Assembly (NCBI RefSeq): GCF_003096995.1
Contig: NZ_QENU01000005.1
Coordinates: 1-64,000, forward strand
Length of the DNA stretch: 64,000 bases
DNA from: Alitibacter langaaensis DSM 22999
Lineage (GTDB): Bacteria > Pseudomonadota > Gammaproteobacteria > Enterobacterales > Pasteurellaceae
Reading direction: 5' to 3'
This document shows positions 1 to 64,000 of this stretch, piece after piece. Each line of letters starts with the position of its first letter. The stretch's first letter is position 1. Both the position numbers and the translations under genes were made by a program. The notes below the pieces were generated by a model, which saw only the letters and a list, made by a program, of their open reading frames with translations, had not been told where the DNA came from and made no database searches.

Positions 1-60
1 CGTTGTAGCGAAAATCATCAAATAATTGATGTTGCGTAAATAACGTTAACAAGCATTAAA

Positions 61-90
61 AAGGGTATCGAAAGATACCCTTTTTGTTTT
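61..90 (+). terminator. Rho-independent terminator of a gene left of the window
   Basis: Perfect 9-bp stem (61-69 with 74-82) closed by a GAAA tetraloop and followed by a T-rich run to about 90. It must end a forward transcript whose gene lies mostly outside the window. Bases 1-39 can be read as a short open C-terminus in frame 1 (stop at 37-39) or frame 2 (stop at 23-25), and nothing tells which is real. Confidence 0.8.
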
Positions 91-217
91 TGTGCATTTA
101 TAAAAATCCCATTGTTACCTTTCTAACTAAATCATCACATCCTTAAAAAATTTAGGATTTTTTGACCGCACTTTCGTTTTAAAATGGTTAAAAACATTGA
201 GATCTCAGTATAAATTT

Positions 218-237
218 AGGGCTAATAATATAGCCCC
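218..237 (-). terminator. Probable proS terminator
   Basis: Inverted repeat GGGCTA/TAGCCC (219-224, 231-236) with a 6-nt loop, lying just after the proS stop when read on the reverse strand. The following tract is A/T-rich but not a clean U run, so termination may be moderate. Confidence 0.45.
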
Positions 238-245
238 TTATTTTA

Positions 246-1961
246 TTATGCTTTTACATTCTCTTTTAAGAAATCTAGTAACTGATCTTTGGCAATCATT
301 GATTTCTCTCCTGTACGGCGGTTTTTGTATTCAATTTCGCCGTTGTCGAGATTTTTCTCACCGATAACCAGCATATGCGGCACACCGATTAATTCCATAT
401 CAGCAAACATCACGCCAGGACGCTCTTTACGATCATCGAAAATGACATCCACCCCTTGTGATTTTAAGGTTTGATAAAGTTCTTCAGTGAAAGTTTGTAC
501 TTTTTCTGACTTGTGCATATTCATTGGCACAATCGCCACAGTAAACGGCGCAATTTCATCTGAAGGCCAGATAATACCGCGTTCATCATGGTGTTGTTCA
601 ATCGCCGATGCCACGACACGAGTGACGCCAATCCCGTAGCATCCCATTGTCATAACCACTGGTTTACCATCTTCACCTTGTACGGTTGCTTTCATCGCTT
701 CGGAATATTTTTTACCTAATTGAAAGATATGTCCTACTTCAATACCACGTTTGATTTGTAGCACGCCTTTACCATCTGGGCTTGGATCGCCTTCTACCAC
801 ATTACGCAGATCCGCCACTTCTGGCATTGCCGCATCACGTTCCCAGTTCACATTAAAATAATGCTTACCGTCAATATTCGCACCACAAGCAAAATTCGAC
901 ATAACTGCAACTGAGCGATCGATAATCGCAGGAATATTCAGATTAACGACACCCAATGAGCCCACGCCAGCACCGATTCTCGCTTTAATTTGCGCTTCGT
1001 CTGCAAATTCGAGTGGATCAGCGACTAACGGATGTTTTTGTGCTTTGATTTCATTTAATTCATGGTCGCCCCGCAAAACTAACGCCACAAGAGGCTGTTC
1101 TTCCGTTGCCCCTTTTACCACTAAGGTTTTTACGGTTTTCTCAACAGGCAAGTTAAATTGCGCCACTAATTCATTAATAGTTTTCGCATTTGGTGTATCG
1201 ATTAATTGCATTTCCGCCGTTGGCGCTTGGCGCTCATCCACTGCGACGGCTTCGGCTAATTCAATGTTTGCCGCGAAATCTGATTCGGTTGAGAACACCA
1301 CATCATCTTCCCCGCTTGATGCTAATACTTGGAATTCATGGGAAGCTGAACCGCCGATTGACCCCGTGTCTGCCTGCACTGCGCGGAAATCTAAGCCTAA
1401 GCGGTTAAAAATGTTGGTGTAAACTTGATACATCACATCATAAGTTTGTTGCAAACTTTCTTGTGTGGTATGGAATGAATAAGCATCTTTCATAATAAAT
1501 TCACGGGAACGCATCACGCCAAAACGTGGACGCACTTCATCGCGGAATTTTGTTTGAATTTGATATAAATTTAGCGGAAGTTGTTTATATGATGACACTT
1601 CACGGCGTACAAGATCGGTAATCACTTCTTCATGGGTTGGGCCTAAAACAAAATCTCGGTTGCCACGATCCACAAAGCGCAGCAATTCAGGGCCATATTG
1701 ATCCCAACGTCCTGATTCTTGCCAAAGTTCCGCAGGTTGGGTCACGGGCATTAACACTTCAATTGCCCCACCCTTATTCATTTCTTCACGAATAATATTT
1801 TCCACTTTTTTCAACACTTTGATCCCAGTTGGCAGCCAGTTATATAAACCCGAAGCCATAGGACGAATCATGCCCGCACGCAACATTAATTGGTGGCTAA
1901 CCACCTGTGCATCGTTGGGGGTTTCTTTCAAGGTCGAAAAAAGATATTGACTTGTACGCAT
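246..1961 (-). CDS. proS: Prolyl-tRNA synthetase
   Basis: Cytosolic class II aminoacyl-tRNA synthetase that charges tRNA-Pro. At 571 residues it has the length of the bacterial-type enzyme, which carries an editing (INS) domain between motifs 2 and 3. Motif 2 is seen around residues 139-164 ([10 protein letters not shown], then [10 protein letters not shown]), and motif 3 around residue 445 (GCYGIGVTR). The region between (about 224-407) fits the domain that clears mischarged Ala-tRNA-Pro, as known for the family. The ATG has an AAGGA ribosome site. It is transcribed alone, divergently from yibN, and the divergent spacer contains three USS copies. Identity is secure. Confidence 0.97.
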
Positions 1962-2047
1962 TGTTTTTCCTTCAAAATAAATGATAGGCGGAATAAATCG
2001 CCATTCTATATCGTGTAATGGGCGCTATTCTATCACTAATTCTCCCC

Positions 2048-2136
2048 AAAGTGCGGTCAAAAACGAGGAAATTTTTGACCGCACTTTATCGCAAAACCGC
2101 ATGCATAACAGCCTTTGAAAAAACACAAAGTGCGGT
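2048..2136. repeat. Cluster of three Hin-type uptake sequences, two as a 16-bp inverted repeat
   Basis: AAGTGCGGT at 2049-2057 and its complement at 2078-2086 form a perfect 16-bp inverted repeat (2048-2063 with 2072-2087) with an 8-nt loop; a third copy lies at 2128-2136. Unlike most paired USS in this window, the pair is not followed by a T run on either strand and sits in the divergent proS/yibN promoter region, so it does not look like an ordinary terminator. Confidence 0.85.
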
Positions 2137-2178
2137 TATACTTAACACCTATTTTTCATTATTATTAAAGAGAACCGA

Positions 2179-2616
2179 ATGGAAGAATTTTTAACTCAAG
2201 TTATGCCGTTTGTGAAAAATCACACTTTACTTGTCGGCGCATGGGTCGCAGTATTGGTGGCAACAATTTATACCTTTACCAAATCGGCACTGAGCAAAGT
2301 AAAACTTGTTTCTAATTCCGAAGCAACAGCATTGATTAACAACCAAAATGCTGTGTTGATTGACTTACGTTCTATCGATGAATTTAAGCGCGGTCATATT
2401 GTCAATAGTTTACAATTTTTGCCCACAGACATTAAAAATCACAACATTGGCAAATTAGAGCAACATAAAGATACACCAGTGATTTTGGTGGATGCAACAG
2501 GTGTGGTTGCACGCGCGTCAGCAGAAATTTTAGCTAAACAAGGGTTTAACCATGTTTATGCTTTAAATGAAGGCATTGCAGGTTGGAATGCTGCAAATTT
2601 ACCACTCGTTAAATAA
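2179..2616 (+). CDS. yibN: Membrane-anchored rhodanese-like protein (YibN type) without cysteine
   Basis: 145-residue protein with an N-terminal hydrophobic segment (about residues 18-34) followed by one rhodanese-like domain (about 50-145), including the LIDLRSIDEF strand and the AEGIAGW-like C-terminal motif. The place immediately before secB is the place of yibN in enteric bacteria. The loop that normally carries the catalytic cysteine reads DATGVVAR, and no cysteine occurs anywhere in the protein. Classical persulfide transfer is therefore not possible. The role is unknown; a structural or membrane-linked function is an inference. It shares an operon with secB, whose ribosome site overlaps this stop codon. 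Confidence 0.85.
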   Translation: MEEFLTQVMPFVKNHTLLVGAWVAVLVATIYTFTKSALSKVKLVSNSEATALINNQNAVLIDLRSIDEFKRGHIVNSLQFLPTDIKNHNIGKLEQHKDTPVILVDATGVVARASAEILAKQGFNHVYALNEGIAGWNAANLPLVK

Positions 2617-2626
2617 GGATTTTACA

Positions 2627-3154
2627 ATGACAGATGAAAACCAAGTCGCTCAAGAAGCTGCTCAAGATCAAGAGCAAACACAAGAGGCTGTATTACAAAT
2701 TCAGCGTATTTATGTGAAAGATGTTTCTTTTGAAGCGCCGAATCTTCCGAATATTTTCCAACAAGAATGGAAACCCAATTTAGAGTTTAATTTGGGTACT
2801 GAAGCCAAACAACTTGGTGATGATTTATATGAAGTTACGCTGAATCTTACGGTGGAAACTACCCTTGAAGACAGCGGTGATCTTGCCTTTATTTGCGAAG
2901 TGAAACAAGCAGGTGTCTTTACCATTAGCGGTTTAGAAGATATGCATATGGCGCACACATTAACTTCTCGCTGCCCAGAAATGCTCTTCCCTTATGCGCG
3001 AGAGTTGGTGGCAAGCATGGTGAACCGTGGCACATTCCCTCCACTCAATTTGGCACCAGTGAATTTTGATGCCTTATTCCTTGAACATATGCGTCGAGTG
3101 GAAGAGGAAGAACAAGCGCAGCCGCAAGCTGAATCTCAGCCAACCTTGAATTAA
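2627..3154 (+). CDS. secB: Protein-export chaperone SecB
   Basis: Cytosolic homotetrameric chaperone that holds preproteins unfolded and passes them to SecA for export. The open frame extends upstream into yibN, but the start at 2627 has an AAGGA ribosome site at 2615-2619 and gives the expected MTDENQ-like N-terminus. The 175-residue product is longer than E. coli SecB because of a Gln/Glu-rich N-terminal segment and a similar C-terminal tail. The core contains the conserved RCPEMLFPYARE stretch. A hairpin follows 17 nt after the stop and separates it from gpsA. Confidence 0.95.
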   Translation: MTDENQVAQEAAQDQEQTQEAVLQIQRIYVKDVSFEAPNLPNIFQQEWKPNLEFNLGTEAKQLGDDLYEVTLNLTVETTLEDSGDLAFICEVKQAGVFTISGLEDMHMAHTLTSRCPEMLFPYARELVASMVNRGTFPPLNLAPVNFDALFLEHMRRVEEEEQAQPQAESQPTLN

Positions 3155-3170
3155 GTCTTTTAAATCAAAT

Positions 3171-3195
3171 AAGCTCACGTTTTGCGTGAGCTTTT
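3171..3195 (+). terminator. Intra-cluster terminator between secB and gpsA
   Basis: Perfect 9-bp stem (AAGCTCACG at 3171-3179 with 3185-3193), 5-nt loop, short T run. It lies between secB and gpsA, genes that form a continuous cluster in relatives, so it probably lowers read-through rather than dividing the unit completely; no strong promoter is visible between it and gpsA. Confidence 0.7.
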
Positions 3196-3223
3196 CTTCA
3201 GGATCAAATTTTCAGGATCACAG

Positions 3224-4225
3224 ATGATGCAACAGCCCATTACGGTATTAGGTGCTGGTTCATACGGCACCGCACTCGCCATTGCCTTTTCGCGGAACGG
3301 TTTCCCCACCCTGCTTTGGGGACATAATCCTGATGAATGTGCGCGTTTAGCTGATGAGCGAAAAAATACGCGTTTCTTGCCTGATATTGCTTTCCCAGAT
3401 GCACTCGAGATTGTTGCGGATCTCGAAAGTGCGGTCAAAAAATCACGAGATTTATTAATTGTCGTCCCGAGCCATGTGTTTGGCGATGTGCTAAAACAAA
3501 TCCAACCCTTTTTACGCGCTGATCAGCGCATTGCTTGGGCAACCAAAGGGCTAGAGCGAGATCGGGGGCGTTTATTACAATCTGTCGTAGAAGAAACGCT
3601 AGGCAAGAGTTATCCCTTAGCGGTTTTATCCGGGCCAACCTTTGCCAAAGAATTAGCTGCAGGTTTGCCAACCGCCATTGCGCTCGCATCAAATAATGAC
3701 ACATTCGCCCAAGAATTACAGGCACGCATTCATTGCAGCAAGCACTTTCGCGTTTACTTAAATCAAGATATGATTGGTGTTCAACTTGGCGGCGCGATAA
3801 AAAATGTGATTGCCATTGCTGCGGGAATGTCTGATGGTTTGGGTTTCGGCGCCAATGCACGCACCGCCTTAATTACCCGAGGGCTTGCCGAAATCAGCCG
3901 TTTGGGCGTTTCACTCGGCGCTAATCCGCAAACCTTTATGGGCATGTCTGGCTTGGGCGATCTGGTGCTAACTTGCACAGATAATCAATCACGCAATCGC
4001 CGTTTTGGCTTGGCATTAGGGCAAGGCGTTTCGGCTCAAGATGCTATCAACCAAATTGGACAAGTTGTGGAAGGCTATTACAATACCAAAGAAACCATGG
4101 CATTGGCGCAGCGACAAGGCGTGGAAATGCCGATTACAGAACAAATCTATGCCGCACTTTTTCACGGCAAAAAACCACAAGAAATGGCGACCGCACTTTT
4201 GGGGCGTGATCGCAAAGGCGAATAA
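3224..4225 (+). CDS. gpsA: Glycerol-3-phosphate dehydrogenase [NAD(P)+]
   Basis: Reduces dihydroxyacetone phosphate to sn-glycerol-3-phosphate for phospholipid synthesis in the cytosol. The Rossmann motif GAGSYG is at residues 10-15; the substrate segment [16 protein letters not shown], the catalytic-lysine region [10 protein letters not shown] and the [11 protein letters not shown] stretch are all present. The start at 3224 is preferred over an in-frame upstream codon because an AGGA site lies 6 nt before it and the upstream part overlaps the hairpin; ATG at 3227 is an alternative. The 333-residue length is normal. cysE follows 26 nt downstream, as in E. coli. Confidence 0.96.
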
Positions 4226-4251
4226 CGTTTGCGAACAGTATGAGGAAAATT

Positions 4252-5049
4252 ATGGCAGTTGAAGTATGGGCAAAGATTCGAGATGAAGCCCAATGTTTAG
4301 TAAATAAAGAACCTGTATTGGCGAGTTTCTTTCATTCAACCATTTTGAAACACAAGAATTTAGGGGCAGCTTTAAGTTATATTTTGGCGAATAATTTGGC
4401 GACTGCCACAATGCCAGCCATTTCCCTGCGTGAAATTATTGAAGATGCGTATCAAGCGAAACCTAGCATTATTGAAAGTGCCGCTTGCGATGTGCGTGCC
4501 GTGCGTCAGCGAGATCCCGCCGTGGATTTGTGGTCAACGCCTTTGTTGTATTTAAAAGGCTTTCAAGCATTGCAAAGTTATCGAATCACCCATTATTTAT
4601 GGGAAGAAGGTCGCCGCTCTTTAGCCATTTATTTACAAAACCAAATTTCTGTTGCCTTTGATGTGGATATTCACCCCGCCGCGCGTATTGGTTGCGGCAT
4701 TATGTTCGACCATGCGACAGGGATTGTCGTTGGGGAAACCGCGGTGATCGAAAATGATGTGTCTATTTTGCAAGGCGTAACCTTAGGCGGTACGGGGAAA
4801 GAAAGCGGCGATCGCCATCCGAAAATCCGTGAGGGCGTGATGATTGGTGCGGGTGCGAAGATTTTAGGCAATATTGAAGTCGGAAAATACGCCAAAATTG
4901 GCGCGAATTCCGTTGTGTTACAACCCGTGCCAGAACACGCAACAGCAGCTGGCGTGCCTGCTCGCATTATTAGTAAAGACCACTCAGCAAAACCTGCGTT
5001 TGAGATGAACCAATATTTTATTGATGACGCAGAAATGCTGAATATTTAG
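4252..5049 (+). CDS. cysE: Serine O-acetyltransferase
   Basis: Transfers acetyl from acetyl-CoA to L-serine, the first step of cysteine synthesis. The 265-residue protein has an N-terminal helical half and a C-terminal left-handed beta-helix of hexapeptide repeats (about residues 135-230). Active-site stretches HPAARIG, FDHATGIVVGE and GDRHPKI are present. The C-terminus ends near isoleucine, matching the tail that in this family docks into O-acetylserine sulfhydrylase. An ATG at 4240 is in frame, but the one at 4252 has a strong GAGGA site 5 nt upstream and aligns with the H. influenzae N-terminus. Confidence 0.96.
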   Translation: MAVEVWAKIRDEAQCLVNKEPVLASFFHSTILKHKNLGAALSYILANNLATATMPAISLREIIEDAYQAKPSIIESAACDVRAVRQRDPAVDLWSTPLLYLKGFQALQSYRITHYLWEEGRRSLAIYLQNQISVAFDVDIHPAARIGCGIMFDHATGIVVGETAVIENDVSILQGVTLGGTGKESGDRHPKIREGVMIGAGAKILGNIEVGKYAKIGANSVVLQPVPEHATAAGVPARIISKDHSAKPAFEMNQYFIDDAEMLNI

Positions 5050-5107
5050 GGTAGAAAGAATAAAAATCGCGGATTTTTGACCGCACTTTTCTGATTAAGG
5101 AGTTGTT

Positions 5108-5947
5108 ATGATCATCAATAAAGACACCAAACTGTGTATTTCCGTTTCTGCAAGACCAAGCAATATTGGCACCACCTTTCATAATTATCTGTATCAAAAA
5201 TTGGGACTCGATTTTGTGTATAAAGCGTTTCAAGTGGATGATATTGAGCATGTGGTCAAGGGCGTGCGTGCACTCGGCATTCGTGGCTGTTCGGTGTCTA
5301 TGCCGCATAAAGAAACTTGTATGGCATTTATTGATGAACTGACGGAATCTGCCGCCGCAATTCAATCAGTGAATACGATTGTCAACGACAACGGCTATCT
5401 TAAAGCCTATAACACAGATTATATTGCGATTTACAAATTAATTGAGAAATATCAGTTAGATAAGAAGCAATCGGTGATCGTGCTCGGAAGTGGCGGTATG
5501 GCAAAAGCGGTGGTAGCGGCATTCAAGAATGCAGGGTTTAGCCAGCTTAAAGTCTGTGCGCGCAATGCAGAAACTGGCTCAAATTTGGCCGCACTTTACG
5601 GCTTTGAATATATCCCGAGTCTTAATGGACAAACCGCGGATATTATTGTCAATGTCACGCCAATTGGTATGCAGGGCGGCTCAGAAGAAAATATGCTGTC
5701 TTTCCCCGAAACGATGATCCAAGCCGCCCATACGGTTTTTGATGTCGTGGCAATGCCCGCAGAAACCCCCTTAATAAAAACGGCTCAAAAATTAGGAAAA
5801 CAAACCATTTCGGGCGCTGAAGTGATTGTTTTACAAGCGGTTGAACAATTTGCTTTATATACTCATCAACGTCCAAGTGACGAACTTGTACAGGAAGCAG
5901 GCGAATACTCACGCCAAATGGTTTTACAACTACAACAACAAAAGTAA
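5108..5947 (+). CDS. Shikimate dehydrogenase-like protein (AroE paralog, HI0607 type)
   Basis: 279-residue NAD(P)-dependent member of the shikimate/quinate dehydrogenase superfamily. The N-terminal half has the substrate-side motif SARPSNIGTTFHN instead of the GxPIxHSxSP pattern of true AroE, then VSMPHKE with the catalytic lysine and YNTDYIAI with the aspartate. The Rossmann motif VLGSGGMAKA is at about residues 126-135. This pattern and the place after cysE match the structurally studied H. influenzae HI0607 protein (SDH-like), whose natural substrate is unsettled. I do not assign aroE. The start has a clear AAGGAG site. A USS lies between it and cysE. Confidence 0.85.
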   Translation: MIINKDTKLCISVSARPSNIGTTFHNYLYQKLGLDFVYKAFQVDDIEHVVKGVRALGIRGCSVSMPHKETCMAFIDELTESAAAIQSVNTIVNDNGYLKAYNTDYIAIYKLIEKYQLDKKQSVIVLGSGGMAKAVVAAFKNAGFSQLKVCARNAETGSNLAALYGFEYIPSLNGQTADIIVNVTPIGMQGGSEENMLSFPETMIQAAHTVFDVVAMPAETPLIKTAQKLGKQTISGAEVIVLQAVEQFALYTHQRPSDELVQEAGEYSRQMVLQLQQQK

Positions 5948-6011
5948 TTCGCCCAGTTATTGCAATCTTAGATGAATGAAATAGGCGAATGAAATAGGCA
6001 AAGGAGAGAGA

Positions 6012-7049
6012 ATGGTTTCAACCTTAGCGCAATATGCGGTCATTGATTTACACCTTCATTTAGATGGTTCTTTATCGCCAGCTTGGATGTTGGAATGGGC
6101 GGAGAAACAGCAGATCGAATTACCCGCGCATACCCCAGAAGCCTTGCTGCCTTACGTTTCTGCCCCGCAGGATTGTAGCGATTTGAATGAATATTTACGT
6201 TGCTTTGATTTGCCGCTCTCTTTATTGCAAACACCCGAAGCCTTGTCTGCGGCGGTGGCTGATGTGTTGCAACGCCTTGATCAGCAAGGGTTGATTTATG
6301 CCGAAATTCGTTTTGCCCCACAGTTGCATACAGGTTTGGCTATGTCGCAAGAAGATGCCGTTCAAGCCGCGCTGACAGGGTTGCAAAATGGATTGGCAAA
6401 TACGCAGCTTTTTAAAGCCAATTTGATTTTATGCTGTATGCGTGCTGCCGATAACAAAGCGGAAAATTTAGAAACTATTCGCTTGGCGAAAAAATATTTA
6501 GCCAAAGCGGAGGCGGGCGTAGTGGCAATTGATTTAGCGGGTGCCGAAGGCTTATTTCCTACGAATAACTTTGCCGAAGAATTTCATTATGCGAGTGAGA
6601 TTAGCGTGCCTTTCACCATTCATGCAGGCGAGGCGGCAGGTGCAGAAAGTGTACAGCAAGCCTTAGCTTTAGGCGCATCACGCATTGGGTATGGTATTCG
6701 TTCAATCGAAAGCGAAAGTGTGATGGCGCAATTAGTTCGCCAAGAAACGCCGTTGGAAATGTGCCCTTGTAGTAATTTGCAAACGAAAGCCGCACAGTCT
6801 TTGAAAGATTATCCATTACGCAGGTTTTTAACGCGCGGGATTGTGGCAACCTTGAATACGGATAATATGACCGTATCGCAAACGTCTTTGCAGCAAGAAT
6901 ATCGCTTGTTGGCGCAGGAATATCAATTATCTCGCGCAGAAGCGAAGCAATTAATGTTAAACAGTATTGCCGCAGCTTTTCTGCCAGCCGAAGAAAAAAT
7001 GGCTTTGCTGAATACTATCCAACAACGCTATCCGCAGTTATTTGAATAA
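6012..7049 (+). CDS. add: Adenosine deaminase
   Basis: Zinc hydrolase that deaminates adenosine (and deoxyadenosine) to inosine in purine salvage, in the cytosol. Metal ligands and catalytic residues are visible: HLHLDGS near residues 14-20, HAGE near 204 with the catalytic glutamate, the SNLQT stretch, and NTDN carrying the metal-binding aspartate in the bacterial form. Length, 345 residues, is usual. The ribosome site is AAGGAGAG. It stands after the aroE-like gene and converges on argO, with a shared bidirectional terminator. A related adenine or cytokinin deaminase is less likely given the full motif set. Confidence 0.9.
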   Translation: MVSTLAQYAVIDLHLHLDGSLSPAWMLEWAEKQQIELPAHTPEALLPYVSAPQDCSDLNEYLRCFDLPLSLLQTPEALSAAVADVLQRLDQQGLIYAEIRFAPQLHTGLAMSQEDAVQAALTGLQNGLANTQLFKANLILCCMRAADNKAENLETIRLAKKYLAKAEAGVVAIDLAGAEGLFPTNNFAEEFHYASEISVPFTIHAGEAAGAESVQQALALGASRIGYGIRSIESESVMAQLVRQETPLEMCPCSNLQTKAAQSLKDYPLRRFLTRGIVATLNTDNMTVSQTSLQQEYRLLAQEYQLSRAEAKQLMLNSIAAAFLPAEEKMALLNTIQQRYPQLFE

Positions 7050-7106
7050 TCCATTGGATATATAATCATCGTGATAATATTTAAGCAAAAGGCGCTGATA
7101 ATAAGA

Positions 7107-7131
7107 AAAAGCTAGGTCAAACCTAGCTTTT
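7107..7131. terminator. Bidirectional terminator between add and the exporter gene
   Basis: Perfect 11-bp stem AAAAGCTAGGT (7107-7117) with its complement 7121-7131 around a 3-nt loop. A-rich left and T-rich right flanks let it work on both strands for the two converging genes. Confidence 0.85.
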
Positions 7132-7136
7132 CATTG

Positions 7137-7760
7137 TTAATAAGATTGCCATGCGTATTGGGCAAGGCTGAATGCAATGCCCCACATTACGAATCCAATC
7201 ATGAAATCCAGAACGCGCCATGTCATTGGGCGTTTGAATAACGGAATCAGCAAGCGTGCGCCATAGCCTAAGCTAAAGAACCATAAGGCAGAAGTGCAGA
7301 GTGCGCCAGCAAGAAAGAATATTTTTCTGTCTGCTGGAATTGTCCCTGCAATGCCACCGATAATCGCAAAACAGTCGAGATAAACGTGAGGGTTTAATAA
7401 GGTGATGGCTAAGGTTGCAAGCACCGCTTTCCATGCGGATTGTTTTGGCATTGCTTTATTGCTTAATGCGAGTGCAGAATTGCCTTGATAGGCGGAACGA
7501 AATGCGCGCGCGCCATACACCAATAAGAATAATGCGCCGACAATGGCAAGTGCCACTGTTGCCATTTGGCTTTTGCTAATCATGGATCCAAGCCCTAACA
7601 CGCCCATGGAAATCAATATAACATCGCATATAAAGCAAGTCAGAATCACAGGCAATATATTTTGTTTGAGCAACCCTTGTTTTAACACAAACGCATTTTG
7701 CGCACCGATAGCGATGATCAGCCCACCGCAAACAAGAAAACCTTGAAGAAAAAAGTCCAT
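7137..7760 (-). CDS. argO: LysE/ArgO-family amino-acid exporter
   Basis: 207-residue inner-membrane protein with five to six hydrophobic segments. The family signature GAQNAFVLKQG is near residues 19-29 and LNPHVYLD near 122-129; together they match ArgO (arginine exporter) better than the RhtB branch. Family knowledge: efflux of basic amino acids such as arginine or its toxic analogs. No ArgP-like regulator lies nearby, so regulation is not visible. Substrate assignment is by similarity only. Confidence 0.82.
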   Translation of the reverse strand: MDFFLQGFLVCGGLIIAIGAQNAFVLKQGLLKQNILPVILTCFICDVILISMGVLGLGSMISKSQMATVALAIVGALFLLVYGARAFRSAYQGNSALALSNKAMPKQSAWKAVLATLAITLLNPHVYLDCFAIIGGIAGTIPADRKIFFLAGALCTSALWFFSLGYGARLLIPLFKRPMTWRVLDFMIGFVMWGIAFSLAQYAWQSY

Positions 7761-7881
7761 AATTTAGCCTAAATAAAAAACTCTCGGAAATTATACCGCA
7801 CTTTTTCTGTTTTTCCCTTTAAATTCATCGCAGTTAAGTAGTACACTAGGGGCGTTTTTCATTTAATCCAAAGGGGACGCT

Positions 7882-8550
7882 ATGAAACCTTATTTAATTG
7901 CGCCGTCCATTCTGTCAGCAGATTTGGCCCGTCTTGGTGAAGATGTGGCGAATGTGTTAAAGGCAGGGGCAGATGTCATTCATTTTGATGTTATGGATAA
8001 CCATTATGTACCCAATTTGACCTTTGGCGCGCCTGTGTGTAAAGCCTTGCGTGACTATGGCATTAATGCGCCTATTGATGTGCATTTAATGGCAACGCCC
8101 GTGGATTCTTTGGTTGTGGATTTTGCGAAAGCAGGCGCCAGTTTAATTACATTCCATGCAGAAGCTAGCCAGCATATTGACCGCACTTTACAGCTCATTC
8201 GCGACCAAGGTTGCCAAGCGGGCTTGGTGTTTAATCCTGCAACGCCGTTGAGTTATCTGGATTATGTGATGGATAAAGTGGATATCATTTTATTGATGTC
8301 GGTAAACCCAGGCTTTGGCGGACAATCGTTTATTCCAGCAACGTTGGAAAAACTTCGCCAAGTACGCCAACGCATTGATCGCAGCGGTTTTGATATTCGT
8401 CTGGAAATTGATGGTGGCGTGAAAGTGAATAATATTGCCGAAATTGCCGCCGCAGGTGCAGATATGTTCGTGGCAGGTTCCGCCATTTTTGATGCGCCAG
8501 ATTATAAACAAGTGATTGATGCAATGCGAGCAGAATTGGCTAAAGTATAA
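7882..8550 (+). CDS. rpe: Ribulose-phosphate 3-epimerase
   Basis: Interconverts ribulose-5-phosphate and xylulose-5-phosphate in the pentose phosphate pathway. TIM-barrel protein of 222 residues. It has the N-terminal [14 protein letters not shown] signature, the metal-binding [12 protein letters not shown] stretch, HLMA, and [14 protein letters not shown]. The ribosome site is AAGGGGA. gph follows after 14 nt and trpS further on, the same order as rpe-gph-trpS in E. coli. Sure call. Confidence 0.97.
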
Positions 8551-8564
8551 AAATAGGAAGAAAA

Positions 8565-9239
8565 ATGAGCTCTCAATTTAAAGTTATTGGATTTGATTTA
8601 GACGGTACCTTAGTGAACAGCTTGCCTGATCTCGCTTTATCGGTTAATTCTGCCTTAGCGGAATTTGATTTCCCTGCCGCCCCTGAAGAATTAGTGCTAA
8701 CTTGGATTGGTAATGGCGCAGATGTATTAATTAGCAAAGGGATTGCGTGGGCAACGGAACAAACGCACAAAACCTTGAACGATGATGAAATTGCCCAGTT
8801 GAAAGTGCGTTTTAATCATTTTTATGGCGAGAACATTTGTAACGTCAGTCGTTTGTATCCAAATGTGAAAGAAACCTTAGAAAAATTAAAAGCGCAGGGC
8901 TTCAAATTAGCGGTGGTAACCAACAAGCCAACGCAACATGTGTTGCCTGTATTAAAAGCATTCCATATTGATCATTTATTCGATGACGCATTGGGCGGGC
9001 AATCTTTGCCAGCGATTAAACCGCACCCAGGCCCGTTATATTATTTATGCGGAAAATTTGGTGTTTACCCCCATCAAATGCTATTTGTGGGCGATTCGCG
9101 CAATGATATCCTCGCCGCGCACAATGCAGGTTGTGTAGCCGTTGGCTTAACTTACGGTTATAACTACAACATTCCAATCGCCGACAGCCAGCCTGATTGG
9201 GTGTTTGATGACTTTGCTGAAATCCTAAATATCGTGTAA
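8565..9239 (+). CDS. gph: Phosphoglycolate phosphatase (HAD family)
   Basis: Haloacid-dehalogenase hydrolase, 224 residues, that dephosphorylates 2-phosphoglycolate arising from DNA 3'-end repair. Motif I DLDGTLVNS is at residues 11-19 with both aspartates; motif II VVTNK, motif III lysine in AIKPHP, and motif IV FVGDSRNDI are all present. An alpha-helical cap lies between motifs I and II. Position between rpe and trpS supports gph rather than another HAD phosphatase. Confidence 0.93.
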   Translation: MSSQFKVIGFDLDGTLVNSLPDLALSVNSALAEFDFPAAPEELVLTWIGNGADVLISKGIAWATEQTHKTLNDDEIAQLKVRFNHFYGENICNVSRLYPNVKETLEKLKAQGFKLAVVTNKPTQHVLPVLKAFHIDHLFDDALGGQSLPAIKPHPGPLYYLCGKFGVYPHQMLFVGDSRNDILAAHNAGCVAVGLTYGYNYNIPIADSQPDWVFDDFAEILNIV

Positions 9240-9364
9240 AGTGCGGCCAAATTTTGAGAAATTTTTTCGTTTCTACGGTATTTTTACCGACGGATTTATG
9301 TAACGAAACAAGATTTAAATGACAACAGGCGGGCAAGTGAGCCCCTATAATTAGAGAATAAAAT

Positions 9365-10387
9365 ATGACAAAACCAGTTGTACTCAGCGGCGTTCAGCCA
9401 AGTGGCGAACTTACTATCGGCAATTACCTTGGCGCATTACGCCAATGGGTGAAAATGCAAGATGATTATGAATGCCTTTTCTGTATTGTGGATTTACACG
9501 CGATTACCGTTCGCCAAGATCCTGAAAAATTGCGCAAAGCCTCATTGGATGTGTTGGCGCTTTATCTAGCTTGCGGCATTGACCCCGAAAAAAGCACGAT
9601 TTTCATTCAATCTCATGTGCCTGAACATACCCAATTGGCGTGGGTGTTAAATTGTTATACCTATTTCGGCGAAATGAGCCGCATGACCCAATTTAAAGAT
9701 AAATCCGCCAAACACGCAGATAATATCAATGTGGGGCTATTCACTTATCCTGTATTAATGGCAGCTGATATTTTGTTATATCAAGCGCATCAAGTGCCGG
9801 TGGGCGAAGATCAGCGTCAGCACTTAGAAATCACACGAGATATTGCGCAGCGTTTTAACGCGCTTTATGGCACGGAAGACGGCAAACAGAATCCGTTCAT
9901 CATTCCTGAAGCCTTTATTCCAAAGGCGGGCGCGCGAATTATGGCATTGCAAGAGCCAACTAAAAAAATGTCGAAATCTGATGATAACCGCAACAATGTG
10001 ATTACCTTATTAGAAGATCCGAAATCGGTAGAGAAAAAAATTAAGCGTGCAATGACGGACGGCGAAGAACCGCCGCGCGTGATTTACGATGTGAAAAACA
10101 AAGCGGGCGTGTCGAACTTGTTAGAAATGCTCTCCGTGATGAGTGAGAAAACCATTCCTGAATTGGAAAAAGAGTTTGAAGGCAAAATGTATGGCCATTT
10201 GAAAGGGGCGGTGGCAGAAGAAACTGTGAAAATGTTGACCGCACTTCAAGAGCGTTTTCATCATTATCGCAATGACGAAGTCTTGCTTAACCGTATTGCT
10301 GCAGAAGGAGCGAAAAAAGCCCGCGCGCGTGCAAGCCAAACCTTGAAAGCCGTTTATGACGCGGTTGGCTTTGTCAGTCCACAATAA
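9365..10387 (+). CDS. trpS: Tryptophanyl-tRNA synthetase
   Basis: Class I aminoacyl-tRNA synthetase that charges tRNA-Trp in the cytosol. 340 residues. The HIGH-type motif appears as TIGN at about residues 17-20 after [10 protein letters not shown], and KMSKS at about 200-204. Tryptophan-pocket stretches such as [12 protein letters not shown] and the GEDQRQH segment are intact. It closes the rpe-gph-trpS group, separated from gph by 125 nt and followed by a terminator. Confidence 0.97.
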
Positions 10388-10401
10388 ATTTAAGCGCAAA
10401 G

Positions 10402-10439
10402 AAAAATCTCGTTGAGTGTAAATTTAGCGAGATTTTTTT
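10402..10439 (+). terminator. trpS terminator
   Basis: Ten-bp stem AAAAATCTCG (10402-10411) with 10428-10437, a 16-nt loop, and a T run to 10439. Confidence 0.75.
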
Positions 10440-10467
10440 ATTGCTTTGATTTTGTGTAACAAAAAAT

Positions 10468-10490
10468 AAGGACAGATATTATCTGCCCTT
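10468..10490 (-). terminator. Reverse-strand terminator beyond rimO
   Basis: Near-palindrome with CAGATA/TATCTG inner arms and AAGG/CCTT outer arms with one mismatch. Read on the reverse strand it is followed by ATTTTTTGTT, so it can end rimO transcription about 155 nt after the rimO stop. Confidence 0.65.
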
Positions 10491-10643
10491 ATAAATATAC
10501 GCTAACTCAGCGATGATGCTTTTGTTTTTAGTGATTTTCTTTGCTGCATTTTTCTTCAGCGCAGTTTATTGCTTTTACAAACCTTCACTAACTCAGCACT
10601 CAATCTTTGGTATTTCTTGTTGTTCGGCTATTAATAACCCTAA
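10491..10643. other. Intergenic strip with small open frames on both strands
   Basis: Lies between the rimO stop and its terminator. On the forward strand a 44-codon frame (10513-10647) encodes a very hydrophobic peptide (MMLLFLVIFFAAFFFSAVY start) but has no ribosome site and runs antisense into the rimO end. On the reverse strand an open stretch without a start codon ends in SIIAELAYIYKGR, and the 9-mer TAACTCAGC occurs twice (about 10503 and 10592). I cannot name either; a decayed small gene or a 3' UTR is equally possible. Confidence 0.25.
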
Positions 10644-11975
10644 TTAACAAGTGCCCCATAAATCGTATTCATCCGCATGAGTAATGCTAACTTCTAAAAT
10701 ATCGCCAATTTTGACCGCACTTTGAGTGAGATTTTCGACATAAACCACGCCGTCAATTTCTGGCGCATCTGCCATAGAACGACCGATGATGCCTTCGTCA
10801 TCAATTTCATCGACAATCACTTTTAATGTTTTGCCAACTTTTTGTTGCAGACGTTGAGCTGAAATCTGTTGTTGCAGTTCCATAAAGCGTTGGAAGCGTT
10901 CTTCTTTCACCTCTTCTGGCACTTGATCTGCCATATCAGTGGCTTTCGCCCCTTCGACTGGGCTGAATTTAAAGCAGCCCACACGATCAAGTTGCGCCTC
11001 TTGTAGAAAATCTAATAACGCTTGGAAATCTTCTTCGGTTTCCCCTGGAAAGCCCACAATAAAGGTGGAACGCAAAGTGAGCTCTGGGCAGATTTCGCGC
11101 CATTTTTTAATGCGCTCTAATACACGATCTACTGAACCAGGGCGTTTCATTGCTTTCAATATTTTCGGGCTGGCGTGCTGCAACGGAATATCTAAATAAG
11201 GCAAAATTTTACCCGCTGCCATCAGTGGAATCAGTTCATCCACGTGTGGATAAGGATAAACATAATGCAAACGCACCCAAACGCCTAATGTTCCTAACAT
11301 TTGGCAGAGTGTGATTAAATTATTTTTAATCGGCATACCGTTCCAAAAAACGGTTTTGTTTTGTGTTTCTTTGCTTTGATCAAGGGCATACGCCGAAGTA
11401 TCTTGCGATACCACCAAAAGTTCTTTCACCCCTGAATCAACAAGGCGTTTGGCTTCGTCTAAAATTTGGGTAATTGGACGGCTGTCTAAATCGCCACGCA
11501 ATGAAGGAATGATACAGAAAGTGCAACGATGATCACAGCCTTCAGAAATTTTCAAATAAGCATAATGTTTTGGCGTGAGCTTCACCCCTTGCGCAGGTAC
11601 AAGGCTTGTGTAGGGATTGTGTTCTGGGCGCGGCACATATTTATGCACGTGCGCCATCACCGCTTCATAGCTATGCGGGCCCGTAATTTCCAAGACTTTA
11701 GGATGCACTTCGCGAATTTGATCTTCTTTTGCCCCCAAACAGCCCGTTACCAAAACTTTCCCATTCGCTTCTAATGCTTCGCCAATGGCTTCAAGAGATT
11801 CTTGCACCGCGGAATCAATAAAGCCGCAAGTGTTGACGATCACCAGATCTGCATTTTCATAGGTTGGGATAATATTGTAGCCATCGGTACGTAACTCAGT
11901 GAGAATGCGCTCTGAATCGACTAAATTTTTAGGACAGCCAAGGCTAACAAAGCCAATGTTCGGGGTTTTAGACAT
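10644..11975 (-). CDS. rimO: Ribosomal protein S12 methylthiotransferase
   Basis: Radical-SAM enzyme that adds a methylthio group to an aspartate of ribosomal protein S12. Domains in order: N-terminal UPF0004 domain with [12 protein letters not shown] (about residues 11-22), radical-SAM domain with the CxxxCxxC cluster motif in CDHRCTFC (about 147-154), and a C-terminal TRAM domain. 443 residues, typical for RimO; the SLGCPKN motif distinguishes it from MiaB. Transcribed alone, with a long 3' region to its terminator. Confidence 0.96.
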
Positions 11976-12281
11976 AAATCAAATATTTCCAGTAATAAGG
12001 TTATTTCGGGAGCGTATTCTACCGAACTATCACGCAAATTGCGACATCTTCTCTGCCACGGTTTTGTAAAACTAATGTCATTACTAGGCATAATTTGCTA
12101 ACAACATCGTGGGAATGGCGTTAAGGGGGGAGAAAATCGTGCGGTTTTCTATGAAATGTGATGAGAGCGTGGCGTTTGACAAGCTTTAATGCATCATTTC
12201 ACTATGAGCGTTAAAATAGATAAAAAAATCACCGCACTTTAGGGGTTAAAGTGCGGTGAAAATTTGTAAAGTTTTTAACGA
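11976..12281. other. 306-nt intergenic region between rimO and slyD
   Basis: Contains the rimO upstream region and, at 12229-12259, the slyD terminator. A G-run (GGGGGG at about 12125-12130) is followed by an imperfect AGAAAATCG/CGGTTTTCT inverted repeat. I see no open frame with a ribosome site and no tRNA-like fold. Confidence 0.5.
12229..12259 (-). terminator. slyD terminator built from two opposed USS
   Basis: Complement of AAGTGCGGT (within 12229-12240) pairs perfectly over 12 bp with a direct copy (12248-12259) across a 7-nt loop. On the reverse strand the stem is followed by ATTTTTTTAT, a good terminator for slyD. Confidence 0.85.
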
Positions 12282-12917
12282 TTAGTGTCCGCCACAGCCA
12301 CAACCGCCGTGTTCATGACCTTCTTTTTTGCCATGACCACCGCAGCAGCCTTCGCCGTGATGATGGTGGTGATCGTGGTCATGATGATGACCGCCACAAC
12401 CGCAACCACCGTGACCATGATCGTGATCGCTGCATCCACAGCCACCGTGAGCGTCAGAATGAATATGACCATGAGCGATTTCTTCTGCGGTTGCTTCGCG
12501 TGTTGCCACCACTTCAACGGTGAAAAGAAGTGTTTGACCCGCTAACATATGGTTGCCGTCAACCACTACTTCATCGCCTGCCACTTCAGTGATCACAACT
12601 GGCAATGGACCCATGTCTGTATCTGCGATAAAACGCATACCAACTTCTAATTCATCAACGCCCATAAACACGTCTTTGGGCACACGTTGAACCATATTTT
12701 CATTGTATTCGCCGTAACCGTCTTCAGGTTTTACATGCACTTCAAATTTGTCGCCTACGGCTTTGCCTTCTAAGGCATTTTCTAAACCTTGGACTAAGTT
12801 ATGATGACCTTGTAAATATTCTAAGGGTTGGTTTGCTGGCGCTTCATCAACTAATACACCATCTTCAGTACGAACTTGATAAGCAATGCTTACCACAACG
12901 TCTTTTGCTACTTTCAT
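12282..12917 (-). CDS. slyD: FKBP-type peptidyl-prolyl isomerase / metallochaperone SlyD
   Basis: Cytosolic prolyl isomerase and chaperone, 211 residues. The N-terminal FKBP domain (GVLVDEAPANQPLEYLQGHHNLVQ region) holds the insert-in-flap chaperone domain at about residues 75-125. The C-terminal 60 residues are a His/Cys/Gly tail (GGCGCGGHHHDHDHHHHHG) that in E. coli SlyD binds nickel and zinc and helps hydrogenase maturation. The tail here is rich in CGC-type pairs and ends GCGCGGH. Start has an AAAGGAAAA ribosome site. Expressed alone and ended by the USS-pair terminator. Confidence 0.95.
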   Translation of the reverse strand: MKVAKDVVVSIAYQVRTEDGVLVDEAPANQPLEYLQGHHNLVQGLENALEGKAVGDKFEVHVKPEDGYGEYNENMVQRVPKDVFMGVDELEVGMRFIADTDMGPLPVVITEVAGDEVVVDGNHMLAGQTLLFTVEVVATREATAEEIAHGHIHSDAHGGCGCSDHDHGHGGCGCGGHHHDHDHHHHHGEGCCGGHGKKEGHEHGGCGCGGH

Positions 12918-13020
12918 TTGTTTTCCTTTGTTGTTGAATTCGGTTATTAAATTCAGTGGTTAAATCCAGTAAAAATCGGCGGTATTGTATAGGATTTATA
13001 CCAAACTGTCATTATAGTTA

Positions 13021-13722
13021 TTACTGCAACAATTCAATTGTCGCATTGACATTCATTTTTAAGTGGGTGTTTCCACTTTCCAACTGCACTGGCTCTGCAG
13101 ATTTCGCGGATGACAACATTGCGCGTGATTCCAGCATATAATTTCCATATGTCGCTGGGCTATTTCCATAGGGCGGCAAATCCAAGTTGACAATTCGATA
13201 GCCTTTCGCCTTAAGTGCATTGGCGGTTAGCTCGGCTTTTTGGCTGAATTTTGCTAGTGCTGCTTGCGTCATTTCATCTTCCATTTTGGCTTGCGCAGCA
13301 GAAGAGAGTTTCGCTTGAATGTAATCAATCGAAAAGGTATTGGAAATCTCATCAATTAACTGAGATAGCGCAAAAAAGTCTTGGCTTTCTAATACCAAAT
13401 CTGCACGCTCTAACCAACCATTTTTAACACCTTTTTCATTATAACGAGCTGAAGTATGGCGATTATTTTGCTGAATTTTGACCGCACTTTGCCCTTTTAT
13501 TTTGCTGAGCGCCTGATTCAGTTTTTCTGACACTTTACTGTGTAGCGCCTTTAAATCCGAGCCTTCTTCTTGCACAAATAAGCGAACTTGCAGAATATCC
13601 ATCGGCACTTCTTTTTCCACTTCAACAGAAAAGCTCACTCGAGGGAGTTTAGCCTGTTCGTTGTCGTCCTGTGCGGAGGCGAAAGTCGGTAATGCCAATA
13701 AAACAAAAAGTAATTTTTTCAT
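13021..13722 (-). CDS. Periplasmic SIMPL-domain protein (DUF541, YggE-like)
   Basis: 233 residues with a clear Sec signal peptide (MKKLLFVLLALPTFASA, cleavage before QDD). The remainder matches the SIMPL/DUF541 family: the repeated KLNQALSKIKG-type N-terminal half and the AQAAL-like stretch AKMEDEMTQAALAKFSQKAELTANALK near residue 145. Family members such as E. coli YggE are linked to oxidative-stress resistance, but a biochemical activity is not established. Its start is 18 nt after the dgkA stop, so the two may be cotranscribed. Confidence 0.8.
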   Translation of the reverse strand: MKKLLFVLLALPTFASAQDDNEQAKLPRVSFSVEVEKEVPMDILQVRLFVQEEGSDLKALHSKVSEKLNQALSKIKGQSAVKIQQNNRHTSARYNEKGVKNGWLERADLVLESQDFFALSQLIDEISNTFSIDYIQAKLSSAAQAKMEDEMTQAALAKFSQKAELTANALKAKGYRIVNLDLPPYGNSPATYGNYMLESRAMLSSAKSAEPVQLESGNTHLKMNVNATIELLQ

Positions 13723-13739
13723 AGTTTTCCCTTAAATGA

Positions 13740-14099
13740 CTAGAAAAATAAAATGGCGCCCCAAACGATGACAAAATTCACTAAGGCAACAAACACGGCG
13801 GCGGAGCCTTGGTCTTTGGCGCGGCCTGACAGTTCGTGGCGTTCCGTGCCAATGCGGTCAATGGCGCATTCCACGGCGCTGTTGAGTAATTCCGCAATTA
13901 ATATAATCAGATAGGCAGCGAGCATTAATGCCAGCTCAATTTTGTCTTGTGCTAAGAAAAACGCAAGGGGCACCACGATGATGCCGCCAAGCAATTCGTG
14001 GCGAAATGCGGCTTCATTTTTAATGGCGCTGCGCAAGCCTTGCAGTGAATATTTGGTTGAATTAATTAAATGCGTTAAGCCTGTGGTTTTGTATTCCAT
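13740..14099 (-). CDS. dgkA: Diacylglycerol kinase
   Basis: Small inner-membrane kinase that recycles diacylglycerol to phosphatidic acid. The frame is open further upstream, but the start at 14099 has an AGGGAAT site and gives MEYKTTGLTHL, matching the family; product 119 residues. Three transmembrane helices follow an amphipathic N-terminus. The active-site stretch EAAFRHE and the signature ELLNSAVECAIDRI are intact. It lies between relA and the SIMPL gene on the same strand. Confidence 0.94.
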   Translation of the reverse strand: MEYKTTGLTHLINSTKYSLQGLRSAIKNEAAFRHELLGGIIVVPLAFFLAQDKIELALMLAAYLIILIAELLNSAVECAIDRIGTERHELSGRAKDQGSAAVFVALVNFVIVWGAILFF

Positions 14100-14164
14100 A
14101 GAATTCCCTAATATTGCGCCGCACATTGGCACTAGGCAAAAGTGCGGTCGATTTTTTGATAATT

Positions 14165-16384
14165 TTATAAACGTTTTACATCAATGACATCTTCTAACGA
14201 AGACAAACGCGTTAAGATTTTACTCAACATATCCACGTTATTTAGCTCAATTTCCAAATCTAGCGTAGCCAACTGGCGTTTGTTGTCTAAACGGCTGACA
14301 ACACCCGTTACACTGATTTTTTCATTGGCAAGTACGGTGGTAATATCACGCAATAAACCATTGCGGTCGCTGGCGAGCACACGAATCGTTACATGATATG
14401 AACCGTGCTGATCTTGTTCGCCCCAACTGGCTTCAACCACACGTTCGGGGTGATCAGCCGCCAGATCTGCAAGCTGTTCGCAATCGACACGGTGGATTGA
14501 AATACCGCGCCCTTGAGTTACATAGCCTGCGATTTTATCACCAGGCAATGGCTGACAGCAACGTGCCATACTATGCATCAGATTAGCCACGCCTTCAACC
14601 ACCACATAGCCTTGTTTTTCCACTTTTTGTTGGGCATAAATGGCGCTTTTTTGGGTGACGTGACGTAACACTTCTTCATCGGCTTCTTGCGCCGTTGGTT
14701 TTAACAATTTGCTTTGCAAGAAGTTGGCGAGTTGATTGAGTTTAATATCGCCGCTGCCAATGCCATTATAGAGATCGTCAACTTGTTTGAGATTATATCG
14801 TGGCAAGGCGATTGGTTCGATTTGTTTTAAGGTTAAACCAAGGCGATTGAGCTCAGCATCAAGTTGTTCTTTACCCAATGGGATATTTTTATCGCGATCC
14901 AGTTTTTTGAAAAATGCAGCAATTTTTGACCGCGCTTTTTGCGTATGGGTGAAGCCTAAATTCGGGTTCAGCCAGTCACGGCTTGGGTTTGGGTTCTTTT
15001 GGGTAATGATTTCTAGCTGATCGCCCATTTGCAGCTGATAAGTAAAAGGCACAATCCGATCTGCCACTTTGGCGCCAATGCAGCGATGCCCCACATCACT
15101 ATGAATGGCGTAGGCAAAATCCAATGGCGTTGAGCCTGTTGGCAAATCCACCACTTCGCCTTTTGGCGTGAACACATACACGCGGTCATCAAACACTTGG
15201 CTGCGCATTTCGTCCACCACTTCACTGCTGCTTGCCATATCATCTTGCCACGCTAATAGTTTACGCAGCCAAGAGATTTTTTCTTCATAAGCCGACATTG
15301 CGCCTGTGGTGCCTTCTTTGTATTTCCAGTGGGCGGCAACGCCAAGTTCGGCATCATCATGCATTTTTTGTGTGCGGATTTGTACTTCAATGGGCTTATC
15401 GCCTTTGCCTAAAACCACCGTGTGAATGGATTGATAGCCGTTCGGTTTCGGATTGGCAATATAATCATCAAATTCTTTCGGCAAATGTTGATAATGGGTG
15501 TGGATAATGCCTAGCGCGGTGTAACAATCTTGCAAATTAGGCACGAGCACACGCACGGCTCGCACGTCATATAAACCGCTGAAATCCAAATGCTTTTTCT
15601 GCATTTTTCGCCAAATGCTATAAATATGTTTCGGACGACCATAGATATTGGCATTGGTGATGCTTTCGCTTAATAAACCTGAAAGTTCGCTAACAAAATT
15701 TTGGATATATTGCTCACGGTCGAGGCGGCGTTCTTGCAATAATTTTGCGATTTTAAAGTATTCTTGTGGCTGCAGATTGCGGAAACAATAATCTTCTAGT
15801 TCCCATTTTAGCTGCCCAATACCCAAACGATTGGCTAATGGCGCATAAATATTTGAACATTCTTGCGCGGCTGAGATTTTCTCATTGTTAGAATAGCGTT
15901 TATCCGCATCACGCAAATAGGTAATGCGTTCGGCAAGTTTGATGATCATACAGCGGAAATCGTCCACCATTGCCAGCAACATACGGCGAACATTGTCGAT
16001 TTGTACATCGCTAGATTGCAAAGCATTTAGCTGGCGGATATTGTTCATCACCGTCACGCCTTTGATAAGTTTGCTGATTTTCGCGCCGAAATCTTCTTTA
16101 ATTTGCTCCGTATTGACGATTTTGGCATTGACGATAGGGAATAACATAGCGGCTAATAAGGTATCGCCGTCCATATTCAGGCTATGCAGGATTTCCACCA
16201 TTTCTACACCATCTCGCAGATACCAGTGGCTGTTGAGAAACAGTTGCTGCGCTTTTTCTTGGGCATAATGCCAAGCGTGCACCAGCTTTTGCTCAACCTC
16301 TGGGGCTAAATTTAATGATGCACACCATTTAGTTACCGCAAAATCTTTAGGATTTAACAGGTGAGAACCGCGAACAGCAACCAT
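14165..16384 (-). CDS. relA: (p)ppGpp synthetase RelA
   Basis: Ribosome-associated stringent-response enzyme that makes (p)ppGpp when uncharged tRNA enters the A site. 739 residues. The hydrolase domain is inactive: where SpoT has the HD metal motif this protein has FPIVNAK. The synthetase domain has NPKPNGYQSIHT and EVQIRTQKMHDDAE, the acidic form typical of monofunctional RelA. TGS domain (VYVFTPKGEV), the Cys-containing zinc-finger region (ARCCQPLPGD) and a C-terminal ACT domain follow. Start is 10 nt after the rlmD stop, with its ribosome site in that gap, so the two are coupled as in E. coli. Confidence 0.97.
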   Translation of the reverse strand: MVAVRGSHLLNPKDFAVTKWCASLNLAPEVEQKLVHAWHYAQEKAQQLFLNSHWYLRDGVEMVEILHSLNMDGDTLLAAMLFPIVNAKIVNTEQIKEDFGAKISKLIKGVTVMNNIRQLNALQSSDVQIDNVRRMLLAMVDDFRCMIIKLAERITYLRDADKRYSNNEKISAAQECSNIYAPLANRLGIGQLKWELEDYCFRNLQPQEYFKIAKLLQERRLDREQYIQNFVSELSGLLSESITNANIYGRPKHIYSIWRKMQKKHLDFSGLYDVRAVRVLVPNLQDCYTALGIIHTHYQHLPKEFDDYIANPKPNGYQSIHTVVLGKGDKPIEVQIRTQKMHDDAELGVAAHWKYKEGTTGAMSAYEEKISWLRKLLAWQDDMASSSEVVDEMRSQVFDDRVYVFTPKGEVVDLPTGSTPLDFAYAIHSDVGHRCIGAKVADRIVPFTYQLQMGDQLEIITQKNPNPSRDWLNPNLGFTHTQKARSKIAAFFKKLDRDKNIPLGKEQLDAELNRLGLTLKQIEPIALPRYNLKQVDDLYNGIGSGDIKLNQLANFLQSKLLKPTAQEADEEVLRHVTQKSAIYAQQKVEKQGYVVVEGVANLMHSMARCCQPLPGDKIAGYVTQGRGISIHRVDCEQLADLAADHPERVVEASWGEQDQHGSYHVTIRVLASDRNGLLRDITTVLANEKISVTGVVSRLDNKRQLATLDLEIELNNVDMLSKILTRLSSLEDVIDVKRL

Positions 16385-16393
16385 AATATTTCC

Positions 16394-17716
16394 TTATTTT
16401 TCCTTTTCAAACAATGAGATACTTTCTAAATGCCCAGTATTGGGAAACATATCGATCATCGCCACTTTTTTGAGTTTATAGCCCGCTTGTAACAGGCTTT
16501 GCGCATCTCGCACCAATGTTGCAGAGTTGCAAGACACATAAAGAATTTTCTCTGCCGCCAATTGCACTAAAGCGTCTAAGGCAAAGGCTGCCCCGCTGCG
16601 CGGCGGATCCAGTAAGATTTTATTAAATTTTTGCGTCGCCCAAGGTTGATCCGCAAAAGGTTTGTCTAAATCCGCCTGATAAAATTCGACATTGTGACAG
16701 CCATTTTGTTCAGCATTTTTGCGCGCTTTCTCGACCATCGCCGAAACGCCCTCAATACCCACCGCACTTTGCACATACTGGCTTAAAGGCAGGGTGAAAT
16801 TCCCCATTCCACAAAATAAATCTAACACAGAATCCGTGGATTCCAAGGCTAACCAATCTAGCGCAGTCGCCACCATTTCTTGATTTAATGGAGCATTAAC
16901 TTGAATAAAATCACGAATATCAAAATTCAGTTTTAGGTTTTGCAAGCGATAAAAGGGAGATTCGCCTTGTAAGATTTCGGTGCCAACGTCGTTTTGCACA
17001 AATAGATTTAGGGCGTATTTTTGCGCAAATTGTCGCAGCAAAGTGCGGTCAATTTCGGATAAATTTTGAGTAACGCGCAATAACATCGCTACACCGTTTT
17101 CCGCGGCAACCAATTCAATATGCCCCAGTGCTTTGGGCTGAGAAAATTGGGCGAAAAGTGCGGCCAATTTTGGCAATAAATTATTTAATTTTGGCTCAAT
17201 AACATCGCAATGTGTAATGGAGATGATATTTGAAGAACGCTTTTGGCGAAAGCCAATATCAAGGGTTTTCGATTTAGTATTAAATCCGATGCTAAGACGC
17301 GCACGGCGGCGATATTGCCATTGTTCGCCTGTTATCATTGGCATAAATTCAATATCGTTTTGAAGTTTTTGCAAGCGTTGAAACAGCGCGTTTTGTTTGG
17401 CTTCACGTTGCATTTCTATCGGAATATGCTGAGATTGGCAACCACCGCATCGCCCATAATGCTCACATTTCGGCAGTTGGCGTTGCGGGCTTGGGGTAAG
17501 AATTTTTTTAGCGACAGCCAAGCCATATTGGCGCTTTTCTTCGAGAATCTGTAACTGCACTTGTTCGGATGGCAACGCATTTTCTACAAACCACGTTTTA
17601 CCTTGAATTTTGGCAACACCTAGCCCTTGGTAATCAAGATCGACAATCTCTGCAACAACAGATTTTGTGGCGTGATGGGATTTGGGTGGTTTTTGTTGAG
17701 TATAGAATAATGCCAT
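16394..17716 (-). CDS. rlmD: 23S rRNA m5U1939 methyltransferase RlmD
   Basis: SAM-dependent methyltransferase of 440 residues. An N-terminal TRAM domain is followed by the iron-sulfur cysteines in CEHYGRCGGCQ (about residues 84-94), then the SAM motif LDLFCGMGNF, the DPPRSGA motif and the catalytic cysteine region ILYVSCN. The Fe-S cysteines and gene order rlmD-relA favor RlmD (RumA) over RlmC or TrmA. Its ATG overlaps the recO stop as TAATG, so translation is probably coupled. Confidence 0.95.
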   Translation of the reverse strand: MALFYTQQKPPKSHHATKSVVAEIVDLDYQGLGVAKIQGKTWFVENALPSEQVQLQILEEKRQYGLAVAKKILTPSPQRQLPKCEHYGRCGGCQSQHIPIEMQREAKQNALFQRLQKLQNDIEFMPMITGEQWQYRRRARLSIGFNTKSKTLDIGFRQKRSSNIISITHCDVIEPKLNNLLPKLAALFAQFSQPKALGHIELVAAENGVAMLLRVTQNLSEIDRTLLRQFAQKYALNLFVQNDVGTEILQGESPFYRLQNLKLNFDIRDFIQVNAPLNQEMVATALDWLALESTDSVLDLFCGMGNFTLPLSQYVQSAVGIEGVSAMVEKARKNAEQNGCHNVEFYQADLDKPFADQPWATQKFNKILLDPPRSGAAFALDALVQLAAEKILYVSCNSATLVRDAQSLLQAGYKLKKVAMIDMFPNTGHLESISLFEKEK

Positions 17717-18429
17717 TATTTCAAATGTAATAGATTTTGAGTAAATAATTCTCGGCTTTTCAATGGCTTATTGCCTAAATAAGGTTTTAATGCAATGCGT
17801 GTGAACCGTTTTGCCGCTTGCAATACCGAGGGCTCTTGAAAATCTCGCGCCTCAAATGCCAATAAATCTTTGCCATAAAAGGTGAGGTTATCTTTAATCA
17901 AAGAGGCAATAAACCCTTTTTCTTCACGATAACGATAAGTCATTGTTTGATCAACGGGCTGTCCTGAACCTGCACAATGCATAAAATCCACGCCATAACC
18001 CAACGTTTGCAACAGTTGAAATTCAAATGTACGCAATGCGGGCTCGACTGAATTTTCAACGGCCAAACGCGTTAAACAATGCAAATAATCTTGAAATAAA
18101 GTAGCATTTGGCGTTTCGGGTTCAATCACTCGCATCAATAATTCGTTGACATAAAAACCACTAAATAATGCCGTTTGTTGCAACGGCAAAGCAATAGCGG
18201 CAGGCTCTGCTTTTGTTAAGGTTTTCAAACTGCCTTTGCCCGTCCAGCGCAATAATAGCGGCGTAAAAGGTTGCAGCACGCCTTTCCAAGCAGAACGTTT
18301 TGCCCGCGCACCTTTCGCAAGCACTGTCAACCGCCCTGTTTCTTCTGTGAACAGATCCACCAGCAGACTGGTTTCACTATACGCCTTGCGATGCAACACA
18401 AAACCACGCTGAAAACTTTCAATCGCCAC
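17716..18429 (-). CDS. recO: DNA repair and recombination mediator RecO
   Basis: 237-residue mediator that, with RecR, loads RecA on SSB-coated gaps. N-terminal OB-fold contains [25 protein letters not shown] and the basic [12 protein letters not shown] stretch; the C-terminal helical part ends near [10 protein letters not shown]. The start codon is GTG at 18429 with only a weak ribosome site, suggesting low expression. First gene of the reverse-strand recO-rlmD-relA series. A USS lies just upstream. Confidence 0.93.
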
Positions 18430-18541
18430 GTTAGCTCAAGATCCCCTGTAAAAAGTCGACATATTCTATCAGAATTTTGACCGCACTTTTAGCACTATCT
18501 TAAATAAGATATAACCAAATTTTGGTACCCCAATAATTCTT

Positions 18542-18557
18542 TGTGAACTAGATCACA
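18542..18557 (+). promoter_or_regulatory. CRP-binding site upstream of tctC
   Basis: TGTGAACTAGATCACA matches the cAMP-CRP consensus TGTGA-N6-TCACA exactly. Centered at 18549.5, it lies about 58 bp before a start point expected from the TATAT box at 18596-18600, a class I spacing. This implies catabolite control of the tct-rbs locus. Confidence 0.85.
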
Positions 18558-18617
18558 GAATGGGAAAAAATGCGTTTTATTCCTTTTGATTTTCCTATAT
18601 GTTACGCAATAGACAAT

Positions 18618-18633
18618 ATCGAAACGTTTCGAT
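18618..18633. promoter_or_regulatory. LacI/RbsR-type operator
   Basis: Perfect 16-bp palindrome ATCGAAACGTTTCGAT with the central CG of LacI-family operators. The core CGAAACGTTTCG is the known RbsR-type operator of enteric bacteria. It lies between the promoter and tctC, where a bound repressor would block transcription. The RbsR homolog encoded at the end of the same gene row (23544-24545) is the obvious ligand. Confidence 0.85.
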
Positions 18634-18675
18634 GGCAACTTGTTAAACTTAGCGACAGAAACTATGAGGTGAAAA

Positions 18676-19629
18676 ATGAAAAAATCATTTGTGAAAACAT
18701 TAGTGGCAGCATCAGTCTTGTTCTCAACAGCAAGTATGGCAGCTTATCCTGAAAAGCCTATTACGATTATTGTGCCTTGGGGAGCTGGCGGTAATACAGA
18801 TACCATTGCACGTTTAGTAGCTAAAGGTTTACAAGAAGAATTGAAAACGAATGTGAATGTAATTAATCGCACGGGCGGTAGTGGTGTCGTGGGTCATAAT
18901 GCAATTAAAGTAGCAAAACCAGATGGTTATACATTAGGAGTGGTAACGGTTGAGGTTGCTCTAATGCATCATCAAAAAATGACAGATTTAAGTTATAAAG
19001 ACTACACGCCAATTGTACGTTTAGGTGTTGTACCTGGTGGAGTACAAGTGGCGAAAGATTCACCTTATAAAGATATTAATGAGTTATTAGCTGCAATAAA
19101 AGCAAATCCAGGTAAATTAAAAGCTTCTGGTAGTGGTTTAAATTCTATTTGGCACTTGAATTTATTGGGAATTTTAAAAAGTGCAGGATTACCTGAAGAT
19201 AGCGTGAAGTTTGTACCATCACAAGGTGCAAGTGCGGCGCAACAAGAACTTGTTTCAGGAGGAATTGATTTTGTTACCTCTTCTCCGGGGGAGGCTAAAA
19301 GTATGGCTGACGCAGGAATGGTGCGCCATTTAGCGATTACCACTCCAACCAAAAGTGAGCTTTATGCTGATATTCCAGTTTATCAAGAAGTTACTGGCAA
19401 TAAATGGACGCTAAATGGTTGGAATGTGTTAACTGCACCAAAAGGTTTGCCAGATGATGTGAAAGAGACTTTAGTGAAAGCGATGGAAAAAGTTTATGCC
19501 ACTGGGGAACTACAAAAATTTGCTAATAAACAAGGATTTGAAGCAAGTGCATTATATGGTTCTGAATTAGATAAATTTATGGACGATGAAGATAAAAAAT
19601 TCGGTGATTTACTTTCAACTGAAAAATAA
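18676..19629 (+). CDS. tctC: TTT-family periplasmic binding protein (Bug/TctC)
   Basis: 317-residue extracytoplasmic receptor of a tripartite tricarboxylate transporter. Signal peptide MKKSFVKTLVAASVLFSTASMA precedes AYPEKPITIIVPWGAGGNTDT, the conserved Bug N-terminus whose glycine-rich loop contacts a carboxylate. Family members bind citrate, other carboxylates, aromatic acids or nicotinate, so the ligand cannot be told from sequence. Ribosome site GAGGTG. First gene of a six-gene forward row under a CRP site and RbsR-type operator; a hairpin follows its stop. Confidence 0.93.
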   Translation: MKKSFVKTLVAASVLFSTASMAAYPEKPITIIVPWGAGGNTDTIARLVAKGLQEELKTNVNVINRTGGSGVVGHNAIKVAKPDGYTLGVVTVEVALMHHQKMTDLSYKDYTPIVRLGVVPGGVQVAKDSPYKDINELLAAIKANPGKLKASGSGLNSIWHLNLLGILKSAGLPEDSVKFVPSQGASAAQQELVSGGIDFVTSSPGEAKSMADAGMVRHLAITTPTKSELYADIPVYQEVTGNKWTLNGWNVLTAPKGLPDDVKETLVKAMEKVYATGELQKFANKQGFEASALYGSELDKFMDDEDKKFGDLLSTEK

Positions 19630-19643
19630 TAAATGTAAGGAGA

Positions 19644-19670
19644 ATGGCTCTCGAAAGAGAGCTATTTTAA
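19644..19670 (+). terminator. Hairpin and nine-codon frame between tctC and tctB
   Basis: An 8-bp stem with GAAA loop (19645-19652 with 19657-19664) followed by TTTT can act as a partial terminator after tctC. The only good Shine-Dalgarno sequence (AAGGAG, 19637-19642) lies on the tctC side, 32 nt before the tctB ATG. A short frame ATG-GCT...TTT-TAA (19644-19670) covers the hairpin and stops 4 nt before tctB, which would allow re-initiation. Confidence 0.6.
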
Positions 19671-19674
19671 TTTT

Positions 19675-20121
19675 ATGATTCGATTATTCACCCCTATTTT
19701 TCTTTTTATCTTTGGACTGATAGTTTCTGTTTATAGCTATCAAGCTTATGGCGATTTTTCTGAATATGGTGCTGCTTTTTATCCCACCGTTATCGGCGTA
19801 ATACTCGCCTTTTTTGGTTTTATTGATTTTATTATGGAGATTAAATTAAAGGGAAAATATGTTTTCCAAAGTTTTGATTTAATCCAAGATGGTAAAATTA
19901 TCTTATTAATAACCGCAGTTATAGGGTTTTATATTTTAACTGTAGATTATCTTGGCTTTGTATTAACAACTACCTTGATTCTTTGTTTCTTAACTTTACC
20001 ATTTATGGTTAAGAATAAAATTCTTATTGCAGTTTTATTATTTATTCTTGCCATTGGTATTTATTTGTTATTTGCCAAATTGTTATTAGTTGGGCTTCCT
20101 GGCGGTATTTTATTTGAATAG
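19675..20121 (+). CDS. tctB: TTT-family small membrane subunit
   Basis: 148 residues with four predicted transmembrane segments (starting FTPIFLFIFGLIVSVYS, then YPTVIGVILAFFGFIDFI, and two near the C-terminus), the usual TctB fold. It partners with TctA in the inner membrane. The start has no adjacent ribosome site; initiation may depend on the upstream hairpin or on re-initiation. tctA starts 7 nt after its stop. Confidence 0.88.
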   Translation: MIRLFTPIFLFIFGLIVSVYSYQAYGDFSEYGAAFYPTVIGVILAFFGFIDFIMEIKLKGKYVFQSFDLIQDGKIILLITAVIGFYILTVDYLGFVLTTTLILCFLTLPFMVKNKILIAVLLFILAIGIYLLFAKLLLVGLPGGILFE

Positions 20122-20128
20122 GTGACAT

Positions 20129-21634
20129 ATGGAAATTTTAACAAATGCATTTTCTTATATTGATTTAAATTCAATTATCGCTATTTTTGCAGCTGGTTTA
20201 TTTGGCTTATTTGTGGGCGCAATTCCAGGATTAACCGCTACAATGTCAGTTGCCTTAATGGTTCCTTTTACATTTTTTATGGATCCTATCCCTGCACTAG
20301 CACTAATGATTTCTGTCGGTGCATCATCAATTTATGCAGGAGATATTCCTGGTGCCTTATTGAGAATTCCTGGTACACCAGCATCTGCCGCCTATGTAGA
20401 TGACAGCTATCTTTTAGTGAAACAGGGTAAGGTAAATCGTGTTCTTGGTTTAGGATTAACTAGTTCTGTTATTGGGGGCGTGATTGGCACTATTGTTTTA
20501 GCTTTAGCTGCACCATCGCTTGCTAAATTTGCATTAAAGTTTAGTTCTTTTGAATATATGTGGCTTTCACTGTTAGGTTTAAGTTGCGCTACTTTAATTG
20601 CAGGTAAGTTTATTACTAAAAGTTTATTGACTTTATTATTTGGTATTTTAATTTCAACAATTGGCTTTGATGAGTTTACAGGTCAAGCTCGCTTTACTTT
20701 TGATATTGTTTCTTTATATGAAGGAGTCAGTTTTATTCCAGCAATGATAGGGCTCTTTGCTATCTCTGGTGCGATCAACTATTACGCGAATCGCTATAAA
20801 TCAGAGGATAATGTAGATGCGGCGGAATTAACACAAACAAGCGGTTCTTTAAATTTATTTAAAGGTTTAGCCAAACCGTTGAATAAACGCAAAGGCAGTA
20901 TTTTACGTAGTAGTTTGATTGGTACTTTAATTGGAGCATTACCAGGCGCGGGAGCAGATATTGCAGCTTGGATTTCTTATGCAATATCCAAAAAAACATC
21001 AAAAAATCCTGAACTTTATGGCAAAGGATCTGAAGACGCTATTATTGATGCGTCCAGTAGTAATAATGCTAGCCTTGCTGGAAGTTGGATTCCTTCATTA
21101 GTATTTGGTATTCCTGGTGACTCAGCAGCAGCAATTATTATCGGTGTGTTGTATATGAAAGATATGCAACCTGGTCCATCATTATTTATGTTCCAGCCTG
21201 ATAAACTTTATGCGGTGTTTATTCTATTCTTAATTGCAAATTTAGCTTTAATTCCATTGGCATTAATTGTGGTGAATTTTTTGAAAAAAATCATCCAAAT
21301 TAATAAATATATCCTTTATCCAATCGTAATTATCTTTAGTATGGTTGGCGCATTTGCTATTAATAATTCACCAGAAGCGATTGTTGTAATGTTAATTATG
21401 GGGATCATTGGTTATTTCTTACAAAAAAATCATTACCCAATTTCGCCAATTATATTAGGTATGATTTTAGGTCCAATGCTTGAGCGTAATTTACTTGCAT
21501 CCTTAACGAAATCTGACGGCAATTTAATTGCTTTCATAGAACGTCCTGTTTCTGCAGTATTAGCTTGTTGTTTCTTACTTGTTGTTGTGTTGCAAGTTAG
21601 AGGCATTATTAAAAACTTTAACGAGAAAAATTAA
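20129..21634 (+). CDS. tctA: TTT-family large membrane subunit
   Basis: 501-residue permease with about 12 hydrophobic segments. Family signatures are seen: GAIPGLTATMSVALM near residue 30, and the repeated half LIGALPGAGADIAAWISYA near 270 with FGIPGDSAAAIIIGV after it. These paired GxxPGxxA motifs are typical for TctA and probably form the substrate path, driven by ion gradients. Length and order TctC-B-A are normal. The DNA is clearly more A/T-rich than the flanking housekeeping genes. Confidence 0.94.
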   Translation: MEILTNAFSYIDLNSIIAIFAAGLFGLFVGAIPGLTATMSVALMVPFTFFMDPIPALALMISVGASSIYAGDIPGALLRIPGTPASAAYVDDSYLLVKQGKVNRVLGLGLTSSVIGGVIGTIVLALAAPSLAKFALKFSSFEYMWLSLLGLSCATLIAGKFITKSLLTLLFGILISTIGFDEFTGQARFTFDIVSLYEGVSFIPAMIGLFAISGAINYYANRYKSEDNVDAAELTQTSGSLNLFKGLAKPLNKRKGSILRSSLIGTLIGALPGAGADIAAWISYAISKKTSKNPELYGKGSEDAIIDASSSNNASLAGSWIPSLVFGIPGDSAAAIIIGVLYMKDMQPGPSLFMFQPDKLYAVFILFLIANLALIPLALIVVNFLKKIIQINKYILYPIVIIFSMVGAFAINNSPEAIVVMLIMGIIGYFLQKNHYPISPIILGMILGPMLERNLLASLTKSDGNLIAFIERPVSAVLACCFLLVVVLQVRGIIKNFNEKN

Positions 21635-21653
21635 ATTAGATTTGGAGAAAACT

Positions 21654-22577
21654 ATGAGTATTCAAGGCATTATTCCTGTGATGTTGACCCCTTTCACAAA
21701 AGATAATGAAGTCGATTATGATGGGTTAAGAAGATTAACGGATTGGTATATTGATAACGGATCAGATGCATTATTTGCTGCTTGTCAATCAAGTGAGATC
21801 TTATTTCTTAGTTTAGAAGAACGCGTAAAAATTACGAAAACTGTGATTGAACAAACAAAAGGGCGTATTCCTGTAGTTTCATCGGGTCATGTTAGTGATA
21901 CGTTTGAAATACAGGTAGAAGAATTGACTGCAATTTACAATACAGGTGCTGATGCAGTGATTTTAATTACTAACCGTCTTGATCCCAATAATGAGGGTAC
22001 GGCAGTAATGAAAGCAAATTTTGAAAAATTATTGACCGCACTTCCAAAGGATATCACCTTAGGTTTATATGAATGTCCTGTGCCATATCGCCGTTTATTA
22101 ACCGATGAGGAAATCAGTTATTTTGCAAGCTTTGAAAATATGGTGGTATTAAAAGATGTATCGTGCGATCTAGAAACGGTTAAGCGACGTGTTGCATTAA
22201 CTAAAAACAGTAATCTTAAAATTGTCAATGCTAACGCAGCGATTGCTTTTGAAGCAATGAAAGCTGGTTCTGAAGGTTTCTCTGGCGTATTTAATAATAT
22301 TCACCCAGATCTGTATGCATATATTTATAAACATAAAGATTCCGATGAGCCAATGATACAAGAATTAGTACATTTTTTAGCGGTGAGTGGTGCGGCCGAA
22401 AGTTTTGGATATCCAAACATTGCGAAATTAATGCACGTTAAAATTGGCACCTTTGAGAATTATAATTCTCGAGTAATTAAAGATGATATTAAAGTTAAAT
22501 ATTGGGCCGTTGAAGAATTGCTTGATCATATTATGCAAGGTTCAGATCGTTTCCGTAAAAAGCTAAATCTTCGTTAA
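21654..22577 (+). CDS. DapA/NanA-superfamily aldolase with altered carboxylate loop
   Basis: 307-residue class I aldolase/lyase. An upstream open frame overlaps tctA, but the start at 21654 follows a GGAG site and gives MSIQGIIPVMLTPF, the superfamily N-terminus. The Schiff-base lysine is in VVLKDVSCD and the catalytic tyrosine in YECPVPY. The usual GxTGE keto-acid carboxylate loop is replaced by CQSSE (about residues 43-47), so it is neither standard DapA nor NanA. Family knowledge suggests cleavage or condensation of a 2-keto acid; the substrate is probably what the adjacent TTT system imports. It contains the one exact USS of this locus (near 22035). Confidence 0.82.
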   Translation: MSIQGIIPVMLTPFTKDNEVDYDGLRRLTDWYIDNGSDALFAACQSSEILFLSLEERVKITKTVIEQTKGRIPVVSSGHVSDTFEIQVEELTAIYNTGADAVILITNRLDPNNEGTAVMKANFEKLLTALPKDITLGLYECPVPYRRLLTDEEISYFASFENMVVLKDVSCDLETVKRRVALTKNSNLKIVNANAAIAFEAMKAGSEGFSGVFNNIHPDLYAYIYKHKDSDEPMIQELVHFLAVSGAAESFGYPNIAKLMHVKIGTFENYNSRVIKDDIKVKYWAVEELLDHIMQGSDRFRKKLNLR

Positions 22578-22607
22578 TTATCTCTTTTATTAAAGGAGTA
22601 AATAAGA

Positions 22608-23540
22608 GTGAATAAACTAACAGTTCTTGGCAGTATTAATGCAGATCATGTGATTTCAGTTCCCTATTTTGCCAAACCAGGGGAAACCTTGACAGGTTCA
22701 AATTATCATATCGCTTATGGCGGTAAAGGTGCTAATCAAGCAGTAGCTGCTGCTCGTTTATGTAACAAATCACAAATGATTGTCAGTTTTATTGGCTGTA
22801 TTGGAGAAGATGATACAGGCTTTGCAATGAAAAAATCCTTTGCTCAAGATGGTATTGATGTATCAGCTATCAAAGAGATAAAAAATGAAACAACAGGTAT
22901 TGCAATGATTCAAGTTGCTGATAGCGGAGAGAATAGTATTGTTATTTCTGCTGGAGCGAATGCTTGTTTAGATGATGCACAAGTAGATGAGTTTGCAGAA
23001 AAAATTACACAGGCAGATTATTTGTTAATGCAACTTGAAACACCATTACCTGCTTTGATTAGTGCAGCGAAATTGGCAAAAGCGAATGATACAAAGGTTG
23101 TATTAAATCCAGCACCAGCTTGTGAATTGCCAGATGAGCTATTAAGTAATTTGGATATAATTACACCCAATGAAACAGAAGCGGAGATTTTGACAGGTAT
23201 TGTGGTGACTGATGAACAAAGTGCGGCTAAATCTGCACAAGTTTTTCATCGTAAGGGCATCGAAACCGTGCTAATTACATTAGGCTCCAAGGGCGTTTAT
23301 GTTAGTGAAAAAGGTCATGGTGAAATTATAAAAGGCTTTCAAGTTCAGGCAGTGGATACGACTGCAGCTGGCGATACATTTAATGGCGCATTTTTAACTG
23401 CATTATTAGATGGTAAAAATATGCAAGAAGCCATTAGATTTGCTCATGCAGCAGCGGCAATTAGTGTGACACGGAAAGGCGCACAACCATCTATTCCGAC
23501 GCGAGATGAAACCATGGCATTTCTTAGTTCACAAGGTTAA
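22608..23540 (+). CDS. rbsK: Ribokinase
   Basis: 310-residue PfkB-family kinase that phosphorylates D-ribose to ribose-5-phosphate. It is very close to E. coli RbsK through its length: LGSINADHV at the N-terminus with the sugar-binding aspartate, GGKGANQAVAAA, NPAPACELPDELL, ITPNETEAE, and the catalytic DTTAAGDTFNGA. Start codon is GTG at 22608, with AGGAG 10 nt before it. No rbsDACB genes accompany it; the TTT module and aldolase stand in that place. Confidence 0.9.
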   Translation: MNKLTVLGSINADHVISVPYFAKPGETLTGSNYHIAYGGKGANQAVAAARLCNKSQMIVSFIGCIGEDDTGFAMKKSFAQDGIDVSAIKEIKNETTGIAMIQVADSGENSIVISAGANACLDDAQVDEFAEKITQADYLLMQLETPLPALISAAKLAKANDTKVVLNPAPACELPDELLSNLDIITPNETEAEILTGIVVTDEQSAAKSAQVFHRKGIETVLITLGSKGVYVSEKGHGEIIKGFQVQAVDTTAAGDTFNGAFLTALLDGKNMQEAIRFAHAAAAISVTRKGAQPSIPTRDETMAFLSSQG

Positions 23541-23543
23541 CTT

Positions 23544-24545
23544 ATGGCGACCATGAAGGATATTGCGCGTATTGCAAAAGTGTCAACATCCACAGTATCT
23601 CACGTGATTAATGGAACACGATTTGTGAGTGATGAAATTCGCGAGAAAGTGATGTCGGTGGTGCAAGAACTTAATTATCGTCCATCAGCACTGGCTCGTA
23701 GTTTTAAGCTACAGCAAACTAAAACCATTGGTATGCTCGTTACAGCAAGTAATAATCCTTTTTTTGCAGAAGTTGTTGCCGCCGTAGAGCATTATTGTGC
23801 GCAAAATGATTACAATCTCATTTTGTGTAATACTGATGGCGATTGCATGCGCTTAGAAAAAAGCTTACAAACTTTATTACAAAAACAAGTAGATGGACTT
23901 TTATTAATGTGTACGGAAACACATTTACAAGAACATGCAACTGTTCATCTTACTGTTCCAACCGTCATTATGGATTGGTGGCCCACAGAATTAAATGCGG
24001 ATAGAATTTTTGAAGATTCTGAACTTGGTGGTTATCTTGCAACGAAGTGTCTGATCCAACATGGACATCGTAAAATAGGGATTATCACTGGGAATTTACA
24101 AAAACCTCTTGCTTTAAATCGTCTTAATGGTTACAAGAAAGCCTTGTTAGAAGCACAAATTCCGCTGAATAAACATTGGATCGTAGAAAGCCAATTTGAT
24201 TTTCAAGGTGGTGTGGTTGGCATGGATAAGTTATTGCAGCAAAATGAATTGCCAACAGCAGTTTTTGCTTGTAGTGATACTATTGCACTGGGAATTTATC
24301 AAACTGCATGGCGTTATAATTTGCGTATTCCGCAAGATATATCTGTTATTGGCTACGATGATATCAACCTTTCGCAGTATCTTGCCCCCCCGCTGGCAAC
24401 GATTCATCAACCCAAGGTTGAACTTGGTAAAAGAGCGGTAGAAATGTTATTAGAGCGTATTAAAAGTCCAGAACGGAAAAATAAAACAGTCATTCTTCAA
24501 CCTAACCTTATTGTACGTCCATCAGTTGCGCCCCCTATAAAATAA
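23544..24545 (+). CDS. rbsR: LacI-family repressor RbsR
   Basis: 333 residues. N-terminal helix-turn-helix [22 protein letters not shown] is nearly that of RbsR, followed by the hinge helix ([11 protein letters not shown]) and a periplasmic-binding-like ligand domain ([24 protein letters not shown]). E. coli RbsR responds to D-ribose. It starts 3 nt after rbsK, as in rbs operons. The palindrome at 18618-18633 is its likely operator, giving autoregulation of the whole row. A changed effector cannot be excluded. Confidence 0.9.
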
Positions 24546-24554
24546 TTGGTATAT

Positions 24555-24581
24555 TGGCATTCGAAATTTTCTCGAATGCCA
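24555..24581 (+). terminator. Hairpin between rbsR and rluE
   Basis: Ten-bp perfect stem TGGCATTCGA (24555-24564) with 24572-24581 and a 7-nt loop, ending 4 nt before the rluE start. It has no T run, so it is either a weak terminator for rbsR or a structure covering the rluE initiation region, where no Shine-Dalgarno sequence is visible. Confidence 0.5.
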
Positions 24582-24585
24582 TGAT

Positions 24586-25239
24586 ATGAAAACATTTACA
24601 TTTAAGCGTTCTGTTGCGCGTAAATCTCCCGAACTGCGTAAAACAACGCCGCTTTCTGCCGCTGAAACCAAGGTGGTTTTATTCAATAAACCTTTTGATG
24701 TGTTGACCCAATTTACTGATGAAAATGGGCGGGCGACATTAAAAGATTTCATTCCTATTTCTCATATTTATGCGGCAGGGCGTTTAGATCGCGATAGCGA
24801 GGGATTGTTGATTTTGACCAATAATGGCGCGTTGCAACATCGTTTAGCTGATCCCAAATTTAAAACCGAAAAAACCTATTGGGTGCAGGTGGAAGGTGTG
24901 CCAACTGAGCAAGATTTAGCACCATTGCGCCATGGCGTAGAGCTGAAAGATGGTTTAACCAAACCCGCGAAAGTGCGGTTAATTTCCGAGCCAAATTTAT
25001 GGGCGCGCAATCCGCCAATTCGGGAGCGTAAAAACATTCCGACCAGTTGGCTTGAAATCAAAATTACAGAAGGCAAAAATCGCCAAGTGCGCCGTATGAC
25101 AGCGCATATCGGTTTTCCAACCTTGCGGTTAGTGCGTTATGCTATGGCAGGTTTTTGCTTAGACGGGATTAAAAATGGCGATTTTCGTGAGCTAAGTGCG
25201 GTGGAAATTACGCAACTTTTTCGGGCGATGAAGCTATAA
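24586..25239 (+). CDS. rluE: 23S rRNA pseudouridine-2457 synthase
   Basis: 217-residue RsuA-family pseudouridine synthase without an S4 domain. The catalytic aspartate lies in [13 protein letters not shown] (about residues 64-76). Other conserved stretches are VILFNKP-like [26 protein letters not shown], and [21 protein letters not shown]. Sequence and the nearby nudJ match E. coli rluE-nudJ. No ribosome site precedes the ATG; a hairpin ends 4 nt upstream. Confidence 0.93.
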
Positions 25240-25307
25240 ATCCTGCATTTTAATCAAATTAATAACAAAATTTGAACCTTTGTGTTCAAATAATTTTTGG
25301 AGCTTTT

Positions 25308-26027
25308 ATGCAAACTTTACCTAATGTTGTTGTGCTAACGGGCGCTGGTATTTCTGCGGAATCGGGTATTCAGACCTTTCGTGCGGCAGATGGTTTGTGG
25401 GAAAATTATCCAGTGGAGGATGTGGCAACACCAGAGGGATTTGAGCGCAATCCGCAATTAGTGCAAGAATTTTATAATGCACGGCGCCGAAAATTGTTCG
25501 ACCCCGCTGTTCAACCCAACGCCGCACATCTTGCCTTGGTGCAATTAGAACAGGCGCTAGGCAAGTATTTTTTATTGGTCACGCAGAATATTGATAATTT
25601 GCATGAGCGTGCAGGCTCAAAAAATTTGATTCATATGCATGGCGATTTATTCACCGTGCGTTGTAGTTGGTCGGGTAAGGAATACCCTTGGCAAGGAGAT
25701 ATTACCGAACAGGATCGTTGTGATTGTTGTTCGCCGCCACGCCGTTTACGCCCGCATATTGTTTGGTTTGGTGAAATGCCTTTAGAAATGTCGCGAATTT
25801 CAACCGCACTTGCTGATTGTGATTATTTCATTTCTATTGGCACTTCTGGCAACGTGTATCCTGCTGCGGGTTTTGTGCAAGAGGCAAATTTGGCAGGGGC
25901 AGAAACCATCGAATTAAATTTAGAACCGAGCCTGACCCGATCACGTTTTAAACAAGCGCATTATGGCAAGGCAACGCAAATTGTGCCGCAATTTGTGAAT
26001 GAATTTTTAGCGCAATTAAAAGGATAA
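25308..26027 (+). CDS. cobB: NAD-dependent protein deacylase (sirtuin)
   Basis: 239-residue class III sirtuin that removes acetyl and probably succinyl groups from lysines using NAD. Motifs: [14 protein letters not shown] (NAD binding), TQNIDNLHE, the catalytic histidine in HMHGD, and zinc-site cysteines in VRCSW and DRCDCC. YNAR in FYNARRR fits the YxxR pair that defines desuccinylating sirtuins. The start at 25308 has TGGAG upstream; an in-frame upstream codon lacks this. nudJ follows after 3 nt. Confidence 0.93.
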
Positions 26028-26030
26028 ATC

Positions 26031-26486
26031 ATGCATAAACCCAATATAACTATGGCTTGTGTGGTGCATTGCAAAGGCAAGTTTTTGTTTGTGGAAGAAA
26101 TTGAATACGGCAAACGCACCTTGAACCAGCCAGCAGGACATTTAGAGAAAGACGAGAGTATTTTGCAGGGCGCGAGCCGAGAACTTTATGAAGAAACAGG
26201 CATTTGTGCCGACATACAAAAGTTATTGAAAATTTACCAATGGCATGCACCACGTAGCCAGACGGATTATTTACGTTTTGTGTTTAGTTTAGAACTTGAC
26301 GATTGGGCAGAGATTACGCCCCATGATGCGAATATTACACGCGGGCTTTGGCTCAGTGTGGAGGAATTTCAAACCTATATTTCCCAAGAGGGGCAATGTG
26401 CGCGCAATCCCTTAGTGATACAAGCGATTCAAGATTATTTAAAAGGCGAGCATTATCCTTTAACACTGTTATCGGTTTTTGCTTAA
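26031..26486 (+). CDS. nudJ: Nudix phosphatase NudJ
   Basis: 151 residues. The Nudix box is complete: G-HLEKD-E then RELYEETGI, giving the metal-binding REUxEExGU core around residues 34-56. E. coli NudJ hydrolyzes thiamin pyrimidine pyrophosphate and nucleoside di/triphosphates. Length and neighborhood (rluE, cobB) support NudJ over other Nudix enzymes. In E. coli mnmA follows, but here the gene row ends in a terminator. Confidence 0.88.
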   Translation: MHKPNITMACVVHCKGKFLFVEEIEYGKRTLNQPAGHLEKDESILQGASRELYEETGICADIQKLLKIYQWHAPRSQTDYLRFVFSLELDDWAEITPHDANITRGLWLSVEEFQTYISQEGQCARNPLVIQAIQDYLKGEHYPLTLLSVFA

Positions 26487-26528
26487 GACTGGATTATCTT
26501 CAAAATGGCAGAAAATCATCATTAATAT

Positions 26529-26555
26529 AAAACCCGAGCATAAACTCGGGTTTTG
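26529..26555 (+). terminator. cobB-nudJ terminator, possibly bidirectional
   Basis: Perfect 10-bp stem AAAACCCGAG (26529-26538) with 26545-26554 and a 6-nt loop, with T on one side and A on the other; it stands between converging nudJ and mioC. Confidence 0.85.
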
Positions 26556-26591
26556 TTGATTGAGTGTCATTGATTTTGCATTATCAATTTT

Positions 26592-27032
26592 TCAAAGCGC
26601 ATTCACAAAATTAGGCAGCCAGTCTTGTGCCGCGTGTTCGTGATCTGGCTCGGCATTCACATCAATGCGTAAAGATTGACAAATTTTGACCGCACTTTGC
26701 CCATCTAAACTTCGCTCAACTTCATCAACGGCAAAACAAAAGGTATCGTAATCCGAATTGCCTAATCCCACCACGGCATAACGCAAATCTGACAAATCAG
26801 GTTGTTCGTTTTTGATCTGTTCAAATAACGGTTTGAGATTATCGGGCAATTCGCCTGCGCCGTGGGTTGAGGTGACGATTAGCCATAAATTTTGATCGCG
26901 AACATCGGCTAAGTCGGCATGATTTTCCACTTGAATCTCAAAACGTTGCTGCTCAAGTAGATCCGCCAAATGGTCGCCCACATATTCCGCGCCGCCTAGA
27001 GTGCTGCCCGTAATGATACAAATTTTCTTCAT
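26592..27032 (-). CDS. mioC: Flavodoxin-like protein MioC
   Basis: 146-residue FMN-binding protein. The phosphate loop GSTLGGAE is at residues 9-16, with THGAGELPDN and VVGLGNSDYDTF for the flavin ring. E. coli MioC supports biotin synthase activity in vitro; its wider electron-transfer role is not settled. It starts 3 nt after the hldD stop, with no clear ribosome site of its own, so it is probably translated by coupling. Confidence 0.9.
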   Translation of the reverse strand: MKKICIITGSTLGGAEYVGDHLADLLEQQRFEIQVENHADLADVRDQNLWLIVTSTHGAGELPDNLKPLFEQIKNEQPDLSDLRYAVVGLGNSDYDTFCFAVDEVERSLDGQSAVKICQSLRIDVNAEPDHEHAAQDWLPNFVNAL

Positions 27033-27035
27033 AGT

Positions 27036-27962
27036 TTATTTACGATTTAACCAAGCCATATATTCTGCCACGCCAGTTGCCACATCTTTGAATTGATAAT
27101 CACAACCTGCGGCGCGAAGTTTGGTTAAATCAGCTTGAGTATATTCTTGATAACGAGATTTTAAATGCACTGGGAATGGAATGGTTTCGATTTGACCTTT
27201 GCCATGGAATTTTATCACCGCTTCCGCAACGGCTTTAAAACTCTCTGCTTTACCTGTGCCAAGATTGAAAATGCCAGAAACCGCATTTTTCCACGCCCAA
27301 ATGTTGACGGCTGCCACGTCTTCCACATAGACAAAATCACGAATGAAATGCTCGCTACCTGCGAAAAGTTTCGGGTTTTCGCCGTTTAACATTTGATTAT
27401 TCAGGTGGAAAGCTACGCTTGCCATCGAGCCTTTATGTTGCTCACGCGGGCCATAGACATTGAAATATTTAAAGCCACAAACTGGGGAATTGGCTTCTGG
27501 CAAGATAGCGCGCACATATTGATCAAATAAGAATTTAGAATAGCCGTATGCATTGAGTGGACCTTCAAATTGGCGTTCTTCAATAAAGTCTGTTTTGTCG
27601 CCATAGGTCGCCGCACTTGAAGCGTAGAAAAAAGGAATTTCACGGTCAAGGCAGTAATGCAACAGCTCTTTTGAATATTCATAATTGTTGTGCATTAAAT
27701 ATTTGCCGTCCCATTCTGTGGTGGCGGAACAAGCGCCTTCGTGGAAAATGGCATCAATGTCGCCTAAATCATCGCCTGCGATAATTGACGCTAAAAAATC
27801 TTCTTTGTCGCAATAATCGGCAATGTCTAAATCCACCAGATTAATAAATTTTGTGCCATCTTTTAGATTGTCCACCACTAAAATGTCTTTGCGCCGCATA
27901 TCGTTTAATGCTTTCACGATATTTGAGCCAATCATACCTGCGCCGCCAGTCACGATAATCAT
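27036..27962 (-). CDS. hldD: ADP-L-glycero-D-manno-heptose 6-epimerase
   Basis: 308-residue short-chain dehydrogenase/epimerase that makes ADP-L-glycero-D-manno-heptose for the lipooligosaccharide inner core. NAD(P) motif [11 protein letters not shown] is at residues 5-15; the catalytic YxxxK is in YGYSKF near 140, and the substrate segment [11 protein letters not shown] follows. Start has an AAGGA site. Likely cotranscribed with mioC. Confidence 0.96.
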
Positions 27963-28067
27963 AATGTTGTCCTTTTGTTGAGTTCTCGTTATCCGCTTTT
28001 AGCCGCTTAACGAGATAAATGAATAATTGCTATTGTAATGGATTTTTGCACGAAAGTGCGGTCATTT

Positions 28068-29363
28068 TTACCGAAATTTATCTAAAAAACGGTAATAAGG
28101 AATGCCGATTTTTATCGCCAGATTTTTTATCCATTTGCCCCCGTAAATTGCAGGGATTTTTAATTGTTCAAAAGTGCGGAAACGTTCATCATTGCCTAAA
28201 ATAGCTTCTGCGATAATTCGCCCCGCCAAGCCTGTGAGCGCCACGCCATGCCCTGAATAACCATAGGCGAAAAAAACATTAGGCGCAAGTCGTCCAAAAT
28301 AAGGTTGGGAGTTGATGGTCATATCAATTGGCCCTGCCCAGCCATAATCGATTTTTGCCTGTTCTAACTGCGGAAAAACCTTCAACATATTGCCACGCAT
28401 TACCTGTATCATATCTTTGTTGGAGCTGCTGTCTGAACCGAACAATAAACGGTTGTCTGCGCTTAAACGATAATAATCAAGCAATAAATTGTTGTCGCAT
28501 ACCGACATGCCATTGTTAATCAAGCTATCTGCAGTGGTTTGGTCGAGGGGTTCGGTGGCAATAATGAAACTTTCGACAGGTAAAATTTTGCGTGCGGAAC
28601 CGCGATGAATAGATTTCGGCGAATCTGCGATATAGGCATTTGTTGCAATCACCACATTTTGTGCACTGACGCTGGCTTTATCGGTTTTAAGGATCGCTTT
28701 ATCGCCTTGTAATTGCATATCTAAAACGGGCGATTGCTCAAAAATTTGCACGCCAAGATCCAAACAGGCTTTGGCAAGCCCCAAGCAGTAGTTAAGCGGA
28801 TGCAAATGCCCAGAATTGCTGTCAAATAGCCCGCCCACATAAAGCTCAGATCCTAAATGCTGTTGGAGCTGTGTTTTATCCCACAATTGCATTTTGCTAT
28901 AACCAAAGGTTTCGCGACTGCTTTGCTCAATGGCGATTAAATCATCCATACGCCGATGATTGAGCGCCAAGGTGGCATAGCCTTTTTTCCAATCGCATTG
29001 AATGCCATATTTCGCCACACGCTCATCAATAATATCAATAGCTTCCAATGACATTTCCCACAATTTTTTGGTCATCTCGAAACCAAATTGGGAAACATAT
29101 TCATCAATGCCGTCTTCAAAACCGTTGATCGCCTGCCCGCCACTGCGCCCTGATGTACCAAAACCAATGCGAGCCCCTTCTAATACAATCACGCTTTTGC
29201 CTTGCTCGGCTAGCTCAAGAGCGGCAGATAACCCGCCAAATCCTGCGCCAATCACACACACATCTGCGCTGGCATTCTGCGCCAAGTGCGGTCGGATTAG
29301 CTCGAGATTTCTGCTGTCGTAATAATAGGTTTTGTGATGTTCTTGATGGGCGAATTTGAGCAT
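28068..29363 (-). CDS. FAD-dependent amine oxidoreductase (PuuB-like, DAO family)
   Basis: 431-residue DAO-family flavoenzyme. The N-terminal FAD motif GAGFGGLSAALELAEQGKSV begins near residue 38, then GTSGRSGGQ and a C-terminal YGYSGHGVALTGLAGR flavin stretch. It resembles gamma-glutamylputrescine oxidase PuuB, which oxidizes gamma-glutamylputrescine to an aldehyde; no other puu genes are near. It is divergent from potD, a spermidine/putrescine receptor, which makes a polyamine or related amine substrate plausible. The exact substrate is unknown. Confidence 0.75.
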   Translation of the reverse strand: MLKFAHQEHHKTYYYDSRNLELIRPHLAQNASADVCVIGAGFGGLSAALELAEQGKSVIVLEGARIGFGTSGRSGGQAINGFEDGIDEYVSQFGFEMTKKLWEMSLEAIDIIDERVAKYGIQCDWKKGYATLALNHRRMDDLIAIEQSSRETFGYSKMQLWDKTQLQQHLGSELYVGGLFDSNSGHLHPLNYCLGLAKACLDLGVQIFEQSPVLDMQLQGDKAILKTDKASVSAQNVVIATNAYIADSPKSIHRGSARKILPVESFIIATEPLDQTTADSLINNGMSVCDNNLLLDYYRLSADNRLLFGSDSSSNKDMIQVMRGNMLKVFPQLEQAKIDYGWAGPIDMTINSQPYFGRLAPNVFFAYGYSGHGVALTGLAGRIIAEAILGNDERFRTFEQLKIPAIYGGKWIKNLAIKIGIPYYRFLDKFR

Positions 29364-29506
29364 AGCATTTCCTTCATTTTGCAGCGCAAGATCTTACTCG
29401 GCTGAATGAGTATGTCAACGCTTTCCAATATGTTACAATGGCGCGGACGCTGTTTATTTTTCATAAATAGCCTGATTTTTGACCGCACTTTTTAGGAGAA
29501 TTTATC

Positions 29507-30553
29507 GTGAAAAACACTTTCTCTCGCATAGTAAAAGGCTTTATGTTTTCTGCTATAACATTCTTTTCCGCTTCATCACTTGCTGAAGAAATTCGTATTT
29601 ATAATTGGACCGACTATATTCCCTCTGATCTGATTGCAGAATTCACAAAAGAAACGGGTATTAATGTGAATTATTCCACCTTCGAAAGTAACGAAGAAAT
29701 GTATTCCAAGCTCAAACTGATGAACGATGCAAGTTATGATTTGGTTTTTCCATCAAGTTATTACATTGGCAAAATGGCGAAAGAGGGAATGCTTGAGCCT
29801 ATCGACCACAATAAATTAGCGAATTTCAAACAAATTCCAGAAAATTTATTGAACAAAGATTTTGACCCGAATAATCAATATTCTCTGCCTTATGTTTATG
29901 GTTTAACAGGGATTGGCGTGAATGCATCGGTGATCGATCCTGCCAAAATCACCAGCTGGGGCGATTTATGGAATCCAGAATATAAAGGAAAAGTCTTGCT
30001 CACTGCGGATGCACGAGAAGTGTTTCACATTGCCTTGTTGTTAGACGGCAAATCGCCAAACACCACCAATGAAGACGAAATCAAAGCCGCCTATGAACGC
30101 TTGACCAAACTTTTGCCTAATGTGGCAACCTTTAATTCCGATACGCCAGAATTGCCTTATATCCAAGGCGAAGTGGATTTAGGGATGATTTGGAATGGCT
30201 CCGCTTATATGGCGCACAAAGAAAATCCTGATATTCAGTTTGTTTATCCAAAAGAAGGGGCAATTTTCTGGATGGATAATTACGCCATTCCGAAAGGTTC
30301 AAAACACATAGACGCCGCACATAAATTCATCGATTTTATGTTGCGCCCAGAACACGCTAAAATCATCATTGAGCGAATGGGATTCTCTATGCCGAATAAA
30401 GGCGTGAAAGCCTTGTTAAAACCTGAAAACGTGGCAAATCCATTATTATTCCCGCCTGAAAGCGAAGTCCAAAAAGGGATTTTCCAAGAAGATGTTGGGG
30501 CGGCTGTCGATATTTATGAAAAATATTGGAACCAGTTAAAAACTAATAATTAA
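29507..30553 (+). CDS. potD: Spermidine/putrescine-binding periplasmic protein
   Basis: 348 residues with a signal peptide ending SASSLAEE. Polyamine-pocket residues known from E. coli PotD are seen in [30 protein letters not shown] and FWMDNYAIP. No potABC genes are adjacent, so it must feed a transporter encoded elsewhere or be a second receptor. A USS lies just before the AGGAG ribosome site. A strong terminator follows 7 nt after the stop. Confidence 0.92.
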
Positions 30554-30559
30554 CCGAAT

Positions 30560-30595
30560 AAAACCGAAATAATGGCAACGTTATTTCGGTTTTTT
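30560..30595 (+). terminator. potD terminator
   Basis: Twelve-bp perfect stem AAACCGAAATAA (30561-30572) with 30581-30592, an 8-nt loop and a run of T to 30595. Confidence 0.9.
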
Positions 30596-30611
30596 ATCAT
30601 ATAAATATGAT

Positions 30612-31205
30612 TTAGCTCACTTGATATAAACGATAGCTCACTTGCCCTGTGGTTTTTTCTTTTAACAATGCCCAGTTTGTTGGCACGCTCAAGGGCTTTT
30701 CTCGCTCTGTTTCCACATAAACAAGCGCATCAGGCGCTAGCCAATGATTCGTTGCCAAAAGCTCAATAGCTTGTTCTGCCAAGCCAAAATTAAAAGGCGG
30801 ATCGAGAAAAACCACATCAAAGTGCGGTTGATTTTGCGCCTGTTTTAGAAATTCTAAACTACTTTGATTGATCACTTGCGCTTGATTTTGATCGCACTTC
30901 AGCGTTTGCAGATTTTTGCTCAATTGATTGGCAATGGTTTTGTCCAATTCCAAAAATGTCACCGATTTTGCTTGGCGCGATAGGGCTTCAAAACCGAGCG
31001 AACCACTGCCAGCAAAGCCATCTAAACAACGAGCGCCCACAATATATGGCATAAGCCAGTTAAATAAAGTTTCTTTTACGCGGTCGCCTGTCGGTCGCAA
31101 ACCTTGTGCGTTCAACACGGGCAATTTACGTCCACGCCATAAGCCAGCAATGATACGAACTTTGCCTTTCGGATTGGCGACCTGAGCTTTTGTGTGTTTT
31201 TTCAT
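30612..31205 (-). CDS. rsmD: 16S rRNA m2G966 methyltransferase
   Basis: 197-residue SAM-dependent methyltransferase. The RIIAGLWRGRKLPV N-terminal stretch, LRPTGDRVKETLFNWL, SAM motif LDGFAGSGSLGFEAL, and the catalytic LDPPF motif are all present. It is divergent from ftsY; in E. coli rsmD and ftsY are also adjacent and divergent. No clear Shine-Dalgarno precedes the ATG. Confidence 0.95.
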   Translation of the reverse strand: MKKHTKAQVANPKGKVRIIAGLWRGRKLPVLNAQGLRPTGDRVKETLFNWLMPYIVGARCLDGFAGSGSLGFEALSRQAKSVTFLELDKTIANQLSKNLQTLKCDQNQAQVINQSSLEFLKQAQNQPHFDVVFLDPPFNFGLAEQAIELLATNHWLAPDALVYVETEREKPLSVPTNWALLKEKTTGQVSYRLYQVS

Positions 31206-31346
31206 AAGGATAAATGATAAACTTAAGGAAATTTTTATACTTGGTTAATCGTAGGGTTGGTGAAGGCTACATTTGCTGACACCTTAACTCACAACTTACC
31301 CTACAAACCATTGATTTTGGCATTCTAACAGACTTTGAGAGATTTT

Positions 31347-32897
31347 ATGGCAGACGAAAAGAAAAAAGGCGGATTTTGGTCGTGGTTCGGTTTAGGTAAA
31401 AAAGAAGAAAAAACACAGCCAGCAGAAGCCGTTGAAAACAATATTGAAGAAGTTAAGCAGCAAATTTATGATCTTGGCGACAAGATTGAAGAAAAAGTGG
31501 AAGATCTTAACGACGAGATTGAAGATAAAGCAGAAGATGTTATCGAGCCAATTGAAGAAAAAATCGAAAGTTTTTCAGATAAAATTGAAGATAAATTAGA
31601 AGAAATTGGTGAACAGTTTGAACAAAAACTCGATGCAATTACGGATAAACTTGACGAAAAATTAGAAGACGAAACCAAAGATGTGCTAGAAAATTTCGCA
31701 CGTTCGGAAGTTTTGCTCAATTCTCACGAAAATCAGACCGCACTTGAGCCTACACAACCCGAGCAATTTATTGCCCCACAAACAGTAGAAACGCCACTGG
31801 AAACTGCTCCTGAACCCGAATTGGAAGCAACAGAAAGTGCGGTGGAAAATCCGCAAGTTTTGCCAATATCAGAAGTAGAAACGGAAGAGCAAACGCTTGA
31901 TGAAGAAGAAATTACATCCGCTGAGCAAGAATCGCTACCAGATAGCGCAATCACCCAAGAAAAACCGAGCGAAGGCGGTTTCTTTAGCCGTTTATTAAAA
32001 GGCTTGGTGAAAACTAAACAAAATATTGGCGCAGGTTTTCGTTCTTTCTTCCTTGGGAAGAAAATTGATGATGAGCTATTTGAAGAATTAGAAGAACAGC
32101 TTTTAGTAGCGGATTTGGGTGTGCCAACGACCACAAAAATTATCAAAAATTTAGAACAACACGCCACTCGCCAACAATTAAACGATGCAGACTTGCTTTA
32201 TCAACAACTTAAAGTGGAAATGTCAGCAATTTTAAAACCTGTTGAACAGCCTTTGGAAATTGATGCTAGCAAGAAACCGTATGTGATTTTAATGGTGGGC
32301 GTGAACGGCGTGGGAAAAACCACCACGATTGGCAAACTTGCTCGTCAGTTTCAACAACAAGGCAAATCGGTTATGCTGGCTGCAGGGGATACATTCCGCG
32401 CCGCCGCGGTGGAACAATTGCAAGTGTGGGGCGAGCGCAACCATATTCCTGTGGTGGCGCAAAGCACGGGTTCTGATTCTGCTTCTGTGATTTTTGATGC
32501 AATGCAATCAGCCGCTGCTCGTAATATCGATATTTTAATTGCCGACACCGCAGGGCGTTTGCAAAATAAAAATAATCTGATGGATGAGTTGAAAAAAATC
32601 GTACGCGTGATGAAAAAATATGATGAAAGCGCGCCCCACGAAATTATGCTAACATTAGATGCCGGCACTGGGCAAAATGCGATTAGCCAAGCAAAATTAT
32701 TCAACGAAGCCGTGGGATTAACAGGGATAAGCTTGACAAAACTAGATGGAACCGCGAAAGGCGGCGTGATCTTTGCCATCGCGGATCAATTCGGCTTGCC
32801 AATCCGCTATATTGGTGTCGGAGAAAAAATTGAAGATCTCCGCACGTTTAATGCCGATGAGTTTATCGAAGCATTATTTAGCCAAGAAGCGGAATAA
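31347..32897 (+). CDS. ftsY: Signal recognition particle receptor FtsY
   Basis: 516-residue SRP receptor GTPase that docks ribosome-nascent chains at the inner membrane. Basic/aromatic N-terminal lipid-binding segment (KKKGGFWSWFGLGKK), a long acidic A domain (about residues 20-205) with heptad-like EDKIEDK repeats, then the NG domain: FSRLLKGLVKTK, GVNGVGKTTTIGKLA (P loop), DTFRAAAVEQL, DTAGRLQN and TKLDGTAKGG. A TTG codon at 31335 is in frame, but ATG at 31347 gives the usual MADEKK start. Followed by a USS-pair terminator. Confidence 0.96.
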   Translation: MADEKKKGGFWSWFGLGKKEEKTQPAEAVENNIEEVKQQIYDLGDKIEEKVEDLNDEIEDKAEDVIEPIEEKIESFSDKIEDKLEEIGEQFEQKLDAITDKLDEKLEDETKDVLENFARSEVLLNSHENQTALEPTQPEQFIAPQTVETPLETAPEPELEATESAVENPQVLPISEVETEEQTLDEEEITSAEQESLPDSAITQEKPSEGGFFSRLLKGLVKTKQNIGAGFRSFFLGKKIDDELFEELEEQLLVADLGVPTTTKIIKNLEQHATRQQLNDADLLYQQLKVEMSAILKPVEQPLEIDASKKPYVILMVGVNGVGKTTTIGKLARQFQQQGKSVMLAAGDTFRAAAVEQLQVWGERNHIPVVAQSTGSDSASVIFDAMQSAAARNIDILIADTAGRLQNKNNLMDELKKIVRVMKKYDESAPHEIMLTLDAGTGQNAISQAKLFNEAVGLTGISLTKLDGTAKGGVIFAIADQFGLPIRYIGVGEKIEDLRTFNADEFIEALFSQEAE

Positions 32898-32906
32898 GTT
32901 GAATGA

Positions 32907-32951
32907 AAAAAGTGCGGTCAAAAAATTAAAAGTTTTTTGACCGCACTTTTT
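32907..32951 (+). terminator. ftsY terminator: 19-bp USS inverted pair
   Basis: Direct USS (from 32911) and inverted USS (32941 region) with their A/T extensions form a perfect 19-bp stem (32907-32925 with 32933-32951), 7-nt loop, T run inside the right arm. Confidence 0.9.
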
Positions 32952-33164
32952 GTTATGTGTATAAGCTTAAATTCTTCTTAGTCCAAATGCGTTTACTATC
33001 AAGTAATGTCTATATGAGGTTCATTATTCACTCTTTTTATTATCATCCTATTTAAAAATACCGCATAGGCTTATTTTTTCATTAGGGCTGCTAGCCAAGA
33101 GCCAACTTATCCTATTTCACATTTTAACGATGATAGCCTTTCTTACGATACGATAAAAATATTT

Positions 33165-33180
33165 TTAGATCTTGATCACA
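33165..33180 (+). promoter_or_regulatory. CRP-like site of the PTS operon
   Basis: TTAGATCTTGATCACA has a perfect right half (TCACA) and a 3-of-5 left half. Its center is about 60 bp before the expected transcription start, a standard class I spacing. Confidence 0.6.
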
Positions 33181-33197
33181 CTTCCTTATTTTGTCCT

Positions 33198-33225
33198 TTG
33201 TATTCCTTATTTTTTTAGGTATAGA
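33198..33225 (+). promoter_or_regulatory. Promoter of the Aga-type PTS operon
   Basis: TTGTAT (33198-33203), a 16-nt spacer and TATAGA (33220-33225), about 35 nt before the first ATG. Moderate sigma-70 match, consistent with need for CRP. Confidence 0.6.
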
Positions 33226-33259
33226 ATGAATCTACCTAAAATAAGTGAGGAGGAGCGTT

Positions 33260-33733
33260 ATGCCAAATATTGTGTTAAATCGAATCGATGAACGTTTAAT
33301 CCACGGTCAAGTTGGTGTGCAGTGGGTTGGCTTTGCAGGTGCGAATTTGGTGTTAGTTGCTAATGATGAAGTGGCAGAAGATTCAATGCAGCAAAATCTC
33401 ATGGAAATGGTGCTAGCGGAAGGGATTGATGTGCGCTTTTGGCCATTACAAAAGGTGATTGACAATATCCACCGCGCAGCGGACAGACAAAAAATTTTGC
33501 TTGTGTGCAAAACCCCTAGCGATTTTTTAACCTTAGTGCAAGGTGGCGTACCCATTGAAAAAATTAACGTAGGCAATATGCATTATGAGGAGGGCAAAAC
33601 ACAGATCCATAAAACCGTATCCGTAAATGATAAAGACAGAGATGCATTTGAACAGCTACGCCAACTTGGTGTGCAGTGTTTTATTCAAGGTGTGCCAACT
33701 GAAGAGGCAATAGATTTGTTTAAATTATTGTAA
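33260..33733 (+). CDS. agaB: PTS mannose/Aga-family EIIB
   Basis: 157-residue cytosolic phosphocarrier of a mannose-family PTS. Phosphorylated histidine is in RIDERLIHGQVGVQW, residue 15. The stretch INVGNMHYEEGKTQI closely follows E. coli AgaB/AgaV (N-acetylgalactosamine/galactosamine) rather than ManX EIIB. GTG at 33245 is in frame, but ATG at 33260 sits behind a very strong GAGGAGGAG site. First of four genes B-C-D-A. Substrate is inferred, not shown. Confidence 0.85.
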   Translation: MPNIVLNRIDERLIHGQVGVQWVGFAGANLVLVANDEVAEDSMQQNLMEMVLAEGIDVRFWPLQKVIDNIHRAADRQKILLVCKTPSDFLTLVQGGVPIEKINVGNMHYEEGKTQIHKTVSVNDKDRDAFEQLRQLGVQCFIQGVPTEEAIDLFKLL

Positions 33734-33751
33734 GAAAGAAGAGAGGAAACT

Positions 33752-34528
33752 ATGGAAATTGGACTTTTACAGGCGCTCTTATTGGGTGTACTTGCATTCT
33801 TTGCAGGTCTTGACCTCTATAATGGTTTAACGCATTTTCATAGACCAGTTGTATTAGGGCCTATTGTGGGAGCGATTTTAGGGGACTTACAAACAGGGAT
33901 CTTGGTTGGGGGAACCCTTGAACTAGTCTGGATGGGGCTTGCACCATTAGCGGGGGCACAACCGCCAAATGTGATTATCGGTACGATTGTGGGAACAACA
34001 TTTGCCATTACCACCAAAACTGATCCGAAAGTCGCAGTTGGGGTTGCGGTACCGTTTTCTATTGCGGTGCAAATGGGGATTACCTTCTTATTCTCCGTAA
34101 TGTCTGCGGTAATGTCTCGTTGTGACCAAATGGCGGAAGAAGCTAATCTCAAAGGCATTGATTATGTGAACTATCTTGGCTTGTTAATTCTTGGTACATT
34201 CTATTTCTTCTGTGCTTTCTTACCAACTTACTTTGGTGCGGAATATGCGGGTAAAATCATTGAAATGTTGCCAAAAGAAGTGATTGATGGCTTAGGGGTA
34301 GCGGGTGGCATTATGCCTGCCATCGGGTTTGCGGTATTAATGAAAATTATGATGAAAAATACCTATATCCCGTATTTTATCCTAGGTTTTGTGGGTGCCG
34401 CTTGGCTTAATCTTCCTGTATTAGCGATTGCCGCCGCTGCGGTTGCAATGGCACTCATTGATTATATGCGTAAAGGCAATACTGAAACGAAAGCAACGCA
34501 AAAAGAGGAGTTTCAAGATGGAATCTAA
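33752..34528 (+). CDS. agaC: PTS mannose/Aga-family EIIC
   Basis: 258-residue membrane permease subunit. Signature stretches: LALLAFFAGLD-like GVLAFFAGLDLYNG near residue 14, PVVLGPIVGAILGDLQTGILVGGTLELVWMG near 33-63, and GAQPPNVIIGTIVGT. About eight hydrophobic segments. Ribosome site AGAGAGGAAA. It overlaps the EIID gene by 11 nt, so the two membrane subunits are translationally linked. Confidence 0.88.
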   Translation: MEIGLLQALLLGVLAFFAGLDLYNGLTHFHRPVVLGPIVGAILGDLQTGILVGGTLELVWMGLAPLAGAQPPNVIIGTIVGTTFAITTKTDPKVAVGVAVPFSIAVQMGITFLFSVMSAVMSRCDQMAEEANLKGIDYVNYLGLLILGTFYFFCAFLPTYFGAEYAGKIIEMLPKEVIDGLGVAGGIMPAIGFAVLMKIMMKNTYIPYFILGFVGAAWLNLPVLAIAAAAVAMALIDYMRKGNTETKATQKEEFQDGI

Positions 34529-35360
34529 AGCACGTCAAAACGTACAAAATGATAATGTGTACGAAGATCAAACAATGGGAACAGAACTCACTAAATCTGA
34601 TATTAATACTATGGCGTGGCGTTCTTTATTGCTACAAGCCTCTTTCAACTATGAACGTATGCAAGCAGCGGGTTGGCTATATGGAATTAGCCCCGCATTG
34701 AAAAAAATTCACACCAACAAAGCAGATTTAAGCAAGGCAATGAAAGGGCATTTAGGCTTTTTCAATACCCACCCATTCCTTGTTACGTTTGTAATGGGTA
34801 TTGTGCTGGCAATGGAACGTTCTAAACAGGAAGTGAATGCGATTCAAAGTACAAAAATCGCCGTGGGTGCACCATTAGGCGGTATCGGTGATGCCTTATT
34901 CTGGTTCACCTTATTGCCAATTTGTGGTGGTGTCGGTGCAAGTCTTGCTTTACAAGGATCGATTCTTGGTGCGATTTTCTTCTTTGTGGTATTTAATATT
35001 GTGCATTTCGCTTTACGTTTTGGTTTAGCGCATTACGCCTACAAAATGGGGGTAGCGGCTATTCCAACCATTAAAGCAAACACCAAAAAAGTTTCACACG
35101 CTGCATCAATGATTGGTATGACCGTGATTGGCGCATTAGTTGCCACTTACATTCGTTTCCAAACTACCGCAGAAATCACAGCAGGGGACGCGGTGGTAAA
35201 AGTACAAGCTGATGTAATAGATAAACTTATGCCGGCTTTTTTACCGCTAGTGTACACCTTATTGATGTACTACTTGGTGAAACGTAATTGGTCGCCATTA
35301 CGCTTAATCATTCTTACAGTAGTGATTGGTATCGGCGGACGTTTTGCGGGTATTCTATAA
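34518..35360 (+). CDS. agaD: PTS mannose/Aga-family EIID
   Basis: 280-residue EIID subunit. The open frame extends upstream inside agaC, but ATG 34518 has an AGAGGAG site (34503-34509). Family motifs: WRSLLLQASFNYERMQAAGWLY, the GHLGFFNTHPFL stretch and GAPLGGIGDALFWFTLLPI. C-terminal transmembrane helices follow. A terminator hairpin stands between it and the EIIA gene. Confidence 0.88.
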   Translation: MESKARQNVQNDNVYEDQTMGTELTKSDINTMAWRSLLLQASFNYERMQAAGWLYGISPALKKIHTNKADLSKAMKGHLGFFNTHPFLVTFVMGIVLAMERSKQEVNAIQSTKIAVGAPLGGIGDALFWFTLLPICGGVGASLALQGSILGAIFFFVVFNIVHFALRFGLAHYAYKMGVAAIPTIKANTKKVSHAASMIGMTVIGALVATYIRFQTTAEITAGDAVVKVQADVIDKLMPAFLPLVYTLLMYYLVKRNWSPLRLIILTVVIGIGGRFAGIL

Positions 35361-35373
35361 ATTTAGTGGTTAC

Positions 35374-35402
35374 AAATGCCGAGTGTTTGCTCGGCATTTT
35401 TC
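35374..35402 (+). terminator. Hairpin between EIID and EIIA genes
   Basis: Perfect 10-bp stem AAATGCCGAG (35374-35383) with 35390-35399, 6-nt loop, T run. It stands inside the PTS operon, 30 nt before agaF, and probably lowers EIIA expression against the membrane subunits. Confidence 0.8.
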
Positions 35403-35430
35403 ATTCATTTTTTATTAGTAAGGAGAAAAA

Positions 35431-35865
35431 ATGACAACCTTAATCGTGAGTGGACACGGGCATTTTGCCACAGGATTACAAAGTGCATTAGAGCAAATTA
35501 TCGGGCAATATCCGAAAGTGGCATTTTTTGATTTTGATGATAAGCAAATTACACCAGAGCAATTATCTCAAAACATTAAACAATATCTGAGCGCGGAAAA
35601 TGAAAGTGCGGTGCTTTTTTGCTGCGATATTTTGGGTGGTACACCATTTCGTCAATGTGCGATGCTCGCACAACAGTTTGAGAGCGCGGAAGTGGTTGTT
35701 GGCACAAATTTACAGATGTTGATTGAAACTATAATGGCAAAAGATGAACTTGAGTTTGCAGAATTGGTTAAACAAGCGCTAGCTAGTGCAAACCAAGGCA
35801 TCACCACATTGTCGGCTCAACAAAGAACCAAAAGAGCGGATAGAACAGAAGATGACGGAATTTGA
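35431..35865 (+). CDS. agaF: PTS mannose/Aga-family EIIA
   Basis: 144-residue phosphocarrier. The phosphorylated histidine is in VSGHGHFATG (residues 6-15), with CCDILGGTPFRQC and VVGTNLQMLIE typical of AgaF-type EIIA. AAGGAG site 6 nt before the ATG. It takes phosphate from HPr and passes it to EIIB. The operon ends here: no kinase, deacetylase, isomerase or aldolase of the Aga pathway is nearby. Terminated by a USS pair shared with tal. Confidence 0.87.
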   Translation: MTTLIVSGHGHFATGLQSALEQIIGQYPKVAFFDFDDKQITPEQLSQNIKQYLSAENESAVLFCCDILGGTPFRQCAMLAQQFESAEVVVGTNLQMLIETIMAKDELEFAELVKQALASANQGITTLSAQQRTKRADRTEDDGI

Positions 35866-35941
35866 GGTTATTGAGTAAACCTGCCGTGGTTAATCAATTG
35901 ATTGCCAGCTCAAACCTGATCTTCTACAAATAATTTAAATG

Positions 35942-35988
35942 AAAAAAGTGCAGTCAATTTTCTTTAAGAATTTTGACCGCACTTTTTT
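35942..35988. terminator. Bidirectional USS-pair terminator between agaF and tal
   Basis: AAAAAAGTGCAGTCAA (35942-35957) pairs with 35973-35988, 16 bp with one A-C mismatch because the left USS copy has drifted (GTGCAGT). T run on one side and A run on the other, between converging genes. Confidence 0.8.
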
Positions 35989-36004
35989 GTTATATAAGGA
36001 AAAA

Positions 36005-36955
36005 TTAAAGTTTTGCTGCAAGCATTGCTTCTAATTTTTCAATATCTGCTGCGAATTTGCGAATACCTTCGGCTAATTTTTCTACCGCCATTGGATCTGC
36101 ATTGTGTTCCCAATAGAATTGGCTTTCGGTCATTGGTGCAGGGCGTGTTTTTACTTCGCCTTTGTATTCTAATTTGCGGCTTAATGGTGCGTTGCTTTCT
36201 TGCAATTCTTTTAACAAAGTTGGAGCAATGGTTAAGCGGTCGCAACCTGCTAATTCAGTGATTTCCCCAATATTACGGAAACTTGCGCCCATTACTACCG
36301 TGTTGTAACCGTATTCTTTGTAGTAATTGTAAATGCTTGTCACCGAGATAACGCCTGGATCTTCCGCTGGTGCATATTCTTTTTTCTCGTTGGCTTTATA
36401 CCAGTCTAAAATGCGCCCTACGAATGGCGAAATTAAATATACGCCCGCTTCTGCGCAAGCACATGCTTGTGCTTGTGAGAATAATAAGGTTAAGTTACAG
36501 TTAATGCCTTCTTTTTCAAGCACTTCTGCAGCACGAATACCTTGCCAAGTTGATGCAATTTTAATCAAAATACGATCATTGGCTACGCCAGCTTCGTTGT
36601 ATAAGCGAATAATTTTACGCGCTTTTTCAATGGTTCCTTGTGTATCGTAAGAAAGACGTGCGTCCACTTCCGTTGAAATGCGTCCAGGCACTAATTTTAG
36701 AATTTCTAAACCGATGTTAACGGCTAATTTATCTTCGGCATCAATTAATTGCTGCGCTTTATCACTACTTTGAGCTTTTGCGTAAGCCACAGCATCATCA
36801 ATCAATGAAACATATTGTGGAAGTGCTGATGCGCTTAAGATTAAAGAAGGGTTGGTTGTGGCATCTTGTGGTTTGTAAAGTTTCATGGCTTCAATATCGC
36901 CAGTATCCGCCACAACGACAGTCATTTGTTTGAGTGCGTCTAATTGTGTTGTCAT
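36005..36955 (-). CDS. tal: Transaldolase
   Basis: 316-residue class I aldolase of the pentose phosphate pathway: moves dihydroxyacetone between sedoheptulose-7-phosphate and glyceraldehyde-3-phosphate. The Schiff-base lysine is in [14 protein letters not shown] (about residue 132), with TTNPSLI near 33 and [13 protein letters not shown]. Start at 36955 has AAAGGAAATACT upstream, better than the in-frame codon at 36970. Divergent from tex. Confidence 0.96.
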
Positions 36956-36987
36956 AGTATTTCCTTTCACGAGTAAATAATTAGTTG

Positions 36988-37002
36988 ATCATTATTAATG
37001 AT
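36988..37002. promoter_or_regulatory. A/T-rich 7-bp-arm palindrome in the tal/tex spacer
   Basis: ATCATTA-T-TAATGAT, followed by further GATAAT-like hexamers. It resembles a Fur box in composition, but such A/T-rich palindromes are common and neither flanking gene is an iron gene. Low confidence. Confidence 0.25.
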
Positions 37003-37036
37003 AATAATAAAAATCACTAGTTATTATTCCCCAATT

Positions 37037-37052
37037 TGTGATTAAGATCACG
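37037..37052. promoter_or_regulatory. CRP site between tal and tex
   Basis: TGTGATTAAGATCACG differs from TGTGA-N6-TCACA only in the last base. It lies 82 bp before the tal start on one side and 93 bp before the tex start on the other; control of tal by carbon status is the likelier role. Confidence 0.65.
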
Positions 37053-37144
37053 CTTTCTTTTGCTGAAAATTCGGATTTTTTCAGTTGAGCAAACCTATCA
37101 AAACCAGTATCCTATCGACAATTTTTTCATTAGAAGATATAAAA

Positions 37145-39466
37145 ATGTTAAATCAACAAATCAGCCAAATTATTGCCACCGAACTGAATGTTCGCCCACA
37201 GCAAATCCTTGCCGCCATTCAATTAGTTGATGATGGCAACACCATTCCTTTTATCGCTCGTTATCGTAAAGAAGTGACTGGCGGTTTAGATGATACCCAG
37301 CTGCGCCATTTTGAAACGCGTTTAATTTATTTACGCGAGCTAGAAGATCGCCGCCAAACTATTTTGAAATCGATCAATGATCAGGGCAAACTCAGCGATG
37401 AGCTGCGCGATAAAATTCTGCAAACCCAGAGCAAAACTGAACTAGAAGATTTGTATTTGCCGTATAAGCCAAAACGCCGCACCAAAGGGCAAGCCGCGAT
37501 TGAAGCAGGGCTTGAGCCTTTAGCAGATTTACTTTGGAACGATCCTAGCCAACAGCCAGAAATCGCTGCCGAACAATTTGTTGATGCGGAAAAAGACATT
37601 ACTGACAGCAAGGTCGCATTGGACGGCGCGCGTTATATTCTGATGGAACGTTTTGCCGAAGATGCTGAATTATTGGCAAAAGTGCGCCGTTATTTGCAAC
37701 AAAGTGCGGTCATCATTTCAAAAGTTTTAGAAGGAAAAGAAACGGAAGGGGCAAAATTCCAAGATTATTTCGATCACCAAGAACCATTGAAAAATGTCCC
37801 TTCCCATCGTGCTTTGGCAATGTTCCGAGGGCGCAATGAAGGGATTTTGCAACTGAGCTTAAATGCCGATCCAGACGCAGAAGAAGGCGCGCGTTCTAGC
37901 TATTGTGAAGAAATCATCCGAGATCATTTAGGCGTACGTTTTAATGCTCAGCCTGCGGACAAATGGCGTGAGCAAGTCATCAGCTGGACGTGGAAAATTA
38001 AAGTTGCCCTGCATTTAGAAACGGAATTAATGGCGGCTTTGCGTGAAAAAGCCGAAGACGAAGCCATTGATGTTTTTGCGCGAAACTTATCCGCACTTTT
38101 AATGGCAGCACCCGCTGGGGCTAAAAATACAATGGGGCTTGATCCCGGCTTGCGTACGGGGGTTAAAGTTGCCGTTGTGGACAATACAGGGAAATTATTG
38201 GAAACCGCGACTATTTATCCACACACAGGGCAAATGGATGCCGCAATGCTCACCACTTATCAGCTGATCAAAAAGCATAATGTGGAGTTGATCGCTATTG
38301 GTAACGGCACGGCTTCTCGTGAAACAGAGCGTTTTGCGAAAGATGTCATCAAAGAAATTAAACCATTGAAACCGCAAACCGTGGTGGTGAGCGAGGCGGG
38401 CGCATCGGTCTATTCAGCCTCAGAGCTTGCAGCAGCAGAATTTCCAGAGTTAGATGTTTCCTTGCGCGGTGCGGTGTCTATTGCCCGCCGTCTGCAAGAT
38501 CCGCTCGCCGAATTAGTGAAAATTGAGCCAAAAGCCATTGGCGTGGGGCAATATCAACATGATGTCAATCAATCGCGATTAGCCCGCAAGCTGGATGCGG
38601 TGGTGGAAGATTGTGTAAATGCCGTGGGCGTAGATTTAAATACGGCTTCCGCGCCATTATTGGCTCGTGTGGCAGGAATGACAAAAACTCTTGCCCAAAA
38701 TATTGTGGATTATCGTGATGAAAATGGGCGTTTTGACAGCCGTGCTGAGCTGAAAAAAGTTCCACGTTTGGGGCCAAAAGCCTTTGAACAATGCGCAGGT
38801 TTTATGCGCATTACGCATGGAAAAAATCCGCTTGATGCTTCAGGTGTTCACCCTGAAGCCTATGCGGTGGTCGAGAAAATTCTACAAGCGACAGAGCAAT
38901 CTATTCAAGATCTGATGGGCAATGCCACAGCGGTTCGCCAACTTGACGCGAAACAATTTACTGACGAGCAATTTGGTTTGCCGACAGTGATGGATATTTT
39001 CAAAGAGTTGGAAAAACCGGGGCGCGATCCTCGTGGTGAATTTAAAACAGCAACTTTTATGGACGGCGTGGAAGAGATCACAGATTTAAAAGCGGGGATG
39101 ATTTTGGAAGGCACAATTACCAACGTCACCAATTTTGGTGCGTTTGTGGATATTGGCGTGCACCAAGATGGGTTAGTTCACATTTCATCGCTCAGTGATA
39201 AATTTGTGGAAGATCCGCATCAAGTGGTGAAAACAGGCGATGTGGTCAAAGTGAAAGTGCTGGAAGTGGATGTGGCGCGCAAACGTATTGCCTTAACCAT
39301 GCGTTTAGACGAAAGTGCGGTGAAAAATTCTGATAAATCTGACCGCACTTTATCGGCAAAACCACGTCAAGGGCGGGATAACGCTCATCATGACAAACGC
39401 CAACCATCGCGCAATCAGTTCGCCAATAACGCCTTTGCGGATGCGCTAAAAGGCTGGAAAAAATAA
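37145..39466 (+). CDS. tex: Transcription accessory protein Tex
   Basis: 773-residue nucleic-acid-binding protein with the Tex domain order: N-terminal helical HTH region (about 1-230), YqgF/RNase H-like fold ([16 protein letters not shown] near 328), helix-hairpin-helix ([18 protein letters not shown] near 500), and a C-terminal S1 domain ([26 protein letters not shown] near 655). Start chosen at 37145, which gives the family N-terminus [11 protein letters not shown]; the open frame extends 20 codons further. Two USS are inside the C-terminal tail, which is basic and disordered. Confidence 0.95.
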
Positions 39467-39478
39467 CGTTTGTTACAT

Positions 39479-39508
39479 AAAAGTGCGGTCAATTTCGCCG
39501 CAGTTTTT
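39479..39508 (+). terminator. tex terminator derived from a USS
   Basis: AAAAGTGCGG (39479-39488) pairs with CCGCAGTTTT (39498-39507) with one G-G mismatch, then a T run. The left arm is a complete USS, the right arm only a partial copy. The same pattern occurs at 51419-51447. Confidence 0.65.
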
Positions 39509-39606
39509 ATCGCTAACCCTTTCTATAAAAGGATTAATATTTAAAGAAATGATTTGTCCCCCAAAAGTTGGGCTAACTAACCAACTGATTAAGGTGCAGA
39601 TTGTTT

Positions 39607-40114
39607 ATGACTAAATATACTCAAAGTTTCAAACAATAAGTACTCGACTTTTATCTTCAAAATGGAAAAAATCGTTCGCTTACTCGCCAGTATTTTCAGC
39701 TTACCAAAAGCACGTTAGAGCACTGGATTGCTAAATTTAATCATAATGAAATCAATGGATTAGCGGTGTTGGGTAAAAACGATGTTATTCTGTTGAATTT
39801 AAATTAAAAGTTATTCAAGCTATTCAAAAAGACAGTATTCCGCTGAAGCCGCGTGCTTTCACTTTGATATTCCCAATTCAGGAATCATTAGCCAATGGTT
39901 GCAAGCCTTCGAAAAACAAGGTATAGAGGGGTTATTACCCAAACCTAAAGGTCGTTCAAGTATGAAACTAAAATCGCCCCAAATGCCACCGAAGCCCAAA
40001 ACGGAAGAGAAACGCTTGCGTTACCGAATTTTGGAATGAGAAGCGGAGAATGCTATTCTAAAAAAGTGGCAGGAACGCAGCCAACAAAAAATGCAGGAAA
40101 AGTCATCATTGTAA
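39607..40114 (+). pseudogene. IS3-family orfA remnant
   Basis: Reading through the lesions gives a two-HTH OrfA: MTKYTQSFKQ, then VLDFYLQNGKNRSLT, LTKSTLEHWIAKF, and a charged end KTEEKRLRYRILE, ENAILKKWQE. Lesions seen: TAA at codon 11 (39637-39639, CAA expected), one-base losses near 39785 and near 39836, and TGA at 40037-40039. It cannot make a functional protein. Confidence 0.85.
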
Positions 40115-40657
40115 ATGTCTTGCGTTTGTGTTTTCCGTGGGAATTATTGCTCAGGCTAATCGGATTGGCACGCAGTTCCTTCTTTTATTATATCAAACCA
40201 AAGATTGATAAAAATGCCGAGATTTTACAGCAAATAGAGGTGATTTATCGCAAAAATGACGAAAATTATGGTTGTCGTCGAATTACCTTGGAATTAAGAA
40301 AATACTGGATTATCAACCACAAAAGGGTGCAGGCGATGAAACGCTTGAATGGGGCAAAACCGATACGCCATTCCGACCAAGGATGGCAGTACCAAATGAT
40401 AGGTTATCGGAATATATTGAAAAAACACGGTATTAAGCAAAGGTATGTCGAGAAAAGACAATTGTCTTGATAATGGGGCAATGGAAAGCTTTTTCGGGCG
40501 ATTAAAGACAGAATGTTACTTTGGCAAGCGGTTTGGGACATTTGAACAGCTTGAAAAAGTGATTCACGAATACATTCATTACTACAACAATGAGCGTATT
40601 CAAGTGAAGCTAAAAGGACTAAGCCCTGTGGAATACAGAACTCAGTCCTTGAATTAA
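40115..40657 (+). pseudogene. IS3-family orfB transposase remnant
   Basis: Pieces of an rve-type DDE transposase. The N-terminal HTH_21 part (ENYGCRRITLELRKY) runs into GAKPIRHSDQGWQYQ at about 40350 in frame, so about 100 codons containing the first catalytic Asp (TDVTEF region) are deleted. The second Asp (HSDQG) and the Glu (NGAMESFFGRLK) remain. One extra base near 40441 shifts the last 70 codons (to 40657, ending YRTQSLN). Inactive. Confidence 0.85.
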
Positions 40658-40712
40658 AATAGAGTCTAACTTTTTGGGGTCAGCTCAATAAGCTCCTTTT
40701 TATTTGATATAT

Positions 40713-41483
40713 TTATTTTGCGGAATCTAAGTGAATCACAGGATTCTCCGAGAAACGAAATTTATCAATTTCTATTTCAAAATCATCATTAGCACCATTA
40801 AATAACATTTGTTTAGTATTCTCCAAATGTTGCCACATTGCCATTTTGGCTCCGAATGAATCTTTATTGATCAATGCTTTTAATATTGCATCATGTTCAT
40901 TGCACCAACTATCAATTGATTTTGCATCAATATGTTCATGCAATTTTTTCCAATATGGACTTAAGACACGCTGCTGCCACATTTCTTGTACAATCGTAAT
41001 TAATGCGCTATTTCGAGTAATTTCAGCAATTTTAGTATGGAATTTTAGATCCCATTCAGAATCGCGAAAACGATCTTCTTGACGGGCATTTTTTTGAATT
41101 TCCATAATATCAATAATATCTTCTTTTGTTGCTTGAGTTGCAGCAAATTCAGCGATAATAGGCTCAATAAGTTGTCTTGCTTGTAGTAATTCAAATGGCC
41201 CGCAAGCAGAAAATTCCAATCCACGAATATGGGGGAGATTATTTATATTTTTAGGTGTTGTGGAAATAACATGTATGCCAGATCCCTTTTTGACCTCAAC
41301 AAATCCTTCTACTTCTAGCATTATGATTGCTTCTCGCACGACTGTTCTACTTACATTCATTTCTTCGGAAATAAAGCGTTCAGCAGGTAATTTATCACCA
41401 ACTTTATAAATGCCGTTTGTGATTCTATATTTAAGATTTTGGGCAACCTGTTGATATAAACGTTGATGGTCAGATAACTTCAT
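40713..41483 (-). CDS. uxuR: GntR/FadR-family hexuronate regulator UxuR
   Basis: 256 residues. The winged HTH ([38 protein letters not shown]) spans about residues 26-63; the FCD ligand domain follows, with [21 protein letters not shown] and [16 protein letters not shown] closely like E. coli UxuR/ExuR. It should repress hexuronate genes until fructuronate or galacturonate-derived signals appear. It lies downstream of the TRAP genes on the same strand but behind a hairpin, with its own A/T-rich upstream region. Confidence 0.88.
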
Positions 41484-41557
41484 AAGATCTCAGTAATTAA
41501 AAAATTGTTAGCTAATTGTAACATATAATTTATTAATCTTTGCTGATTAGCGTAGAT

Positions 41558-41586
41558 TAGTTGCTATCTATTGAAGATAGCAACTA
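41558..41586 (-). terminator. Hairpin after dctM
   Basis: Perfect 12-bp stem TAGTTGCTATCT (41558-41569) with 41575-41586 and a 5-nt loop, 6 nt beyond the dctM stop on the reverse strand. The following sequence is not a clear U run, so it may stabilise the mRNA end as much as terminate. Confidence 0.6.
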
Positions 41587-41592
41587 GCTTTA

Positions 41593-42909
41593 TTATAACC
41601 CGAAGAAATTAGGTAGGAATAAAGATAATGATGGAATATATGTTACAAGAAATAGAGTGGCTAATAACACACAGAAGAATGGTATTAATGGTTTGATTAG
41701 ATCTTGTAGTTTTACGCCTGATACAGAGCAACCAACGAAAAGAGCACTTCCAACAGGAGGTGTACACAAACCAATACATAAATTTAAAATCATCATAATA
41801 CCAAAATGGACAGGATCCATTCCTAACTCTTTTACAATAGGTAAAAAGATTGGAGTAAAAATAAGGACCGCTGGTGTCATATCCATAAAGATGCCGATAA
41901 CTAATAACAGAATATTTATAATTAATAAAATGACAATGAGATTATCAGAAACACTAATTAGTAAATCATTAACCATATAAGGAATATCAGCATTTGTCAT
42001 TGCCCAAGACATTGCAACGGATACACCGATTAGGAAAAGTACAATAGAGGTTGTTACAATAGCATCCAGAATAATTTTAGGTAGCTCTGATAATTTAATT
42101 TCTCTGTATATGAGAACTGATAATATGAAAGTGTAGACTACGGCAATAGCAGAGGCTTCAGTTGCTGTAAAAACTCCGCCTAAGATGCCTCCCATTACGA
42201 CAACAACCATTAATAAACTAGGAATTGCATCCAAGGTATATTTAAGTGCGGTCGAAAAAGTTGGTTTTTCTGAAACAGGATATTGACGTTTTTTAGCAAT
42301 AATATAGTTCATTATCATGATACCTGCTCCCATTAAAATACCAGGTATATAGCCAGCCATGAATAATGTTGCAACAGAAATTCCTCCTGCTGTTAAGGCA
42401 TACACAATCATCACATTAGATGGTGGTATCAAGAGCCCAGTAATACAAGATGACACATTAATGGCTGCAGAATATGCAGGATCATATCCTGCTTTTGCTT
42501 GCAAAGGTGACATCGTTCCACCAACAGCTGCAGCGGCGGCAACGGCAGAGCCTGAAATTGAACCAAACATCATGTTTGCCATTACATTTGTATGACCTAA
42601 TGAGCCGGGTATGCGCCCAACTAGAATCTGGGAGAAATTAATTAAGCGAGTCGCAATTCCACCACTATTCATTAATGAACCAGCTAAAATGAAGAATGGG
42701 ATCGCAAGTAGTGAAAAACTATCTAAGCCTGTCGCTATTTTTTGTCCAGATACAATCAATGTTGTATCAAATGGGAACATTAATGCTGCTGATGTTAATG
42801 TTGCGATACCGATTGAAAATGAAATCGGTACTCCCATAAACACAAGAGCAAAAAAAGAGAGAAACATCACGCAAGGAACAAACCATTCCCATGATAATAA
42901 AATATCCAT
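41593..42909 (-). CDS. TRAP transporter large permease (DctM type)
   Basis: 438-residue permease with about 12 transmembrane segments. Conserved stretches: FMGVPISFSIGIA near residue 23, GSISGSAVAAAAAVGGTMSP near 114, and the C-terminal GLCTPPVGSALFVGCSVSG. Moves substrate with sodium, in partnership with DctQ. Closest by context to H. influenzae HI0050 next to uxuR, hence probably a hexuronate transporter. Its ATG overlaps the dctQ stop by one base. One USS is inside. Confidence 0.9.
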   Translation of the reverse strand: MDILLSWEWFVPCVMFLSFFALVFMGVPISFSIGIATLTSAALMFPFDTTLIVSGQKIATGLDSFSLLAIPFFILAGSLMNSGGIATRLINFSQILVGRIPGSLGHTNVMANMMFGSISGSAVAAAAAVGGTMSPLQAKAGYDPAYSAAINVSSCITGLLIPPSNVMIVYALTAGGISVATLFMAGYIPGILMGAGIMIMNYIIAKKRQYPVSEKPTFSTALKYTLDAIPSLLMVVVVMGGILGGVFTATEASAIAVVYTFILSVLIYREIKLSELPKIILDAIVTTSIVLFLIGVSVAMSWAMTNADIPYMVNDLLISVSDNLIVILLIINILLLVIGIFMDMTPAVLIFTPIFLPIVKELGMDPVHFGIMMILNLCIGLCTPPVGSALFVGCSVSGVKLQDLIKPLIPFFCVLLATLFLVTYIPSLSLFLPNFFGL

Positions 42910-43400
42910 TAGTTATTCTCCTTTAATAATGCAATATTTTCAAATAAGAATAATATGCTATAAAAAAGCATTAAAATGCCACTTAGTGGTAACGCAATAT
43001 AAATATATGCCATTGGGATTTGCATAGATGGAGAGATTTGTCCTGTTGCATAAACATTAGAAACCAATGTAAATCCACCATATACCATTACGCCTAAAGA
43101 AAAAGCTATAATGCAAAGATTAATAAATATATTACTCATTGCTTTTTTCTTCATTGAAAGGTTATGAGTAAATAAATCAATGGATAAGTGTTTTTGTAAA
43201 CCTACTGTGTATGCAGCACCTAATAATCCCACCCAAATCATACTAAAACGTGCAATTTCATCTGTCATGGTACTAGGCATATGCAAAACATAACGACTAA
43301 AAACTTGCCATGTCACACAAATAACAAGCAAAACCATTACGATGATGGCAAATGTTGAAATAAAAGTATCAATGGGCTTTTTCACTTTTTCAAGTAACAT
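42909..43400 (-). CDS. TRAP transporter small permease (DctQ type)
   Basis: 163 residues, four transmembrane segments. The family pattern RYVLHMPSTMTDEIARFSMIWVGLLGAAY is near residues 36-64. It associates with the large permease. AAAGGAGTACATCT precedes its ATG. A hairpin overlapping the end of the upstream binding-protein gene separates the two. Confidence 0.88.
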   Translation of the reverse strand: MLLEKVKKPIDTFISTFAIIVMVLLVICVTWQVFSRYVLHMPSTMTDEIARFSMIWVGLLGAAYTVGLQKHLSIDLFTHNLSMKKKAMSNIFINLCIIAFSLGVMVYGGFTLVSNVYATGQISPSMQIPMAYIYIALPLSGILMLFYSILFLFENIALLKENN

Positions 43401-43425
43401 AGATGTACTCCTTTAGGAAAATCTA

Positions 43426-43450
43426 ACATCCCTTTTATTTAAAGGGATGT
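43426..43450 (-). terminator. Hairpin at the dctP/dctQ junction
   Basis: Perfect 10-bp stem ACATCCCTTT (43426-43435) with 43441-43450, 5-nt loop that includes the dctP stop codon. On the reverse strand it is followed by TAGATTTTCC. It probably protects the dctP message and limits read-through to the membrane subunits. Confidence 0.6.
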
Positions 43451-44448
43451 TCTATGATTGACTCATTAGCTGTTGCTTTAATTTTTTCAATTAATGTAGC
43501 TAAATCAGGATCTTTAGCAAAATCATCATATAGTGGTTTTAGCGCATTACGGAATGGTTCTTTATTGACAGATATAAACGTAGCTCCAACTTTTTCTGCT
43601 TCTGCGCGTGATTTTTTCACTTCATCATCCCAAAGTTGTTGCTGAATAATCTCGGAATTTTTAGCTGCTTCAGTTAATATTTTACGTTGGTTATCGTCCA
43701 GTTTTGCCCAAGTTTTACTTGAAATAATGAGATAATCTGGAACACTCGTATGTTGATCTTCAATATAGTATTTAGCGACTTCTACATGACGAGTTTGGTT
43801 ATAAGATGGAATATTATTTTCTGCCCCATCAATAACACCTTGTTGTAGAGCAGTATAAACTTCACCAAATGGGATTGGAGCTGGTGAACCGCCTAATAAT
43901 TCAATAAGTTTATTTGTGGTTGGTGTTGATACAACACGAATTTTTAAACCTTTCATGTCTGCCGGAGAATGAATAGGCTTTTTAGCATAAAAGCTTCGGG
44001 TACCAGCAACATAAGAAGCTAATACATTAAACCCACTCGCTTGAGTTTTGTCTGTAATTTCTTTTCCAACTTCGCCAAATAAGACTTTCTTAAAATGTTC
44101 TTCATTATCAAATAAATATGGACTACTGAAAATTGAGAATTCTTTTACAAAAGATTCCATTTCACTCGCACTTGCTTTTGTCATATCTAATGCGTCATTT
44201 TGAATTAATTCAATAGTTTCACGTGGTCCACCCATCTGGCCACTAGGGTAAATACGAATTTTTAATTCACCATTTGATTTTTCTTGTACTTCTTTTGCCA
44301 TTTTGGCTAGAGCCTGATGTACTACATGGGTTTGGTCCAAGTTGTGGGCTAATTTTAATGTTACTTTTTGTGCTAATGCATTCGTTGATACTGATAGCAT
44401 TGGTAGGGCTATGCATAAGCTAGAAAGTAATAACTTATTAATTTTCAT
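43435..44448 (-). CDS. TRAP-type periplasmic hexuronate-binding protein (DctP family)
   Basis: 337 residues with a signal peptide ending STNALAQ. The DctP carboxylate-clamp region is LKIRVVSTPTTNKLIELLGGSPAPIPFGEVYTALQQGVIDG cut short here to its keys: Arg in KIRVV and the FGEVYTALQQG stretch. Start at 44448 is better than the in-frame ATG at 44463, which is fused with the GGAG site. By context (uxuR, uxaCBA) and similarity to HI0052 the ligand is probably glucuronate or galacturonate. Confidence 0.88.
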   Translation of the reverse strand: MKINKLLLSSLCIALPMLSVSTNALAQKVTLKLAHNLDQTHVVHQALAKMAKEVQEKSNGELKIRIYPSGQMGGPRETIELIQNDALDMTKASASEMESFVKEFSIFSSPYLFDNEEHFKKVLFGEVGKEITDKTQASGFNVLASYVAGTRSFYAKKPIHSPADMKGLKIRVVSTPTTNKLIELLGGSPAPIPFGEVYTALQQGVIDGAENNIPSYNQTRHVEVAKYYIEDQHTSVPDYLIISSKTWAKLDDNQRKILTEAAKNSEIIQQQLWDDEVKKSRAEAEKVGATFISVNKEPFRNALKPLYDDFAKDPDLATLIEKIKATANESIIEHPFK

Positions 44449-44520
44449 AATATAAATCTCCATTTATAAAGGTTGTATGATAACTTTTTATTAATAGTAT
44501 TTTTACATCTAAAAACTGAT

Positions 44521-44540
44521 TGTTAGCATGTATGTTAGCA
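44521..44540. repeat. Direct repeat TGTTAGCA x2 in the divergent spacer
   Basis: TGTTAGCA at 44521-44528 and 44533-44540, a 12-bp period. The related ATTGTTAGC also stands in front of uxuR (about 41506-41514), so it may be a shared regulator site on the TRAP/uxuR side. Confidence 0.4.
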
Positions 44541-44576
44541 GTAAAAAAATAAATTTGTCGTATAAATTCTCAAATA

Positions 44577-44592
44577 TGAGATCTGGATCACA
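44577..44592 (+). promoter_or_regulatory. CRP site of the hexuronate divergon
   Basis: TGAGATCTGGATCACA: four of five and five of five matches to the CRP half-sites. It lies between the TRAP genes and uxaC and could serve both. Confidence 0.7.
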
Positions 44593-44616
44593 AAAATAGT
44601 TAGAATTTATTGCTGT

Positions 44617-44654
44617 TTTTGGTATAACATATTTAGGTGTGTTAGATACCAAAA
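44617..44654 (+). promoter_or_regulatory. Probable UxuR operators in the uxaC leader
   Basis: TTTTGGTAT (44617-44625) and ATACCAAAA (44646-44654) are exact inverted copies. The first, TTGGTATAACAT, matches 10 of 12 bases of TTGGTATACCAA, the core known for E. coli UxuR/ExuR sites; the second matches 8 of 12. The right one ends 2 nt before the uxaC ribosome site. Confidence 0.6.
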
Positions 44655-44667
44655 TGGAGAAATTCAA

Positions 44668-46080
44668 ATGAACTCTTTTATGACTAAGAACTTTTTACTT
44701 GATACTGAGATTGCACAAGAGCTTTTTTTTGATTACGCAGAAAATCAGCCTATTTTTGATTATCACTGTCATTTACCACCAGAGCAAATCGCAGCAGATT
44801 ACCAATTTAAGAATTTATATGACATTTGGTTGAAAGGCGATCATTATAAATGGCGTGCAATGCGCACTCATGGGGTAGATGAAAGTTATTGTACCGGTTT
44901 GCAATCTGATTATGATAAGTTTCTTGCTTGGGCAGAAACGGTTCCACATACTATAGGGAATCCTTTATATCATTGGACACATTTAGAGTTACACCGTCCT
45001 TTTGGTATAACAGATAAATTATTGTCACCTGTTACCGCAGATGATATTTGGTATGAGACGAATACACTTCTACAACAAAAAGATTTTTCAGCAAAAGGTA
45101 TCATCCAAAAGATGAATGTGAAGTTTATTGGCACAACAGATGATCCTATAGATTCACTTGAGCATCATAGAATTATCGCTCAAGATTCTAACTTTAAAAC
45201 TAAGGTAGCGCCAAGTTTCCGTCCTGATAAATCATTTAATATTGAATTGGATACTTTTGGTAGTTATATCCAAAAACTTGGTGAAGTAGCTGATATTGAA
45301 ATATCTTCCTTTGCAAGCTTATGTCAAGCACTTGAAAAACGTATTGATTATTTTCATGCACATGGTTGCCGTGTCTCAGATCATGCATTAGATGTAGTTT
45401 TATATGGAAGAGCAGATGAGAAAGAATTAAATCAAATCCTTGCAGAGAGATTATCAGGCGTAATATTAGATAAAGAACAAATTGCAAAATTTAAAACTGC
45501 AGTTTTAGTATTCTTAGGAGAACAGTATCACAAACGTAAGTGGGTACAACAATATCATATTGGTGCTTTACGTAATAATAATACATTTATGTTCAATCAA
45601 TTAGGTCCCGATACTGGATTTGACTCCATTCATGATGAACCTATAGCATTTGCATTATCCCGTTTATTAGATGCACAAGCTGCTAATAACTCATTACCTA
45701 AAACAATCTTATATTGCCTAAATCCACGGGATAATGAAGTGGTTGCAACTATGTGTGGCAACTATCAACAATCTGGTATCCGAGGAAAAATGCAATTCGG
45801 CTCTGGCTGGTGGTTTAATGACCAAAAAGATGGAATGATCCGTCAAATGACACAGCTCAGTCAATTAGGGTTATTGAGTCATTTTGTTGGTATGCTAACA
45901 GACAGTCGAAGTTTCCTTTCTTATACTAGACATGAATATTTCCGCCGTATTTTATGTCAGATGCTTGGCCATTGGGTACGTGATGGCGAAGCTCCACATG
46001 ATATTAAACTTTTAGGTCAAATGGTTTCAGATATTTGTTTTGATAATGCAAAACGCTATTTTGAAATTGAATTAAACTAA
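44668..46080 (+). CDS. uxaC: Glucuronate/galacturonate isomerase
   Basis: 470-residue uronate isomerase (amidohydrolase fold) that converts D-glucuronate to fructuronate and D-galacturonate to tagaturonate. Length equals E. coli UxaC. Metal-site DYHCHLPP is near residues 31-38; [27 protein letters not shown] and [18 protein letters not shown] are conserved. ATG 44668 has GGAG 8 nt upstream; a second ATG at codon 5 is possible. Heads uxaC-uxaB-uxaA. Confidence 0.96.
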
Positions 46081-46099
46081 TTTGATTGGGGTATTTATT

Positions 46100-47557
46100 A
46101 TGGAACAACTAAATAAAACTAATCACCCAGGCCGCCAACATCCAACAAAAATTATTCAATTTGGTGAAGGTAATTTTTTGCGTGCATTCATTGATTGGCA
46201 GATTGATATTTTAAATGAAAAAACGGATTTAAATGCAGGTATTACTGTTGTGCGTCCGATTAATACTGATTTTCCACCATCATTAAATACACAAGACGGG
46301 CTTTATACAACGATAATTCGTGGTTTAGATGAGAATGGCAACAAAGTAAAAGAAAGTCGGATTATCTGTTCTGTGAATAATGAGATTAATATTTATCAAC
46401 AATATGATGAATATCTACAGTTAGCACATAATTTAGAGATTAAATTTATTTTTTCTAATACCACTGAAGCCGGAATTAGCTATCACGAAGGCGATAAATT
46501 TGATGATCGTCCACAGATAAGTTATCCAGCAAAATTAACGCGTTTGCTTTATGAGCGTTTTATTGCTGCGAATGGTGATAAAGAAAAAGGTTTTATTTTA
46601 TTTCCCTGCGAATTGATTGATTACAATGGTGAGCATTTAAAAGAATTGGTTTTTAAATATGCTCAAGAATGGCAGTTGTCTAGTGAATTTATTGAATGGT
46701 TAGAATCAGCAAATACCTTTTGTTCAACCTTAGTTGACCGTATTGTTACAGGCTATCCACGTGGCGAGGCGGAAGCGCTTGAAGTGGAATTAGGTTATAA
46801 GGATACCTTCTTAGACACAGCAGAACATTTTTATCTATTTGTTATTCAAGGACCGAAGTTTATTGAGAAATTACTCCATTTAGATCAAGTTAATTTAAAT
46901 GTATTAATTGTAGATGATATAAAACCATATAAAGAGCGTAAAGTCGCTATTTTAAATGGTGCTCATACAGCGTTGGTGCCAGTAGCATACTTGTCAAATG
47001 TGGATACGATTGGTGAAGCGATGAATGATGCAGAACTCTGCCAATTTGTACAACATACAATGGAGAAAGAAATTATTCCTGTGCTTTCTTTACCCAAAGA
47101 CGAACTTCAACAATTTGCTGATGCAGTCATTAAGCGTTTTCAAAATCCGTTTATTCAACATCAATTGTTATCTATTTCATTAAATAGTATGACGAAATAT
47201 CGTACCCGTAATTTGCCACAATTACTTTCTTATATTGAGAAATTTGACAAATTGCCACCGCACTTAACTTTTGCTTTAGCTGCTTTAATTGCTTTTTATC
47301 GAGGTGAGCGTGATGGACAATCAATTCCATTACAGGATGATGAAATTTGGCTGGTAAATTTCAAAACTTGGTGGCAACAAGTCGCAAGTGGTGAATTATC
47401 ATTACGTCAACTTGTGCATAATGTGTTGAAACAAGAGGCTCACTGGGAACAGGATTTAACCCAAGTTTCGCAATTGGTTGATACAGTGACGATGCAATTG
47501 GAAACAATTATAGAAAATGGTATGCGTTTTGCCTTACGCCAATATTGTCTTAATTAA
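46100..47557 (+). CDS. uxaB: Altronate oxidoreductase (tagaturonate reductase)
   Basis: 485-residue long-chain mannitol-dehydrogenase family enzyme; reduces tagaturonate to altronate with NADH. NAD-binding [16 protein letters not shown] near residue 20; conserved [30 protein letters not shown], and the catalytic-lysine region [19 protein letters not shown]. It matches UxaB rather than UxuB (mannonate). A TTG at 46082 is in frame, but ATG 46100 gives the family start. 19 nt after uxaC. Confidence 0.95.
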
Positions 47558-47569
47558 GTGAGTATGAAT

Positions 47570-49057
47570 ATGAAGCAGTTTATTAAAATTCATCATCAAG
47601 ATAATGTGGCGGTTGCATTACAAGATTTATCAGTAGGTGCATTGCTTGATATTGATGGGCAACAAATTGAGTTAAAAGCGGATATTGCCCGTGGACATAA
47701 ATTTGCAGTTAATCCCATTCGTCAAAATCAAGATGTGATTAAATATGGTTATCCAATTGGGCATGCTTTGCAAAATATTGCTGTTGGTGAGCATATTCAC
47801 ACGCATAATGTAAAAACCAATTTAAGCGATATTAATGACTACGAATATTTGCCAGAATTGACCGCACTTTCTACTGAAATATCTGATCGTGATGTACAAA
47901 TTTATCGTCGTAAAAATGGTGATATTGGTATCCGTAACGAACTTTGGATTATACCTACAGTAGGCTGTGTAGTGGGTATTGCTAATCAAATCAAAAAGCA
48001 ATTTATGCAAAATAATGATTTGTCTGATATTGATGGGGTTTTCACATTTAACCATAGTTATGGCTGTTCGCAGTTAGGGGATGATCATGAAAATACCAAA
48101 GTAATGTTGCAAAATATGGTTAAGCATCCCAATGCTGGTGCTGTACTCGTGATTGGGTTAGGTTGTGAAAATAATCAAGTTGGTGCTTTTCAAGAGAGTC
48201 TTGGTGATTACGATAAAGATCGTGTGAAATTTATGATTTCACAACATTATGATGATGAAGTAGAAGTTGGCGTTGCATTATTACAACAACTTTACCAAGA
48301 AATGCGTCAAGATCAGCGTCAACTAGGAAAACTCAGCGAAGTGAAATTTGGTCTTGAATGTGGTGGCTCTGATGGCTTTTCGGGTATAACTGCCAATCCA
48401 ATGCTCGGTAATTTTTCTGATTATCTTATCAGTCATGGTGGAACAACAGTATTAACTGAAGTTCCTGAAATGTTTGGTGCAGAACGCATTTTAATGAGTC
48501 ATTGCGAAAATGAGACAGTTTTTCATAAAACGGTGGAAATGGTTAATGACTTTAAACAATATTTCATAAACCACAATCAGCCAATTTATGAAAATCCATC
48601 GCCTGGTAATAAAGCAGGTGGGATTACTACATTAGAAGATAAATCTCTTGGATGTACTCAAAAAGCGGGTCATAGCCAGGTGGTGGATGTATTAAAATAT
48701 GGAGAACGGTTGAAAGTAAAAGGTTTAAATTTACTCAGTGCACCAGGCAATGATGCAGTCGCAACCAGTGCTTTAGCTGGCGCTGGGTGCCATATGGTGT
48801 TATTTTCAACTGGGCGTGGCACACCTTATGGCGGCTTTGTACCAACTATGAAAATTGCAACAAATAGCGAACTGGCACAAAAGAAAAAGCATTGGATTGA
48901 TTTCGATGCAGGGCGGTTAGTTTACAACATGACAATGTCTGAACTGCTAGAGGACTTTATTGATCTAGTTGTCGTTACGGTAAATGGTAAGTTAACAAAG
49001 AATGAAATTAATGAATTTCGTGAATTAGCGATTTTCAAAAGTGGAGTTACGCTTTAG
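47570..49057 (+). CDS. uxaA: Altronate dehydratase
   Basis: 495-residue iron-dependent dehydratase turning D-altronate into 2-keto-3-deoxygluconate. N-terminal SAF domain (about 1-75, with GHALQNIAVGEHIHTHN) and the UxaA catalytic domain (GYPRR-like YRRKNGDIGIRNELWIIPTVGCV, then GLECGGSDGFSGITANP, and SAPGNDAVATSALAGAGCH). In-frame GTG 47558 and ATG 47564 exist; 47570 aligns with E. coli MQYIKIH. One USS inside. Products go to KdgK and Eda encoded elsewhere. Confidence 0.94.
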   Translation: MKQFIKIHHQDNVAVALQDLSVGALLDIDGQQIELKADIARGHKFAVNPIRQNQDVIKYGYPIGHALQNIAVGEHIHTHNVKTNLSDINDYEYLPELTALSTEISDRDVQIYRRKNGDIGIRNELWIIPTVGCVVGIANQIKKQFMQNNDLSDIDGVFTFNHSYGCSQLGDDHENTKVMLQNMVKHPNAGAVLVIGLGCENNQVGAFQESLGDYDKDRVKFMISQHYDDEVEVGVALLQQLYQEMRQDQRQLGKLSEVKFGLECGGSDGFSGITANPMLGNFSDYLISHGGTTVLTEVPEMFGAERILMSHCENETVFHKTVEMVNDFKQYFINHNQPIYENPSPGNKAGGITTLEDKSLGCTQKAGHSQVVDVLKYGERLKVKGLNLLSAPGNDAVATSALAGAGCHMVLFSTGRGTPYGGFVPTMKIATNSELAQKKKHWIDFDAGRLVYNMTMSELLEDFIDLVVVTVNGKLTKNEINEFRELAIFKSGVTL

Positions 49058-49226
49058 TTAAGAACATTACTATATTTAAGCTAGGTTAAATTATTCCAAC
49101 AGCAAATATTTTAGAAGAAGCATTTACTAAATATTTGAATATTGAAACTTATCATCATCCCAACTAAACCTAGCCTATTTACCAAATAGCAATATTTTAT
49201 TTGCAAAATCCATATAACTAGATAAG

Positions 49227-49259
49227 AATAGGCTGTAATTTCGTTACAGTCTATTTTTT
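49227..49259 (+). terminator. uxa operon terminator directly in front of tkt
   Basis: Twelve-bp stem AATAGGCTGTAA (49227-49238) with 49244-49255, one G-T pair, 5-nt loop, then TTTTTT. It ends 13 nt before the tkt start codon. The rest of the spacer from 49058 shows only a weak GCTAGGTT/AACCTAGC inverted repeat with a 79-nt gap. Confidence 0.85.
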
Positions 49260-49272
49260 AGTAGGAGTTAAA

Positions 49273-51270
49273 ATGACATATCACAAACGACTCGCAAATG
49301 CTATCCGTTTTTTAAGTATGGATGCAGTGCAAAAAGCAAAATCAGGGCATCCGGGTGCGCCGATGGGAATGGCGGATATCGCAGAGGTATTATGGCGTGG
49401 GTTTATGAAACATAATCCGACCAATCCAAAATGGGCAGATCGCGACCGCTTTGTCCTTTCAAATGGTCATGGTTCAATGTTGATTTATAGCCTTTTACAC
49501 TTAACAGGTTACGATCTTTCCATTGACGATATTAAAAATTTCCGTCAATTACATTCTAAAACACCGGGGCACCCAGAATATGGTTATGCACCAGGCGTTG
49601 AAACCACCACAGGGCCATTAGGTCAAGGTATCACGAATGCCGTGGGTATGGCGATTGCGGAAAAAACTTTAGGCGCGCAATTTAACCGTGAAGGGCATGA
49701 CATCGTTGATCACCACACTTATGTATTTTTAGGTGATGGTTGTTTAATGGAAGGGATTTCTCACGAAGCGTGTTCGCTAGCGGGCACTTTGGGTTTAGGT
49801 AAACTCATTGCATTCTATGATGACAATAATATCTCCATTGATGGTCACGTTGATGGTTGGTTTACTGATAATACAAAAGGCCGCTTTGAAGCTTATGGCT
49901 GGCAGGTGATTGATAATGTAGATGGCCATGATCCTGAACAAATTGCAGCCGCAGTGAAATTAGCGCAAGCGGAAACCCACAAACCGTCAATCATTATTTG
50001 TAAAACAATCATTGGCTATGGTTCACCAAATAAATCTGGATCCCATGATAGCCACGGCGCGCCATTAGGCGATGAAGAAATTGCATTAACCCGCAAGGCA
50101 TTAAATTGGGATTATGCACCATTTGAGATCCCAGCTGATATTTATGCCGCATGGGATGCAAAAGCGAAAGGAGCGGAAGCAGAAAAAGCATGGAATGATA
50201 AATTCGCCGCTTACGAAAAAGCTTACCCAGAATTGGCGAAAGAATTTAAACGCCGTGTAGCAGGCGAATTATCGGCAAATTGGGCGCAAGAAAGCCAAGC
50301 ATTTATTGAAAAACTACAGGCAAATCCTACCTCAATTGCAAGCCGTAAAGCATCGCAAAATGCTATCGAAGCCTATGCCCATATATTGCCAGAATTTTTA
50401 GGCGGTTCTGCAGACTTAGCGGGTTCAAACTTAACCTTATGGTCAGGCTCAAAACCAATCCGTGCCACAGAAAATGTGGACGGCAACTACATCAATTATG
50501 GTGTGCGTGAATTCGGTATGTCAGCAATTATGAACGGTATCGCCTTACACGGCGGTTTCATTCCTTACGGCGCAACATTCTTAATGTTCTATGAATATGC
50601 CCATAACGCCGTGCGTATGGCGGCATTAATGAAACAACGCACGTTGTTTGTTTACACCCACGACTCAATCGGCCTTGGCGAAGATGGTCCAACCCACCAA
50701 CCTGTGGAGCAAACATCGGCATTACGTTTAATCCCGAATTTAGAAACGTGGCGCCCAGCGGATCAAGTGGAATCGGCGATTGCGTGGCAACAAGCGGTAG
50801 AACGCAAAGACGGCCCGAGCGCATTAATTTTCACCCGCCAAAACTTAGCGCAATTAGACCGCACTTCTGAGCAATTGGTTAACGTTGCGCGCGGTGCTTA
50901 TATCGTGAAAGACAGCGCAGGCACGCCAGATTTAATCTTTATCGCAACAGGGTCTGAAGTGGAATTAGCGGTGAAAGCTGCCGATGTATTAACGGCAGAA
51001 GGCAAAAATGTACGTGTAGTATCAATGCCTTGCACCAACCGTTTTGACAAACAAGATGCAGCATATCGTGAAAGCGTGTTGCCTGCCGCCGTGACAAAAC
51101 GTGTTGCTATCGAAGCGCAAATTGCTGATTTCTGGTATAAATATGTGGGTCTCGAAGGCCGTGTTGTGGCAATGAATTCATTCGGCGAATCAGCGCCAGC
51201 TGGCGAGCTATTCAAACTCTTCGGTTTCACCGTTGAAAATGTGGTGGCAAAAGCGAAAGAAATTTTGTAA
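49273..51270 (+). CDS. tkt: Transketolase
   Basis: 665-residue thiamin-diphosphate enzyme of the pentose phosphate pathway. His26 in [11 protein letters not shown], the ThDP motif [23 protein letters not shown] then DDNN, the [11 protein letters not shown] loop, the catalytic glutamate in NYGVREFGM and [16 protein letters not shown] are present. TAGGAG site before the ATG. A complete terminator hairpin lies right upstream, so either the promoter is inside that hairpin or the leader carries an attenuator. Confidence 0.97.
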
Positions 51271-51293
51271 TTTTTGACCGCACTTTGATTTCC

Positions 51294-51327
51294 AAAACGC
51301 CTAGCAAGATAACGCTAGGCGTTTTTT
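51294..51327 (+). terminator. tkt terminator
   Basis: Twelve-bp stem AAAACGCCTAGC (51294-51305) with 51314-51325, 8-nt loop, T run. A second, USS-derived hairpin follows at 51419-51447 before the dusA end. Confidence 0.9.
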
Positions 51328-51454
51328 ATTGGAGAAAATGAAAAGTCGTATTTTATACGCTTGCTTAAATAATACTCACTGTTCGCCTAGGGAGATTAGC
51401 TTGGAGAGTGAAGAAGATAAAGTGCGGTCGATTTAGCCGCAGTTTTTGAGCGCG

Positions 51455-52438
51455 TTATTCTTCCACAAAACTTAACGCGGTTTGCACCACTTCAACTCCC
51501 GCGCCTTGTTTATGGGCATTTTCACTGAGATAGCGGCGCCATTGTCGCGCACCTTTGCAGTTTTGGAACGCACCTAACATATGGCGAGAAATATGATTTA
51601 AGTAAATGCCTTGGTGTAATTGCTCATCAATATAAGGCAACATATTTTCCACCGCTTGGCGAGCCGTAATAATCGGCGCATTTTCATCGAATAATGCCTG
51701 ATCAATTTTCCCTAATAAAGACGGATTTTGATAAGCCTCACGCCCCACCATCACGCCGTCAACATGCTGCAAATGGTTTTTCATTTCTTCGATGGTTTTA
51801 ATCCCCCCGTTAATGCTGATCCAGAGCTCAGGAAAATCACGTTTTAGCTGATAAACACGCTCATAGTTTAAAGGCGGAATTTCACGATTTTCTTTCGGGC
51901 TTAAACCAGAAAGCCAAGCCTTGCGTGCATGCACAATCAATTCATTGCAACCCGTGGCAGCCACTTTTTCGACAAAATCACAGAGAAATTCATAGCTGTC
52001 TAAGTCATCAATGCCGATACGGGTTTTCACTGTAACTGGAATATTGACTGCACTTTGCATTGCGCCTACACATTCAGCCACTAAATCTGCTTTTGCCATT
52101 AAACAAGCGCCGAACATTCCATTTTGAACCCGATCCGAAGGGCAGCCGACATTCAAATTAATTTCTACATATCCCCTTTCTTCCGCCAATTTCGCACAGT
52201 GGGCAAGTTGAGCAGGATCGCTGCCACCCAATTGAATTGCCACGGGGTTTTCCGCCGTGGAAAAGGCAAGGTGATCATAACTTGCGTGAATAATAGCTTG
52301 TGCCGTCACCATTTCGGTATAGAGCAGAGCATATTGCGAAAATTGGCGGTGGAAATAGCGACAATGGCGTGTTGTCCAGTCGAGCATTGGGGCGACAGAG
52401 AAACGTCCACGATAAAAGTGCGGTTGATTTTGCTTCAT
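51455..52438 (-). CDS. dusA: tRNA-dihydrouridine synthase A
   Basis: 327-residue FMN-dependent reductase that forms dihydrouridine at positions 20/20a of tRNA. TIM barrel with [16 protein letters not shown] at the N-terminus, [20 protein letters not shown] holding the catalytic cysteine, VKTRIGIDD, and a C-terminal helical tRNA-binding part. The GACLM form and length indicate DusA rather than DusB or DusC. USS at its start codon region. Confidence 0.95.
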
Positions 52439-52659
52439 TTTTAACTGCTTAAATAAGAAATTTGGCGAATTATACCTAAAATCTGCTCGCTTGAGAATTT
52501 CAGAGCCAGCAAGGGCGAGTATCGCTTTTGTTGGTTTTTAGCACGAAATAGTGGCAATAAAAATCTAAAAGTCACTGTTAATGATTTTAATGAACCCTTT
52601 TGTTTTTACCAACTATGCTCATAACGCTGAAAATTTTGTTATTTTTGACCGCGCTTTTT

Positions 52660-52675
52660 TGTGATGCAGATCACA
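52660..52675 (+). promoter_or_regulatory. mtl CRP site 1
   Basis: TGTGATGCAGATCACA, exact match to TGTGA-N6-TCACA; center 40 bp before site 2. Confidence 0.85.
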
Positions 52676-52699
52676 TAAAAATCATGCTGGATTTAAAAG

Positions 52700-52715
52700 T
52701 GTGATCGTTATCACA
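52700..52715 (+). promoter_or_regulatory. mtl CRP site 2
   Basis: TGTGATCGTTATCACA, exact match; center 44 bp before site 3, so the sites lie on nearly the same face of the helix. Confidence 0.85.
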
Positions 52716-52743
52716 TTTTATAAAATAACCATAAAAAATATTT

Positions 52744-52759
52744 TGTGATCGTGATCACA
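52744..52759 (+). promoter_or_regulatory. mtl CRP site 3
   Basis: TGTGATCGTGATCACA, exact match, extended by TTT upstream and TAA downstream. Closest to the promoter; 105 bp before the mtlA ATG. Confidence 0.85.
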
Positions 52760-52863
52760 TAACAATACAAAATCGTTTCGGCTTTTAAATGGGCTGTGCT
52801 ATTTTTCACCCATTCAAAACCAACTCAAAACCAAATCCATTTTCTTATTTTTGGAGAAATAAC

Positions 52864-54738
52864 ATGCTATCAGCAAGTGCAAAATTGAAGATCCAAAGTT
52901 TTGGACGCTTCTTATCAAATATGGTGATGCCGAATATTGGGGCATTTATCGCTTGGGGTTTTATTACCGCACTTTTCATTCCAACGGGGTGGTTGCCAAA
53001 TGAGCAGCTTGCCAAATTAGTTGGTCCAATGGTGACGTATTTACTGCCGTTATTAATCGGTTACACAGGGGGTAAACTTGCTGGTGGCGACCGTGGTGCG
53101 GTTGTCGGGGCGATCACCACAGCGGGTGTGATTGTGGGTACGGATATTCCAATGTTCTTAGGCGCAATGATTGCGGGACCGACTGGCGGTTGGGCGATTA
53201 AAAAATTCGACAAATGGGCAGACGGCAAAATTAAAAGCGGTTTTGAGATGTTAGTGAATAACTTCTCAGCGGGGATTATCGGGATGATCTTAGCGATTAT
53301 CTTCTTCTGGGTAATCGGCCCTGTGGTGAAATCCTTATCTCAAGCATTGGCTGCGGGTGTTGATGTGTTAGTTCAACACAATCTTCTGCCATTAACTTCT
53401 ATCTTTGTTGAGCCGGCAAAAATCCTATTCTTAAACAATGCGATTAACCACGGTGTATTCTCGCCATTGGGCATTCAACAATCGCAAGAATTTGGTCAAT
53501 CTGTGTTCTTCTTAATTGAAGCCAACCCAGGCCCAGGTTTAGGCGTATTGTTAGCCTATATGCTGTTTGGTAAAGGCTCTGCAAAACAAACCTCAGGCGG
53601 CGCGGCGATTATTCACTTCTTCGGTGGTATTCATGAAATTTACTTCCCTTATGTATTAATGAATCCACGTTTAATCCTTGCCGTAATTGCTGGTGGTGCA
53701 ACAGGTGTGTTTACGCTTGTGTTATTCCACGCAGGTTTACAAGCGCCCGCTTCACCAGGTTCGATTATCGCTGTATTAGCGATGACACCAAAAGCGTCAT
53801 TTTTAGGGGTGATTACATCTGTGGTTGCATCTTGTGCAGTGTCATTCTTAATTTCTTCATTCTTTGTAAAATTACAAAAAGAAGACGGTTCAGATAAATT
53901 AGAAGAAGCGCAAGCAGCGTCTAAGGCAATGAAATACAAAGGTGATGCGCAACAAGTGACAGATTACAACGGTTTGAAAAAAATCTTTGTCTCTTGTGAT
54001 GCAGGCATGGGTTCGAGCGCAATGGGCGCGAGTATGTTGCGTAAAAAAGTGAACGATGCAGGTCTTCCAATTGAAGTAGCAAACTGTGCGATTAACGATT
54101 TACCCGAAAATGCACGTTTAGTAATCACGCATCAAGACTTAACATTGCGCGCGAAAAAACAAGTACCAAATGCAATGCACTTGTCTTTAACTAACTTCTT
54201 AGACAATAAATTCTATGACAGCTTAGTCAGTGATTTAAAAGCAAACTTTAACGAAAATGCCGCGCCAAGTGCGCTAAAAGCCGATGAAATTTCAGTGAAT
54301 GGCACAACATTTAGCTTAAAAGCAGAGCAAATTTTCGTAGGCTTAACCGCGGAGGATAAGTTTGAAGCCATTCGTTTTGCTGGCGAACAATTAGTGAAAG
54401 CGGGTTTTGTAGAGCCAAGCTATGTGGATGCGATGTTTGAACGTGAAAAATTAGTGTCAACTTACTTGGGCGAAGGGGTGGCTGTACCACATGGCACGAT
54501 TGAAGCGAAAGATGCAGTGCTAAAAACAGGTATTGTGGTCTGCCAATATCCTGAAGGCGTACGCTTCACAGATGAAGAAGACGGCGTGGCGAAATTGGTG
54601 ATTGGTATTGCAGCGCGCAATAACGAGCATATCCAAGTGGTGTCAGCAATCACCAATGCATTAGATAGTGACGAAGCGATCGCATTGCTCACTTCAACAG
54701 ATGATGTGAACAAAATTTTAGAACTTCTCACAGCATAA
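52864..54738 (+). CDS. mtlA: Mannitol-specific PTS EIICBA
   Basis: 624-residue inner-membrane PTS permease that imports mannitol as mannitol-1-phosphate. EIIC (about 1-335) has NMVMPNIGAFIAWGF and GGIHEIYFPY; EIIB follows with phospho-cysteine in SCDAGMGSS (about residue 379); EIIA at the C-terminus has phospho-histidine in VAVPHGTIEAKD (about 543). All three domains are intact. ATG 52864 has TTGGAG upstream. Activated by three CRP sites; MtlR is presumably the repressor. Confidence 0.97.
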   Translation: MLSASAKLKIQSFGRFLSNMVMPNIGAFIAWGFITALFIPTGWLPNEQLAKLVGPMVTYLLPLLIGYTGGKLAGGDRGAVVGAITTAGVIVGTDIPMFLGAMIAGPTGGWAIKKFDKWADGKIKSGFEMLVNNFSAGIIGMILAIIFFWVIGPVVKSLSQALAAGVDVLVQHNLLPLTSIFVEPAKILFLNNAINHGVFSPLGIQQSQEFGQSVFFLIEANPGPGLGVLLAYMLFGKGSAKQTSGGAAIIHFFGGIHEIYFPYVLMNPRLILAVIAGGATGVFTLVLFHAGLQAPASPGSIIAVLAMTPKASFLGVITSVVASCAVSFLISSFFVKLQKEDGSDKLEEAQAASKAMKYKGDAQQVTDYNGLKKIFVSCDAGMGSSAMGASMLRKKVNDAGLPIEVANCAINDLPENARLVITHQDLTLRAKKQVPNAMHLSLTNFLDNKFYDSLVSDLKANFNENAAPSALKADEISVNGTTFSLKAEQIFVGLTAEDKFEAIRFAGEQLVKAGFVEPSYVDAMFEREKLVSTYLGEGVAVPHGTIEAKDAVLKTGIVVCQYPEGVRFTDEEDGVAKLVIGIAARNNEHIQVVSAITNALDSDEAIALLTSTDDVNKILELLTA

Positions 54739-54745
54739 TTCCTAG

Positions 54746-54769
54746 GGTGGGTGCAGACCCACCTTTTTT
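54746..54769 (+). terminator. Terminator between mtlA and mtlD
   Basis: Seven-bp G/C-rich stem GGTGGGT (54746-54752) with 54757-54763, GCAG loop, then six T. A strong-looking terminator 8 nt after the mtlA stop and before mtlD, so mtlD is expressed by read-through. Confidence 0.85.
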
Positions 54770-54801
54770 ATACTGAATTCAGCGTTATAAAAGGACAAAA
54801 T

Positions 54802-55947
54802 ATGAAAGCATTACATTTTGGTGCAGGTAATATCGGGCGTGGTTTTATTGGCAAATTATTAGCCGATAGCAATGTGGAAGTGATTTTTGCCGATGTTAAT
54901 GAAAACGTCATAAATTTGCTTAAAACTAACCGCACTTATGGTGTGAAAATTGTAGGCGACAGCATCAATACAGTGGAACAAGTGAAAAATGTGTCTGGCG
55001 TGAACTCAACGGACGAAGCCGCCATCACGGCGTTATTCAATGAAGTGGATTTAGTCACGACAGCGGTTGGTCCTAATGTATTAAAAATCATCGCAAAATC
55101 GGTCGCCAAAGCCTTGGAAGCTCGTTTGGCAAGTGGTAATACCAAACCGTTAAACATCATCGCTTGTGAAAATATGGTGCGCGGGACCTCTTTCTTAAAA
55201 GAGCAAGTTTTCCAACATTTGAATCCTGCGGTTAAAGATCAAGTGGAACGGTTAATCGGCTTTGTGGATAGCGCGGTTGACCGCATCGTGCCACCAGTGC
55301 AACCTGATGCCAATGATCCATTATTGGTGACGGTGGAAGAATTTAGCGAATGGATTGTGGATAAAACCCAATTCAAAGGCGAAATTCCTAACATCAAAGG
55401 CATGGAACAAACGGATAATTTAATGGCATTTGTAGAGCGCAAATTGTTCACTTTAAATACAGGCCATGCGGTAACATCTTATTATGGCAAATCGATAGGC
55501 TACAAATTCGTAAAAGAAAGCATTGAAGATACCGATGTTAAAGCCTTTGTAAAATCGGTAATGCAAGAAAGTGGTGCGGTCTTGATCAAACGCTATGGCT
55601 TTGATCCGCAAGCCCACGCAGCCTATATTGAAAAAATCTTAAAACGCTTTGCAAATCCATATTTAGTGGATGATGTGGATCGTGTTGGCCGTGAGCCACT
55701 GCGTAAATTGAGCCATAATGATCGTTTAATCAAACCATTGCGTGGCACGTTGGAATATGGATTGCCGAATGACAATCTTATCCGCGCCATTGCAACAGCG
55801 TTGAAATACCGCAATGAAAATGATCCACAAGCCCTTGAGCTTGCGCAATCATTAGCAGAGAACGGCGTGGTGGCTACCGTGAAAAAATACACAGAATTAC
55901 AAGATGAATCTGTGATCGCACGCATTGCAGCGGCATATAATGCTTAA
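54802..55947 (+). CDS. mtlD: Mannitol-1-phosphate 5-dehydrogenase
   Basis: 381-residue NAD-dependent dehydrogenase that makes fructose-6-phosphate. N-terminal motif [15 protein letters not shown] is at residues 3-17; the polyol dehydrogenase region with the catalytic lysine/asparagine/histidine ([13 protein letters not shown]) follows. ATG 54802 has AAAGGA; upstream in-frame codons overlap the terminator and are unlikely starts. Confidence 0.96.
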
Positions 55948-55980
55948 TTAGTGAAAAGCTAACGACGAAAGTTACTGCGG

Positions 55981-56020
55981 AAGTGCGGCGAAAATTCAGC
56001 AAATTTTGACCGCACTTTAT
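55981..56020 (+). terminator. Imperfect USS pair between mtlD and mtlR
   Basis: AAGTGCGGCGAAAATT and AATTTTGACCGCACTT pair with two mismatches where the left copy has CG instead of TC. The T run is broken (TTTATTC), so it is at best a weak terminator. Confidence 0.4.
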
Positions 56021-56045
56021 TCAATTTTTTGCCAAGGATTTTATT

Positions 56046-56561
56046 GTGGTATCTGAAGATCCAATTTATGAAAAACTCAATGATGTCAGCTCTATTCGTG
56101 GCTTTGTCACTGCGACTGTCGCTATCTTTGATGAAATAATTGATCAGCTGATAAATAAAGTTTTTCGCAAAAACGATTTTGCCGTGAAATCAGTGGTAGA
56201 CAGCCTTTTTGAAACTTCAGGACCCTTAGCTACATTGAGCATTCGCTTAAAAGTATTATTAGGATTGGGCGTGATTTCTCATGAGGTGTTTGAAGATGTC
56301 ATCGCCTTTTTGCAGCTGAAAGAACAGCTCAATAATGATGCAGATGAACATCACTTTGCCGATGAGTTGATTTTAAGTTTTGCCCATGAATTAAACCTGT
56401 TCAAAGATAAAGATTTGCTGCCAACTGAAGAAACCGCGATTGATTTAACCACGTTAGTGGGGCAAATGAAGCAGCAACGTAAAGAACGATTGGTGCGTTC
56501 TTGTTTAATTCTAACCGTAACAGAAATTTATCGACAGCTACGCGTTGAAAGTCCGCTTTAA
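56046..56561 (+). CDS. mtlR: Mannitol operon repressor MtlR
   Basis: 171-residue helical protein of the MtlR family, which represses mtlA in E. coli; the family has no classical HTH, and DNA binding is thought to need a partner. Start codon is GTG with an AAGGA site 7 nt upstream. Conserved region SLFETSGPLATLSIRLKVLLGLG is near residues 52-74. Third gene of mtlADR, shorter than the 195-residue E. coli protein at the C-terminus. Confidence 0.9.
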   Translation: MVSEDPIYEKLNDVSSIRGFVTATVAIFDEIIDQLINKVFRKNDFAVKSVVDSLFETSGPLATLSIRLKVLLGLGVISHEVFEDVIAFLQLKEQLNNDADEHHFADELILSFAHELNLFKDKDLLPTEETAIDLTTLVGQMKQQRKERLVRSCLILTVTEIYRQLRVESPL

Positions 56562-56608
56562 TTAAGCGAAAGTGCGGTCAGTTTTTTGCAAGTTTTTTAG
56601 GAAAAAGC

Positions 56609-56636
56609 TTGCTTTTCCTTAGATGATAGGTATAAT
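56609..56636 (+). promoter_or_regulatory. S10 operon promoter
   Basis: TTGCTT (56609-56614), 16-nt spacer, perfect TATAAT (56631-56636). Predicts a start near 56643 and a leader of about 180 nt. Confidence 0.85.
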
Positions 56637-56642
56637 TCACGA

Positions 56643-57134
<492 letters not shown>

Positions 57135-57150
57135 TTAAGAGGTTATTACA

Positions 57151-57777
57151 ATGATTGGTTTAGTCGGTCGTAAAGTTGGTATGACCCGCGTTTTCACTGA
57201 AGACGGCGTGTCAATTCCAGTTACTGTTATCGAAATCGAAGCCAACCGCGTAACTCAAGTTAAAACTCTTGAAAACGATGGCTATACTGCAGTTCAAGTT
57301 ACTACGGGTGCGAAAAAAGCAAGTCGTGTAACTAAGCCTGAAGCTGGCCATTTCGTGAAAGCAGGTGTTGAAGCTGGTCGCGGTTTATGGGAATTTCGTA
57401 CTGAAGGTGAAGAATTCACTTTAGGTCAAGAAATTAATGTTGACATCTTTGCAGATGTTAAAAAAGTTGATGTTACTGGTACTTCAAAAGGTAAAGGTTT
57501 CCAAGGTGGTGTTAAACGTTGGAATTTCCGTACTCAAGATGCTACACATGGTAACTCTTTATCACATCGTGTACTTGGTTCTATTGGTCAAAACCAAACT
57601 CCAGGTCGTGTGTTTAAAGGTAAAAAAATGGCAGGACATTTAGGTGCTGAACGTGTTACTGTTCAATCACTTGAAGTTGTTCGTGTTGATGTTGAGCGTA
57701 AATTATTATTAGTTAAAGGTGCTGTCCCAGGCGCTACTAATAGTGATGTTATCGTGAAACCAGCAGTTAAAGCGTAA
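57151..57777 (+). CDS. rplC: 50S ribosomal protein L3
   Basis: 208 residues. [20 protein letters not shown]-terminus, internal tentacle loop [13 protein letters not shown], then [23 protein letters not shown] with the glutamine (Q150 region) that PrmB methylates in E. coli. Assembly initiator of the 50S subunit. Confidence 0.98.
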
Positions 57778-57792
57778 GTCTAGGAGATAGAG

Positions 57793-58395
57793 ATGGAATT
57801 ACAAGTTGTAGGTGCAAACGCACTAACTGTTTCTGAAACTACCTTCGGACGTGAGTTTAACGAAGCGTTAATCCACCAAGTAGTTGTTGCATATGCAGCG
57901 GGTGCTCGTCAAGGTTCACGTGCTCAAAAAACTCGTGCTGAAGTGTCTGGTTCAGGTAAAAAACCTTGGCGTCAAAAAGGTACAGGCCGTGCACGTTCTG
58001 GTGATATCAAATCACCAATCTGGCGTTCAGGTGGTATTACTTTCGCAGCGAAACCACAAGATCACAGCCAAAAAGTGAACAAAAAAATGTACCGTGGTGC
58101 AATCAAAAGCATTCTTTCTGAATTAGTTCGTCAAGACCGTTTGGTTGTTGTAGAAAAATTCGAAATTGATGCGCCAAAAACGAAAGTATTAGCACAAAAA
58201 TTAAAAGATATGGCGTTAAATGACGCTCTTATCATCACTGCAAGTTTAGATGAAAATCTATTCTTAGCTGCGCGTAACTTATATAAAGTTGATGTGCGTG
58301 ATGTTCAAGGTATCGACCCTGTAAGCTTAATTGCTTTTGATAAAGTGGTTGTTACTGTTGATGCAGTGAAACAAATTGAGGAGATGTTAGCGTGA
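57793..58395 (+). CDS. rplD: 50S ribosomal protein L4
   Basis: 200 residues. The extended loop carries [19 protein letters not shown], which lines the exit tunnel. In enteric bacteria L4 also represses its own operon through the leader. Its stop overlaps the rplW GTG start (GTGA). Confidence 0.98.
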
Positions 58396-58697
58396 TTCAA
58401 CAAGAACGTTTGCTAAAAGTGCTTAAAGCACCACATGTCTCTGAGAAAGCAACAAACAACGCAGAGAGCTCAAATACTATCGTATTCAAAGTTGCATTAG
58501 ATGCAAACAAAGTTGAAATTGCTAACGCAGTTGAACAACTTTTTGAAGTGAAAGTAGATTCAGTTCGCACAGTTGTTGTTAAAGGTAAAACCAAACGCCG
58601 CGGTAATAAAATGGGTCGCCGCAGTGACTGGAAAAAAGCTTATGTTACTCTTCAAGAAGGTCAATCACTTGACTTCGTTGAAGGTGCAGCAGAGTAA
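58392..58697 (+). CDS. rplW: 50S ribosomal protein L23
   Basis: 101 residues; docking site for trigger factor and SRP at the tunnel exit. Start codon GTG overlaps the end of rplD, giving translational coupling. Conserved [14 protein letters not shown] and [12 protein letters not shown]. Confidence 0.97.
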
Positions 58698-58717
58698 TTA
58701 CGGAGGAATAAAGAATT

Positions 58718-59539
58718 ATGGCTATCGTTAAATGTAAGCCGACCTCCGCTGGTCGTCGTCACGTTGTTAAAATCGTGAACCCTGAATTACATAAGGGCAA
58801 ACCTTACGCACCATTATTAGATACTAAATCTAAAACTGGTGGTCGTAATAATTTAGGACGTATCACTACTCGTCATATCGGTGGTGGTCATAAACAACAT
58901 TACCGTTTAATCGATTTCAAACGTAACAAGTTAGATATCCCAGCGGTTGTTGAGCGTCTTGAATATGATCCAAATCGTTCTGCGAATATCGCTTTAGTGC
59001 TTTATAAAGATGGTGAACGTCGTTATATCTTAGCTCCTAAAGGTTTATCTGTAGGCGATCAAATCCAAGCTGGCGTTAACTCACCAATTAAAGTGGGTAA
59101 CTCATTACCAATGCGTAATATCCCAGTTGGTTCGACTGTACATAACGTAGAATTAAAACCAGGCAAAGGCGGTCAAATTGCTCGTTCTGCTGGTGCGTAT
59201 GTACAAATCATTGCTCGTGAAGGTAACTATGTTACTTTACGTTTACGTTCAGGCGAAATGCGTAAAGTATTAGCTGAGTGCGTTGCTACTATCGGTGAAG
59301 TAGGTAACTCTGAACATATGTTGCGTGTACTAGGTAAAGCTGGTGCAAGCCGTTGGAGAGGTATCCGTCCTACAGTTCGTGGTACAGCAATGAACCCAGT
59401 GGATCACCCACACGGTGGTGGTGAAGGTCGTAACTTTGGTAAACACCCAGTAACTCCTTGGGGCGTTCAAACCAAAGGTAAGAAAACTCGTCACAACAAA
59501 CGTACTGATAAATATATCGTACGTCGTCGTGGCAAATAA
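58718..59539 (+). CDS. rplB: 50S ribosomal protein L2
   Basis: 273 residues, needed for peptidyl-transferase activity and subunit joining. C-terminal signature [21 protein letters not shown] with the conserved histidine. GGAGGA site before the ATG. Confidence 0.98.
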
Positions 59540-59560
59540 TAGATTTAATTAAGAGGATAA

Positions 59561-59839
<279 letters not shown>

Positions 59840-59850
59840 GAGGTAAATAG

Positions 59851-60183
<333 letters not shown>

Positions 60184-60203
60184 TCGTAGAGGAATAACAG
60201 AAA

Positions 60204-60911
60204 ATGGGTCAAAAAGTCCATCCACATGGTATTCGCCTTGGTATTGTTAAGCCTTGGAGCTCTACATGGTTTGCGAATACACAAGATTTCGCTGATAATT
60301 TAGAAGGCGATTTCAAAGTACGTAAATTCTTGAATAAAGAATTAGCGAACGCTTCAGTGTCACGTATCACTATTGAACGTCCAGCGAAAAGCATTCGTGT
60401 TACAATCCACACAGCTCGTCCAGGTATCGTTATCGGTAAAAAAGGCGAAGATGTTGAAAAATTACGCAACGCTGTAGCAAAAATTGCAGGCGTGCCAGCG
60501 CAAATCAACATTGCTGAAGTGAAAAAACCTGAATTAGATGCAAAATTAGTTGCAGATAGTATCGCTTCTCAATTAGAACGTCGTGTTATGTTCCGCCGTG
60601 CAATGAAACGTGCAGTACAAAATGCGATGAGACTTGGTGCCAAAGGTATCAAAGTTGAAGTAAGCGGTCGTTTAGGTGGTGCAGAAATTGCACGTTCTGA
60701 ATGGTATCGTGAAGGTCGCGTTCCATTACATACGTTACGTGCGGACATCGACTATAACACTGCTGAAGCTCATACTACATACGGTGTAATCGGTATTAAA
60801 GTATGGATCTTCAAAGGTGAAATTCTCGGTGGAATGGCTGCAATTGCACAACAACCAGAACAACAACCAGCTGCGCCTAAAAAGGCACCACGCGGCAAAG
60901 GTCGTAAGTAA
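60204..60911 (+). CDS. rpsC: 30S ribosomal protein S3
   Basis: 235 residues. KH domain with [13 protein letters not shown], then the C-terminal domain with [21 protein letters not shown]. Forms the mRNA entry with S4 and S5. Confidence 0.98.
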
Positions 60912-60924
60912 GGAGAACTGCTAG

Positions 60925-61334
<410 letters not shown>

Positions 61335-61335
<1 letters not shown>

Positions 61336-61526
61336 TGAAAGCTCAAGAACTACGTAACAAAAATGTTGAAGAGCTGAATGCTGAGTTAGCAAACCTTTTA
61401 GGTGAGCAATTCAAATTGCGTATGCAAGCAGCCACCGGTCAGCTTCAACAAACCCACCAGTTAAAACAAGTGCGTCGTAGCATTGCACAAGTGAAAACTG
61501 TATTAAACCAAAAGGCGGGTGAGTAA
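61335..61526 (+). CDS. rpmC: 50S ribosomal protein L29
   Basis: 63 residues, two long helices ([18 protein letters not shown] start). Overlaps both neighbours by one base through TAATG junctions, so rplP-rpmC-rpsQ are translationally coupled. Confidence 0.97.
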
Positions 61527-61780
61527 TGACTGATAAAATTCGTACTGTTCAAGGTCGTGTAATTAGTGACAAAATGGATAAATCTTTCACAATCGCAATT
61601 GAGCGTAAAGTGAAACACCCTCTTTTAGGTAAATTTATCCGTCGCACAACTAAATTGCACGTTCACGATGAGAACAACGAAGCAAGATTAGGTGATGTAG
61701 TCGAAATCAAAGAATGTCGTCCTATGTCAAAAACTAAATCTTGGACTTTAGTTCGTGTTGTTGAAAAAGCAGTAATTTAA
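61526..61780 (+). CDS. rpsQ: 30S ribosomal protein S17
   Basis: 84 residues, OB fold; [22 protein letters not shown] and [15 protein letters not shown]. Last gene of the S10 operon, followed by a USS-pair terminator. Confidence 0.98.
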
Positions 61781-61806
61781 TTGTTGCTTTAAAACAATCG
61801 TAAATT

Positions 61807-61838
61807 AAACCGCACTTTGTTAAAAAGTGCGGTTTTTT
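61807..61838 (+). terminator. S10 operon terminator built from two opposed USS
   Basis: AAACCGCACTTT (61807-61818) pairs perfectly with AAAGTGCGGTTT (61824-61835), 5-nt loop, T run to 61838. A further single USS lies at about 61890. The 313-nt spacer also holds the spc promoter and leader. Confidence 0.9.
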
Positions 61839-61991
61839 ATTATCAAAATATTTATTACTTACGTGATTGAAAAACTTTTAAATTTTTCACCGCACTTTTT
61901 AGCTTCGTAAGCTACGATTTGACTTTTGCTGTCAAATAAAGAATTGCGATAAATCTTATAAGGAAATCTTGACTGAATAGTGAAAATCAGC

Positions 61992-62021
61992 TTGATTGTT
62001 GAATTGTATTTGTGATATATT
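61992..62021 (+). promoter_or_regulatory. spc operon promoter
   Basis: TTGATT (61992-61997), 18-nt spacer, TATATT (62016-62021) preceded by TGTGA. The leader (about 62028-62093) folds ACCTGTTTAC with GTAAATAGGT and a CCC-GAAA-GGG hairpin (62057-62066), then GGAG before rplN. Confidence 0.65.
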
Positions 62022-62081
62022 TCCCGACCTGTTTACATTTGGGTAAATAGGTTCGTCCCGAAAGGGTGTTTTCAATTTTAA

Positions 62082-62465
<384 letters not shown>

Positions 62466-62478
62466 GGAGAAGTGAAAA

Positions 62479-63347
<869 letters not shown>

Positions 63348-63358
63348 GGCAGGTTACA

Positions 63359-63664
63359 ATGGCTAAACAATCAATGAAAGCACGCGATGTAAAACGCGTT
63401 AAATTGGCTGAAAAATTCTATGCTAAACGTGTAGAATTGAAAAAAATCATCTCTGATGCGAATTCATCTGATGAAGAGCGTTGGAGTGCGGTATTAAAAT
63501 TACAATCTTTACCGCGTGATGCAAGCCCAAGCCGCCAACGTAACCGCTGCCGCCAAACTGGACGTCCTCATGGTGTTCTTCGTAAGTTTGGTTTAAGTCG
63601 TATCAAGGTTCGTGAAGCAGCAATGCGTGGCGAAATCCCTGGCCTTAAAAAAGCAAGTTGGTAA
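63359..63664 (+). CDS. rpsN: 30S ribosomal protein S14 (zinc-free type)
   Basis: 101 residues. The long form without the CxxC zinc pairs: only one cysteine ([11 protein letters not shown]). [19 protein letters not shown] and [22 protein letters not shown] are conserved. Confidence 0.98.
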
Positions 63665-63701
63665 TTTACCACTTTATTTTGGAATCGGAGAATAAAATAC
63701 A

Positions 63702-64000
63702 ATGAGTATGCAAGATCCAATCGCAGATATGTTGACCCGTATTCGTAACGGTCAGGCTGCGAACAAAGTTGCGATCAGTATGCCTTCTTCCAAGCTAAAA
63801 GTGGCTATTGCCAACGTATTAGCTTCTGAAGGTTATATTGAAAGCGTTAAAGTTTTAGAAGGTGTTAAACCTGAATTGGAAATTACTTTAAAATATTTCC
63901 AAGGCAAACCAGTTGTAGAAAGTATTCAACGTGTTAGCCGCCCTGGTCTTCGTATTTACAAACGTAAAGACGAATTACCAAAAGTTATGGGTGGTTTAGG
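63702..64000 (+). CDS. rpsH: 30S ribosomal protein S8 (cut by window end)
   Basis: First 99 codons of rps[21 protein letters not shown] start and [38 protein letters not shown], quoted here only by its ends, match S8; about 30 residues lie beyond the window. GGAG site at about 63686. S8 is the presumed autoregulator of the spc operon. Confidence 0.96.

Follow-up and report, generated by a model that had tools for sequence, protein, structure and literature searches.

The gene at positions 21654-22577 (forward strand) of the window, by which we mean the whole stretch of 64,000 nucleotides from Alitibacter langaaensis DSM 22999 that was analysed, is, judged by its sequence, a member of a real and distinct subfamily within a known superfamily, the DHDPS/NAL aldolases, in which the usual carboxylate-binding loop is replaced by the motif CQSSE. 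From the family alignment and the genomic context, we propose that it encodes a class I pyruvate-type aldolase for an imported C8 ulosonic acid, most likely one that cleaves KDO (3-deoxy-D-manno-octulosonate, a sugar acid found in the cell walls of bacteria and plants) to pyruvate and D-arabinose, an assignment that is coherent and to which we give slightly better than an even chance.

The CQSSE loop and the family that carries it

The open reading frame encodes 307 amino acids, begins with ATG and is preceded by a ribosome-binding site (GGAG, 21644-21647). In a Pfam profile search it matches PF00701 (DHDPS) at 91.5 bits, with a cut-off of 22.1, over residues 3-228, and its placement in the superfamily is founded on this profile and on the catalytic residues, the GxxGE-type carboxylate-binding loop being missing. 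The Schiff-base lysine (Lys167 in VVLKD, codon at 22152-22154) and the proton-relay tyrosine (Tyr139 in YECP, codon at 22068-22070) are in register with those of DapA and NanA, and residues 44-48 (21783-21797) read CQSSE where E. coli DapA has GTTGE, NanA has GSTGE and YagE has GSGGE. Both glycines and the first Ser/Thr of the loop are swapped for C, S and Q, and its second hydroxyl is retained as serine. The alignment thus upholds the initial annotation, which described CQSSE in place of a GxTGE loop, changed at the glycines, with the Schiff-base lysine and catalytic tyrosine kept. Ser46, Ser47, Glu48, Lys167 and Tyr139 show no variation in a ten-member family alignment. In the active site, Ser46 would retain a hydroxyl near Tyr139, with Glu48 kept, and Gln45 may stand in for the carboxylate-binding Ser/Thr of NanA and DapA, Ser47 taking the place of the glycine. 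An AlphaFold2 model of the protein, built from two sequences only, has a mean pLDDT of 45.2, too low to be used for a judgement of the TIM-barrel fold.

All 70 family members that we compared (from 69 loci) carry [CA]QSSE, with CQSSE in 65 and AQSSE in 5, although these members are neither random nor independent because the genome regions (12 and 40) were hand-picked from match lists. An origin of the loop in a one-off mutation or a sequencing error is ruled out by this recurrence, and on comparison of the sequences the loop is a stable family trait and not the product of chance. Sorted by motif, the members comprise subfamily A (n = 54, LKDVSC type, including the window) and subfamily B (n = 16, KDTCC type). 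A phylogeny of the superfamily, one of the checks suggested with the initial annotation, was inferred with FastTree and recovers A as a clade (support 0.89) and A and B together as a single clade (0.93) separate from DapA, NanA and YagE, in agreement with the new subfamily that the annotation had predicted; subfamily B is not a clade under the rooting used.

Of the named relatives that have the gene, Actinobacillus sp. GY-402 of the Pasteurellaceae is the closest (88% identity), and a genome of the window's own genus (G004) also contains an 88% match to the aldolase. In the window's family, 7 of 140 genomes (the window genome counted) contain a relative. The G250 family, at a guess probably Enterobacteriaceae, has relatives in 41 of 295 genomes, the G287 family, by a similar guess probably Burkholderiaceae, in 8 of 295, and the G316 family in 1 of 29. 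Phylum-wide the count is 8 of 398 genomes, the window's own included, and class-wide it is 1 of 369, which is the window's own. Relatives were further detected in 48 plasmid records at E 1e-40 (32-57% identity), of which 17 were opened and two loci, L054 (35% identical) and L055 (32%), were excluded from the 70 members. The plasmid collection holds no near match to the operon of the window, and the aldolase of the B locus L041 has none in the E. coli genomes. Among viral contigs, P0001 gave no pattern match, A3 gave 14 pattern matches and no relative, and A4 gave only one DapA-like partial locus.

Remoter relatives carry CLSSE in Spirosoma and SLSSE in Haladaptatus. At L055 (4648-8915), the haloarchaeal SLSSE relative comes directly after a gene annotated as a family 78 glycoside hydrolase; rhamnose-KDO pairs occur in pectin RG-II. 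A B-type relative at G1022:C1:4072984-4073757 contains four stop codons (one TGA, one TAG and two TAA) and resembles a pseudogene. The 834-kb record of L050 (CP054241.1) is labelled as a plasmid of E. coli; with polB, araBAD, thiBPQ and sgrR it looks more like part of an enterobacterial chromosome.

Operon of the window and neighbourhoods of its relatives

Six genes on one strand, with gaps of 45, 7, 19, 30 and 3 bases between them, apparently form one operon, in which the aldolase gene comes fourth. Upstream of the aldolase gene on the forward strand lie genes for a TctC-type periplasmic binding protein (18676-19629; PF03401, 130.1 bits), a TctB-type small membrane subunit (19675-20121; PF07331, 53.2 bits) and a TctA-type large membrane subunit (20129-21634; PF01970, 437.3 bits). 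Downstream are a ribokinase-like PfkB kinase, the proposed kinase of the released pentose (22608-23540, forward; 60% identical to E. coli RbsK), which scores above the cut-off of the ribokinase equivalog NF008353 (490 versus 341 bits), and a LacI-family regulator closest to RbsR (23544-24545, forward; 52% identical to E. coli RbsR), which at 441.2 bits falls under the cut-off of 531 for NF007743.

A perfect 14-bp palindrome, TCGAAACGTTTCGA (18619-18632), is a candidate operator of the LacI-type regulator; it lies upstream of tctC and has one exact match in the window. Its bare presence carries little weight, given that at two mismatches or fewer at least one match occurs in 26 of 100 shuffles. 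The exact palindrome is found upstream of tctC at all five loci with a close LacI homolog (65-100%; the window, L003, L036, L114 and L116) and at none of the three scanned Pasteurellaceae loci without that homolog (L035, L037, L115). Between tctC and tctB, a 12-pair stem-loop with a T-rich tail (19641-19668) could reduce downstream expression compared with that of the binding protein; the region contains 6 terminator-like sites, near the expectation from shuffled sequence (mean 3.9).

In the window genome (1.99 Mb, 29 contigs) we found neither RbsD nor a close RbsB, the best match to the latter being 28% identical, which argues against a role of the kinase in a ribose operon of the E. coli type, and a ribose operon was rejected on these grounds. 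KdsD is present (413.1 bits, cut-off 203.7), so that D-arabinose 5-phosphate could be converted to ribulose 5-phosphate. From the sequences, their conservation, the gene order and the presence of KdsD, we infer each enzymatic and regulatory step of the following pathway. The C8 acid would be imported by TctABC and then split by the aldolase, the ribokinase-like enzyme would phosphorylate the pentose to D-arabinose 5-phosphate, the housekeeping KdsD would isomerise the latter to ribulose 5-phosphate, and control of the operon would fall to the RbsR-like LacI repressor acting at the upstream palindrome. In other genomes, a FucI-type isomerase would turn D-arabinose into D-ribulose, which an FGGY kinase would phosphorylate to ribulose 5-phosphate; a sialidase-like hydrolase would release KDO from a glycoside. 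That this is a KDO aldolase within a KDO uptake operon we regard as evenly balanced or slightly favoured.

The neighbourhoods of the two subfamilies point to two sets of pentose enzymes. Of the 54 A members, 41 have a ribokinase-like gene on their own strand at a distance of no more than 5 kb, as against none of the 16 B members; a TctA gene and a YhcH/NanQ-family gene (E. coli NanQ is annotated as N-acetylneuraminate anomerase) are found within 6 kb of 13 and 11 A members, respectively. For B members, FucI or a FucI-like protein is encoded within 8 kb in 15 of 16 cases, and there is an FGGY kinase nearby in 12, a sialidase-like protein in 14 and TctA in 10. FucI-type genes are near two A members, one of which (L133) has it merely via an adjoining B cluster, and among the 13 A members without a ribokinase nearby only L115 has FucI. 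Ribokinase, FucI and FGGY kinase were all absent from 20 control loci (18 DapA-type, every one with GTTGE, and 2 NanA-like, to which P0001 gives no match at E 1e-3), chosen from a match list, mostly of Pasteurellaceae and their relatives, and not genome-matched to the members. By our own criterion, these counts of FucI-type and ribokinase-like genes amount to a genomic tie to D-arabinose-converting enzymes. Both NanA-like controls have sialidase-like genes (26% identical) and one also has YhcH, as expected at sialic acid loci. In the vicinity of the 16 B members we found no homolog of fuculose-phosphate aldolase (FucA); matches to this enzyme lie near two A loci, L050 and L120, that at L050 falling within an annotated araD.

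Downstream enzymes differ between loci with closely related aldolases. At L035 and L036 the aldolases share 80% and 77% identity with that of the window but the kinases only 34% and 65% with its kinase, suggesting that aldolase and kinase were not inherited as one pair. At L115 (genome G892), where the aldolase is also 80% identical, the gene order is DeoR-type regulator, FucI, sialidase-like, TctC, a 152-aa ORF, TctA, aldolase and FGGY kinase. The FucI of this cluster is well above its cut-off (1159.9 versus 850 bits) and 69% identical to that of E. coli, the ORF in the TctB position has no match to the TctB of the window, and the FGGY kinase is a weak match to XylB (114.7 bits versus a cut-off of 380). 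G892 also contains a cluster of the window type, with RbsK and LacI (L114). Downstream of the L115 cluster, on the opposite strand (13184-14832), another sialidase-like gene and one of the YhcH/NanQ family (115.8 bits against a cut-off of 160) probably constitute a separate sialic-acid-type cluster.

In subfamily B, the aldolase of L039 lies near a true FucI (1035.9 bits, cut-off 775), a sialidase-like protein, Tct genes and a FucU-like protein that scores under its cut-off (125.5 bits versus 141). At most B loci the isomerase has about 550 amino acids, and the Klebsiella copy matches the FucI C-terminal domain weakly (E 3.7e-5, below cut-off); no PDB match was obtained for this FucI-like protein with either a single sequence or a profile. 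The kinase of L041 is an FGGY pentulose kinase (TIGR01315, 549 bits, cut-off 408.7). The sialidase-like protein, without a PDB match as a single sequence, matches PDB sialidases at E 9e-9 and weaker as a five-sequence profile. On a Klebsiella plasmid, the gene at 6311-7957 of L052, annotated as a 'signal transduction protein', is a FucI-like isomerase according to a weak Pfam match and its context, and copies 78-81% identical to it stand near the B aldolases of L133 and L140-L149. L133 (genome G1149) carries an A-type and a B-type CQSSE aldolase at 7476 and 13866, about 6 kb apart, with a FucI-like gene between them.

Clusters on Rhizobiaceae plasmids (L004, L005, L059) contain genes for an FAH protein (that of L004 has no PDB match), an aldo/keto reductase, a shikimate-dehydrogenase-like protein and an isomerase/epimerase, and no pentose kinase; these could represent an oxidative D-arabinose route or the use of another substrate. 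Additionally, A and B occur together in 12 of the 41 positive genomes of the G250 family, as counted by percent identity. Given this coexistence, and the two A clusters with different downstream enzymes in G892, the substrates of individual clusters may differ.

Substrate, alternatives and implications

FucI accepts both L-fucose and D-arabinose, and a ribokinase-type enzyme requires an aldose with a terminal hydroxymethyl group, which L-fucose does not have. D-arabinose fits both enzymes and is thus the candidate for the common product of the two routes, and with D-arabinose and pyruvate as products the substrate would most likely be the C8 acid KDO. The neighbours as a whole (YhcH/NanQ, sialidase-like proteins, pentose kinases, FucI and carboxylate importers) resemble those of a sialic-acid-type lyase pathway, here with pyruvate and a pentose as the expected products.

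Excerpts of the literature are in keeping with these reactions. KDO aldolase is described as yielding D-arabinose and pyruvate, with a purification from 1966 cited (PMC4412817), and excerpts on E. coli NanA report that it cleaves KDO (PMC13220900) and those on NanA that it makes KDO from D-arabinose and pyruvate (PMC4016182); a title cited in PMC7899658 has the sialic acid importer NanT taking up KDO in E. coli. Our searches returned no sequence for EC 4.1.2.23, and among open-licence PMC titles and abstract openings we found neither a gene assignment for KDO aldolase nor an account of the CQSSE family.

Whether the pentose is D-arabinose or D-ribose bears on subfamily A in particular, where the same aldolase and operon logic might serve a C8 stereoisomer that releases D-ribose, the kinase then being a plain ribokinase. 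Beyond exceeding the ribokinase cut-off and being paired with an RbsR-like regulator, the kinase of the window keeps the ribose-site residues of the E. coli enzyme (N14, D16, N46, A98, I100, I110, E143, D255), its lid included. Of the 41 associated kinases in the alignment, 40 have Ala98 in the lid (in L117 the corresponding stretch fails to align), and these kinases accordingly look ribose-like; lid residues offer no sign of D-arabinose use among the 41, and sequence gives no preference for D-arabinose over D-ribose. In PMC9604405, E. coli ribokinase is poor on D-arabinose (KM 470 mM), which Ala98 disfavours, and the A98G exchange raises kcat 15-fold with KM still at 310 mM; as KM falls to just this value, the Ala98 site is not decisive. 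Excerpts on other ribokinases report that the Thermus enzyme acts on D-arabinose at merely twice background (PMC5199209) and that D-arabinose 5-phosphate has been produced with the human enzyme (PMC11591822). Against release of D-ribose stands the pairing, at L115, of an 80% identical aldolase with a true FucI. The known aldose substrates of FucI include D-arabinose and not D-ribose, and we know of no natural ulosonic acid composed of pyruvate and D-ribose. We consider release of D-ribose rather improbable.

Other substrates would leave the pyruvate chemistry intact, namely a nonulosonic acid, the pectin C7 acid DHA or a keto-deoxy sugar acid, with the subfamilies differing in substrate. The joint occurrence of A and B in 12 of the 41 genomes, the sialidase-like neighbours and the Rhizobiaceae clusters described above all speak for such a substrate; however, pentose-handling enzymes recur in A and B by two unrelated routes, and in the specific case of sialic acid the NanA-type sugar block (described for LaNAL in excerpts of PMC4016182; NGYDE in E. 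coli NanA) reads NANAA or similar. We regard this possibility as unlikely. The superfamily also includes dehydratases and related Schiff-base enzymes, such as L-2-keto-3-deoxyarabonate dehydratase and KdgD, and a PDB search aligned the L-KDA dehydratases 3fkk and 7c0c with residues 4-81 and the loop segment, yet the KdgD model scores 45 bits against a cut-off of 373.95, and the nearby pentose kinases and isomerases fit the release of a free sugar, making a dehydratase in place of a retro-aldolase a doubtful prospect. The loss of both loop glycines and the first Ser/Thr could alternatively signal a donor other than pyruvate, in line with the initial annotation, which had predicted a substrate or leaving group of non-pyruvate type. 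This prediction found no support, as the lysine, the tyrosine and the loop Ser and Glu are retained (invariant in the ten-member alignment), and both the type of importer and the neighbouring genes agree with a 2-keto acid in a sialic-acid-type lyase pathway; we judge it very improbable. Finally, the best NCBIfam match of the protein is dapA, at 83.6 bits, but NCBIfam cut-offs and the separate clade exclude an ordinary DapA or NanA, and another gene of the genome matches PF00701 at 390.5 bits, leaving this identity with next to no credibility.

Extending KDO cleavage from the window to the family, we tentatively suggest, at somewhat less than an even chance, that the CQSSE subfamily provides the missing genes for KDO aldolase (EC 4.1.2.23) and that its clusters are dedicated KDO catabolic operons with interchangeable D-arabinose routes. 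These routes would be a ribokinase-type kinase (EC 2.7.1.54, which we take to be D-arabinokinase), a FucI-type isomerase with an FGGY kinase and, in Rhizobiaceae, perhaps an oxidative pathway. If so, animal- and plant-associated bacteria would feed on KDO of LPS, capsule or pectin via a nan-like pathway, and a gene would be assigned to EC 4.1.2.23, an orphan activity of a 2007 survey, and probably another to D-arabinokinase. According to excerpts of that survey, both EC 4.1.2.23 and EC 2.7.1.54 are among the validated orphan activities that it tabulates, with the rank 'difficult' (PMC1940265). Annotations as 'dihydrodipicolinate synthase family' would moreover be corrected, and a naturally specialised aldolase would be at hand for making KDO and its analogues.

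Comparison with known enzymes and pathways

With regard to characterised systems, the proposed reaction is identical to that of KDO aldolase, EC 4.1.2.23 (KDO to D-arabinose and pyruvate). DapA shares the family, the lysine and the tyrosine with the aldolase of the window but has the loop GTTGE, and the score of 83.6 bits is far from the cut-off of the DapA equivalog (206.15). L-2-keto-3-deoxyarabonate dehydratase (3fkk, 7c0c) belongs to the same superfamily and aligns over residues 4-81, although its likeness is confined to this N-terminal part. The closest parallel in organisation is NanA and the nan operon, which share with the window the superfamily, the catalytic Lys and Tyr and the combination of importer, lyase and kinase, with YhcH/NanQ and sialidase-type genes near some of the relatives. 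However, the aldolase is only about 26% identical to NanA and scores 49.6 of 281 and 42.6 of 382 bits against the NanA equivalogs; it has CQSSE for GSTGE and, in place of the sugar-binding Asp-Glu block NGYDE, the sequence NANAA, which suggests that the tail of the substrate would be gripped otherwise than that of sialic acid, and the operon of the window has a pentose kinase where nan has NanK/NanE.
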